Positions 1 through 44,387 of a stretch of 44,387 bases of DNA are shown here, in pieces. Source of the DNA: Candidatus Poseidoniaceae archaeon (GTDB lineage: Archaea; Thermoplasmatota; Poseidoniia; Poseidoniales; Poseidoniaceae); the NCBI GenBank assembly GCA_938084675.1, contig CALKGM010000041.1:1-44387 (forward strand), in the 5' to 3' direction. Under the pieces are notes generated by a model. That model worked only from the letters and a program-made list of their open reading frames with translations, was not told where the DNA came from and ran no database searches. Each line of letters begins with the position of its first letter. Positions within the stretch are counted from its first letter, which is position 1. A program made the position numbers and the translations under genes.

Positions 1-828
1 GCCAAAATGGTCATTCGCTCCTGAGCACGAGCAGTCGACAATGGCAATTTTCCTTCGCCTACCCTCAGCATCAAATCGAGGAGCTGCCCGTCCGTACGTG
101 TCCATTTGTTTCGAAAACCATTGCATACCAACTCCCTCGCCCCCGAGCCAGAAGAGGATCAATACTGGCAATATGGCCGATTGCATCTGTTCGGGTATTG
201 ATAGAATAAGCAGCATTGAGCCCATCCCATAGATTCGGAACCGCCACAGGTCTGAAGTTTCTTGGTGAAGCATGCCCGTGATGCCGAGTACAACGATGGA
301 ACTCCACGCGATGAGAAAAATCAACAATATCCAGAGGGTCGATAGAAGGATGAGTAAGAGTTCCACAGCACTGTATTGAGCTTCTAGACCAACTGCCAAA
401 TGATTCGCATGACCCTTTGCATAGATCATGGGGAACACTTCCAACACCAATAACGATGCAAGAACGATTGTGAAGAGGACCGAACTCCATGTCCACCTGC
501 GCAGAGCATTGAACTCGGAGGGGAGCAATCCAGGTTTAGCAAATTGGTGCATCTGGTACAAAAGGAGCGGGAGGCAGGAAAAGATACCCAAGAGCAGCGA
601 TGCCATCCAACGAACAACGCTCCATTGAGCGGGTTCGTAGATGTTCAAGCATGCTTGTGAACACGGTTGTAAATGATTCATGAGTGTTGCAAGTGTCGAA
701 TCAATTGTTGTGTACCACATGAGTGACATCAAGCAGACGCTGATGAAAAGGATCGTCGTACGGAGTGTCAACTCGTCAAGATGGCTCTGAAGTGAGGCGT
801 CGGTGTCCGATTCAAGAAGAACCGACAT
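1..828 (-). CDS. tatC: Sec-independent protein translocase TatC (3' end cut by window start)
   Basis: This frame stays open from an ATG at 828 down to base 1, so the gene is truncated by the window edge and only 276 codons are visible. The N-terminus has the TatC hallmark SHLDELTLR just before the first membrane helix. It is followed by about six hydrophobic segments and the family's periplasmic-loop pattern around FAKPGLLPSE. The visible part already covers the usual 240-270 residue TatC core, and the end is a charged cytoplasmic-looking tail. TatC is the receptor/channel subunit that moves folded, twin-arginine-signal proteins across the membrane. It begins 11 nt after the upstream secreted-protein gene and shares its direction with the pnt genes, so they are probably co-transcribed. 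No TatA is visible here. Family call is confident; the exact C-terminus is unknown. Confidence 0.85.
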   Translation of the reverse strand, partial: MSVLLESDTDASLQSHLDELTLRTTILFISVCLMSLMWYTTIDSTLATLMNHLQPCSQACLNIYEPAQWSVVRWMASLLLGIFSCLPLLLYQMHQFAKPGLLPSEFNALRRWTWSSVLFTIVLASLLVLEVFPMIYAKGHANHLAVGLEAQYSAVELLLILLSTLWILLIFLIAWSSIVVLGITGMLHQETSDLWRFRIYGMGSMLLILSIPEQMQSAILPVLILFWLGGEGVGMQWFSKQMDTYGRAAPRFDAEGRRRKIAIVDCSCSGANDHFG

Positions 829-839
829 GGTTGAACATC

Positions 840-1796
840 TCACACGAGATCTGTATATTTCTGGGGCGCCCTTGCTTGAACAATCGTTCGATAGACGCCA
901 AAGATTGCCCAGAGTGTGAGCATACCCGTCACCAATGCGTATCCCCATGGTTGGCCATCGTCAACGAGGTATGCAAAGAGGACTGCTAGACCTGCTGCAA
1001 GTGCTCCTCGACGAAGACCTTGTGGTATAGCGAGACTTTTGTCCAAGTGAGGTGGGCCGCCTCCAAATTTACGCTCGTAAAATTCACCCTGAATGACTGC
1101 TGCTACGATGATGAGGGAGAGTGTGGCCCAATAGTAGAGATTTCCGTTGGTAAAGAAATCATCAGCGATGGCTTCTTGGCGTTCGGCTTCAAGCGCCTCG
1201 GGATCTTCTTCAGCAACAAAGAGTGCATCATAATCGCCAACGCTGATGGTTCTCATTGAGACATCTTCGTTGGTTGCTATTTCCGTTGCACCGGGTTCGC
1301 TAATGGTGAACGCTAGAATGTTCCATTTGTCACCTTCATCGAAGTTGCCATTGCCGTTAACAGCATTGCCGACAAGTTGGAAATTGACAGGTCCGACATC
1401 CTCTGCTGGTGCGGTCCATTGAATCACCCAGTCATTGCCAGGTTCACTTTGCGAGAGTGCTCCAGGTTCCTCTGACATGACTTGACTGCCCTCTCCCGCA
1501 GTGAACGTACCCGCTCCGTAATCGTAAATCACGAAGCCTCCTATTTCGTTAGAGGCGTGTTGAAGCGTGATGGTCATTTCATAGGTTTCGCTTAGATTGT
1601 ATGCTCGTGGGACATTGGAAATCGACACCACGACCTCAGTTGAAGGAGCGCCTCCTCCATGGCAGGTACAACCGGTATCAACGATGGCTTTTCCACCGTT
1701 ATCCCATGGTGGACCGTTTGGGTTTCCAAGTGCAGGAGCAACCAGCATCAAGGCAAACAAGAGAATGAGTGTGACGAATCGTGTGTTGCGTTGCAT
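840..1796 (-). CDS. Secreted, C-terminally membrane-anchored protein with CTCH motif (choice-of-anchor V / Reeler-like domain)
   Basis: I chose the ATG at 1796 because it follows a good GGTGA ribosome site by 4 nt and opens a clean signal peptide (MQRNTRFV then a hydrophobic run ending near APALGNP). A longer version starting at 1871 would overlap the pntB stop as ATGA but would bury the signal peptide. The mature protein (about 318 residues in all) opens with a glycine-rich DTGCTCHGGG segment, then a beta-rich domain to about residue 175. An acidic linker follows, then two or three hydrophobic helices near the C-terminus. The N-terminal part resembles choice-of-anchor V/Reeler-like domains, which often carry a CXXCH haem site; here the spacing is CXCH. 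It lies between pntB and tatC. The function is unknown; a role in extracytoplasmic redox is inference. Confidence 0.6.
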   Translation of the reverse strand: MQRNTRFVTLILLFALMLVAPALGNPNGPPWDNGGKAIVDTGCTCHGGGAPSTEVVVSISNVPRAYNLSETYEMTITLQHASNEIGGFVIYDYGAGTFTAGEGSQVMSEEPGALSQSEPGNDWVIQWTAPAEDVGPVNFQLVGNAVNGNGNFDEGDKWNILAFTISEPGATEIATNEDVSMRTISVGDYDALFVAEEDPEALEAERQEAIADDFFTNGNLYYWATLSLIIVAAVIQGEFYERKFGGGPPHLDKSLAIPQGLRRGALAAGLAVLFAYLVDDGQPWGYALVTGMLTLWAIFGVYRTIVQARAPQKYTDLV

Positions 1797-1867
1797 GTTC
1801 TCACCTAATGTTTGCACTTGGCCTCTCTCTTTGAATGTTGCTTCATCACCGTGGTCAGAAACACCGT

Positions 1868-3316
1868 TCATATTTCCTTGATGGCATTGTTCAGACCGGT
1901 CATCATTGCTTTACCATCTCCGAACAGCATCATTGTTTTGTCCATGTAAAAGAGGTCGTTGTCAACACCTGCGTAACCAACAGAAAGTGAACGCTTGATG
2001 ATCACGACGGTTCGTGCAGCGTCCGCGTCGATAATGGGCATTCCAGCGAGCGGCCCTTCTCCACTACGTGCGGCAGGATTGGTCGTATCGTTAGCACCAA
2101 TAATGACGGCTACATCACAATCGGGGAATTCAGGATTGATTTCATCCATTTCAATGAGTTGCTCATAGGGCACATTTGCTTCTGCTAGAAGGACGTTCAT
2201 GTGTCCGGGCATGCGGCCTGCAACTGGGTGGATGGCGTATTTGACTTCAGTACCAAACTTCTCAGCGATGAGGTCTGCGAATTCTTTCACTTGGTGTTGG
2301 CATTGTGATACCGCCATTCCGTAACCAGGTACGATGATGACTTTTTGAGCACCATCAACCATCATTGCTACTTCATCGGCATCTGAACCAACCTTTGTTC
2401 GGGTCAACTCAGCTTTTTCTCCACTACCGCCAAAGGACTTGAAGAGAACATCTGGCAAGGTTCGATTCATCGCTTTGCACATGATGAAGGTCAGAATCAA
2501 CCCCGAGGCGCCTACGAGAGACCCGGCTACGATAAGAACAGAGTTTCCTACAATGAACCCGGTAAAGGCAGCAGCAATTCCAGAAAGTGAGTTGAGTAAT
2601 GACACAACAACAGGCATATCAGCACCACCGATTGGAAGGACGAGTACGATTCCAAGAATACAGGCTATGGCGACAATGGCCCAAAGGTAGTCTGTATTTC
2701 GCGGGTCATCAATACTGAGGTAAATGAGCACAAAGACAGCGATCACTAACAAGACCTTCACTGGATTGAGCCATGCTGGACCCCATGTTGGCGTATTCAA
2801 CCATTTCCTTCGACCCCGATCGTCTTTCTTTGAGAATGGGATGTATATCCCACCTTTTAGTTTGAACATTGCGAGCAAGGAACCGGTGAGTGTCATCCAA
2901 CCAACAAGAGCTGAAAGGCCAGCAGCGATCATAATGACTTGAATCTCAAGACCACTGGGTACGGTTAGCGTACTGTCTTCAATATACTTCCATGATTCTG
3001 ACAAGGCTACCAATGCTGAAGCTGCTCCGCCAAATCCATTGAACAGTGCAACGAGTTCCGGCATTCCCGTCATCTCAACACGAATGGCCATGATGATGCC
3101 GATAACGGAACCAACGACAAGACCGGCAATGATGAGCGTCCATTTTGCATCTCCGGCGGCTTCCATCTTGATGACGGTTGTAAGCACTGCAACGAGCATA
3201 CCCAGGGCACCGTATTGGTTACCTCGAGGAGCCGTCCTTGGGTGTCCGAGTTTCTTTAATCCGAAGATGAAGAGGGCAGCAGACAGAAGATAGCCAATAG
3301 GAATCCATTCTTCCAT
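1868..3316 (-). CDS. pntB: NAD(P) transhydrogenase subunit beta (PntB)
   Basis: PntB, 482 residues, is the family's full length. Together with the alpha subunits it couples hydride transfer between NADH and NADP+ to proton re-entry across the membrane, making NADPH. The first ~270 residues are a string of hydrophobic helices (the dII membrane part). The last ~180 residues form the NADP-binding dIII domain, with the family motifs VPGYGMAVSQCQHQVKE and AGVDNDLFYMDKT. The ATG at 3316 follows a GGAGG site by about 8 nt. It lies directly after pntA2 (1-nt gap), so the three pnt genes form one operon. The stop overlaps an in-frame ATG of the downstream reading frame. The identification is secure. 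Confidence 0.95.
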   Translation of the reverse strand: MEEWIPIGYLLSAALFIFGLKKLGHPRTAPRGNQYGALGMLVAVLTTVIKMEAAGDAKWTLIIAGLVVGSVIGIIMAIRVEMTGMPELVALFNGFGGAASALVALSESWKYIEDSTLTVPSGLEIQVIMIAAGLSALVGWMTLTGSLLAMFKLKGGIYIPFSKKDDRGRRKWLNTPTWGPAWLNPVKVLLVIAVFVLIYLSIDDPRNTDYLWAIVAIACILGIVLVLPIGGADMPVVVSLLNSLSGIAAAFTGFIVGNSVLIVAGSLVGASGLILTFIMCKAMNRTLPDVLFKSFGGSGEKAELTRTKVGSDADEVAMMVDGAQKVIIVPGYGMAVSQCQHQVKEFADLIAEKFGTEVKYAIHPVAGRMPGHMNVLLAEANVPYEQLIEMDEINPEFPDCDVAVIIGANDTTNPAARSGEGPLAGMPIIDADAARTVVIIKRSLSVGYAGVDNDLFYMDKTMMLFGDGKAMMTGLNNAIKEI

Positions 3317-3317
3317 T

Positions 3318-3629
3318 TCAAGCCCTCCTTTTCTTTCCGGCGATCATATTGAGCATCCTATTGGTCACGGCAAATCCACCAACAACGTTGATCATTGCGA
3401 GAACAATGGCTACGAAGGCTAGGAGTCCTGAAACACGAGTATCACCTTGCTCAAAGGCTACATTGGCGGCAAATAATGCTCCAACTACACTGATACCTGA
3501 AATTGCATTCGCACCACTCATCAAAGGTGTGTGGAGGGTTGCAGGAACTTTTGTAATCAATTCAAATCCAAGGAAGATAGCGAGTAAAAAGAGCGTAAGG
3601 TCTGCAATAAGTGTAGCTTCTGTAATCAT
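3318..3629 (-). CDS. pntAB: NAD(P) transhydrogenase alpha subunit, membrane part (PntA2/PntAB)
   Basis: A 103-residue protein with three hydrophobic helices and the family segment PLMSGANAISGISVVGA. It corresponds to the C-terminal membrane part of E. coli PntA encoded as a separate gene, as in many bacteria with split alpha subunits. It forms part of the proton channel with PntB. Its ATG overlaps the stop of pntA1 in an ATGA arrangement at 3626-3629, which suggests translational coupling. The C-terminus is basic (GKKRRA), as expected for a cytoplasmic end. Confidence 0.93.
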   Translation of the reverse strand: MITEATLIADLTLFLLAIFLGFELITKVPATLHTPLMSGANAISGISVVGALFAANVAFEQGDTRVSGLLAFVAIVLAMINVVGGFAVTNRMLNMIAGKKRRA

Positions 3630-4789
3630 TCAACCACCCCGGCTAAGCGAGTTTGTTTTGGATGGATTATCCCATCCTTGCAGATGAGCACGCCACCCAT
3701 GCCGCCGACATAGAAATCCGAGCCTTCGGGGGCTCCAACCAAGATGTCGTCTTCTTCAGAGATCACAACATGGTTCTCGTTCACCAAGGATGTAAAGAAG
3801 GTTGTCAAGTTGTTTGAGTACAGCATACTTGCAGTATTTGCAAGGGTTCCCGGTAGGTTCGATGTTCCAACGATGATGACGCCGTTGTCTGTGGTTGTGA
3901 CTTCACCCTGAACTGTACTTTCACAATTTCCACCCACATCAGCGTTCATGTCTACAACTACTGCTCCTGACTTGAATGTAGAGACAGCACTTGAGGGCAC
4001 GGTGATGGGTGCAGGTCGTCCAAAGATGCGTGCTGTTGTAACGATAATATCTGCATCCGAGGCAACGCCACAGACGGTATCGTTGACCTTCTGGATAAAT
4101 TCAGGAGTCAAAGGTTTAGCATATCCGGATTCGTCTTCAAAATCGTCCATCCCATCAACCTCAATGAATCGCCCACCCACGGATTCAATTTGTTCGGCAG
4201 CTGATTTGCGAACGTCGGATGCATACACAACAGCCCCTAGGCGCTTAGCGGTAGCAATGGCTTGCAGTCCGGCAACCCCACTGCCCATTATGACCACTTT
4301 GGCTGGGCGAATGGTTCCGGCGGATGTAGTCATCATGGGAATTCCGCGAGGTACATGTGCGGCTCCTAAAAGAACAGCTTTGTAACCGGCTAAATTGTCT
4401 TGGCTCGAATTAACATCCATTGATTGAGCCCTAGAAAGACGCCGGGGAATCATATCCATGGATAGAAGAGTGATTTTGGAATCCATGCATGCTTTGACGT
4501 ATTCTGGATTACGGAATGGGTCCGATACACAAGCGAGATTGGTTCCTTCACGAATGCCGTCAACGCCCGGGAATCGAATACAGACAAGATTTTCACAAGC
4601 CAGTACAACTTCACGATTTGAGATTGTTGCCCCGGCTGCTTCATAATCGGCGTCGCTATAATTTGCTGACATTCCGGCGCCTTTTTCAATAAAAACTTCG
4701 AAACCGGCCTTTGTCAGTTTCTTCATACTGGTAGGGACAATCCCGACTCGAGTTTCGCCTTCAGGTTCTTTGGGGACGCCAAGTTTCAT
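3626..4789 (-). CDS. pntAA: NAD(P) transhydrogenase alpha subunit, NAD-binding part (PntA1/PntAA)
   Basis: A 387-residue soluble NAD(H)-binding dI subunit. It starts with the alanine dehydrogenase/PNT N-terminal domain (MKLGVPKEPEGETRVGIVP) and has the diagnostic loop RAQSMDVNSSQDNLAGYKAV near residue 120. The Rossmann motif VVIMGSGVAGLQAIATAK follows near residue 165. It binds NADH and passes hydride to the dIII domain of PntB. It is the first gene of the pntA1-A2-B operon. Upstream, at 4807-4831, sits a palindrome that could be an operator overlapping the promoter. Alanine dehydrogenase is the main alternative, but the neighbouring pntA2 and pntB rule for transhydrogenase. Confidence 0.95.
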   Translation of the reverse strand: MKLGVPKEPEGETRVGIVPTSMKKLTKAGFEVFIEKGAGMSANYSDADYEAAGATISNREVVLACENLVCIRFPGVDGIREGTNLACVSDPFRNPEYVKACMDSKITLLSMDMIPRRLSRAQSMDVNSSQDNLAGYKAVLLGAAHVPRGIPMMTTSAGTIRPAKVVIMGSGVAGLQAIATAKRLGAVVYASDVRKSAAEQIESVGGRFIEVDGMDDFEDESGYAKPLTPEFIQKVNDTVCGVASDADIIVTTARIFGRPAPITVPSSAVSTFKSGAVVVDMNADVGGNCESTVQGEVTTTDNGVIIVGTSNLPGTLANTASMLYSNNLTTFFTSLVNENHVVISEEDDILVGAPEGSDFYVGGMGGVLICKDGIIHPKQTRLAGVVE

Positions 4790-4806
4790 GCCTATGCCTC
4801 ACGGAT

Positions 4807-4831
4807 ATCACCCACCGTATTGGTGAGTGAT
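4807..4831. promoter_or_regulatory. Inverted repeat upstream of pntA1
   Basis: Two 10-nt arms, ATCACCCACC at 4807-4816 and GGTGAGTGAT at 4822-4831, are complementary at 9 of 10 positions with a 5-nt spacer. The element lies 18-42 nt before the pntA1 start, where an archaeal promoter or operator would be expected. It could bind a dimeric regulator or form an RNA hairpin in the leader. No regulator is identified. Confidence 0.4.
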
Positions 4832-5004
4832 GACTTTCCCACTGAAAGGGGGTTTTTAGAGAAGTCGCTCCGAACCCATGAAGTGGTGACTGAGATAATT
4901 ATGCGAATTACTCGCAGTGTGTCGTTTTGATGAAGGCCTTCCAATTGCCGCCACCATTGTCCTTATGGACTGAAAACTGTTGGTTCTCAACAAGCGGTGA
5001 AACC

Positions 5005-5943
5005 ATGGTAGCAGGTCGTAGAAAAATTGCAGTAATTGGAGCAGGAAACGTTGGAGCAACATGTGCATTCGTACTTGCTCAAATGAAAGTTGCTGACATC
5101 GTTCTCTTGGACATTTACGAAGGATTTGCAAAAGGAAAAGCGTTGGACATGTCTCAAAACGCAAATGTTCTGAATTATGATGGCCGCATCACAGGGACGG
5201 CGGATTACAACGATATTTCAGGCGCTGATGTTGTCGTCGTTACATCTGGATTCCCTCGGCAACCAGGTATGACCCGAGAAGACCTCATTGGCAAGAATGC
5301 AGACATCGTCTCCCAAGTTGGTGAAGGCATCAAAAATCATGCCCCTGATAGTGTTGTCATCGTTGTAACAAACCCTCTTGACTTGATGACTTATCACATG
5401 CAAAAAGTCACTGGATTCCCTTCAGAGCGTGTCATTGGGCAAGCCGGTGTCCTCGACAGTGCTAGAATGGCACATTTTATCGCTTTAGAACTGGGATGTG
5501 CTGAGGAAGATGTTTCTCCAATGGTCCTTGGAGGACATGGAGATACTATGGTCCCACTACCTCGATACACGACCGTTGGAGGAATACCTATCACGCAATT
5601 AATGTCTGAAGATCGTATTGAAGCAATCAGCAAGCGAACCGCTGGCGGTGGCGGAGAAATCGTCAAGCTCCTTGAACGTGGTTCTGCTTTCTATGCACCT
5701 GGTTCAGCCGCTGCGGTGATGGCAGAGTCCGTTCTTAACGACCGGAAGAGATTGATTCCTGCTTCATGTCTGATGACTGGAGAATACGGCCTAGAAAATG
5801 TCTACATCGGCGTCCCATGTATTATTGGAGCTACGGGTGTAGAACGAATCTTTGAACTTGAGTTAACAGATGAAGAAATGTCATCGTTGCAAGGTTCGGG
5901 TAATTTTTACAAGGGCCAACTGAAAGATATTCTTGGCTACTGA
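5005..5943 (+). CDS. mdh: Malate dehydrogenase (LDH-like family)
   Basis: I start at ATG 5005 because GGTGA lies 4 nt upstream, giving 312 residues. The protein has the Rossmann motif VIGAGNVGAT near residue 10 and an Asp in LLDIYEG that favours NAD. The substrate-binding loop is RQPGMTREDL, VTNPLD follows in mid-sequence, and the catalytic GGHGDTMVPL contains the active His. Together these match the LDH-like malate dehydrogenases of archaea and many bacteria. It interconverts malate and oxaloacetate in the TCA cycle. A 215-nt non-coding stretch separates it from divergent pntA1. Its 3' end overlaps the convergent YgfZ-like gene by 7 nt. Confidence 0.93.
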   Translation: MVAGRRKIAVIGAGNVGATCAFVLAQMKVADIVLLDIYEGFAKGKALDMSQNANVLNYDGRITGTADYNDISGADVVVVTSGFPRQPGMTREDLIGKNADIVSQVGEGIKNHAPDSVVIVVTNPLDLMTYHMQKVTGFPSERVIGQAGVLDSARMAHFIALELGCAEEDVSPMVLGGHGDTMVPLPRYTTVGGIPITQLMSEDRIEAISKRTAGGGGEIVKLLERGSAFYAPGSAAAVMAESVLNDRKRLIPASCLMTGEYGLENVYIGVPCIIGATGVERIFELELTDEEMSSLQGSGNFYKGQLKDILGY

Positions 5944-6590
5944 ACACGCTCAATGCATAGGCTGTGAGTTTTTCCGACGGTCGTTGGGTTTTCAACAGGG
6001 TTGAGTTTTCTTACCATTACCTTGCCCGTTTTCCCTCTGCTACGCATGCGAGTTAGGATTTCTTGTCCAATATAACATCCTTTATTGGGATGCACCAAGT
6101 GTTCTAATCCACACGAAAAGGGATGTACATTCGGTGTAATTTCATTGCCGTGGAATGGAATTTCGTTCATCACTCGATGTTCATCCCATTGTTGCTGACT
6201 CCATGACGGTTGATGGTTGTGGGTTTTTGCTAAAACCATCATCCAACCCAGATTACTTTGGTGAGTTGTTGCCCCATCTGGAATGGATTCGGGTTCAATA
6301 CCAACGAATACATCGTTGAGATGAGATATATCGGTAATAGAAATATTTCTCCCGAGTATTCGACCCATAAGATGCTGAATAAGTTGGTCTTTATGACCCT
6401 CGTATCCGACCAACACGACCCGTTCACCGACAAGAAGTACGTCGCATACGTCTATGATTTTTGCATTCCCGTTTGTAAATGGGGCCGTGCATGAGCCATT
6501 GACGAGGTTTGTTGATAACCCATCAAGAAAGGAGAGAATGCCGTCTCCGGACAAAAGTAAAACAGATGAATCAAACCGGAAAAGGCTCAT
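5937..6590 (-). CDS. YgfZ/GcvT-like folate-binding Fe-S protein maintenance factor
   Basis: A 217-residue protein with the YgfZ signature KGCYIGQE near residue 170. The preceding FSCGLEHLVHP segment and folate-binding GcvT-like layout support the call. YgfZ/IBA57-type proteins help assemble or repair Fe-S clusters and need a folate. I start at ATG 6590, with GAGGT 6 nt upstream; the longer TTG start at 6593 is less likely. It is only a few nt after the HesB/IscA-like gene in the same direction, and this pairing supports an Fe-S role. It is shorter than E. coli YgfZ (about 326 residues), so the C-terminal domain is reduced. Confidence 0.8.
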   Translation of the reverse strand: MSLFRFDSSVLLLSGDGILSFLDGLSTNLVNGSCTAPFTNGNAKIIDVCDVLLVGERVVLVGYEGHKDQLIQHLMGRILGRNISITDISHLNDVFVGIEPESIPDGATTHQSNLGWMMVLAKTHNHQPSWSQQQWDEHRVMNEIPFHGNEITPNVHPFSCGLEHLVHPNKGCYIGQEILTRMRSRGKTGKVMVRKLNPVENPTTVGKTHSLCIERVQ

Positions 6591-6599
6591 CAATTAACC

Positions 6600-7025
6600 T
6601 CAGGAGAAGGATTCGCCACAGCCACAAGATGATTCCGCATTTGGATTGTTGATTTTGAATCCTCCACCCATAAGGCGGTCAACATAATCAATTTCAATGC
6701 CGTCAAGGAGATGGCTTGAAGCAGACGGTACGAGTACTCTGAACCCACCAATTTCTAACTCTTGAACGGACTGTTCCGTGGATTCAACGATTTGGAGGTC
6801 GTACATGTATCCGGAGCATCCACCGCTGAGCACTCCGACGAGAAGTGCATGACTGCGATCATCTCCAAACGCATCTTCTAGCATTGCAATGGCTTTTTCG
6901 GTCATGGTTAGGTTCACATCAACCTCTTCAGGTTTAACCATCATAACGGGTGATGCTGAATCGCAGGTTCCGCAGTCCATGATAAGCCCAAGCAGTGGAC
7001 GTTTTTGAAGTTGACCTAAGGTCAT
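6600..7025 (-). CDS. HesB/IscA/ErpA-family Fe-S cluster carrier
   Basis: A protein of up to 141 residues with the three conserved cysteines of A-type Fe-S carriers: GGCSGYMYDL in the middle and SSCGCGESFS at the C-terminus. A-type carriers accept an Fe-S cluster from a scaffold and hand it to target enzymes. About 30 residues precede the usual core, including a CGTC pair. The true start may be the internal ATG at 6980 instead of 7025; neither has a strong ribosome site. It lies between the TPR-protein gene and the YgfZ-like gene, all on the minus strand. Confidence 0.85.
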   Translation of the reverse strand: MTLGQLQKRPLLGLIMDCGTCDSASPVMMVKPEEVDVNLTMTEKAIAMLEDAFGDDRSHALLVGVLSGGCSGYMYDLQIVESTEQSVQELEIGGFRVLVPSASSHLLDGIEIDYVDRLMGGGFKINNPNAESSCGCGESFS

Positions 7026-7056
7026 GAGTCAATAGACCCAAGTTTGTCGGAGGTTG

Positions 7057-9408
7057 TCAGCGTTTTTTACGCTTCTTTTCAACGGCTTTTTGTAGGATGT
7101 TGCACCGACGAATTTGATCTTTTGCACGCTTGGTTGCTGCAATGTCAAGTCCCCTTGGTATGGCTTGCTGAAAGCATTTGACGGCGTCATTATATCGTTC
7201 CATTTCTGCATAAGCAGTTCCCATATTGTAGAGTGTTTCTCCTCTGACCTCAGTTGGTCGTATGAGCATGGCTTGGTGGTATGATTCCACACACTTCGGG
7301 TATTCTTCAAGGAAATAGTATGCATTGCCCCGGTTATTGAGAATACGGATAATCATTGCATCATCTCCAGCAAAATTTGGCAGTGCTTTGTCAAAACAAG
7401 AAAGTGCTTCCCGATATTTCCCATCATCAATAAGTTGGACTCCTTGGTTAAACCAGGCAACATCTTGGTTTGAAATTGCATTTGATGTTGTATTTTGAGG
7501 AATATTTTGTGCAGCGGCAGTGGTTGCATCAAGCGCTGCTTTAGCCAGATCGACTTGTTGACCGTATTCCGATGGTTGAGCAATCATTTGTGGCTCCCTT
7601 GGGGTGAGGAGCAACTCGTTTGCAGCAGTTGGCTGTTGTACTACCTCCGGGGCAGTCTGAACGGGTGTCATTTCAATTGCTGGAGCAGAGTAATTGCTTT
7701 CCATAAGTGGGTTAGCCTCAGGGGGTGCTGGTGCTGGTGCTGGTGCTGGTGCTGGTGCTGGTGCTGGTGCTGGTGCTGGTGCTGGTGCTGGTGCGGCGGC
7801 CATTGTTGGTTGTTCAACAATCCCATCTAGTCCGTTTGCCTTAGCGTGACACTTTTGCGCAGTTTCAAGATCACCTGCTTGTTCTAAAGCGCGAGCGAGA
7901 CCACGCCAATTCGAACCGTTTTGGCTGTCCTTCTGAATCATAGATTTCCAAACCAAGACTGCGTCCCCGTGTTGAAGGTTGAGCGATAGTGCAAGAGCAC
8001 GGTGAGCGGATGGTTCCTCCGACATATGAGTCAATGCTTCCCTAGCCATTTCTGGCCCTGCCGGGAGCGTAGGCGGCAGTCCTGTGACCTGGTCCAAAAC
8101 TTCATTTTCTCCTACTGCTAGTTGTATGAGCATATCCACAAATTCATCCCTAACCGGGTGACTTGGTTCCATTGAAAGCAAGGTTCGGGAACTTTCTAAG
8201 AATGTTTCAATGAAACCGTTATCTTTAGCCAAGGTGTTCATTTTTTCAGCCGCCTTCAGATATGTTGGGTCTGCTTCTAATGCCCTTCGATACGAGGCCA
8301 TAGCATCATTGAGGAGGTTCGAGCGTTGTTGTACAGAACCAAGATTAAACCATCCTGGGGCATGGCTGGGTTCAAGATTTTGTGAATGTGTCATAGCCGC
8401 GATTGCGTGGTTGTCAAGTTCCATTCGGGCCATTGCACCGCCTGCGATTCTCCAGGCACCTGGATGTTTGGCGCCGATGGTCTTTAGGTGAGGTTTGAGG
8501 AGACTGAGAGCACCTTTTGCATCACCCGATTTGAGCATCTCAGTTGCTTGTTCTACGAAAACTTCGATATTCGCCTCAGCTTCTTCTTGAACAGGTTCTG
8601 GAACAATGGGTGTTGCGACAGGTTCTGGAACTACTTCTTTCACAATTTCTTGCTGTGCAACGATAACGTCAGCTGCACTTTCAAGTTCTTGAATAGAGAG
8701 TTTGTCGTCATCATCATGGTCGTGATGGACTGCTTCTTGAAGAAGGTCTTCTGGGTTTTCAATTCCAGCTTTTTCCGCAATCGCTTCAACGGCTTCCATA
8801 TCAAAATCTTGCTTGACCTCAATCGAGGGTTCCATGACTTCCATCGGAACAGATAATCCACTGTCCTTCGACCGTTGACTGAGTTCTACGAGTGCGGGAT
8901 GTCCTGGGAAAAACACGAGTGCTTTTTGGGCCATAGAATATGCCCCTTCCAAGTCTCCAATTCGTTCCAGTAGTATTGCCATGTTTGCCGTCGCAGGAGC
9001 GTGATTTTCATTCAAATCCAAGCATATTTGGAAGGATTGTCGTGCTCCTCTTGCATCTTGTTGGGCTTCCAACAGGACGCCGCGATTGAACCACGCCATA
9101 TCGCAGGACGGATCAAGTGCAATTGCCTTGTTAAAGGCAGCGAGGGCTCCTTTGATGTCATCTCTTCGTGAACGCTCTTCCCCCACTGTGAGGAGAATTT
9201 GGACCATTTCTTCAGGATCTTCAACATCGTCGATTTCCGGGATGATATTGCTTGGCTTTTTCATGGGTTTCTCGACAACAATTTCGTCGGGCTGCTCGTC
9301 ATTTTCAACCGCATGGATGGCGTCCTCTACTGAGGACAAAACGGCATCTGCAAGGTCATCCTCTTCCGAAACATCGTGTGTTTTCTCCGATGTTTCTTCG
9401 TCAGTCAC
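7057..9408 (-). CDS. Large tetratricopeptide-repeat protein with Ala-Pro linker
   Basis: A 783-residue protein beginning with GTG at 9408, preceded by a perfect GGTGA-4 nt ribosome site. It has an acidic N-terminus, then TPR-like helical pairs at about residues 75-180 (AWFNRGVLLEAQQDARGARQ) and 280-400 (GWFNLGSVQQRSNLLNDA). A third TPR block near 660-770 includes NNRGNAYYFLEEYPKCVESY. Between them, around residue 540-565, is a pure Ala-Pro repeat encoded by a hexanucleotide microsatellite. The C-terminus is basic (KKRKKR). No signal peptide or membrane helix is seen, so it is probably a cytoplasmic scaffold. Its partner is unknown. Confidence 0.8.
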   Translation of the reverse strand: MTDEETSEKTHDVSEEDDLADAVLSSVEDAIHAVENDEQPDEIVVEKPMKKPSNIIPEIDDVEDPEEMVQILLTVGEERSRRDDIKGALAAFNKAIALDPSCDMAWFNRGVLLEAQQDARGARQSFQICLDLNENHAPATANMAILLERIGDLEGAYSMAQKALVFFPGHPALVELSQRSKDSGLSVPMEVMEPSIEVKQDFDMEAVEAIAEKAGIENPEDLLQEAVHHDHDDDDKLSIQELESAADVIVAQQEIVKEVVPEPVATPIVPEPVQEEAEANIEVFVEQATEMLKSGDAKGALSLLKPHLKTIGAKHPGAWRIAGGAMARMELDNHAIAAMTHSQNLEPSHAPGWFNLGSVQQRSNLLNDAMASYRRALEADPTYLKAAEKMNTLAKDNGFIETFLESSRTLLSMEPSHPVRDEFVDMLIQLAVGENEVLDQVTGLPPTLPAGPEMAREALTHMSEEPSAHRALALSLNLQHGDAVLVWKSMIQKDSQNGSNWRGLARALEQAGDLETAQKCHAKANGLDGIVEQPTMAAAPAPAPAPAPAPAPAPAPAPAPAPPEANPLMESNYSAPAIEMTPVQTAPEVVQQPTAANELLLTPREPQMIAQPSEYGQQVDLAKAALDATTAAAQNIPQNTTSNAISNQDVAWFNQGVQLIDDGKYREALSCFDKALPNFAGDDAMIIRILNNRGNAYYFLEEYPKCVESYHQAMLIRPTEVRGETLYNMGTAYAEMERYNDAVKCFQQAIPRGLDIAATKRAKDQIRRCNILQKAVEKKRKKR
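7724..7789. repeat. (GGTGCT)11 microsatellite inside the TPR gene
   Basis: Eleven perfect tandem copies of GGTGCT on the plus strand, followed by one imperfect copy. On the coding minus strand it encodes alternating Ala and Pro. Because the unit is 6 nt, gain or loss of units changes linker length but not the reading frame. Confidence 0.95.
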
Positions 9409-9512
9409 GGTTTCACCGGTTTACGACCAATACAATACTCCGCATAAGGGTTACTTCTTTCCGAGCAGACAATTATCCTTACATTCAAAGACTATGCCCT
9501 TCTGCGAAGGTT

Positions 9513-10061
9513 ATGTCATACAATGGAGTGAAAGTTCTCGGGCTTGCAGGGGAATATCGGAGCACCTCAAAATCGGGAATGCTGGTCAATGAAGCATTGA
9601 AAATCGCAGAATCAAAGGGTGCCGAAATTATCTTCTGGGACCTCAACGAGAAACCATTACCCTTTGTCGGTGAGGACGGTTGCTGGAATCATGCTACCGT
9701 GCAAGAATTTCAAACTTTACTTCTGGAGTCGGATGCATTTCTTGTTGCGTCTCCTGAGTACCACGGGACTATGTCGGGTGTCATGAAGAACACATTTGAT
9801 TGGATGTACGACAAACATGTAGGAGGAAAAGTGTTTGGTTTAATGTCAACACTTGGCGGTGTGACAAATGCAAACACGCTTAATCACATGAGAATTTCTT
9901 TGCGCTGGCTTCATGCTTGGCCTGTACCTGAACAACTCGCAATAGGTCACGTTAAGGAAGCTTTCAACGAAGAAGGACATCTTAACGACGAAGCATTGCA
10001 AGGACGCTTAGAATCTCTTGTTGAATCTGTCTTGTCTACTTCCGTGAAGCTCCAATCTTGA
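9513..10061 (+). CDS. NADPH-dependent FMN reductase family protein
   Basis: A 182-residue flavodoxin-fold protein. The N-terminus has a phosphate-binding loop of FMN reductases (GLAGEYRSTSKSGMLVNEAL) and the family motif SPEYHGTMSGVMKNTFDWM lies near residue 90. Members reduce FMN, quinones, azo dyes or chromate with NAD(P)H. I start at ATG 9513, preceded by GAAGG; longer versions run back into the divergent TPR gene. It is followed 10 nt later by the SUMF1-fold gene, probably in one transcript. The substrate cannot be told from sequence. Confidence 0.85.
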   Translation: MSYNGVKVLGLAGEYRSTSKSGMLVNEALKIAESKGAEIIFWDLNEKPLPFVGEDGCWNHATVQEFQTLLLESDAFLVASPEYHGTMSGVMKNTFDWMYDKHVGGKVFGLMSTLGGVTNANTLNHMRISLRWLHAWPVPEQLAIGHVKEAFNEEGHLNDEALQGRLESLVESVLSTSVKLQS

Positions 10062-10071
10062 GAGGATTCCA

Positions 10072-10827
10072 ATGGACGGAGAGCGGCCGGCATTTACGGA
10101 CTCATGGGGGGGAGTCTACCGCTTAATTGAACCCGGCGAGTTCATTCTCGGAGATTCTTCAGGTGTTGGCGCAAGAAACGAATCCCCTCCGCATCCTGTA
10201 TCAATTACAGAACCTTTTTTCCTCGGTGAACGAGTCATTACACAAGCACAATGGGTGGATTTGATGGGGTCAAACCCTTCTAAATTTCAAGAAGGATGGA
10301 GTTCTGGTTTGAGACCGGTTGAGTCAATTTCTTACCACGATGCGGTCGAATTTCTAGCCCGTATGAACGAGCGAGATGCTGGTTCAGAGCGCCTTGGTAT
10401 GATTGGAATTTGGCGTCTTCCCTCAGAAGTTGAGTGGGAATATTCTGCACGTTGTGGAACAGACGGCAGGTGGTGGTTTGGCCAACGAGATGTTGAATTG
10501 AATGAGTATGGTTGGCATGCAGGTAATGCAGGCAGCACCACCAAAGAAGTTGGACTGAAAAAACCCAATCCTTGGGGTATTTTCGACATGAATGGTCTTG
10601 TTGCTGAATGGTGCGAAGATCAGTGGGAACCAGATTATAACACCCCAAGAACACAACAACCCCACCGTAGCAACTTGTCGAAGCGTCGTGTGACTCGTGG
10701 TGGTTCATGGTTCACCGAAAGCGATTCAACACGCTCAACTGCACGATCTTCATCACTTGAATCCAAGACCAGCGATGGCATAGGGCTGAGATTGGTTTGG
10801 GACCCTCAATCAACCTCTCAGGAATAG
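10072..10827 (+). CDS. SUMF1 / formylglycine-generating-enzyme-fold protein
   Basis: A 251-residue protein with the full pattern of the FGE-sulfatase (SUMF1) domain. It runs from FILGDSSG near residue 25 through ITQAQWVDLMGSNPSKF and RLPSEVEWEYSARCG. It continues with NPWGIFDMNGLVAEWCED and RVTRGGSW, and ends in GIGLRLVW. The paired active-site cysteines of true formylglycine-generating enzyme are missing after the RGGSW motif, so it is unlikely to activate sulfatases. The fold also occurs in EgtB-type sulfoxide synthases and in C-type-lectin-like proteins. No substrate or partner is evident. It is co-directional with the FMN reductase and the ArsC-like gene, with an 8-nt gap to the latter. 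Confidence 0.85.
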   Translation: MDGERPAFTDSWGGVYRLIEPGEFILGDSSGVGARNESPPHPVSITEPFFLGERVITQAQWVDLMGSNPSKFQEGWSSGLRPVESISYHDAVEFLARMNERDAGSERLGMIGIWRLPSEVEWEYSARCGTDGRWWFGQRDVELNEYGWHAGNAGSTTKEVGLKKPNPWGIFDMNGLVAEWCEDQWEPDYNTPRTQQPHRSNLSKRRVTRGGSWFTESDSTRSTARSSSLESKTSDGIGLRLVWDPQSTSQE

Positions 10828-10835
10828 GTGGTAAC

Positions 10836-11198
10836 ATGACAATTGTGTACCTCTATCATTACAACCGATGCAGTAAATCAAGACAAGCACTTCAATTTAT
10901 GACAGACCAATCTGTATCTTTTGAACTGATTGATTATCAAGCCAGCCCACCGTCAGTTGAAACAATTTGTGACTTGATTGCCCGTTCTAACCACGAGCCA
11001 ATCGAGTTTGTACGGAAGAGTAGTGACCTTGAACTCAAACCGAGTGAAACCTTGACCGGTATAGCCACGTTCCTCTCTAATAACCCTCAACTTTTACAAC
11101 GGCCCATTATCGACGTTGGAACCCATGTCATTATTGCACGACCGCTCAAATTATTGGCAGCGATTCCCAGATTTTCAAGCATGTTCACCAACGAGTAA
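10836..11198 (+). CDS. ArsC/Spx/YffB-family thioredoxin-fold protein
   Basis: A 120-residue protein with the ArsC-family active site YNRCSKSRQAL near residue 8 and the C-terminal pattern QRPIIDVGTHVIIARP. These match glutaredoxin-coupled arsenate reductases and their YffB/Spx relatives. A single active cysteine is visible. Archaea with arsenic operons normally also carry arsenite exporters, and none is here, so arsenate reduction is uncertain. I start at ATG 10836 after a GGTGG site, not at the longer in-frame start within the previous gene. The last 24 nt overlap the convergent PqqD-like gene. Confidence 0.8.
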   Translation: MTIVYLYHYNRCSKSRQALQFMTDQSVSFELIDYQASPPSVETICDLIARSNHEPIEFVRKSSDLELKPSETLTGIATFLSNNPQLLQRPIIDVGTHVIIARPLKLLAAIPRFSSMFTNE

Positions 11199-11681
11199 CT
11201 CAATGTCATACGGATGTTCCTCTCCCAAATCTGTTAGTTCTTGATGGTCGGGGGTCGTTCCCGGGGCAACGCTCCACCTTCCTGAGAGAGGTTCTTCCAA
11301 TATGAGGAGGATATTGTGTTGTTGAAATTGAGCAAGCGCAACCGCAGTACGTGCTATTACCGGTGCGATTTCCTCTTTGAACAGATGATTCATCTCATTG
11401 CATATTTCAGCAAAAGTTCTCGAGCCATCACAGAGTTCCCACAGAACACTATTCATTCTATCAAGGGGTTTTCTGAGTTCCTTTGGTGCCCGTAATAACT
11501 TAGCCAACCACCTCTCATAACGCTTGAAGTTTTTAGCAATTCTTAGGGTGACAAGCCGTCCGCTTACGCCATTTAATTCAGAGTCTTTCTCTACAGAACC
11601 ATGGCGCGCCCACCATACTGGAACCCGACAAGGATATTGTTGAGCGAGTGGATGATTTTCAATTCCGGCAAGTTCGCTCAT
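11175..11681 (-). CDS. PqqD-like (RRE-type winged-helix) protein
   Basis: A 168-residue protein whose middle, LDRMNSVLWELCDGSRTFAEICNEM split over residues ~92-118, fits the PqqD fold. The pattern is 'D.....W..cDG..T..eI...'. PqqD domains bind peptide leaders in PQQ and other RiPP pathways (known for the family). No precursor peptide or radical SAM maturase is visible here, so this could be a stand-alone relative with another job. The ATG at 11681 has an exact GGTGA-4 nt site. The 57-residue membrane ORF ends 9 nt upstream and the large surface-protein gene precedes that, all minus strand. Confidence 0.6.
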   Translation of the reverse strand: MSELAGIENHPLAQQYPCRVPVWWARHGSVEKDSELNGVSGRLVTLRIAKNFKRYERWLAKLLRAPKELRKPLDRMNSVLWELCDGSRTFAEICNEMNHLFKEEIAPVIARTAVALAQFQQHNILLILEEPLSGRWSVAPGTTPDHQELTDLGEEHPYDIELLVGEHA

Positions 11682-11690
11682 TGAATCACC

Positions 11691-11864
11691 TCAAAAATCT
11701 GTCCAAGTCCATGCCAGTAACGTGATCATCGACGCTGTACCCAAAAGAGCAGAAATTCTGGTCGCTTGAAACCGCTCTGTGAAATTTCTCAAGTACCACG
11801 TAGTGACACCGCAAAGGGCGACCATAAACCACAACCCGTACCATGCAGGTGGATAGGCTGTCAT
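11691..11864 (-). CDS. Small two-helix membrane protein
   Basis: A 57-residue ORF below usual length cut-offs. It has two hydrophobic segments (about residues 8-24 and 38-54) separated by a basic loop, RNFTERFQATR. It fills the gap exactly between the 1189-residue protein, which ends at 11877, and the PqqD-like gene, whose ribosome site follows the stop directly. That fit, and the membrane-like composition, support a real gene. The function is unknown. Confidence 0.55.
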   Translation of the reverse strand: MTAYPPAWYGLWFMVALCGVTTWYLRNFTERFQATRISALLGTASMITLLAWTWTDF

Positions 11865-11876
11865 GGTGTTGCGTCC

Positions 11877-14800
11877 CTAAAGGGTTCCATCAAGGTATTG
11901 CTGACCGTAGTACGACCATTGTTCTTCACTCCATCCCTGTGGGAGCCCTGATTCCGGTATTGGTGGTGGGCCGGGATGAACCGTTGGTTCAACGCCGGGT
12001 TGATGGTTGAATTCCTGTGATTCAATAAGTTGCACCGTTGGTTGAATTTTGCTTGCAGGAGGCCCGTTAATCGGTGGCCCCTTTATGGGAGCTAGGTCTT
12101 TTTCTTCTTCAACTTCGTCTGAAAATCCTAATTCCTCTCCTCTTCTGCGCAATAAGAACAACAGAGATACAATAAATATCAAACCTCCTGAACCACCAGC
12201 AATAAGTTGAGTGTTGGAAAATAATAGTTCCTCATCTGTTGACTCATACTCTAAGGTTATGATTTCAGTAAAGGTGTGATGCCCATCAATGCTGTTGAGC
12301 GTGAAGGAAACATCCCCCTTTAATGTCCCACTCAACCTTAGAATTTCACACGTTGACTGTGTCCCTTGAGGGGAGATGTGTCCGGGTAGTGATTGGAATT
12401 CAAGCCCATTTTCTGGAATCAAAATTTTATTGCAAGAGATTTGCCATCCCTGTGGGCCAGACGCCGTTAGGACCATTGTTTCATTGAGTGTGGATGTAGA
12501 TGTGTGGTTAACCCATACATTAGCGGCAGTTCCCTCCTTAATTGGGCGAGTTGACTCTTGAAGGATCGTGGCTTCCACTGATCGCTGTTGGTCAAGGATG
12601 ATGAGATGTTCAACAGAGAGTACAACGGGAAATCCATTTTCATCAAAGGAACCTAGTACCTCAAAAAGTACTACAAACCTTGTATTCAAGGTAGAATTTT
12701 CATGAACCATAACATCAAGGTTTAGGGATAGAATCTCACCTGGTTGGAGTATCAATGGAATTTCTTCACCAACATCATGAGACACCCCATCTACACTCAG
12801 AAAACTCTTGCCGTCCATCAGTGCTGGCGTAGAAAATACGGTCGTTATTAGACGAAGATTATCATCCCGCGCATTCCCTTGATTTTCCAATGAGGCTTTT
12901 GCCGAAAATATTCCACCAGCAATCGTTGAAGTGCTTCCAGAAATCAACTTGAGTACCGGTGAATGTACTGAATCTGTGATTGAAGTAAAATCAACACTGT
13001 TATCCAATGGGTTACTGTCTTCATTTCCACTTGCAGGCTGAACACTAATTCGGATTGTATGCCGTTCACCAGCGGTTTCTTCCATCGGAAGGAGGAGCCA
13101 AATCTCAATTTCTGCTGTATGCTCCAAATCATATGAAACGGACAAACTGATTGGTCCGGTGTGGTTTTCTCCATCAATTACCATCCACCAATCCCATGTA
13201 GATGGGATGTCAATGATATCAACTTGTACTTCGGTATCCCCGTTTCCGTGATTTGTTATCAAAAATGTGGCCGGATTTGGCTGACTGGGCGTTAATTTCA
13301 AAGGAGTTTCAATGGCCTCAATGCCTACATTTTCTGTGGTAGTCACACGGAACGAGTCAAATTCGGGCCCTTGCAAGGTCATGAAACTCCGTTGAGATTC
13401 TAACACGGGTATTATCCGAGGACCTCGGTCGTTAGCCTGTGCATTGTTCGGGACTGTAATGTACACATCAAAACTCGTGCTTCCTCCTGAGTTAAGAACA
13501 ACAGGCGGTCCGGTCGGTTGTTCGATAATCCATTGTCCTTGTTCTTCAACGATAATGCTTATTTCAAAAATATCTTGTCGTGTTGCATTATTCCAAACGT
13601 TATATGTCAATTTAACTTCGTCACCAGCATCAACAAACATTCGCTCCATCTTCATTGACTCTACCAAATCCACTGAAGCATCGCTTACCATCGATGCTGC
13701 TATGTCGATTGTTTCTGTTACCGTTCTTGTTGTGTCGTTTTGGGCACTCATAGTGAAATCAAAAGAAACGACAGTATCCGGTGCAACACCTGCCGGAACC
13801 GTCATGGTCATCAAGGCCGAAGTGGGTTCATTTGGACGAATTTGGATTGATGTAGGTTGTGACCATGTAAAACCAACATCCCATCCACTGGGGAGATTCG
13901 ATACATCATAACTAAGGTCAAACACATCGGTTGCATCGCCGATGTTATCCAATTCAACTTCAAACGTGCATGAATATGACGGAGGGCAACTTGGCCGAAC
14001 AGCAGGTGGCGTTATGATCGGAATCCGATCAGCCATCACCAAGAATTGTACGGGTAATACTGTGCCAACAGAACTGTACTGTTGAGAGGATATAGCAACC
14101 GCCATTTGCTGAAGACCTATACTTGCGTTCTCATCTGGTTGGAGCATGATTCTGAATTCAACGGGTGTTCCGGGTGTCGCAGTTAGTCCTTGTGATGGAT
14201 CGAAGCTGGTTCCGGATAATCTGGAATAATATGCGTTCCAACCAACTGGAAGCCCTTGGAGCGTTGGAATGAAGGTCTCCGAGATATTGCCGTCGTTAAC
14301 AATTTCAAGATTTATGCTCCCCCAATTCCCCGGAGTAGCCCCGTTTGTTGCGATGCCTCGGGCGGAAACTTGATATTCATTTTCACGGACTTTTTGGTCG
14401 TAAACAAAAACAATATCATCGATCCAATATCCGATATCCGTACCGGATGCGTCGGACGTAAATTCAAACTTTATTTGAGATGACGAATGGAAATATGAAG
14501 AATCCATGGGGATAAGGGGTGATGCTGCACCTTTATTTGACACTGAAAATGTTTGCCAGTTAACGCCATCAAGAAACGTTCCGTCGACTGTATTTGATAT
14601 CGTAGCGAGTTCTGTCCATCCGCCGAAATTTGTCTTGGCATAAATTTTCAAAACATCGTTTGCAGCAGCACTACCAGTGTAAAAGAATGAAAACCCATTC
14701 GTCCGCAGTGGATTATTTACAGCATCAGACATGTCCATTTGTGGAGAGACCATGGTTGTGATGATACTGTTGCTGTACGAAGAGGTGGACCCTGTTCCCA

Positions 14801-15446
14801 CATGGCAACTTGTCCCTTTCGAAATGGAGGTGTCTGTACTCATTCCCCATTCATTCCCAGTGGCCCATCCATTCAGTGTGTCGCAATTGTAGTAAGTCGA
14901 ACCTACAGTGAATGCCCTTGACTTACCGTCATTTCCAGGTACATCGTCTGCGACTGTTGATGTAGCGGTCACAACAAGCGTATGATTTCCTGCATAACTT
15001 GGTGAAATTACGACGTTAATACTGTTGGATTGCCCTCCGGCTAGAGATGACATTTGCACCGTCGTATTGTTTAACTCAAAAAATTCGTATTCATTATGGT
15101 TCAAAGAAACGGTAACATCAATCACTCCGGATACTGCATTACCAAAATTTTCTACTTCAATAGTCAGCGAGGAAGAGACGTTGACCATTCCATCAATTAC
15201 GTAGAGGGTTGCCGGCCGATTAAATCCTAGAATTGGATGATTTGATGAAAACATCTTGAAATTGCCTTCATCTGCACTGTTTGTGTATTTGACAGCGATG
15301 CCGGTCACTCCGACATCAACACCTGTTTGATTCCGTGGGCTATGGTCTACACCGCTTGTGCTGAGTTCGGTAAATGCCGGACCTGTTGTTGATAACAGGA
15401 GAATCGTCGCCAAAAAAAGTACGCGTCTCGTCAGCATGCGGGTCAT
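11877..15446 (-). CDS. Giant secreted surface protein with CARDB/NEW3-like repeats and C-terminal membrane anchor
   Basis: A 1189-residue protein. The first ~27 residues are a signal peptide (MTRMLTRRVLFLATILLLSTTG). The ectodomain starts with a CARDB-like beta-sandwich, then a jelly-roll-like region around residues 190-350 (GYWIDDIVFVYD). Several further immunoglobulin-like repeats follow, with phrases such as LPSGWDVGF and IPSTWDWWM typical of NEW3/COG1470-type domains. A single membrane helix near 1080-1100 is followed by LLRRRGEE. A ~90-residue acidic, proline-rich cytoplasmic tail ends in GLPQGWSEEQWSYYGQQYL. Many N-X-S/T sites would suit archaeal N-glycosylation. It is probably a cell-surface adhesin or S-layer-associated protein; the ligand is unknown. 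A TATA box 24 nt upstream suggests a leaderless transcript. Confidence 0.8.
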   Translation of the reverse strand: MTRMLTRRVLFLATILLLSTTGPAFTELSTSGVDHSPRNQTGVDVGVTGIAVKYTNSADEGNFKMFSSNHPILGFNRPATLYVIDGMVNVSSSLTIEVENFGNAVSGVIDVTVSLNHNEYEFFELNNTTVQMSSLAGGQSNSINVVISPSYAGNHTLVVTATSTVADDVPGNDGKSRAFTVGSTYYNCDTLNGWATGNEWGMSTDTSISKGTSCHVGTGSTSSYSNSIITTMVSPQMDMSDAVNNPLRTNGFSFFYTGSAAANDVLKIYAKTNFGGWTELATISNTVDGTFLDGVNWQTFSVSNKGAASPLIPMDSSYFHSSSQIKFEFTSDASGTDIGYWIDDIVFVYDQKVRENEYQVSARGIATNGATPGNWGSINLEIVNDGNISETFIPTLQGLPVGWNAYYSRLSGTSFDPSQGLTATPGTPVEFRIMLQPDENASIGLQQMAVAISSQQYSSVGTVLPVQFLVMADRIPIITPPAVRPSCPPSYSCTFEVELDNIGDATDVFDLSYDVSNLPSGWDVGFTWSQPTSIQIRPNEPTSALMTMTVPAGVAPDTVVSFDFTMSAQNDTTRTVTETIDIAASMVSDASVDLVESMKMERMFVDAGDEVKLTYNVWNNATRQDIFEISIIVEEQGQWIIEQPTGPPVVLNSGGSTSFDVYITVPNNAQANDRGPRIIPVLESQRSFMTLQGPEFDSFRVTTTENVGIEAIETPLKLTPSQPNPATFLITNHGNGDTEVQVDIIDIPSTWDWWMVIDGENHTGPISLSVSYDLEHTAEIEIWLLLPMEETAGERHTIRISVQPASGNEDSNPLDNSVDFTSITDSVHSPVLKLISGSTSTIAGGIFSAKASLENQGNARDDNLRLITTVFSTPALMDGKSFLSVDGVSHDVGEEIPLILQPGEILSLNLDVMVHENSTLNTRFVVLFEVLGSFDENGFPVVLSVEHLIILDQQRSVEATILQESTRPIKEGTAANVWVNHTSTSTLNETMVLTASGPQGWQISCNKILIPENGLEFQSLPGHISPQGTQSTCEILRLSGTLKGDVSFTLNSIDGHHTFTEIITLEYESTDEELLFSNTQLIAGGSGGLIFIVSLLFLLRRRGEELGFSDEVEEEKDLAPIKGPPINGPPASKIQPTVQLIESQEFNHQPGVEPTVHPGPPPIPESGLPQGWSEEQWSYYGQQYLDGTL

Positions 15447-15466
15447 CTTGATGACATACCCTTAAT

Positions 15467-15473
15467 CTATATG
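15467..15473 (-). promoter_or_regulatory. TATA box of the 1189-residue surface protein gene
   Basis: The minus strand reads CATATAG here. Its centre is about 24 nt from the ATG at 15446, which fits transcription starting at or very near the start codon. A purine-rich stretch upstream could serve as a BRE, but this is weak. Confidence 0.5.
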
Positions 15474-15496
15474 AGAGCAGTGGAGAATAAATAGTG

Positions 15497-16351
15497 TCAT
15501 TCTACAGCATCTATTGCATCATTGACAACTTTACTTTTGGCCAATTCAACTTTAGCCTCATCCCTCTTTTCCTTTGCTTGGGCCGCAAAATATACCGTGA
15601 AAGAGGGGATCAATACAATGGAAAAACATCCCACTACAGCTGCAAGCGCCCAAACAAACTCAGTTGCAGCATCTACTGAAAATACCTTGACTTCTTGTAA
15701 TTCCTCGTTCACGGTTTCAACTGCAATGAAAGGTTGAGTTGTTCGGTTTCCTAATTCAATAACCTCAATCCGTATGAGCGATGGAGAATGGAGATAATTG
15801 ACACTTTTATTCGCTTCTTCCCATGCTCCATCAATATTCTTCGCAAATACAGAACCGTTCGAACGGCGAGCAGGGTCAACGGAGGTGAGTGCAAAGAATG
15901 AGATATCTTCTCCATCTTCAGAAGTTCGTTCGTGGGTGACGTTGTGGAAACACCTGTCTGCGCAGGAGAATTCCTCCTCAAGTGGATTCTCTAAGGTGTA
16001 TACGGCACCGAGTAACGGGTGACTGTACAACTTTGCGCCATTCATGACCTTCAATACTGACCCGTCTGAAAGGTCTGTTGCTGATACGTTGACCCAAGTG
16101 AGGTTCTGGCCGTTAGCGGGGACGCTCCACGCCCAAGTCGTCGTGTTGGAATCACCATCATAGATGCGAACAATACCGTCAGAATCCTCCAAACTGTCAG
16201 CAACTGTGACGGTTGGTTCTGTGGTGTAAATGTAGGCGGAAGGGGATACTGTGGCTCCATAAACGGCATATGAAAGTAAGAATATCAAGGTCAATGACAG
16301 GCCAATGAGGGTCCTAAGCAAGTTAGGATTCTGAGCCAATGCTTTCTTCAT
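15497..16351 (-). CDS. Membrane protein with N- and C-terminal helices and an extracytoplasmic domain
   Basis: A 284-residue protein I do not recognise. One helix lies at about residues 13-33 (LIGLSLTLIFLLSYAVYGA) and a second near 232-255 (FVWALAAVVGCFSIVLIPSF). Between them is a ~195-residue predicted outside domain with several N-X-S/T sites and a single cysteine pair (FSCADRCFHN). A charged helical tail, AQAKEKRDEAKVELAKSK, is predicted inside the cell. The gene ends about 50 nt before the surface-protein start and has the same direction. Co-function at the cell surface is inference. Confidence 0.7.
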   Translation of the reverse strand: MKKALAQNPNLLRTLIGLSLTLIFLLSYAVYGATVSPSAYIYTTEPTVTVADSLEDSDGIVRIYDGDSNTTTWAWSVPANGQNLTWVNVSATDLSDGSVLKVMNGAKLYSHPLLGAVYTLENPLEEEFSCADRCFHNVTHERTSEDGEDISFFALTSVDPARRSNGSVFAKNIDGAWEEANKSVNYLHSPSLIRIEVIELGNRTTQPFIAVETVNEELQEVKVFSVDAATEFVWALAAVVGCFSIVLIPSFTVYFAAQAKEKRDEAKVELAKSKVVNDAIDAVE

Positions 16352-16447
16352 CAGCCTAACCCAGCCGAGGGGCCTTCATCAAGGCTTGTATGGCTTGCCG
16401 TGAATGAGGTGTTGTGCAATGATTTACTGTATGCTTGACCCGTTCTT

Positions 16448-16456
16448 TTCATATAG
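16448..16456 (+). promoter_or_regulatory. TATA box of the S19e ribosomal operon
   Basis: TTCATATAG lies about 40 nt before the S19e ATG. Transcription starting ~25 nt downstream would leave a leader of about 12-15 nt that still contains the GGTG ribosome site at 16481-16484. Confidence 0.6.
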
Positions 16457-16491
16457 GGGCGGGCGGTCGCCAAGTTGCTTGGTGTTTTGTT

Positions 16492-16980
16492 ATGACGACC
16501 GTGTATGATATTCCTGCTGACATTCTAATGCCTGCTTTGGCCGATGCAATGGCTGAACAAGACGCTATTTCACCCCCTGACTGGTCTGAATACGTCAAAA
16601 CAGCAGTGGACCGAGAACGCCCACCCACTCAAGATAACTGGTGGTTCCTCCGAACTGCAGCTATTCTCCGCAAGGTTGCCCGTAACGGCCCTGTTGGTGT
16701 CACCCACCTCGCACAGGCCTTTGGTGGAAAGAAGGATAACGGCGTTATGCCCAACACCCCTGGCGTTGCTTCCCGCCACATTATTCGAACAGCGCTTCAA
16801 CAACTTGAAGAAGCTGGTCTCGTTGAGAAAGTACCGACAAAGGTCGTCGGTGGAGATGAGCCTGTTCAGCTGTACGCTGGCCGACAAATCACCCCCGCTG
16901 GTCAAAAACTAGTGGACAACATCGCCCATTCAATGCGTGCTGCAGCAGATGAGCAGTACCCTGGTCTTAACAAATATTGA
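16492..16980 (+). CDS. rps19e: Small ribosomal subunit protein eS19 (S19e)
   Basis: 162 residues from ATG 16492, with GGTG 7 nt before it. It is a full match to archaeal S19e, including YDIPADILMPALA at the start, WWFLRTAAILRKVA, GVASRHIIRTALQQLEEAGLVEK and ITPAGQKLVDNIA. It is a winged-helix protein of the 30S head, found only in archaea and eukaryotes. It heads a ribosomal cluster (PDCD5, L39e, L31e, S17e) in the order typical of euryarchaea for the first four genes. Confidence 0.97.
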   Translation: MTTVYDIPADILMPALADAMAEQDAISPPDWSEYVKTAVDRERPPTQDNWWFLRTAAILRKVARNGPVGVTHLAQAFGGKKDNGVMPNTPGVASRHIIRTALQQLEEAGLVEKVPTKVVGGDEPVQLYAGRQITPAGQKLVDNIAHSMRAAADEQYPGLNKY

Positions 16981-17003
16981 TCGGAGTGAGAGGATTGAGC
17001 GTT

Positions 17004-17363
17004 ATGGTATCGACACAGGATGATGAATTGTCCGCTATTCGTGCTCAACGGCTCAAAGCAATCCAAGAACAAGCCCAACAACAGGCAGTTTCTCAAATCG
17101 AAGCAGAGGATAAGGCCCAACAAGCCGCCCAAACTGCAGCCCAAGTTGATTCAACACTCCGTGTCGCCATGACACCCGATGCCCGTTCTCGTGTCGCTCG
17201 CATCGCCATGGTCGACCCAACCCGTGCAATGACCATCAAAACAACCGTTGTTTCAATGTACCAATCAGGTCAACTTGACCAACCTATGAGTGATGCTTCG
17301 TTGAAGCAAATGCTCGCATCCCAATCGAAGAGCCGCAATAATGCGTCCATCCGAAGAATCTGA
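17004..17363 (+). CDS. PDCD5-family DNA-binding protein
   Basis: 119 residues from ATG 17004. The N-terminal coiled-coil is rich in Gln and Ala ([19 protein letters not shown]). The family core follows, with LTPDARSR-like [17 protein letters not shown] and a late basic tail. Archaeal PDCD5 homologues are always next to S19e and L39e, as here. Their role is not settled; DNA binding and a link with translation are proposed for relatives. Confidence 0.88.
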
Positions 17364-17376
17364 GAAGGTGCTCGAT

Positions 17377-17532
17377 ATGTCAAAAAATAAGCCAGCAGCA
17401 AAAAAAATACGCCTCTTGAAGGCAGGAAAACAGAACCGACGTGTCCCAGTGTGGGTCATGCTAAAGACCGACCGAAATACGGTATCGCACGCTAAGCGAC
17501 ACCACTGGAGACGAAGCAAACTCCAACGATGA
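17377..17532 (+). CDS. rpl39e: Large ribosomal subunit protein eL39 (L39e)
   Basis: A 51-residue basic protein with the L39e pattern [18 protein letters not shown] and [11 protein letters not shown]. It is the typical length for archaeal L39e, which lines the peptide exit tunnel. I start at [10 protein letters not shown] (17377), preceded by GGTG; the longer ORF start lies inside the preceding gene's end. Confidence 0.95.
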
Positions 17533-17542
17533 GGTGATTATT

Positions 17543-17818
17543 ATGGCAAGACCTAACGAATCCGAACTTATCGTTCCCTTGAGGAACGCATGGAACATCA
17601 CTCGCTACAAGCGTGCTCCCCGAGCAATGCAAATCATCCGCGAGCAAGTCATCCGTCATCTCAAGGTGACCGAAGAAGAAGAACTCTACATTGACCCTGA
17701 AGTCAATGAACACATCTGGAAGCGAGGAATTGAAAACCCTCCACGTAAGATCCGACTTCTCGTGACACGTCACGATGAACCAGGCATCCCAGTCGAAGTC
17801 AAACTAATGAAGGAGTGA
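17543..17818 (+). CDS. rpl31e: Large ribosomal subunit protein eL31 (L31e)
   Basis: 91 residues, with the L31e core VPLRNAWNITRYKRAPRAM and the basic helix that follows (IIREQVIRHLKV). Archaeal L31e sits near the tunnel exit. ATG 17543 is preceded by GAGGTGA 5 nt upstream, so I prefer it to the GTG three codons earlier. It follows L39e by 10 nt. Confidence 0.95.
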   Translation: MARPNESELIVPLRNAWNITRYKRAPRAMQIIREQVIRHLKVTEEEELYIDPEVNEHIWKRGIENPPRKIRLLVTRHDEPGIPVEVKLMKE

Positions 17819-17823
17819 TCACA

Positions 17824-18015
17824 ATGGGAAATATTCGACCAAGTTTCATCAAAATCCGAGCAATCCGTCTGTGTGAAGAACACGGCGAGAAATTCACTAA
17901 CGACTTTGACCACAACAAAATAATTGTTTCACAATTGACCGATGTTGAGTCAAAGAAACTTCGCAACTGGATTGCGGGGTACGTGACCCGATACCGTCAA
18001 CGCCGTACCGATTGA
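17824..18015 (+). CDS. rps17e: Small ribosomal subunit protein eS17 (S17e)
   Basis: 63 residues that match archaeal S17e throughout: MGNIRPSFIK, then EKFTNDFDHNK and SKKLRNWIAGYVTRYRQR. The start at 17824 follows GGAGTGA by about 5 nt. In many euryarchaea L31e is followed by aIF6 and LX; here S17e takes that place, an arrangement I would call uncommon. Confidence 0.93.
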   Translation: MGNIRPSFIKIRAIRLCEEHGEKFTNDFDHNKIIVSQLTDVESKKLRNWIAGYVTRYRQRRTD

Positions 18016-18022
18016 GGCGGTG

Positions 18023-18253
18023 ATGTGCTTGCCGGTCCGAGTCAAATGGGACCGAATGCCTGTCAGTGTTCACAGCGATGACCGCGAAGAGCTTGAATCG
18101 TTGATTCATTACCTGAAGCATCAACATAACCTCCGTAAGCGTTCCTTAGTCATGGATGATAGGGAAGACGGAGGGTATCTTTTCTTCCTTTACCAAATTT
18201 GTGACCCTCGTTGGATTTCGAGTTATTTTGAATCAAAAAATGGTAGTGATTGA
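18023..18253 (+). CDS. Small hypothetical protein between S17e and TrmJ
   Basis: A 76-residue ORF that I do not recognise. It is hydrophilic, with an acidic segment (SDDREELESLIHYLKHQ) and a final aromatic stretch (LFFLYQICDPRWISSYF). ATG 18023 has GAGG 5 nt upstream, and the gene fills the space between S17e and the methyltransferase, which it overlaps slightly at the end. Its position suggests a translation-related role, but nothing in the sequence proves it. Confidence 0.5.
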   Translation: MCLPVRVKWDRMPVSVHSDDREELESLIHYLKHQHNLRKRSLVMDDREDGGYLFFLYQICDPRWISSYFESKNGSD

Positions 18254-19079
18254 AGTGGGCGAGCGAATGGACATACCGCTTCCTCAAGGGACATTCTCGT
18301 TATCTGTCGTTTTGGTAGGCGTTAGTCATCCGGGAAATCTCGGTGCAATTTGTAGAACCATGCTCAATTATGGATTTGAGGATTTACGCCTCGTCAATCC
18401 CAAATGTGACAAGGATGACGGTGAAACGAGAGCCAGAGCTAAGCATTCCAAACGAGTATTAGAACAAGCAACAATTCATTCTGAACTAACTGATGCCACC
18501 CAGGATTGTTCATTGATTCTCGGCACATCTGGAAAACGAGAAATTGGGTCTAAAACTCTCTTTCGTCACTTCATGTATCCGTGGGAAATGGTTGAGAGGT
18601 TAGAAGGAACAAACATGAGAGTAGCACTTGTATTTGGGGAAGAAGGAAAAGGATTGTCTACCGAGGATTTAGCTGCTTGCGACGCCTTCGTGACGTTACC
18701 TACCTGGGAAGGATATCCGATCGCTAATCTCAGTCATGCTGTTAACGCCCTTCTCTATGAAGTACAACGCCATCGGGTGAAAACCACTCAAGGCGTTGAT
18801 GAGGGTCTGCCAGATATCGTTCCTCTTGAGCGCTATATTTCACCCGCATTAAGGAGCACTCTCGTTGAATCCATTGAACAGTTTGCAAATGAGTTGCCGG
18901 GTAAAGAAGAACGAATTGATTCGGTGAATCAGACGCTCAAGAGGACATTGCTACGTAGCACACCTACAGAAGATGAGGCAACGAGGATCATTGGTGGCTT
19001 GGTCGATGGAGCAACTGCTCTGCAATATGTCAATGACAAACCGGAATGGCTCAATAAACGAAGACGCAAAATTGAGTAG
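18240..19079 (+). CDS. trmJ: tRNA 2'-O-methyltransferase TrmJ (SPOUT superfamily)
   Basis: About 279 residues, SPOUT fold. Motif 1 is VGVSHPGNLGAICRTMLNYG near residue 25. The knot region is ALVFGEEGKGLSTEDLA near 130, followed by the SAM-binding LPTWEGYPIANLSHAVNALL. This is the TrmH group 1 / TrmJ family, which methylates the ribose at position 32 of tRNA in archaea and bacteria. Start 18240 overlaps the previous gene by 14 nt; ATG 18267 is an alternative. It converges with queD, and the two stops abut at 19079/19080. Confidence 0.9.
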   Translation: MVVIEVGERMDIPLPQGTFSLSVVLVGVSHPGNLGAICRTMLNYGFEDLRLVNPKCDKDDGETRARAKHSKRVLEQATIHSELTDATQDCSLILGTSGKREIGSKTLFRHFMYPWEMVERLEGTNMRVALVFGEEGKGLSTEDLAACDAFVTLPTWEGYPIANLSHAVNALLYEVQRHRVKTTQGVDEGLPDIVPLERYISPALRSTLVESIEQFANELPGKEERIDSVNQTLKRTLLRSTPTEDEATRIIGGLVDGATALQYVNDKPEWLNKRRRKIE

Positions 19080-19529
19080 TCAAACACGCCACGAAGCAAT
19101 ACTTTTGGGTGTCTCTCGACAATGCATAGCCACTAAACGTAACTGATTCCCATAGGTCGATTTGATATGGGGTTCAAGGGTTTCAAATGCCCACCTGGCT
19201 AAATTCTCGGCAGTTGGAATAAATGGGACTACAACCGTTCGATGGTCATCTCCCATGAGTTCACATGCTGCCTTCGCAGTTTCATCACCCTCATATACAA
19301 CAAAAGCATGGTCGATGACATCATGAATATGAACCGTTAGTAGATGGCTAATGTCTGAAAAATCCATCAGCATTCCTTCATCAGACACACCTTGCTGTGT
19401 AACAACATCTCCTTCAATTTCCGCTTCAAAACGATATCTATGACCATGCATATGCTTGCATTTAGATTTATGATTTGGGACTCTATGTCCGGTATCAGTC
19501 TCAATATATCTCCGAATGGTTGTTGTCAT
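19080..19529 (-). CDS. queD: 6-carboxy-5,6,7,8-tetrahydropterin synthase QueD
   Basis: 149 residues of the PTPS fold. The zinc ligands are H15 in TGHR and H28 and H30 in CKHMHGHRY, with catalytic Cys24. It makes 6-carboxy-tetrahydropterin from dihydroneopterin triphosphate, the second step towards preQ0. The ATG overlaps the queC-msrB stop as ATGA (19526-19529), so translation is probably coupled. It closes the operon folE-queE-queC/msrB-queD. Confidence 0.93.
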
Positions 19530-20686
19530 TGGTCTTCCTCCTCGTCAAATTTCAAAGAAGCCGAATTGATGCAGTAGCGCTCTCCTCCGTACTGTTTTGG
19601 TCCGTCTGGGAAAACATGACCGAGGTGAGCATCGCATTCATCACAACGTACCTCTATTCTGAGCATTCCATGGGTCCGGTCTTCAATTCTAAGGATTCCG
19701 GCGTCATGGTGTTCGGTATGGAATGAAGGCCATCCACAACCAGAATCAAACTTCATAGTCGATGTGAACAGTAATTTGTTACAGCAAATGCATAAATAAT
19801 CACCTGCTCTTTTTTCGTCATAGTATTCTCCGGTAAACGCCCGTTCGGTACCCGACTCACGTGTTACATGGAATTGTATTGGAGTGAGGCGTTCTTTGTA
19901 CTCAGCTTCTTTATGAATCCGTTCGGTGGCAAGGGCTGCTTGAAGAACAACCCCCCAACTGTCAACGTAGTCAATTGGGTCCTCACGGCCGATGGAATGA
20001 AAGGCCAATATTCGTTCAACGTCAGAACCTGTTTTACCACTACTCCTTCCGTCTGAATCAGGAGAATATGAGGTAATCGTACGAGAAAACACCTCTTCAA
20101 AATTTAAGTTCAAGTTCCCAATAGCGGATTCAGCATCCTTGAGAATTCCAGCCTTGTCCGATTCAAGATACGGTAGATAGAAGCTAACCGAGTCACTCCC
20201 CCAGTTCCCAATCGCAAATGCGTGATCTAATGCATTGTAAAATTCCGGCCTACAATCTGGGTAAATGGCATGGTCTCCGCTATGCACTCCAAGGGCAACA
20301 ACGGAACTACTACCGGTCTTTTCGCTCAGGGAAAGGGCAGTTCCATAGAGAAGAGAAGCAAATATTGCATTACGATTTGGGACAACAGTGGCTTTCATGG
20401 ACTCTTCTTCATAATGGCCTTCTGGAACATCTCCTCCGTTGACGAGTAAGTCACTTTCAAACAGACTAAAAGCGCTTTTCAGGTCAACGAACTTGTGTTC
20501 AATCTCATATTCGTGCTGACTTAGATATTCAACGAGGGATTTGGCTCGCTCTAATTCAACATGATGCTTCTGACCGTAATCAAACGAAAGACAAGTTACA
20601 TTGTAACCTTGGTGCAAAAGATGAAGCAAGAGGGATGAAGAATCCATACCTCCGCTTAGGGCCATTACTGCATTCTTTTTACGCAT
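19526..20686 (-). CDS. queC: QueC-MsrB fusion: 7-cyano-7-deazaguanine synthase joined to peptide methionine sulfoxide reductase B
   Basis: A single 386-residue frame with no frameshift. Residues ~5-245 are QueC: PP-loop SGGMDS (11-16), DYGQKH (36-41), [17 protein letters not shown] and [15 protein letters not shown]. Residues ~262-386 are Msr[21 protein letters not shown], zinc cysteines C299/C302 and C348/C351, SGCGWPSF with C317, and the catalytic RYCINSASL (C372). QueC turns CDG into preQ0 with ATP and ammonia; MsrB reduces methionine-R-sulfoxide. Family QueC has four zinc cysteines in a CX7CX2CX2C site. Here the positions are Ser208, Ser216, Thr219 and Asp222. The ATG has an exact GGTGA-4 nt site. 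Whether the QueC half is active is an open question, but its operon is otherwise complete. Confidence 0.93.
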
Positions 20687-20694
20687 CTAATCAC

Positions 20695-21354
20695 CTACAA
20701 TATGCCCATCCATTTGTGTGTTTGAAGGGAAAGCCTCCACTCAGGATGATCTTTGACAACTTGTTCTGTATGTGCGAAATTCTTACCGTTCCATTCAACA
20801 CTTTCAGACTCATGGTAACAAGGCTGCAAGAAATGGTGATTAAACCCTGTTTTGATTTCTTCATACATTTCCAAGGGCTGACCCACATATACGCATTTTA
20901 GTTCATCACCCGTTCGCTGTCGAAGTACTGAATTTGGATACAGTTGATCTTTTGGAGAAATACATACCCAGTCCAACAACCCTTCGGGAATTTCAATTGT
21001 GCCATTCGACTCTACTGACAAGTGATATCCCCTTGCCTTTAGTAATCGGTTTAGGGGCCAAAGATCGTTGAGCATCGGTTCTCCACCTGTGAATATGATG
21101 TTTTTAGTTGGATATTTGAGGACTTCACTTATGATGTCAAGAGCAGTCATTTCTGTAAATTCATCGAAATTCGTATCACACCACTCACATCGCAAGTTAC
21201 AAAGGCCAAAGCGAATGAAGACATGCGGAATTCCTGCGCGAAATCCCTCTCCTTGAACCGAATGAAATATTTCCACTATATTGTAATGGGTTGCAAGATC
21301 ACTAGGATTATCGACAACTTTAGTGCCTGCGATGCCGCAATTATTCGTATCCAT
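20695..21354 (-). CDS. queE: 7-carboxy-7-deazaguanine synthase QueE (radical SAM)
   Basis: 219 residues from ATG 21354, with GAGTGA 5-6 nt upstream. It has the radical SAM cluster CNLRCEWCDT and the family lead-in FHSVQGEGFRAGIPHVFIRF. The motif FTGGEPML and the late QPCYHES also fit. QueE rearranges 6-carboxytetrahydropterin to 7-carboxy-7-deazaguanine using SAM, Mg and a 4Fe-4S cluster. The folE stop lies a few nt upstream, and queC-msrB follows 8 nt downstream, so the genes are one operon. Confidence 0.93.
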   Translation of the reverse strand: MDTNNCGIAGTKVVDNPSDLATHYNIVEIFHSVQGEGFRAGIPHVFIRFGLCNLRCEWCDTNFDEFTEMTALDIISEVLKYPTKNIIFTGGEPMLNDLWPLNRLLKARGYHLSVESNGTIEIPEGLLDWVCISPKDQLYPNSVLRQRTGDELKCVYVGQPLEMYEEIKTGFNHHFLQPCYHESESVEWNGKNFAHTEQVVKDHPEWRLSLQTHKWMGIL

Positions 21355-21363
21355 TGATATCAC

Positions 21364-21939
21364 TCACAATGGTGGTTGTTGAATGAGTTTCATGAGTTCA
21401 TTCCTTGCTTCACTACGCTCAAAAAATACCCCGTTCATGGCGGATGTTGTCATGATTGCTTGTTGCTTAGCGACACCTCTGCATTGCATACATCCGTGGG
21501 CCGCCTCAAGAATTACGGCAGAACCTAGGGGTTTTAATTCACGTTCCAGGTCATCAGCAATTCCTTTCGTAATGCGTTCTTGGTTCTGGAGTCGTCGCGC
21601 ATGGAGTTCAAGAATACGAGCGAGTTTACTAATCCCAACAATTCGTTCTACGGGTATGTACGCAATGTGAGCCCTTCCATTGAAGGGCTGCAGATGATGC
21701 TCGCATGTTGATGTAAACTCGATATTTCTCAACAGAACAATTCCATCGTAACCCTCAGCATTAAACGTTGCATCTAGGAGTTCTCCAGCGTCCATCTTGT
21801 ATCCCGCAAAAATTTCATCCCAAGATTCAACTACCCTCTTCGGGGTATTTTTCAACCCCTCTCGGTCGCTGTTCTCTTCTCCCTCAATATAGGACAGTAG
21901 AGTCCTAACTGCATTCATGGCTTCATCTTTTGTCGTCAT
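21364..21939 (-). CDS. folE: GTP cyclohydrolase I (FolE type)
   Basis: 191 residues of type I GTP cyclohydrolase. The zinc site is CEHHLQPF with the later CMQCRG, and the core VGISKLARILELHARRLQNQER is intact. It converts GTP to dihydroneopterin triphosphate, the first step of preQ0 and pterin synthesis. Many archaea use MptA (FolE2) instead, so a bacterial-type FolE in this operon may have been acquired with the que genes. It begins 9 nt after the RHH gene. Confidence 0.95.
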   Translation of the reverse strand: MTTKDEAMNAVRTLLSYIEGEENSDREGLKNTPKRVVESWDEIFAGYKMDAGELLDATFNAEGYDGIVLLRNIEFTSTCEHHLQPFNGRAHIAYIPVERIVGISKLARILELHARRLQNQERITKGIADDLERELKPLGSAVILEAAHGCMQCRGVAKQQAIMTTSAMNGVFFERSEARNELMKLIQQPPL

Positions 21940-21948
21940 GGTATCATC

Positions 21949-22110
21949 TCATCTTCCCTGTCGCCGGTCAATTTCATCCAACTGGTCAAGCAATTTACGG
22001 CATGCTGAACGAACTGCATCTGCAAGACTTACAAACTTCTTGTCTTCGCCAATGTGATGTTTCAAATCCTCTACCAATTCTTTGGGCATGTCAAGCGATA
22101 TCTTAGGCAC
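21949..22110 (-). CDS. Ribbon-helix-helix (CopG/Arc-type) regulator heading the preQ0 operon
   Basis: A 53-residue ORF with GTG start at 22110. The strand KISLDMP, helix A (KELVEDLKHHIG), turn, and helix B (SLADAVRSACRKLLDQ) are the layout of RHH transcription factors. An in-frame stop lies 7 codons upstream, and no ribosome site is seen. A TATA box 25 nt before the GTG implies a leaderless mRNA. Only 9 nt separate it from folE, so it is the first gene of the operon. It probably regulates its own promoter, where repeated AGTATT half-sites occur. Confidence 0.75.
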   Translation of the reverse strand: MPKISLDMPKELVEDLKHHIGEDKKFVSLADAVRSACRKLLDQLDEIDRRQGR

Positions 22111-22132
22111 AATTTGATGGGGGCGACTTTAC

Positions 22133-22138
22133 GCTATA
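22133..22138 (-). promoter_or_regulatory. TATA box of the RHH-folE-queE-queC/msrB-queD operon
   Basis: The minus strand reads TTATAG, with centre about 25 nt from the GTG at 22110. This distance matches the usual TATA-to-start spacing in archaea and supports a leaderless first gene. Confidence 0.6.
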
Positions 22139-22169
22139 AGTATTCTCCGAGTATTCCTGGGGTAATACT
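22139..22169. promoter_or_regulatory. AGTATT half-site cluster (candidate RHH operator)
   Basis: AGTATT occurs at 22139-22144 and again at 22150-22155, 11 nt apart (one helical turn). Its inverse AATACT lies at 22164-22169, making a palindrome AGTATT-N8-AATACT. The cluster sits directly upstream of the preQ0-operon TATA box and between two divergent promoters. RHH proteins commonly bind such tandem or inverted half-sites, but no binding data exist here. Confidence 0.4.
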
Positions 22170-22173
22170 GCGG

Positions 22174-22182
22174 TCATATATT
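22174..22182 (+). promoter_or_regulatory. TATA-like box of the aminotransferase gene
   Basis: TCATATATT lies on the plus strand about 65 nt before the ATG at 22243. A start about 26 nt downstream would give a leader near 40 nt. No classical ribosome site is evident, so the call is tentative. Confidence 0.4.
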
Positions 22183-22242
22183 GGGTTTAAACAAAGAATA
22201 TGGGTGCGAATGTTCAAAGAAGGGCTTGGCTGACAGAGAATC

Positions 22243-23742
22243 ATGGAAGCCGTGATAACACCAAATCCGATCAAACTTCTTCATGAGATGCGCAGCAAGG
22301 TTGGTGAAGCAACTACTACAGGACTGAATGATTCTGAACTCTCATTTTTCCTCGAACGTGACACCAAACTTGCTCAAGCCATTGAAGATGCACATGCGGC
22401 CCTACACGGTATCGAACGAGAATTTGGTTCAGACTACATTGCAAGGGCAGAACTTGATTTGATTACAGACCTTCAAAGCGGCTTCGTGAATTTTTACAAT
22501 CCCGCAACTGTGAATCCTTATGTTGCCTTGTCTGCCCGCGGCCCTTGGATTGTGACATCACATGGAGCGGTTGTACACGATAACGGTGGTTATGGAATGC
22601 TTGGAAGTGGCCATGGACCAAGTGAGATAATTGATGCTATGTCTGACAACTGGGTCATGGCAAATGTGATGACTCCTTCCTTTTCTCAAAAGCGACTTGA
22701 ACAGAGACTCCGGACTGAACTTGGCCATACTCGCGGACATTGCCCGTTTGACAAGTTCATCTGCATGAACAGCGGGTCTGAGTCGGTGACAGTAAGTTTG
22801 CGAATTGCCGACGTCAATGCAATGCTCATGACAGGAAAGGGTGGTAAGCATGAAGGAGCGACCATCAAGATGTTAGCCATTGAACAGGGATTCCACGGGC
22901 GTACAGATCGTCCTGCACAGATTTCCCATTCATGCAAAGGAAAGTACGATCAATATCTTGCCAGTTTCCAAGATAGAGACAATCTAATTTTAACACCGGC
23001 CAACGACATTCCATCACTGCAGGCCGTATTTGCCCAAGCAGAAGCAGACAATGTATTCATTGAGTTGATGGCTATTGAGCCCGTGCAAGGTGAAGGTAAC
23101 CCTGGACAATGTGTCGACCGTGACTTTTACGATGCAGCAAGAAAACTTACGCTTGAACATGGATCGATGCTCCTCGTGGATTCTATACAAGCAGGAATCC
23201 GAGGACAAGGTACACTATCCGTAGTGGACTATCGTGGCTTCCAAGATTGCGAAGCACCCGATTTGGAAACTTGGTCCAAAGCAATGAATGCTGGCCAGTA
23301 CCCTCTTTCAGTTCTTGGAATGAATAAACGAGCTGCAGACCTTTACCGAACTGGAATTTATGGAAATACAATGACTACAAATCCACGGGCACTTGAAACT
23401 GCAGTCGCCGTTCTTGACAACATCACTCCTGAATTGCGTGAAAATATCTGCAACCGTGGAATTGAATTTGTTGAAAAGTTCACGCTTCTTCAGAAGGAAT
23501 TCCCAGAAGTCATCACAAAGGTCCAAGGAACTGGATTGCTGTGCAGTGCTGAACTTGAACCCAGTAAGTTCCCGGTTGTTGGGATAGATGCTGTGGAGCC
23601 TTGGTGCAGGAAACGAGGCCTCGGCGTGATTCACGGTGGAGAAAATGCACTCCGCTTCACACCGCACTTCGCCATTACTACGGAAGAAGTGGATCTTATC
23701 GTTAAGATCGTGCGTGAATCACTTATCGCCTTTGGCGCTTAA
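22243..23742 (+). CDS. Class III PLP-dependent aminotransferase
   Basis: 499 residues of class III aminotransferase fold (acetylornithine / 4-aminobutyrate / lysine transaminase group). An N-terminal extension of about 95 residues precedes the family pattern at ARGPWIVTSHGAVVHDNGGYG. NSGSESV binds the phosphate, LLVDSIQAGIRGQG carries the PLP-contacting Asp, and ETWSKAMNAGQYPLSV has the PLP lysine. The first step transfers an amino group to an oxo acid, but the substrate cannot be told. It stands alone, divergent from the preQ0 operon, and its end overlaps the ABC permease by 4 nt. Confidence 0.85.
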   Translation: MEAVITPNPIKLLHEMRSKVGEATTTGLNDSELSFFLERDTKLAQAIEDAHAALHGIEREFGSDYIARAELDLITDLQSGFVNFYNPATVNPYVALSARGPWIVTSHGAVVHDNGGYGMLGSGHGPSEIIDAMSDNWVMANVMTPSFSQKRLEQRLRTELGHTRGHCPFDKFICMNSGSESVTVSLRIADVNAMLMTGKGGKHEGATIKMLAIEQGFHGRTDRPAQISHSCKGKYDQYLASFQDRDNLILTPANDIPSLQAVFAQAEADNVFIELMAIEPVQGEGNPGQCVDRDFYDAARKLTLEHGSMLLVDSIQAGIRGQGTLSVVDYRGFQDCEAPDLETWSKAMNAGQYPLSVLGMNKRAADLYRTGIYGNTMTTNPRALETAVAVLDNITPELRENICNRGIEFVEKFTLLQKEFPEVITKVQGTGLLCSAELEPSKFPVVGIDAVEPWCRKRGLGVIHGGENALRFTPHFAITTEEVDLIVKIVRESLIAFGA

Positions 23743-24965
23743 GAAAGACTCGTAACAATATCTTCTCGCTTGAATTGACGAGCAGCATAGAGCGCTGCAG
23801 CCATTGCGTAAATTCCTGAACTGATAATCCAAGTAACAATATGTTCTACAACAAATCGGTCCATCAGTAGTTCTCTCAGTGCAAGAAGAACATTGACTAC
23901 AGGAATTGAGAACCAAAATGTCTCGATTCCATCTAAATTGATTACCTGAGTGAAGAGTGCCGGGAAGAGAATGAGCAACAATGCTGGTCCGAGAATTGAA
24001 CCAGCCTCTTTCACACTGTGTGCTCTCATAGCCAATGCAAGTTCAAATGCTACAACCATGATTGCAAAGAGAAGGACTGCAATTCCAATGAATACAATTG
24101 AAGCAATAGATAGAGTCGGCACGGTAAGGAAATCCGTTGTAGCGAGATAACCTATGGCAAAAAGTAATCCAACCAATTGCAGCAACACACCAATTCCAGT
24201 GATTGTTGCAACGGCGAGCCATTTGCCGAAAAGAAGTTCATTACGGGAACATGGTAGCCCGAGAAGTGCCTCTAAGGTCCCACGTTCTCGCTCACCTGCA
24301 GTCATGTCAATGGAGGGTTGAATCGCGGAGGAAAAGGTCCAAACAGAGAGAACCAAGGGTATGAATAATGACAAAACCATTCCTGCTTGTTCACCACTGG
24401 TAGCAACGTCACTATCGCTGAATTCACCATCCCAATTCAATGGACGTAGTGTCTCATCTGGATCTAAGCCTGCATCAACGAGCCTACGCTCAGTTTCATT
24501 TTCTTCCCAATCAAATAAGACCGTCAGAGTTCGCGTTCGTGCCTCCTGACTTCGTTCTGATGTTGACATGTAAAGGAGGGCATAATCCCAAACAGAACCG
24601 TTTTCTTTCATCCGAAGGACTGCATCAATACTCCCGTTTCTTAAGCGGTCTCCATCCTCTAGCGGAGATGAAAGATTGTTTTCAATGGACAACGGCTCAT
24701 AGTTCAGTTCAATTCCTGAACCATTCAGTTGTTCAGCAAGGTCACTTGGGAAATCATTGCTTTGAATCACGACATTGACTTCAATCGCATCCAATTCAGC
24801 GGCTTCAGATGCAAGAAGAAGTGGGAATATGATGAACAAAAGGGGGAACATCAACAAGGGAATGATGAGTAAAGCAAAGATGGTTCGCCAGTCCCTAGCG
24901 AACTCCACCAACTCTTTTTTCGAGATGGTTGTTATCCTACGAAATGAGCTACTCACTCTCATCAC
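23739..24965 (-). CDS. ABC-2 type transporter permease (NatB-like)
   Basis: 408 residues with one N-terminal helix (IFALLIIPLLMFPLLFIIFPLL) and a ~150-residue outside domain. Five further helices and the ABC-2 sequence PSIDMTAGERERGTLEALLGLP follow. This layout matches NatB/CcmB-type exporters, such as the sodium extruder of B. subtilis; the cargo is unknown. The start overlaps the ATPase gene by 17 nt, so both are translated together. Confidence 0.85.
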   Translation of the reverse strand: MMRVSSSFRRITTISKKELVEFARDWRTIFALLIIPLLMFPLLFIIFPLLLASEAAELDAIEVNVVIQSNDFPSDLAEQLNGSGIELNYEPLSIENNLSSPLEDGDRLRNGSIDAVLRMKENGSVWDYALLYMSTSERSQEARTRTLTVLFDWEENETERRLVDAGLDPDETLRPLNWDGEFSDSDVATSGEQAGMVLSLFIPLVLSVWTFSSAIQPSIDMTAGERERGTLEALLGLPCSRNELLFGKWLAVATITGIGVLLQLVGLLFAIGYLATTDFLTVPTLSIASIVFIGIAVLLFAIMVVAFELALAMRAHSVKEAGSILGPALLLILFPALFTQVINLDGIETFWFSIPVVNVLLALRELLMDRFVVEHIVTWIISSGIYAMAAALYAARQFKREDIVTSLS

Positions 24966-25770
24966 CTCCGGGGATCTTAGGAGTAGACAATTTCTGCCAC
25001 CATTTGGCTATTTTAGATAGTGGCTTATCTGATACCACGCGTGTTCTCGCTTTATCGGTTGTTAGAGAGACGTATGCTTCTTCCAAATTACTTGTTTCTG
25101 TTTGTTCTAACAAACCAGCAGGCGTTCCATCTGCCCGAACTTCTCCATTATGAATAATGATTATTCGGCTACAAACGGCTTCAGCCTCTGCAAGTTGATG
25201 CGTTGAATAGACCACTGTACCACCTGTTTCACCGAGTTGATGGACGAGTGACCGGACCGTTCGAGCACTTGTAACATCAAGCCCCGCTGTGGGTTCATCC
25301 AAAAGAAGAATGTCAGGTGCATGGGCTAGTGCCCGGAGTAGTGCAGTTTTTTGCCGCATTCCTCTTGAGAAGCCCTTGGTATGGCGGCCAAGGGATTCTT
25401 TCATATCCAAACGGTCCGCAAAAAATACGGTCCTATTCCAAGATTCTTCATCAGATGTTCCGTAAAGACGACTGTGATAACGAATGTTTTCCCATGCGGT
25501 CAACCGAGAGTAAAGCCCGGTAGATTCTGGGACAACACCGAGACGGTGTCGAGCATCCTCAACCTTACTTCCATCAGATAGGACTACAGCCCCATCGGTT
25601 GGAGTATAGACGCCTGCTAAAAGCCGGAGTAACGTAGTTTTACCTGCTCCGTTGGAGCCAACAAGCCCTACAATTTCGCCTTCATTGATGGTCAAACTAA
25701 CATTGGTTAGAGCCTCAATATGTCCGAAAGATTTCGTGACACCTTCGACTCGTAAGAGTTCCACGGTCAT
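24949..25770 (-). CDS. ABC transporter ATP-binding protein (NatA-like)
   Basis: 273 residues. Walker A GSNGAGKTT is near residue 38, the signature SRGMRQK lies near 135, and Walker B DILLLDEPTAGLD follows. The late H-loop STHQLAEAEAVCS is also present. It powers the neighbouring ABC-2 permease. The C-terminal ~60 residues are extra and basic. The small unknown gene lies 8 nt upstream in the same direction. Confidence 0.92.
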   Translation of the reverse strand: MTVELLRVEGVTKSFGHIEALTNVSLTINEGEIVGLVGSNGAGKTTLLRLLAGVYTPTDGAVVLSDGSKVEDARHRLGVVPESTGLYSRLTAWENIRYHSRLYGTSDEESWNRTVFFADRLDMKESLGRHTKGFSRGMRQKTALLRALAHAPDILLLDEPTAGLDVTSARTVRSLVHQLGETGGTVVYSTHQLAEAEAVCSRIIIIHNGEVRADGTPAGLLEQTETSNLEEAYVSLTTDKARTRVVSDKPLSKIAKWWQKLSTPKIPGGDESE

Positions 25771-25777
25771 TCAAACG

Positions 25778-26086
25778 TCAACTCGCACGGCCAGATTCCA
25801 CTGCCCAGTTGAGGCCTGGGTGCTTTGATTCAAGTCGTTGGGCTCGGTCCAACTGTTCTCGTAGTTGACCTTGGACTTCAATTTGTGGCACACCCATGTC
25901 AACCATATTTGCAATCATTTCTATTGCACCTTGTACTGCACCAGCGTCAAGGTATGCTTCGTTACTGATAGAACGCTGCAGACGTAATTGTTCAAGACGA
26001 CCAGCGAGGTAATGGACCTCACCTTTCATTCTCGGAGCGTCAATATGGGGCAGGGCCAAAAGTAGGTCAATACAGGTCCGCATCAT
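25778..26086 (-). CDS. Small helical hypothetical protein
   Basis: A 102-residue, mostly helical protein that I do not recognise. It contains SRL-type heptads (YLAGRLEQLRLQRSISNEAY) and an amphipathic QLREQLDRAQRLESKHPGLN. No membrane segment or signal is seen. A TATA box 25 nt before the ATG suggests a leaderless transcript running into the ABC genes 7 nt downstream. It could be a regulator or partner of the exporter, but this is a guess. Confidence 0.65.
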   Translation of the reverse strand: MMRTCIDLLLALPHIDAPRMKGEVHYLAGRLEQLRLQRSISNEAYLDAGAVQGAIEMIANMVDMGVPQIEVQGQLREQLDRAQRLESKHPGLNWAVESGRAS

Positions 26087-26107
26087 ATGTTGGATGAAAA
26101 AGACCGG

Positions 26108-26114
26108 CTATAGG
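26108..26114 (-). promoter_or_regulatory. TATA box of the 102-residue gene / ABC operon
   Basis: The minus strand reads CCTATAG, about 25 nt from the ATG at 26086, in the short gap after the epimerase gene. This spacing fits a leaderless transcript. Confidence 0.55.
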
Positions 26115-26129
26115 TATTGCCGTTCAGGC

Positions 26130-26573
26130 TCATGAATTTCGTTGAGTAAGTTCCACTAATACACCGCCAGTTGAGCCAGGATGAACGAAGGCAATATGAT
26201 GCCCTCCGGCTCCGATACGAGGAACTTCATCGATCAGTCGGATGCCATTCTCTTTCAGGTAGGAGAGCAATCCAACCAAATCTCCAACGCTAAAACATAA
26301 TTGTTGTATGCCAGGTCCGCGCTTTTCTAAAAAACGACCAACGGGGGTCAGTTCTCCAGTCGGTTCCAGTAACTCCACCTTTGCAGGTTCATCTGCAATC
26401 TCATTCAACGCAGACGTGGAGAAAAATCGAGTAGTGACTCCTTGGTCTTCGACCTTCTCGTCATGGTCACCCTCTATCAGTCCAAGAAGCCTCCAGAAAG
26501 CACTCGCTTCGTTGAGCTGATGGGTTGCAATTCCAATGTGATCAATTCGTATAGGTCCAAAATCCATGTTCAT
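26130..26573 (-). CDS. mce: Methylmalonyl-CoA epimerase
   Basis: 147 residues of the VOC fold. Motifs are IDHIGIA with His12, VELLEP, KRGPGIQQLCFSV, and the ending GGVLVELTQ with Glu141. These match methylmalonyl-CoA epimerase, which interconverts the two methylmalonyl-CoA epimers. The usual HH in the GXG(I/L)HH motif is QQ here (90-91), and His91 is a metal ligand in characterised enzymes. It is 3 nt after the mutase gene, so the pathway link is strong. Confidence 0.85.
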   Translation of the reverse strand: MNMDFGPIRIDHIGIATHQLNEASAFWRLLGLIEGDHDEKVEDQGVTTRFFSTSALNEIADEPAKVELLEPTGELTPVGRFLEKRGPGIQQLCFSVGDLVGLLSYLKENGIRLIDEVPRIGAGGHHIAFVHPGSTGGVLVELTQRNS

Positions 26574-26576
26574 CCC

Positions 26577-28232
26577 TCAAAATCCACTTGGCGCCATATA
26601 TGTACCAAATTCAACCTTCAACACACTCATGATTTCCCCTAGAGTTGCCCTTGCACGAACGGCATTAATGACGAAAGGAAAGAGATTATCTCCATTTGAT
26701 GCAGCCTTAGAAATGTCGGCGAGCAATGCGTCTACCTTCTCTTGATTGCGAGTTGTTCTTAGAGATGTTAACCGCTTGACCTGTTCTTCCCCTATTTTCG
26801 GGTTAAGCTTCATTGCAGGGAACGTAGATTGTTCTTCCATTACGCCATGATTCACACCAACAATAAGTCGTTCATTGGATTCAATTTCATTCATATGTTG
26901 ATATGCGGATTGATGAATTTCTTGTTGTTGCCATCCCTGCTCTATTGCGGCCATTGCCCCGCCCTTTGACTCTATAATTTCAATCAGATTCTTTGCTTTT
27001 TGATAGATGGTTTCTGTGAGGGATTCAACATACCACGAGCCACCAAGAGGGTCAACCACATCCGCCACACCGGATTCTTCGGCTATAATTTGCTGAGTCC
27101 GAAGTGCAACTGTTGCAGAAGTTTCAGTAGGTAGGCCAAGAGCCTCATCGTAAGAATTGGTGTGCAAACTTTGAGTTCCACCAAGAACCGCCGCTAAGGC
27201 TTGTATCGTTACTCGCGCTACATTGTTCAACGGTTGTTGTGCTGTGAGACTTACACCAGCAACTTGAGTATGAAATCTTAGCATGGATGATTTTGGGTGT
27301 TGGGGTGAATACCGGTCTTGCATTAAATCATACCAGAGTTTTCTTGCTGCTCTAAATTTAGCAGCTTCTTCAAAAAAGTCATTATGGCAGTTGAAGAAAA
27401 AGGACAGTTGTGGAGCAAATTCGTCGATATCCATTCCCGATTCTAACGCGGCATCAACATACGCTAGTGCATTGGCAACTGTGAATCCTAACTCTTGAAC
27501 CGCTGTGGAACCTGCCTCACGAATGTGATACCCTGATATTGAGATGGTATTCCATCGGGGTATATGGGTAGAGCAGTACTGGAAAATGTCAGTGATCAAT
27601 CGCATGCTAGGGTCGGGTGGGAATACATATGTGCCCCGTGCAATGTATTCCTTGAGTATATCATTCTGGATCGTCCCTCGGAGTTCATCCATTGATGCCC
27701 CTTGTTCCTCACCTGCAACTACATACATCGCCAATAGGACCATCGCGGGAGCATTTATTGTCATGGAAGTACTAACTTTGTTGAGAGGGATTCCATCAAA
27801 AAGTTCGATCATGTCTTCTACGGAAGAAATTGACACACCCACTTTGCCAACTTCACCAAATGAAAGTTCATCATCTGCATCTAATCCCAGTTGAGTCGGG
27901 AGGTCAAAAGCAACTGACAAGCCCATTTGGCCTCTCTCAAGAAGAAGTTTGAATCTCTTATTTGTCTCGGCTGCACTAGAAAATCCAGCATATTGACGCA
28001 TGGTCCACAACCGTGATCTGTACATTGTTGAATGAATACCCCGTGTGAAGGGTGGTGTGCCAGCATCTGGAAGGGAAAATGAACCGTTTGGGGTTCCAGT
28101 AAGTGGCAAATCAATACCACTGAGTGTTTTCCATGTATCCTTTCGCATGGGGGCCATATCCCCTTCACGGGACGGGACTTCATCAAGCCTCGCTTGATAA
28201 TCAGTGGTGGTGTCCGCCTGGGCCGTGAACAT
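26577..28232 (-). CDS. mcmA1: Methylmalonyl-CoA mutase large-subunit catalytic domain (split type)
   Basis: About 551 residues from ATG 28232. It is the TIM-barrel domain of MCM with RQYAGFSSAAETNKRFK, GLSVAFDLPTQLGLD and the QLSFFFNCHNDFFEE region. TNSYDEALGLPTETSATVALRTQ and VVDPLGGSWYVE follow. The B12-binding domain is absent, as in split archaeal mutases where it is a separate gene; no such gene is in the window. It isomerises methylmalonyl-CoA to succinyl-CoA in propionate or amino-acid breakdown. The chosen start overlaps the upstream FKBP gene by 32 nt. Confidence 0.93.
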   Translation of the reverse strand: MFTAQADTTTDYQARLDEVPSREGDMAPMRKDTWKTLSGIDLPLTGTPNGSFSLPDAGTPPFTRGIHSTMYRSRLWTMRQYAGFSSAAETNKRFKLLLERGQMGLSVAFDLPTQLGLDADDELSFGEVGKVGVSISSVEDMIELFDGIPLNKVSTSMTINAPAMVLLAMYVVAGEEQGASMDELRGTIQNDILKEYIARGTYVFPPDPSMRLITDIFQYCSTHIPRWNTISISGYHIREAGSTAVQELGFTVANALAYVDAALESGMDIDEFAPQLSFFFNCHNDFFEEAAKFRAARKLWYDLMQDRYSPQHPKSSMLRFHTQVAGVSLTAQQPLNNVARVTIQALAAVLGGTQSLHTNSYDEALGLPTETSATVALRTQQIIAEESGVADVVDPLGGSWYVESLTETIYQKAKNLIEIIESKGGAMAAIEQGWQQQEIHQSAYQHMNEIESNERLIVGVNHGVMEEQSTFPAMKLNPKIGEEQVKRLTSLRTTRNQEKVDALLADISKAASNGDNLFPFVINAVRARATLGEIMSVLKVEFGTYMAPSGF

Positions 28233-28704
28233 GGCCGTGTGCGAGTTCTTCTTCAGATGCATCACGTAGTTCAACAACTTCTACAGAAAATGTAAGGGAT
28301 TTTCCTGCAAGTGCATGGTTGAAATCACCAGTCACGAGCTCCTCTGTGAGTTCTACAATGGTAAAAGGAGAAGGTCCATGGGGCATTTGGGCCACCAATT
28401 GCATACCGACTTCGAGTTTTGCTTCTTCCTCCAACGGTGCAAAGTTTTCTCGGGGAATTTGCATAACAGCTTCGTCATCACGATCGCCGTATGCGCGTTC
28501 TGGAGTGAGTGTGAATTCTCTTCGTTCACCAACACTAGCCCCCATCATTTCTTCCTCAAAACCGGGGATCATTTGACGATGGCCGACGAGGAAGGTCAAA
28601 GGGTCTCGCCCTTCACTTGAGTCAAAAACTTCACCTGAATCAGGGAGTGTTCCGGTATAATGCACGCTTGCTACTGAGTTTTCTTTAATGGTATTTTCAG
28701 ACAT
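28201..28704 (-). CDS. FKBP-type peptidyl-prolyl isomerase (SlyD-like)
   Basis: 167 residues with the FKBP pattern: VASVHYTGTLPDSGEVFDSSEG at the start, MIPGFEEEMMGASVGERREF and the insert-flap domain PRENFAPLEEEA. GDFNHALAGKSLTF follows. The C-terminus is His-rich (HGHVHGPGGHHH), like the metal-binding tails of SlyD. It speeds proline isomerisation in protein folding. The final 32 nt are shared with the start of the mutase gene. Confidence 0.92.
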   Translation of the reverse strand: MSENTIKENSVASVHYTGTLPDSGEVFDSSEGRDPLTFLVGHRQMIPGFEEEMMGASVGERREFTLTPERAYGDRDDEAVMQIPRENFAPLEEEAKLEVGMQLVAQMPHGPSPFTIVELTEELVTGDFNHALAGKSLTFSVEVVELRDASEEELAHGHVHGPGGHHH

Positions 28705-28708
28705 AATA

Positions 28709-29422
28709 TCATCTCTTTGTTGTCATTCTTTTGACGAGGTCTCGCAATTTAAGTGCCACATCGGACGGCAAAATCAATTCGAGTTCTTTCTGTTCAATGA
28801 AGGAAACAGATTCTTCTATTCCCATTCGCTCCCCTTTTGCCCAGACTTGTCCAAGGACGTTAGAGCGGTGTTCTACTGGGACATTTGGATTATCCAGAAT
28901 GTCCTTAGCAGCATATTTGTATTCAAGGTACTTCTGACGGTTCAATTTGCGTTCTTGCTTTTGCCTACCGCCGCCTTTCTTGTCAAACCGACGCTTACCA
29001 CGACGACGGTCATTTGTTGGTATGGCGACTTTGGTCTCGATTTTCTTGAAGATGTTTTTGACTTGAAACGACGATTCTGCCCCAATCGGTTGTAGGATGG
29101 GTTCAATCTCTTCATCTAAAGGAGCCATCGATGATTGAGGTTTGACTTCTGCAACAATTTCTGTCACAGCGGGAGTGACTGTTGCATCAGCCTTGAGTGC
29201 CGCCCCTGCTTTCTTGAGTTCCTCTGACTTACGTCTCATGTCTGCAAGACGTTCTTCCCGAGTTTGATTTAACGAGGATTTTGCGCCTTGTTTTTGAGGT
29301 GCAGTTGGAATCGCTGCTGGCTTAATGACAGGAGCAGAAACATCACCTTTTTGAACGAGTTTTTCCTTTGCCTCACGTTGTTTTCGTTCAAGGTCTGCCT
29401 TGATATCGACGGGTTTCGCCAC
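28709..29422 (-). CDS. Charged helical hypothetical protein
   Basis: 237 residues from GTG 29422; I do not recognise it. The N-terminal half is rich in Ala, Lys, Glu and Pro and looks disordered. A basic patch, RRRGKRRFDKKGGGRQKQ, near residue 145 suggests nucleic-acid binding. It is followed by a helical C-terminal domain, about residues 160-237. The frame stays open upstream of the GTG back to a stop near 29556, and it encodes a protein-like basic stretch (RRPRRNEPFNPFAKDASQ). The true start may lie earlier at a rare ATT codon. It ends 4 nt before the FKBP gene. Confidence 0.65.
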   Translation of the reverse strand: MAKPVDIKADLERKQREAKEKLVQKGDVSAPVIKPAAIPTAPQKQGAKSSLNQTREERLADMRRKSEELKKAGAALKADATVTPAVTEIVAEVKPQSSMAPLDEEIEPILQPIGAESSFQVKNIFKKIETKVAIPTNDRRRGKRRFDKKGGGRQKQERKLNRQKYLEYKYAAKDILDNPNVPVEHRSNVLGQVWAKGERMGIEESVSFIEQKELELILPSDVALKLRDLVKRMTTKR

Positions 29423-29613
29423 AGGTTCAGGAGTAGCTTCGGGGCGTCGGGCAGGCTGTCGCGCTTGTTCATTCCGGCGCTTTTGGTGCTGTTGTGAAGC
29501 ATCTTTAGCAAATGGATTGAACGGTTCATTGCGACGTGGCCTGCGGTTAATGTGCTATTCCCCCAACCATTGGCCGGACTCCACCCGTTAAAACCGTATG
29601 GATTGAAATAGCA

Positions 29614-30621
29614 TCATGGCCAAACAATTGGGGTTTGGTCTGTGCGGAGATATTGGTCAATTGCACTGTCACCAAGGTGGGTGGTGCGCTTTGTTGCTTC
29701 AAGCCAGCCAAGACGGGCAATCATGGTTCCATTATCGATGCAGTACATCTTTGGAGGTGCGTGCGAACTTCCATCTCGGTCCGATGCCATTTCGTTGCTC
29801 ATTGTTCGGATTCTTTCGTTGCATGCCACGCCACCTCCGAGAAGTAGTTCCTTCTTACCAGTATGAGCCATTGCCCGTTCCGCCACTTCTACACAAGCAG
29901 CAAATGCATGCTCCTGAAGAGACCAACAAACAGATTCCAATGAGGCACCTCCCTCTATTAATCGCTGTGCGGCAGTCATCAATCCTGAAAATGCCAAGTC
30001 CATGCCACGAACGGCATAAGGTAGGCGCAACCCCTCCATTGAAGGGTGAGGGTTCATTTTTAGATATTCATTTGCCTTTTGTTCAATGACTGGGCCGCCA
30101 GGGAAAGGTATGCCCTGAGTGCGTGCAAACTTATCCAACATATTTCCAATCCCTATGTCCAGGGTTTCACCCAATACTCGATAACGCCCGTTGAGGCGTG
30201 CAATAACTTGAGTATTCCCCCCGGAGACATACAACAAAACAGGATCATCGCAGCCGCACTGTTGCCGCCCAATTTCAATATGAGCAACACAATGATTGAC
30301 ACCAATAAGTGGTACATCAAGTCGGGTTGAAATTCCTCGGGCTATTGCAGCCCCAACTCGAAGGCATGGGCCCAATCCTGGGCCCTGCGAATAGGCCACA
30401 GTTTTGATGTCAGATGGTGACAGTGCTTGTTGTTCAAGAACTTGCTGAAAAAGACGACCGGCCACGTCTTTGTGGTGGTCAGCAGCTTCTCGGGGATGTA
30501 TTCCTCCTTGATCTGGCCGTAGTGTGTCTGAGGCAGATGGGTATGGAATGCCGTCGGCGTCAACCAATCCAAATGATAGGGTGTGGGCGGTGGTCTCAAT
30601 CCCCAGTGTCCAGCCTGACAT
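29614..30621 (-). CDS. kae1: tRNA N6-threonylcarbamoyladenosine transferase Kae1
   Basis: 335 residues of the Kae1/TsaD family, part of the KEOPS complex, which places t6A at position 37 of ANN-decoding tRNAs. It begins LGIETTAHTLSFGLVD; the metal ligands are in NHCVAHIEIGR, and YVSGGNTQV and DNGTMIARLG complete the active site. There is no fused Bud32 kinase, since the protein ends soon after the Kae1 core. It diverges from hutI with only a few dozen nt between starts. Confidence 0.95.
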   Translation of the reverse strand: MSGWTLGIETTAHTLSFGLVDADGIPYPSASDTLRPDQGGIHPREAADHHKDVAGRLFQQVLEQQALSPSDIKTVAYSQGPGLGPCLRVGAAIARGISTRLDVPLIGVNHCVAHIEIGRQQCGCDDPVLLYVSGGNTQVIARLNGRYRVLGETLDIGIGNMLDKFARTQGIPFPGGPVIEQKANEYLKMNPHPSMEGLRLPYAVRGMDLAFSGLMTAAQRLIEGGASLESVCWSLQEHAFAACVEVAERAMAHTGKKELLLGGGVACNERIRTMSNEMASDRDGSSHAPPKMYCIDNGTMIARLGWLEATKRTTHLGDSAIDQYLRTDQTPIVWP

Positions 30622-30672
30622 GATGGGAGCAAGAAGCCATTGTTCTTCAACCCTCTTCGCCTAGAGCGGCAT

Positions 30673-31941
30673 GTGCGGACGTTACTCGTTGATGCTGGTC
30701 CTATGGTCCACTTTGCTCATTCAACCGGAAATCCTAGTACATCCTCTCTTGAAGATTCAATCTATGCCTCTGGAAAAGGAATTCTCATTGAAAGCAACCA
30801 TATTGTGAAAATTGAAGATTCACACATTCTTCGAGAAGAGTATTCCTACCATGGAGATGAACCTGCTGTCATTGATGACCTTAGGATAAGGTCACTTGGC
30901 GGTAATGCTGTCATTCCGGGTCTTATTGACGCACACACCCATTTGGTTTGGTCGGGAGACCGTTCTCAAGAAGTTCGTTGGCGCCAAGAAGGCAAAACCT
31001 ATGCTGAAATCTCACAGTTGGGCGGGGGCATATCGCACACAACCTCAGCCACCAGAGGCGCCACAAGGGATGAACTGTATCGTTCTGGATATTCTCGCAT
31101 GCGGACAGCTCTTACGAGTGGAACGACTCACATGGAAGTGAAAAGTGGTTATGGTTTGGATGTTGACACTGAATTGAAACTTATAGAAGTGGGCCATCAA
31201 CTTGGTCAGGTCAAACATCTTCCAACAACTGACTGCACTTGGCTTGGGGCACATGACGTGCCCTCCCAAATGAAAATGGAAGATTATGTTGATGAACTGT
31301 TAAGCCAACAACTTCCTGCAGTTATTGAACAAGGATTGGCTCGTTCCGCAGATGTATTTTGCGAACCCGGTTGGTTTTCTGTCGAGCACAGTGAGCGGCT
31401 GCTAAAGGAGTCGCGGTCTGAAGGGCTAGCACTTCGAATGCATATTGACGAATTTTCCAACGGCGGCGGAGGGGAACTTGCAGCCGAACTTGCTGTCCAA
31501 ACCGCAGATCATTCATACCACACACCCATGGATGTACGCCAAGACATGCAAGAAGCAGGTGTCCTCACTGGATTTTTACCTGGAACGCCGTACGCAATGG
31601 GCGAGGCTTGGCCTTCCATGAATTCAATAGTTGAACATGGAATTGATTTCACCCTCGCTACGGATTTTAATCCAAATTGTCAAACACTTAGTTTGCCGTT
31701 CATGGGCTCGCTTATGGTTCAACGATGCGGGATGAATCCCTTAGATTCTCTTTATGCAGTAACCGCGCAAGCAGCAAGATCTAGCCCGCATCCATCGGGA
31801 AATCCACACGGACGCCTTTCAGTCGGATCTGTTGCAAACATCAACATCCTAGACAGTCCACATTGGGAGTCTTGGGCATTGAAGCCAAGTCATAGTCCAA
31901 TCCATTCAACTGTTCTTGAGGGTGAAGTAATCACGCACTGA
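30673..31941 (+). CDS. hutI: Imidazolonepropionase (HutI)
   Basis: About 422 residues of the amidohydrolase fold. Metal-binding DAHTHLVW, the HutI signature GGGISHTTSATRGAT, and VKSGYGLDVDTELK are all present. HIDEFSNGGGGELAAEL and TDFNPNCQTLSLPFM also fit. It hydrolyses imidazolone-5-propionate to formiminoglutamate, step three of histidine breakdown. I use GTG 30673; ATG 30703 and TTG 30640 are possible. It lies about 4 kb from hutH and hutU on the opposite strand, and no hutG or FtcD is visible. Confidence 0.93.
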   Translation: MRTLLVDAGPMVHFAHSTGNPSTSSLEDSIYASGKGILIESNHIVKIEDSHILREEYSYHGDEPAVIDDLRIRSLGGNAVIPGLIDAHTHLVWSGDRSQEVRWRQEGKTYAEISQLGGGISHTTSATRGATRDELYRSGYSRMRTALTSGTTHMEVKSGYGLDVDTELKLIEVGHQLGQVKHLPTTDCTWLGAHDVPSQMKMEDYVDELLSQQLPAVIEQGLARSADVFCEPGWFSVEHSERLLKESRSEGLALRMHIDEFSNGGGGELAAELAVQTADHSYHTPMDVRQDMQEAGVLTGFLPGTPYAMGEAWPSMNSIVEHGIDFTLATDFNPNCQTLSLPFMGSLMVQRCGMNPLDSLYAVTAQAARSSPHPSGNPHGRLSVGSVANINILDSPHWESWALKPSHSPIHSTVLEGEVITH

Positions 31942-32010
31942 AGTTAGTTTGTTTGTTTTTAAGATAATATGTGTGCGTAATGTCATTTCAATAATAATTA
32001 GGTGAATTTC

Positions 32011-32337
32011 ATGTATTGGGTTGAAACAATTGTTTGTTCGGGTGCTAAAGGCAAAGATGCCAAGTTACGTAGGAAATTGCAATCTCGGCAGGAATACAAA
32101 CGGCGCCAACCAGGTTGTGTTGCAGCTTGGCTTGGCCGGGGCCCTGATGACAAAACAATGTTGTTAGTTCAATCCGTATTCAAGAGTCAAAAAGATTGGA
32201 AGCGCATATCACAAGAGATCCAAACGAAACTGGATGCGAAAGATGGAGGAATAGAAGGTCTCATGCTCGGCCCTCCACTTGTTGGAGTATTCGAATTGTC
32301 TCCAGATGAGTTTATTCTGAATACATCCGAATCTTAA
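32011..32337 (+). CDS. Small protein, possible dimeric alpha-beta barrel (ABM-like)
   Basis: 108 residues from ATG 32011, with GGTGA 5 nt upstream. It starts with a beta-strand MYWVETIVC, then a basic helix, RKLQSRQEYKRRQPGC. A second strand, KTMLLVQSVFKSQKDWKRI, follows, and a last strand contains VGVFELSPDEF. The layout recalls antibiotic-biosynthesis-monooxygenase-like dimeric barrels, but the match is by pattern only. It stands alone; the function is unknown. Confidence 0.55.
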   Translation: MYWVETIVCSGAKGKDAKLRRKLQSRQEYKRRQPGCVAAWLGRGPDDKTMLLVQSVFKSQKDWKRISQEIQTKLDAKDGGIEGLMLGPPLVGVFELSPDEFILNTSES

Positions 32338-32592
32338 CGAGTTTATGCACCACTTGGCGTCGCATAATGTGAGTTATGCGACATTATCGCTCCGGCGGTA
32401 CTGAACACGAGACGATATCATGAATGAATCGGGGCGCAGTGCTCTGTTTTACGTACAACCAATAATCAAAATTTGCAAAAACCTTGGAATTCCATGCTCC
32501 AAACCTAGACCTTGAGGGGAAAAAATGGAAATTTTTGGCAATTCATGACGAAGCGTTCAAATTGAATGTGGATTTCGGGAGAATTGAACATC
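32338..32592. other. Longest non-coding stretch, with a perfect hairpin
   Basis: 255 nt without a convincing gene. It holds a perfect 9-bp palindrome at 32359-32382 and a 31-codon ORF at 32420-32515 that lacks a ribosome site. AT-rich patches follow. The promoter for the small zinc-ribbon gene should lie in its 3' half, but no clear TATA is seen. Confidence 0.5.
32359..32382. repeat. Perfect inverted repeat GTCGCATAA-N6-TTATGCGAC
   Basis: Arms at 32359-32367 and 32374-32382 are fully complementary with a 6-nt loop (TGTGAG). It lies 22 nt after the preceding stop. There is no T-run behind it, so a simple terminator is not clear; it could be a regulator site or RNA hairpin. Confidence 0.75.
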
Positions 32593-32745
32593 ATGTCAGG
32601 CGTAGATGGATATTGTTTGAAGTGTAAAACCTATGGTCCAATTAAGGACGGTGAACTCATCAAGATGAAGAACGGCCGAACGCGAATGGCCGGTACCTGC
32701 TCTCAGACAGGATGTACGGGTAAGATCTCCAAAATAGTGAGTTGA
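32593..32745 (+). CDS. DUF5679-like small zinc-ribbon protein
   Basis: A 50-residue ORF below usual length cut-offs. It has two cysteine pairs, YCLKCK and the later CSQTGC, around a basic stretch, KMKNGRTRMAGT. This matches the DUF5679 zinc-ribbon pattern seen in archaea and phages (from memory of the family). The function is unknown; nucleic-acid or protein binding is likely for such ribbons. It is separated from tRNA-Val by about 60 nt. Confidence 0.75.
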   Translation: MSGVDGYCLKCKTYGPIKDGELIKMKNGRTRMAGTCSQTGCTGKISKIVS

Positions 32746-32771
32746 CCTTTCTCAAGCCTCCACCGAATTGG

Positions 32772-32778
32772 TTTAATA
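32772..32778 (+). promoter_or_regulatory. TATA box of the tRNA-Val gene
   Basis: TTTAATA lies about 28-34 nt before the tRNA 5' end, as expected for an archaeal tRNA promoter with a short 5' leader. Confidence 0.6.
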
Positions 32779-32805
32779 CCGAGGTACGGTGGCTCAATCT
32801 ACCTA

Positions 32806-32882
32806 GGGCTCGTGGTCTAGGGGTTTATGACGTTGCCTTGACATGGCAAAGATCGAGAGTTCGATTCTCTCCGAGCCCACCA
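32806..32882 (+). tRNA. tRNA-Val (anticodon GAC), 3' CCA encoded
   Basis: Acceptor GGGCTCG pairs with CGAGCCC at 32872-32878. The D-arm is GTC/GAC. The anticodon stem TTGCC/GGCAA encloses the loop TTGACAT, so positions 34-36 are GAC, reading GUC and GUU (Val). The T-arm GAGAG/CTCTC holds the loop TTCGATT. The discriminator is A (32879) and CCA follows in the DNA (32880-32882). There is no intron. Confidence 0.95.
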
Positions 32883-32946
32883 ATGAATCCACGTAAGTTC
32901 TTATTTAAGAGGTGGTTTAGATAATTACTTTCCAAAAAAGAATTAA

Positions 32947-33315
32947 TCAATCTTCATCGCCGAGTTGTTCAGGTTCGGGCAATTCTGTACTTTTCGATTC
33001 AATATTGATGGGGGTGTCATCATCTTCAAACAAAAAATCACTACTGCCTCCATCCCAAGCTTTGACATCCTCGGATTGTTCAAATGATTCCTCCGGGCCT
33101 GCTTGGTTTGGTCCTAATGAGTAATTTCTTGGATCCAATTCTGGCTTATCATCGTCGATTTCTTGATTCGGCGGTGGTGCCTCACGTTCTTCCATGATGG
33201 AGCCCGCATGAAACGTGCCGCATTCTGGGCAACGGTATGCACCTCTGCGTTCTAAGCAACCACAAACAGGACAGGATGCAATGCCCAAAAATTGATCCAG
33301 ACTGTCTTCAGACAT
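32947..33315 (-). CDS. Small zinc-ribbon acidic protein
   Basis: 122 residues. A four-cysteine zinc ribbon lies at residues ~15-32 (CPVCG and CPECG). The rest is strongly acidic and seems disordered, ending in EPEQLGDED. Its neighbour upstream, 6 nt away, also has zinc ribbons and acidic stretches, so the two were probably made as a pair. No function can be given. Confidence 0.75.
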   Translation of the reverse strand: MSEDSLDQFLGIASCPVCGCLERRGAYRCPECGTFHAGSIMEEREAPPPNQEIDDDKPELDPRNYSLGPNQAGPEESFEQSEDVKAWDGGSSDFLFEDDDTPINIESKSTELPEPEQLGDED

Positions 33316-33321
33316 TCGTTA

Positions 33322-35064
33322 TCACTCGACAAACATGTCATCCTGGTAACCAGTGACTTCATCCCCAGTTCCATCTTCTTTGATGGTTACCGTACCTTCG
33401 TCATCATCAAATTCAATGATGGTTCCAAAGACCTCTTCATCGTCAAAAGTTAGTCCGACGTGGGAGCCTATATCGATAGCATCGTCTTCATCATCTGCTT
33501 CCTCATCGTCATCTGAATCTTCTTTGTCTTCATACTCAACATTATCTTCGGATTCAGATTCGTCAAAGGATTGTTCATCCTCTTCTTCACCAGAATCAAC
33601 TTCTTCAGATTCGGTTTGTTCTGCATCATCCTTGTCCTCATTAACTTCCTTCATAGCACGGGCTCTCGCTCTCCATGATGGCACCACTGCAAGATGTGCA
33701 ATGAGGCTTCCAATTATACCCGCGATTGAGAGGACAAGGAAGATGATCCCATCCAAATAAAATCCTTTAGGCATTGAGGATGCATCTCCAGAGAATGGTG
33801 TTAATGAATTCGCACATTCACCCTCTTGATACATAGGGTCACAAGCATAAATCATGCCTTCGGTAACTTGAACATTATCTTCATTCATGAAAATAGTACT
33901 GGAATCCTTGGGTGAGTATTCAACCATCCCACCGCTACCATCAACGGGGCCGAACAATGCATTTACGAGCAGCAGGACTACCATGATTCCAAAAGCTGTG
34001 TGAATGAGAGGCCATACTGCATCATTCCATGATTTTGACATCATACGTCGTTGCATTGGGCTTGGGAATTCTTTGGGTACGGATTCCATCACGTAATCCT
34101 CTTCATCCACTGATTCCATTGATTCTGTAAATTCAATGAGGTCAATCATACCGTCACCGTCTTCATCCATCTTCTTCATCAGTTCCTCGACATCGTTAAT
34201 GTCAATGACATCACTGTATTTTTCTTCTATGACCGTGATGAGTTCTGCAAGAGAAATTTGTCCATTTCCATCCTTATCCAGGTCGTTAAACAGGCGTTGA
34301 GCGGAGATGTCGTGTTCGTCCATCATCGTAGCAAGAGCAAGAAGTGGTGACTCGGATTCAAGTTCTTCAACTTCTTCGAAGTCTTCAGATTCTTCATCAA
34401 GTTCAAAGTCTTCATCATCCATTTCCGATTCAATTGTTTCGTCAAGTTCTTCTTCGTCAAGCGAAGGTTCCTCATCTTCCGACTCATCTATTTCATCCTC
34501 GGCCAACTCTTCCTCAACTTCATCTTCGGATTCTTCAACATCAGGTACTTCATGAACTTCTACTTCAGCAGGCTCCTCGGAATCTTCCTCATCCGACATG
34601 GATTGGTTCTGATCTCCATGTAGAATTATCTCAAACTCGTCAAGGTCGATTAATCCGTTTTCGTCTCTGTCGATTTCCTTGACCAGCCGATCAATTTGAG
34701 ACAACGGTAAATCAGCCAAATTTAGGCTTAGAAGACCTCGTTTCAACTCGCCAGAGTCAATCATACCGTCTGAGTTCTCATCGAATCGGTCAAACAGTTT
34801 TCGGATATCTACACCGGTATCATTGACCCATTTCCTAAGAATGTCAACAACATCATCTGCGACAAAAACAACACCGCATTCAGGGCAACGTGTTGAATCT
34901 AAAGGTACAAGTTTGTTACATGCCCCACATTCACCAAGGGCTTCTTCAGAAACACCAGAAAACTTCGTCTTACATTCAGGACATTCTTTGGAATCAAGAG
35001 GAATTACAGTCCTACATGCGCCACATTCCGCCATTTGCACGGACTCGTTTTCATCATCGCTCAT
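33322..35064 (-). CDS. Zinc-ribbon / EF-hand membrane protein (four Ca-binding loops)
   Basis: 580 residues from ATG 35064 with a TAGGTGG site 4-5 nt before. Two zinc ribbons come first (C14, C17, C28, C31 and C46, C49, C60, C63). EF-hand loops follow at 95-106, 132-143, 263-274 and 300-311. Each has Asp at position 1, Gly at 6 and Glu at 12, such as DENSDGMIDSGE and DKDGNGQISLAE. Very acidic linkers separate the pairs. Two membrane helices (~350-371 and ~437-461) precede an acidic tail. A final short beta-rich segment has a KOW-like look. A calcium-responsive membrane protein is inferred; no family name is known to me. Confidence 0.85.
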   Translation of the reverse strand: MSDDENESVQMAECGACRTVIPLDSKECPECKTKFSGVSEEALGECGACNKLVPLDSTRCPECGVVFVADDVVDILRKWVNDTGVDIRKLFDRFDENSDGMIDSGELKRGLLSLNLADLPLSQIDRLVKEIDRDENGLIDLDEFEIILHGDQNQSMSDEEDSEEPAEVEVHEVPDVEESEDEVEEELAEDEIDESEDEEPSLDEEELDETIESEMDDEDFELDEESEDFEEVEELESESPLLALATMMDEHDISAQRLFNDLDKDGNGQISLAELITVIEEKYSDVIDINDVEELMKKMDEDGDGMIDLIEFTESMESVDEEDYVMESVPKEFPSPMQRRMMSKSWNDAVWPLIHTAFGIMVVLLLVNALFGPVDGSGGMVEYSPKDSSTIFMNEDNVQVTEGMIYACDPMYQEGECANSLTPFSGDASSMPKGFYLDGIIFLVLSIAGIIGSLIAHLAVVPSWRARARAMKEVNEDKDDAEQTESEEVDSGEEEDEQSFDESESEDNVEYEDKEDSDDDEEADDEDDAIDIGSHVGLTFDDEEVFGTIIEFDDDEGTVTIKEDGTGDEVTGYQDDMFVE

Positions 35065-35094
35065 GATTCCACCTATTAGTCGGATGACGGGGAC

Positions 35095-35103
35095 GGATAT
35101 AAT
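35095..35103 (-). promoter_or_regulatory. TATA box of the EF-hand protein gene
   Basis: The minus strand reads ATTATATCC, with centre about 35 nt from the ATG. A start ~26 nt downstream would give a very short leader holding the GGTGG site. Confidence 0.5.
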
Positions 35104-35179
35104 CATTGACGGCATATTTCTTCCATATGGGATAAAATTCCTTATGGCGCCTCGGTTGTGGCTACGATTAGGTGAGATG

Positions 35180-36025
35180 ATGTTGGCCGGTATTTACTCA
35201 TTGGAAATCACAAATCATGAAGATTTGTTTTCGGAAGTAGAGCGGCTTGCTGAAGGGTACCAGGGGAAGAGATTCTGCATCAGCAGACTGCCACAACGCA
35301 CATTATTACGCCATTTGTCGTTGGAAGAATACGATTGTTATTGGCTATCTGAACAAGATACAGCGCGTTCGGTACCCCCGACGATTGAAGCAATGCATCA
35401 TCTCCTAAATGCGTTCATTCAAGAAAACACCCTCGGGCTATCCGTTGTTGAAGGACTCAATTGGTTTGTTCAGAGAGAAGGCATCGATTCTGTGATGAAT
35501 CTCCTCCAGAGAATTGAAACCATTACCGCTAAAACAAATCACACGCTTCTTTTCCCTATGGATGCCCTTGCCTTTGACGCTATTGATTGGGCGAGAATAC
35601 GGTCAATAGCCCCCGCCATGGAACAACACCCAACGACCGAGGTAGAACAAATTCAACATCCTGAGCAAAAAAATGAATCCATTGAGGACGGTCACCAACA
35701 GGATTCACAACTATTGGCGCAACTTACATCGTTACCCTCCCTCGGATTCAATAAGATCCAACTGTCCAAGAGAATGTTGCAATGGAAGCGTATGGGCTTT
35801 GATGTCTCTGATTTGGAACCAGCTTTGTCACTCAGTAATTCCGATGAAATTCATCGCATCTACCTTTCAGTTGAAGAAAAAATTAGAACAGCAGTGGAAT
35901 TGGCCCGCTTGTTGACATTGAATAGAGAGAATCTTGACGTAACCACATTTGAAGTGACCATGTTTCGCATCATGCAATTGACGGGTTTAGACGAAATTGA
36001 ATCCATGCTCCATACACTTTCATGA
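35180..36025 (+). CDS. DUF835-like protein
   Basis: 281 residues from ATG 35180 with GGTGA 4 nt upstream; longer versions run into the divergent EF-hand gene. The middle segment, GLSVVEGLNWFVQREGIDSV followed by HTLLFPMDALAFDAIDW, matches the DUF835 pattern seen in archaeal signalling proteins. The C-terminal part (residues ~180-281) is helical and acidic. No kinase or receiver domain is attached. The 3' end overlaps hutH by 6 nt. The function is unknown. Confidence 0.6.
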   Translation: MLAGIYSLEITNHEDLFSEVERLAEGYQGKRFCISRLPQRTLLRHLSLEEYDCYWLSEQDTARSVPPTIEAMHHLLNAFIQENTLGLSVVEGLNWFVQREGIDSVMNLLQRIETITAKTNHTLLFPMDALAFDAIDWARIRSIAPAMEQHPTTEVEQIQHPEQKNESIEDGHQQDSQLLAQLTSLPSLGFNKIQLSKRMLQWKRMGFDVSDLEPALSLSNSDEIHRIYLSVEEKIRTAVELARLLTLNRENLDVTTFEVTMFRIMQLTGLDEIESMLHTLS

Positions 36026-37576
36026 TGGAAGACGACCGTATTCCGATTCAAGCCGAGCCAACCATGAACCTTCCAGTAAGGTGCTGGATAATGTGCGCAA
36101 TTCACTCGAAGTCGAGCGATCTTCATCGAGCGGGGGAATAATGCTCCGAACAAGTTGGTAAAAACCGTGTATATGAGGGGCAGGATTGAGGGGTTCAAAT
36201 TCCAATGCTTGACAGGCCACCATTGCCTCACAAGCGAGAACCTCTGCAATGCGCTCTGTGGCTTGGTAAAGGTTCCAAGTTGCCGTTGCCCCCATGCTTA
36301 CATGGTCTTCTTGGCCTGCTGAAGTTGAAGTGGAAAACGCTGAACGGGGAGATGCATGACCACGCAATTCGCCGAGGGATGCCCCTGCCACATATTGTAC
36401 AATCATCAGTCCTGATTCCAAACCTGAGTTTTGAGCAAGGAACGCAGGTAATTCGCTCCGAGCGGGGTCAACCATTTGGTCGATTCTTCGTTCACTGATT
36501 GAGCCCAACTCAAATAATGCAAGGGATACAAAATCCGCAGTTAAGGCTAGTATTTCACCATGGAAATTCCCCTGGGATACGACTTCGTGGACACCGGGCG
36601 CCTCTGGTGTTGGGAATATGAGTGGATTGTCCGTTGCACTATTGAGTTCTGTATTGATCATTTGATCTAGCCGATGATAGGCCTCTAGAACTGCCCCGTG
36701 AACCTGGGGGGCGCACCGGAACGAATATGCATCTTGTACGCGGTCACATTCAGCATGACTGCTAACAATCGGTGAATTGTTCAATAAAGTACGGATTCTA
36801 TGTGCTACCATGGTTTGACCTGGGTGCGGACGTGCCTTGTGGACGAGCTCATTTGAGGGAGTAAGGCTGCATTTTCTAGCCTCCATCGACGCACATAGTA
36901 TGATATCTGCAAGTGGCAGGAGATGTTTCAAGCGTTGATGGGCTAATGTTGAATACGCAGCCATTTGACTTGTCCCATTAATCAGGGATAAACCATCTTT
37001 TGCAGTAAGTTGGACGGGTAAAATCCCCCTCTCGAACAGAACTTCCGCAGTCGGAATTACACTCCCGTCGTCTTGGATCAAATCTCCTTCCCCAATTAGA
37101 GAGAGTGCTAAGTGTGAAAGAGGGGCTAAATCACCACTGGCCCCTAGGCTCCCGATTCGTGGAACAGCGGGGTGGATTTTTGAATTCAAGAATAGGACAA
37201 GTTGCTCAATGCATTGAGGATGAATCCCCGAATGCCCTTTGCACAATGAATTGAGTCGTATTACCATCATTGCCCTGACTTCTTTTACGCTCATCAAAGG
37301 TCCAAGTGCCGTGGCGTGAGACCGAATAAGATTAACTTGAAGTTGGGCCAAATCATCAGAAGATATTCGTTGGTTAACCAATGCACCAAATCCAGTATTG
37401 ATGCCATAGACAGTTTCATCGTTTTGAACAATACGCTCAACAACTGCTCGAGATGCATGGATTCCGGGCCATGCATCCGGTGAGACTTCTACCAGCGATT
37501 TCCCTTCTGCAACCATAATCACTTCACTCGGTGACAGCGTAGCCCCGTCAACAAATACTGTATGTTCTGCTGTCAT
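36020..37576 (-). CDS. hutH: Histidine ammonia-lyase (HutH)
   Basis: 518 residues from ATG 37576, with GGAGTGA 5 nt upstream. The Ala-Ser-Gly triad that forms the MIO cofactor is in SLGASGDLAPLSHLALS near residue 145. LINGTSQMAAYST, SSHAECDRVQDAYSFRCAPQ and GNFHGEILAL are also present. It removes ammonia from histidine to make urocanate. It follows hutU directly, with its ribosome site inside the hutU stop, so the two are co-translated. Confidence 0.95.
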   Translation of the reverse strand: MTAEHTVFVDGATLSPSEVIMVAEGKSLVEVSPDAWPGIHASRAVVERIVQNDETVYGINTGFGALVNQRISSDDLAQLQVNLIRSHATALGPLMSVKEVRAMMVIRLNSLCKGHSGIHPQCIEQLVLFLNSKIHPAVPRIGSLGASGDLAPLSHLALSLIGEGDLIQDDGSVIPTAEVLFERGILPVQLTAKDGLSLINGTSQMAAYSTLAHQRLKHLLPLADIILCASMEARKCSLTPSNELVHKARPHPGQTMVAHRIRTLLNNSPIVSSHAECDRVQDAYSFRCAPQVHGAVLEAYHRLDQMINTELNSATDNPLIFPTPEAPGVHEVVSQGNFHGEILALTADFVSLALFELGSISERRIDQMVDPARSELPAFLAQNSGLESGLMIVQYVAGASLGELRGHASPRSAFSTSTSAGQEDHVSMGATATWNLYQATERIAEVLACEAMVACQALEFEPLNPAPHIHGFYQLVRSIIPPLDEDRSTSSELRTLSSTLLEGSWLARLESEYGRLPS

Positions 37577-37581
37577 CAAAT

Positions 37582-39606
37582 TCACTCCAGCATACCATTG
37601 ATTAAATCATCATCTGCGTGATTTGGAAGGGTGATTTCCAAAAGTGGCTCCAAATCCATCGCCCTTTCAATAGCAAATTCAGCACCGCGATTTCGAGCCC
37701 ATGCACGACGAGCTACGCCATTGTTAACGTCCCAGTGAAGCATTGAATTCAATTTCTTTTCCGCATCTTCAGAACCATCTAAAAGAAGACCGAATCCTCC
37801 ATTGATGACTTCACCCCATCCGACACCTCCACCATTGTGTATGCTCACCCAAGTAGCACCCCTGAAGGAATCTCCAATCACATTTTGAATGGCCATATCG
37901 GCTGTAAACATAGACCCATCCCGAATGTTCGCAGTTTCCCTGTAAGGGCTATCCGTCCCCGACACATCATGATGATCCCGGCCGAGTACAATTGGAGCGG
38001 ATATTCGACCGTCTGCAATCGCTTCGTTCATTGCAATAGCGATATTACGGCGCCCTACATCATCTGCGTACAGTATTCGCGCTTGACTACCAACAACAAG
38101 ATGATTTGAGCCAGCCTGTTGAATCCACCGGATGTTATCGTCTATTTGTTGGCGGATTTCAGATGGCGCATGGTTCAACATCTCTGTGAGCACATCCTCA
38201 GCAATTTTGTCTGTAATTGACAAATCTTCAGGTGTTCCACTCGTGCAAACCCAGCGGTACGGGCCAAAGCCATAATCAAAACAAATTGGCCCCATGATGT
38301 CTTCAACGTAGGAGGGGTAGCGAAAACTACCGTCATCGTTCAATACATCTGCTCCAGCGCGGGATGCTTCAAGCAAGAACGCATTTCCATAATCCCAAAA
38401 ATACATTCCATTCTCGCTGAGAGTATTGATTGCATTTGCATGCCGGCGAAGCGTTTTTTGAACTTCATTTACAAATTGTTCTGGCCGTTCTGATAGCATT
38501 ATCGCACTTTCCTCATATGAGAAATCAGCAGGAAAGTATCCACCTTGGAATGGATTGTGAAGGCTGGTTTGGTCACTTCCTAGGTCAATGCTGATGTTAC
38601 GCTCTATGCAACGCTCCCACAATTCCACGATATTGCCGATGAGACCTACAGAAATTGGTTCTCTCTTTGATGCGGCAGACATCATCAGATCAATGGCTTC
38701 GTCGATATTGTCTGTAACATCTGTCAACCATCCTTGGGAGTGTCGTTTGCGTGCTGCATGTTCATTTGTTTCAGCTACGATACATGCTGCCCCTGCTATG
38801 GTTGCCGCTTTTGCTTGAGCACCTGACATTCCTCCTAAACCACTGGTAATGAAGGTCACGCCGCCAAGTCCTTCAGATGCAGATAAACCGAGGTGCATCC
38901 TTGCTGCATTCAGCAACGTAATGGTAGTCCCGTGAACGATTCCTTGAGGACCGATATACATGTAAGAACCAGCAGTCATTTGACCATACTGACTCACTCC
39001 CATAGCATTCATTTTCTCATATTCGTCTGGGGAGGAGTGGTTCGGAATGACCATGCCGTTGGTCACAACAACACGTGGCGCAGAGGGTGATGATGGAAAG
39101 AGTCCGAGAGGATGACCAGAATACATAACGAGTGTTTGTTCCCGTGTCATTTTACTCAAATATTGCATCACCAGTCTGTATTGGGCCCAATTCTGAAACA
39201 CAGAGCCGTTTCCACCATAGGTGATGAGTTCGTGAGGAAACTGAGCTACGGCTGGGTCGAGGTTATTTTGAATCATCAGCATGATCGCAGCGGCTTCTTG
39301 GCATTGGGCTGGATATGCCTCTAAGGGGTGTGCTTTCATGTCGTATTCAGTCGGCCTAAACCGGTTCATGATGATGCGCCCAAATGTGTTCAACTCATGA
39401 AGAAATTCCATAGCCAATTCAGCATGATGTTCTTTGTCGAAATACCTTAGCGAATTGCGTAGAGCCAATTTCTTCTCTTTAGATGTCAAAATTTGCCTTC
39501 TGGCTGGTGCATGATCTACTGAAGGGTCAACAGGTTTGGACTTTGGGAGATCAGTGAGGATACCCTCTCCAATATGCTTCCGAAGCGCGTCCCATTGCGA
39601 GTCCAT
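37582..39606 (-). CDS. hutU: Urocanate hydratase (HutU)
   Basis: About 674 residues from ATG 39606; GTG 39651 is an alternative. The NAD-binding part has QMTAGSYMYIGPQGIVHGTT and the catalytic Cys lies in GPYRWVCTSGTPEDL. GGGVGWGEVINGGFGLLLDG follows. It hydrates urocanate to imidazolone propionate with tightly bound NAD. It is longer than the usual ~555-residue bacterial HutU; the additional N-terminal ~90 residues recall the long form also seen in eukaryotes. It diverges from the hydrolase gene. Confidence 0.93.
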   Translation of the reverse strand: MDSQWDALRKHIGEGILTDLPKSKPVDPSVDHAPARRQILTSKEKKLALRNSLRYFDKEHHAELAMEFLHELNTFGRIIMNRFRPTEYDMKAHPLEAYPAQCQEAAAIMLMIQNNLDPAVAQFPHELITYGGNGSVFQNWAQYRLVMQYLSKMTREQTLVMYSGHPLGLFPSSPSAPRVVVTNGMVIPNHSSPDEYEKMNAMGVSQYGQMTAGSYMYIGPQGIVHGTTITLLNAARMHLGLSASEGLGGVTFITSGLGGMSGAQAKAATIAGAACIVAETNEHAARKRHSQGWLTDVTDNIDEAIDLMMSAASKREPISVGLIGNIVELWERCIERNISIDLGSDQTSLHNPFQGGYFPADFSYEESAIMLSERPEQFVNEVQKTLRRHANAINTLSENGMYFWDYGNAFLLEASRAGADVLNDDGSFRYPSYVEDIMGPICFDYGFGPYRWVCTSGTPEDLSITDKIAEDVLTEMLNHAPSEIRQQIDDNIRWIQQAGSNHLVVGSQARILYADDVGRRNIAIAMNEAIADGRISAPIVLGRDHHDVSGTDSPYRETANIRDGSMFTADMAIQNVIGDSFRGATWVSIHNGGGVGWGEVINGGFGLLLDGSEDAEKKLNSMLHWDVNNGVARRAWARNRGAEFAIERAMDLEPLLEITLPNHADDDLINGMLE

Positions 39607-39737
39607 GGTATCGGGTCCAACTGCTTGTCTTTGAGCATTGTTCTTCCTCACCGTCCAAACGATTCTTCGGCAACCTCAAGAATCCCCTTTGGTTGGGATT
39701 TCACAGAGGCGGTTTTCTGGACGGTAAGGACGACGAC

Positions 39738-41594
39738 ATGGCGACTGTGAATGTCAAGCGCGAATTCAATATTGTTTTTGGCGCAACAATCGCATTTTCG
39801 CTTGCGTTTTTGTTCGCAGGTGCTCTGTTTGTTGAGACCGTAATGGATAATTTAGTTGAGGATGATTCAGCATATAACGGTCGAGTTCCCGTATGGGAAC
39901 GTGAACTTCTTGAATTTGAGACTACTGGAGATTTTGGCGTAGCCATTGAACCTGGACCTTATGCTCTTCTGCCCACTGAAAATGAATGGAATTCAACACA
40001 TCATTTCGTAGAGTATACTCTGCCCATTGAGGAGGGAGGGGCGGCTCCGAATGCACTCATTAGTCTCGCTGTATGGCGGCCAAACGTACCTGAAGGTACA
40101 TTAGTGCCGGTTATTGCCGAATTCGGACCCTATTTTCAAGAACAGAGTGTTGAAACACCTACGATTGAAGTCCCTGGCTCTTGGCTCGGTCAAATGATTA
40201 TTGACCAAATTCTACCCCACGGCTATGCCTTTGCTCAAGTATCAGTGGCTGGGACTGGGCGTTCAAATCACTGCATGGACCTCATGGGCAATGCTGAGCA
40301 ACTTGGTAACGATGCAGCAGTCCGTTGGTTGGGAGAACAATCATGGTCGAATGGCGCAGTTGGAATGATTGGAAAATCATATGATGGAAGCACACCATGG
40401 CAGGCTGCTATGTTTGGTTCGGAACATGATTATCTGAAAACCATCGTGCCGATCTCGGGGCTCATTGGTGTTAAGGAACTCATGTGGCGAAACGGTTCTG
40501 CCGAAGCAAGGGCTCCAATTATGCATAATGGTGTTTATGGGTCCTACGGGCTTGACGGCGACGAAGAAGATTACCAAAACCTATGTCCAGATTACATCAT
40601 CGGGCCTGGTACTGGAGTTTCCGCGTATTTGTTAGGGTCTGAGGTCGCAGGAGACTATTGGGCTGAACGGTATTTCCTTGACCGTGTGCTTGAACACTAT
40701 ACCGGTAGCGTCTATCTCATCCAGGGTATGCATGACTGGAACGTAGACCCGCATATGGCTGTTCCAACCATCAATGCTCTCAAAGATGCCGGAATTGACG
40801 CAAAAGGACTCTTTGGTCAATGGGACCACGATTATCCTGACCGTCCTGTTCAACTTGACGACAGGTCCGATTTAGGTGGTCGCGGTGGAGAAGCGTTCCC
40901 TGAAATGGTAAGGTATGATTGGATGCAAGACCTGTTGGAATGGTTTGATTTCTATCTCCGTGATGTCGGAGACCAACCAGGACTCTGGATAGAGATACAA
41001 TCCAATCAAGGCTCATGGAGATTGGAAGACCGATACCCACCTGCAGATGTTGAAATTCTGGAGTGGGACTTGGGTGGTGTGATGGAGAATGTAGGCGGTA
41101 CGACCACTGTTACTCCTGGATTGAACAATGGACCCGTTTGGGAGTCCCAACCTCTCAACAGTACACTGTACATTGCGGGCGTACCTAGGCTCCATGTCGA
41201 CGTAACAACTGCAACCCTTGGTGGACAGTTGTATGCTCTCTTAGAGGACTGCAATCCTGATGATGACTGCATCCATATTGGACATGCGATTATGGATTTA
41301 AGATACCACGCGGGTGGAGACGAAATTCAGACATGGACACCTATCATTGAAACAATCAATGCAAAAATGGAGTTCTTTCCGTTAGATGTGGAAGTAGAAG
41401 AAGGCCATCGTATTAGGGTTTCACTTCAATCAACTGGAGAGGACTATCTGCCAGCAAGCACGACATCTGTGGTATTCATACAAGAGGGAACATCATCAAC
41501 TCTTCAGTTGGATACATTTTCACCGGATGAACGCCGATATTTTACTCCACCAGCTTGCATGCACGAATTGTGTATTCAAGCAACCAGTTCTTGA
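39738..41594 (+). CDS. Membrane-anchored CocE/X-Pro dipeptidyl-peptidase family hydrolase
   Basis: 618 residues from ATG 39738. One N-terminal helix (NIVFGATIAFSLAFLFAGALF) anchors the rest outside. The alpha/beta-hydrolase domain has the nucleophile motif MIGKSYDGSTPW, an acid in GMHDWNVDPHMAV and the His in QWDHDYPDRP. This is the CocE/NonD or PepX (S15) layout, followed by the usual beta-rich C-terminal domain. It probably cuts peptides or esters in the periplasm-like space; exact substrate unknown. Its 3' end overlaps the MFS gene by 19 nt. Confidence 0.85.
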   Translation: MATVNVKREFNIVFGATIAFSLAFLFAGALFVETVMDNLVEDDSAYNGRVPVWERELLEFETTGDFGVAIEPGPYALLPTENEWNSTHHFVEYTLPIEEGGAAPNALISLAVWRPNVPEGTLVPVIAEFGPYFQEQSVETPTIEVPGSWLGQMIIDQILPHGYAFAQVSVAGTGRSNHCMDLMGNAEQLGNDAAVRWLGEQSWSNGAVGMIGKSYDGSTPWQAAMFGSEHDYLKTIVPISGLIGVKELMWRNGSAEARAPIMHNGVYGSYGLDGDEEDYQNLCPDYIIGPGTGVSAYLLGSEVAGDYWAERYFLDRVLEHYTGSVYLIQGMHDWNVDPHMAVPTINALKDAGIDAKGLFGQWDHDYPDRPVQLDDRSDLGGRGGEAFPEMVRYDWMQDLLEWFDFYLRDVGDQPGLWIEIQSNQGSWRLEDRYPPADVEILEWDLGGVMENVGGTTTVTPGLNNGPVWESQPLNSTLYIAGVPRLHVDVTTATLGGQLYALLEDCNPDDDCIHIGHAIMDLRYHAGGDEIQTWTPIIETINAKMEFFPLDVEVEEGHRIRVSLQSTGEDYLPASTTSVVFIQEGTSSTLQLDTFSPDERRYFTPPACMHELCIQATSS

Positions 41595-42832
41595 TTTGAC
41601 TTCTTTTCTGCATCCCATAGCGTAAACACAATGCCGGAAAGCATCATCAATCCGGCGAAGAGTATTACGCCATTTTGAATTGATAAATCGGTATATTCCA
41701 TCAGGTATCCGGCAACGCTGGTTGATACTGAAAAGGCCAATGATAAAATCAACATGTCCGTGGAAAATACACGGCCTCGGATTTCATCTTCGACCCATTG
41801 TTGAGTGAGTATGGTAGATAATACCCAATTTGCTCCACTGGCACTGTGCGCAATGACAACGAGGACAACAGTAAGCCATAGTGTGATGTCGAGTGTAAGG
41901 CCAACGAGCAGGTAAAAGAATCCAGACGCTACGATCAATTGACCAACCAGAGACGGCCATCGATTTGGGTTCGTGAATAGATTGCGCGCCAATATTGGAC
42001 CGAGGCCCGTCCCTAATCCACGGGCAAAAAAGAACAATCCAAATCCAAATGCTGCACCAAAACCAGTGAGGTCTGCTCCCATAAGGACCAAGTACACGCC
42101 AGCCAAACCACCGCCAGCAATGTTCCATGATGCTTTGGCAAAGACAATTCTAAACAATCTCGGTTCGCTACGAATTCGTTTCCAACCTTTGACGATATTC
42201 GCAAATGCGGTGGAGATGAGTGGCCCGTCCATATCGGCATCCCGTTCTTGTGGAAGTTTAAGCCGTATCAAGAATAGCGTACCGAAAAGGAAGGTTATCG
42301 AATCAATGATGAACGCTGCGTCTACTCCCCACACAGATACGACTATTCCACCAAGCATTGCACCAATACACAATGCTGTTGACCACGATGCGGCATCAAG
42401 GGCATTGGCTGTTGCGAGGTCTTCTTCATCCACAACGTTTGGTAGAGCCGCCCGTTCAGCGGTCATGTAAGCACCATGAAGCATCATCATCAACCCAGAT
42501 AAACCAAGCATCCAAACCATATCTTCAGGTCCATCCACCATCAAGAATCCCAATGCGAGAACGCTTTGTGCTAGATTTGAAACAACCATGAGAGTTTTCC
42601 GATTAAATCGGTCTGCAAGCAGCCCAATGACGGGTTGTAAAAGGGCAAAACTCAGCATGCGTACTGTGAATAATACCCCGAGCAGAAATTCACTATCCGT
42701 ATATTCTAGAATTAAGAAAAAGAGTGCGATTGTATTGAACCATTCTCCTAGCATGGAGATGACCGCTGCGATCCACAACCGTCGAAAATCTTTGTTTCGG
42801 GATACGAGTTCAACATAGGATTTGCCGGTCAA
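41576..42832 (-). CDS. Major facilitator superfamily transporter
   Basis: 418 residues with 12 predicted helices. The loop between helices 2 and 3 has the MFS motif LLADRFNRKTLMVVSN. It resembles drug/siderophore exporters of the MFS_3 (enterobactin exporter) group; substrate unknown. It starts 3 nt after the molybdopterin oxidoreductase stop, so the two probably share a transcript. Confidence 0.9.
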   Translation of the reverse strand: MTGKSYVELVSRNKDFRRLWIAAVISMLGEWFNTIALFFLILEYTDSEFLLGVLFTVRMLSFALLQPVIGLLADRFNRKTLMVVSNLAQSVLALGFLMVDGPEDMVWMLGLSGLMMMLHGAYMTAERAALPNVVDEEDLATANALDAASWSTALCIGAMLGGIVVSVWGVDAAFIIDSITFLFGTLFLIRLKLPQERDADMDGPLISTAFANIVKGWKRIRSEPRLFRIVFAKASWNIAGGGLAGVYLVLMGADLTGFGAAFGFGLFFFARGLGTGLGPILARNLFTNPNRWPSLVGQLIVASGFFYLLVGLTLDITLWLTVVLVVIAHSASGANWVLSTILTQQWVEDEIRGRVFSTDMLILSLAFSVSTSVAGYLMEYTDLSIQNGVILFAGLMMLSGIVFTLWDAEKKSNQELVA

Positions 42833-42835
42833 TGT

Positions 42836-44387
42836 TCATTCCTCCTCGCCACCTATGGAATTTGAACTGACCATTGAACATACAATCCATTTTGATGTAG
42901 GTGTATTGGATTGTTCAGCCGTTGAATGCAACGGAACGAGACTGTTGGCCTCAGGGAAATATGTCGCTATATTTCCCGATGGTATTGGGTATGGAACGAT
43001 GAGCCAATTATCCGAATGGCGTTTTTCACCATTGAAATGGCTTGTTATGTTGACTTCTGTACGAGCCTTCCAGCCTCGCTCAACCATGTCATTAGCGTTC
43101 ATAAAGACAATGCGACGGTTCCCTTTTACGCCTCGGTACCTGTCGGAAAGGCCGTAAATTGTTGTATTGTATTGGTCGTGACTTCGGAGTGTCATCATCA
43201 CATACTGATCATCTTCAACCTGAAGGTTGGGTAAATCATGAACGGTGAAATGGGCTTTCCCGTCTGGTGTAGAGAAGGATTGGGAATCTCTTGGAGGATT
43301 AGGTAATTCAAACCCATTGGGTCTGCTGACGCGGTCATTGTAGTTGTCAAATCCAACTAAAGAAGCCTCCATAAGGTCGCGTATTTTACTGTAATCTTGA
43401 CCCAGTGCCCTCCATTCTAGATGCTTTACTCCTAGAGTTGATTCTGCAAGTTCTGCAACAATCCAAGGTTCGCTCTTAAGTGAGGTAGAGGCTGGTTTTA
43501 GTCCTCCTTGAGAACGATGAACAACGCCCATAGAATTTTCAACAGTAACAAATTGTTCGGTTCCATTTTGGATGTCAAGTTCAGTTCTCCCAAGGCAGGG
43601 AAGGATAATCGCAGTTTCTCCTGTGACCAGGTGAGATCTGTTGAGTTTTGTTGAAACCTGTACGGTCATTGGAATATTCTGTAGGCCCCGTGAAGTAACA
43701 TCTGTATCTGGTGTAGCTGAAAGGAAATTTCCACCCATGCAGAAGAAGAAGTCTATTTTGCCCTTGTCCATCGCATCAATGGCTCGTACAACATCGTAGC
43801 CGTGCTCTCTCGGAACCTCAAACTCTAATCCTTTTTCGAGCCGGTCAAGGAAAGCGTCGGATGGTGCTTCCCAAATTCCTACTGTACGGTCGCCTTGAAC
43901 ATTTGAATGACCCCTAACGGGGCAGAATCCTGCCCCCTGTCTACCTACATGTCCACCTGTTAACAACAGGTTGACAACTTCCTGAATCACTGCTACGCCA
44001 TTGCGATGTTGAGTTAATCCCATGGCCCAACAAGCAATGGTTGCATTCGACTTAGCCAGCATCAGCCCCGCAGTTTCTATTTCCTTCCGTGTAAGCCCTG
44101 AATCTTTAGTAATTTGCTCCCAGGTAGTGGATGCAGTTTTTGCAATCATCTCGTCCATTCCTTTTGTCTTCGAAGATACAAACTCGTGGTCAATGGCGTC
44201 TTGGTCAATTTGAATTTTTAGCAGACCTTTGATCAATGCTGCATCACCACCAATACGAACACCTAGGTGCAAATCCGCCAATGTTGTAGATTTCAAATTC
44301 CCTTTCATGTAGTCTTGAGGATGCTTGAATTGCATAAGTCCGGCTTCGGGCAATGGATTCACGTGAATGATCTTGGCGCCTCTATGT
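42836..44387 (-). CDS. Molybdopterin-dependent oxidoreductase, FdhF/YdeP-like (5' end outside window)
   Basis: The frame is open through the window end (RGAKIIHVNPLPEAGL), so the N-terminal part with any Fe-S site and the Mo ligand is missing. The visible ~517 residues are the later part of the molybdopterin oxidoreductase fold, with GRQGAGFCPVRGHSNVQGDRTVG and FFFCMGGNFLSATPDTD. The C-terminal MGD-binding domain begins at MMTLRSHDQYNTTIYG. The pattern matches the YdeP/TIGR01701 group close to formate dehydrogenases. The substrate cannot be told here. It is followed by an MFS gene after 3 nt. Confidence 0.88.
   Translation of the reverse strand, partial: HRGAKIIHVNPLPEAGLMQFKHPQDYMKGNLKSTTLADLHLGVRIGGDAALIKGLLKIQIDQDAIDHEFVSSKTKGMDEMIAKTASTTWEQITKDSGLTRKEIETAGLMLAKSNATIACWAMGLTQHRNGVAVIQEVVNLLLTGGHVGRQGAGFCPVRGHSNVQGDRTVGIWEAPSDAFLDRLEKGLEFEVPREHGYDVVRAIDAMDKGKIDFFFCMGGNFLSATPDTDVTSRGLQNIPMTVQVSTKLNRSHLVTGETAIILPCLGRTELDIQNGTEQFVTVENSMGVVHRSQGGLKPASTSLKSEPWIVAELAESTLGVKHLEWRALGQDYSKIRDLMEASLVGFDNYNDRVSRPNGFELPNPPRDSQSFSTPDGKAHFTVHDLPNLQVEDDQYVMMTLRSHDQYNTTIYGLSDRYRGVKGNRRIVFMNANDMVERGWKARTEVNITSHFNGEKRHSDNWLIVPYPIPSGNIATYFPEANSLVPLHSTAEQSNTPTSKWIVCSMVSSNSIGGEEE

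Follow-up and report, generated by a model that had tools for sequence, protein, structure and literature searches.

The closest described protein is the 'AANH-MSRB' fusion of a 2018 review (PMC6211008), where it is said to be unique to archaea and is given as UniProt A0A2D6JNB0. In the available text of that review the AANH domain is assigned to ThiI and contains Cys162, two further cysteines are labelled CysR334 and CysA389, and the adenylation substrate, X, is left undetermined. This was the only paper found in the open-licence literature to bear on a fusion of QueC with MsrB. For QueC itself, the available text of PMC13329287 describes zinc as a requirement for function, and we found no report of a zinc-free QueC in the open-licence literature. 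The archaeosine pathway is taken here as laid out in the available sections of PMC6884629.

The window analysed here is a stretch of 44,387 nucleotides, one contig of the 1.94 Mb genome of a Candidatus Poseidoniaceae archaeon. The features of interest are given in Table 1. The initial annotation had described one 386-residue frame joining QueC to a complete MsrB, with four zinc cysteines, a resolving-type C317 and a catalytic C372, inside a folE-queE-queC-queD operon. This description was borne out: there is no internal stop, both halves match their Pfam profiles, all the named residues are present, and profile matches identify folE, queE and queD around the fusion.

Table 1. Features of the que operon and of the QueC-MsrB protein in the window
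Feature	Residues	Position	Strand	Remarks
queD		19080..19529	minus	PTPS, E 4e-25; 4-base overlap with the end of the fusion gene
queC-msrB fusion gene	386 aa	19526..20686	minus	no internal stop
MsrB (SelR) domain	267-381	19544..19888	minus	
MsrB cysteines	299/302/348/351, 317, 372			zinc, resolving and catalytic, respectively
Interdomain region	232-266	19889..19993	minus	predicted helix 244-266 (AlphaFold2)
QueC domain	1-250	19937..20686	minus	Pfam QueC match at 6-231
Former zinc site, QueC half	203-225	20012..20080	minus	same length as in zinc-bearing relative L146
QueC motifs	11-16, 37-44, 102-106, 142-145, 207			SGGMDS, YGQKHHVE, VPNRN, YPDC and Y207, respectively
queE		20695..21363	minus	radical SAM with CxxxCxxC; best NCBIfam QueE model below cut-off
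folE, GTP cyclohydrolase I		21364..21939	minus	TIGR00063, 200 bits (cut-off 181.6)

The Pfam QueC match has an E-value of 5e-40 (137.6 bits against a cut-off of 22) and the SelR/MsrB match, which spans the domain as tabulated, has an E-value of 2e-48 and is above its cut-off. Against the NCBIfam equivalog models, the MsrB half scores 171.6 bits with TIGR00357, above the cut-off of 113.05, and the QueC half scores 132.6 bits with TIGR00364, below the cut-off of 150.3. The QueC half contains all four catalytic motifs, which are nearly universal among the QueC rows (SGGxDS, 145/145; YxQxHxxE, 143/145; VPxRN, 144/145; and YPDC, 145/145). Y207 is taken as the counterpart of E. coli Y189, assigned through the TCY motif of gammaproteobacterial rows. 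It is invariant in 20 aligned fusions, as are C372, C317 and the four zinc cysteines of the MsrB half.

An AlphaFold2 model of the fusion (20 sequences) has a mean pLDDT of 82.1 and a pTM of 0.74. Around the helix predicted between the two domains, block means of pLDDT are 91-94 (residues 241-270). Prediction is poor for the loops at about 71-110 and 131-160, where much of the active site lies. In a Foldseek search with the model, MsrB structures ranked at the top, followed by the QueC structures 3bl5 and 2pg3 and then by other PP-loop structures.

The gene order is folE-queE-queC/msrB-queD, with every gene on the minus strand; queD scores 79.2 bits with TIGR03367, below the cut-off of 89.25. 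The genome also encodes TgtA (425.4 bits, above the cut-off of 350). TGT is present in 55 of the 59 genomes searched, and all 59 contain a match to an ArcS homologue, the query being taken from a relative (G016) whose protein scores 214.8 bits with NF040592, below the cut-off of 440. Because TgtA and an ArcS homologue are both present, archaeosine is the likely end product of the preQ0 made by this operon. In three genomes of genus g13 (G047, G048 and G051), QueC and MsrB were not found in genome searches, and a TgtA-type TGT and the ArcS homologue are present. This suggests that they salvage preQ0 or a related base. Elsewhere in the window, a tRNA gene at 32806-32879 on the plus strand is the sole Rfam match at the gathering threshold.

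Searching the 59 genomes, the window's own included, with the whole fusion protein gave matches in 54. Within the window's genus (30 genomes, own included) the fusion is full length and in one frame in 25, partial in three and without a match in two. In other genera QueC is fused to MsrB, has msrB as a neighbour, or is found with msrB absent. A phylum-wide search covered 389 genomes, 355 of them with a match, and a contig scan contributed the best 80 of 593 further loci. After filtering, the set comprised 118 distinct QueC rows of the Poseidoniia type, of which 74 are fusions, 30 have msrB next to queC and 14 have no msrB. Two of the adjacent rows are ambiguous, one being a fused gene interrupted by N (L038) and the other stopping within msrB (L129).

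The search for this architecture proposed in the initial annotation thus recovered it many times in relatives, and the fusion is both conserved and widespread. Assembly error at the junction, which had been named as a possible refutation, is excluded: besides the genomes of the same genus, an orthologue with 95% identity (L002/L087), genera of both families and a genome that is a single 2.1 Mb contig (G073) all have the in-frame junction. The wider searches also added L102 (AH-273-F07), whose title does not describe it as a MAG. The accompanying idea that close relatives carry two separate genes holds in part, since some relatives do have separate genes, which lie side by side; the window's own genus showed no such case. 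The distance from the YPDC cysteine to the resolving cysteine is usually 172 residues and is 158 in 21 of the 74 fused proteins; the shorter version results from a 14-residue gap in the linker, with the frame retained.

Contigs titled Phycisphaerae (L106) and Rhodobiaceae (L124) bear a Poseidoniales operon and are probable binning errors in public genomes. One genome of the same class (G203, family f3; locus L182) carries a Poseidoniales-type folE-queE-queC, likewise zinc-free, with msrB and queD absent from the stretch examined. The other five listed f3 genomes gave weak matches. It is possible that this operon was acquired by transfer.

The QueC half has no zinc site, a feature that the initial annotation did not mention. 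The motif C(x)8CxxCxxC is absent in the window's QueC and in 118/118 Poseidoniia rows, and among the 145 QueC rows it is present in only 14, each of them bacterial. The positions of the four cysteines are occupied by S206, S216, T219 and D222, an assignment that follows from the equal length of the motif in L146. The 20 aligned fusions all have S206, S216 and D222, with either Thr or Ser at position 219. A zinc-free motif region is also found in 13 bacterial rows, 11 of them titled Planctomycetes, and there was no MsrB match beside any of the 13 in the stretches examined. The zinc motif is absent in 79 of 80 viral QueC loci (L206-L285, the best 80 of 596), which have at most one Cys within the motif window; these loci were drawn with patterns from this QueC subfamily and do not describe viral QueC at large. 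The QueC of Rhodococcus phage Finch retains the zinc cysteines. Since the Planctomycetes rows and many viral loci are also zinc-free, the loss of zinc is not tied to MsrB. The idea that the zinc site of MsrB compensates for that of QueC was rejected, as the cysteines are also missing from QueC without a linked MsrB.

There is a second type of zinc-free motif (e.g. TSYKPYPSGNSDYKSASSVERIEAF), which marks a large viral clade that includes the cultured Flavobacterium phage immuto (L286, examined in addition to the 80 loci). In a quick tree each of the two zinc-free motifs belongs to a clade of its own, with zinc-bearing rows alongside, suggesting that the zinc site may have been lost twice. When viral rows are included, the Poseidoniia rows do not form one clean group, and three viral rows and one bacterial row are placed next to or between them. 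Exchange of queC between Poseidoniia and viruses is therefore possible. The N-terminal half is classed here as a zinc-free member of the QueC family that probably works like QueC. Because PMC13329287 states a requirement for zinc, the activity of the zinc-free form is an assumption here. A zinc-free clade that retains the catalytic motifs makes this requirement testable with natural sequences.

SelR was found in 47 of the 59 genomes (own included), always at the que operon, and no MsrB turned up elsewhere in these 59. Co-location was judged by eye from coordinates; one contig starts within msrB, with queD next (G025), and one gene is gapped (G009). Among 88 genomes at least 85% complete, MsrB is present in 74 and MsrA in 74. 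In G409 a second MsrB fragment lies at the end of a contig. The MsrA gene of the window's genome is on a different contig (C27), unlinked to the que operon. MsrA is absent in 6 of 7 genomes that have QueC and lack MsrB, in comparison with 7 of 74 that have MsrB; the former tally leaves out G408, an MsrB-less genome of the 88. Fisher's test, in which kinship is ignored, gives p = 0.001 over the full set of 88 and p = 3e-5 over the genomes with QueC. A tree of 50 of these genomes contains only two independent MsrA/MsrB pairs on supported branches and four on all branches. Two to four pairs cannot reach significance after correction for kinship, so the joint loss of MsrA and MsrB is suggestive only and we rejected it as an established fact. 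Exceptions are G033, in which MsrA is present and MsrB absent, and the three g13 genomes, in which MsrA is kept and both QueC and MsrB are absent. A SelR-domain protein is also found within the structure of the Tetrahymena mitochondrial ribosome (PDB 6z1p, chain BL), which places an MsrB-type domain with the translation machinery.

Where queC and msrB are separate they are closely spaced. The msrB start could be measured in 28 of the 30 adjacent cases: 13 have a candidate start with a 4-base overlap with queC, and in 27 the candidate start lies from -20 to +3 relative to queC. Loss of the queC stop therefore readily explains the fusion. A joined tree of QueC and MsrB (102 rows) requires two changes between fused and adjacent, with three rows of the fused clade split again (L042, L043 and L181). 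The most economical reading of this tree would be a single fusion plus a single fission. A quick tree of QueC only requires 12 changes for 'fused', three of them forced by starred branches, and seven changes for 'no msrB', two of them forced. The disagreement between the joined and QueC-only trees suggests that genes were likely exchanged between lineages. In the best tree the QueC rows without MsrB sit among MsrB-linked rows and are most simply losses. A second, independent fusion with a different MsrB subfamily was considered because the MsrB of genus g8 is shorter. It was rejected, as the short type branches beside and within long-type rows of the same operon in a quick tree.

Taken together, the data make it reasonably likely that this is a bifunctional protein in which a zinc-free QueC that makes preQ0 and an ordinary MsrB of general repair, once operon neighbours, have been fused. 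The QueC half would use ATP and ammonia to convert CDG, supplied by FolE, QueD and QueE, into preQ0, and the preQ0 would feed TgtA and an ArcS-type enzyme to give archaeosine in tRNA. The MsrB half is predicted to reduce Met-R-sulfoxide by means of C372, C317 and an outside thiol donor. As the sole MsrB found in the genome it would work alongside the unlinked MsrA, and it is probably the ordinary methionine-repair enzyme of the cell. In this sequence of events msrB would have been a separate, closely spaced gene between queC and queD until the queC stop was lost and the two frames became one. The benefit of fusion is most likely to be co-production or stability and not a shared reaction. Against general repair, the absence of MsrB from any other locus in the 59 genomes and the persistence of the fusion with a shortened linker suggest some tie between MsrB and QueC.

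The initial annotation had suggested that MsrB might protect the oxygen-sensitive QueE or a product. More broadly, MsrB could act as a dedicated guardian that repairs oxidized methionines of QueC, QueE or other enzymes of the pathway and thereby keeps preQ0 synthesis possible in oxygenated surface water. The confinement of MsrB to the que operon in 47/47 MsrB-bearing genomes and the presence of fusions in both families fit this idea, and two methionines of QueC, Met14 of the ATP loop and Met97, close to VPxRN, are invariant in the 20 aligned fusions. Additionally, FolE, QueE and QueD are slightly richer in methionine with msrB than without it (3.08 versus 2.90%, 2.50 versus 1.79% and 3.65 versus 3.27%, respectively, as raw differences), and Poseidoniia QueC contains 2.36-2.96% methionine in comparison with 1.44% in zinc-free bacterial and viral rows. 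The guardian idea predicts that active-site methionines prone to oxidation would accompany MsrB. However, both methionines are equally kept in 14/14 Poseidoniia QueC rows without MsrB, and the Met14 and Met97 positions are conserved in 12/13 and 13/13 zinc-free bacterial rows and in 78/79 and 79/79 viral rows. Protection of the QueC active-site methionines by MsrB thus has no support. The methionine content of the QueC core is no lower without MsrB (2.52%) than in the fusions (2.36%), QueC without MsrB recurs at several places in the tree, and MsrB tends to vanish together with the unlinked MsrA. There is no clear support for protection of QueE or a product, and we regard the guardian role as unlikely. 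Since on the best tree MsrB is missing from several lineages that keep QueC, and six of seven such genomes also lack MsrA, although with few independent cases because of kinship, we favour general repair, with moderate confidence. A further suggestion, which we also hold to be unlikely, is that natural QueC enzymes of an archaeal order, of Planctomycetes and of many viruses work without the zinc that they are said to require, the site having perhaps been replaced on two separate occasions, and that in Poseidoniales the fusion to MsrB lets the supply of archaeosine respond to methionine oxidation.

The stop between the two genes may also have been lost by chance, leaving two independent enzymes with no benefit from being joined. 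The tight or overlapping spacing of the unfused genes, the three rows that split again on the joined tree and the existence of QueC rows without MsrB are consistent with this. However, 74 of the 118 distinct rows are fused, across both families, and the frame is still kept in the 21 of 74 fusions with the shorter linker, which makes a purely neutral fusion improbable. Least probable by far is that the N-terminal domain is a ThiI-type AANH domain of a tRNA sulfurtransferase, as in the 2018 review. The PP-loop fold is common to both, a ThiI structure is found by Foldseek at an E-value of 1.6e-4, and there is a weak Pfam ThiI match (E 0.0026, residues 5-67, 17.8 bits, below the cut-off of 20.5). 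Against this, the Pfam QueC match is far stronger, the QueC structures outrank that of ThiI and the other PP-loop structures, the four QueC catalytic motifs are all present and the gene is in a preQ0 operon.

Comparison with the described fusion bears on the novelty of the pairing, which the initial annotation did not know. As in AANH-MSRB, there is an N-terminal PP-loop domain and a C-terminal MsrB, and when compared by published positions, cysteines 162, 334 and 389 correspond to 145, 317 and 372 here, with spacings of 172 and 55 in both proteins and an offset of 17 throughout. This pair of spacings is found in 53 of 74 fused proteins. As 55 is common among MsrBs (most rows of the MsrB tree), 172 is the discriminating distance. 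The equal spacing suggests that the 2018 protein is probably this QueC-MsrB fusion, that its AANH domain, read there as that of ThiI, is QueC, and that substrate X is probably CDG, the substrate of QueC. The pairing was thus most likely reported before, with its N-terminal substrate unassigned in the available text. The fusion at the present locus is confirmed and conserved, has very probably been described already with its N-terminal domain assigned otherwise, and stems from a QueC lineage whose lack of zinc was unexpected. It very probably gives a function to the N-terminal half of the published protein. These marine archaea form an abundant order of the surface ocean in which the fusion is common, and it offers a clean case in which to ask why two enzymes that share no known reaction are joined in a single chain.

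Among the other known systems, the QueC half shares its catalytic motifs, the Tyr of the zinc region, the operon partners and the fold with canonical QueC (PF06508 cluster 1 in the available text of PMC13329287). It differs in having no zinc cysteines, in being fused to MsrB and in scoring below the TIGR00364 cut-off. The MsrB half is 54% identical in a structural match to the zinc-type (TIGR00357) E. coli MsrB 6sym and has all of its zinc and redox cysteines, but lies C-terminal to QueC and is encoded in a preQ0 operon. Finally, the PP-loop fold is shared with the QueC-like defence enzymes Cap9 and QatC (Foldseek matches 9nto, E 1.5e-6, and 9y01, E 6.5e-5). These have a variant zinc motif and defence genes as neighbours in the available text of PMC13329287, whereas the QueC described here has no zinc motif and is surrounded by genes for preQ0.
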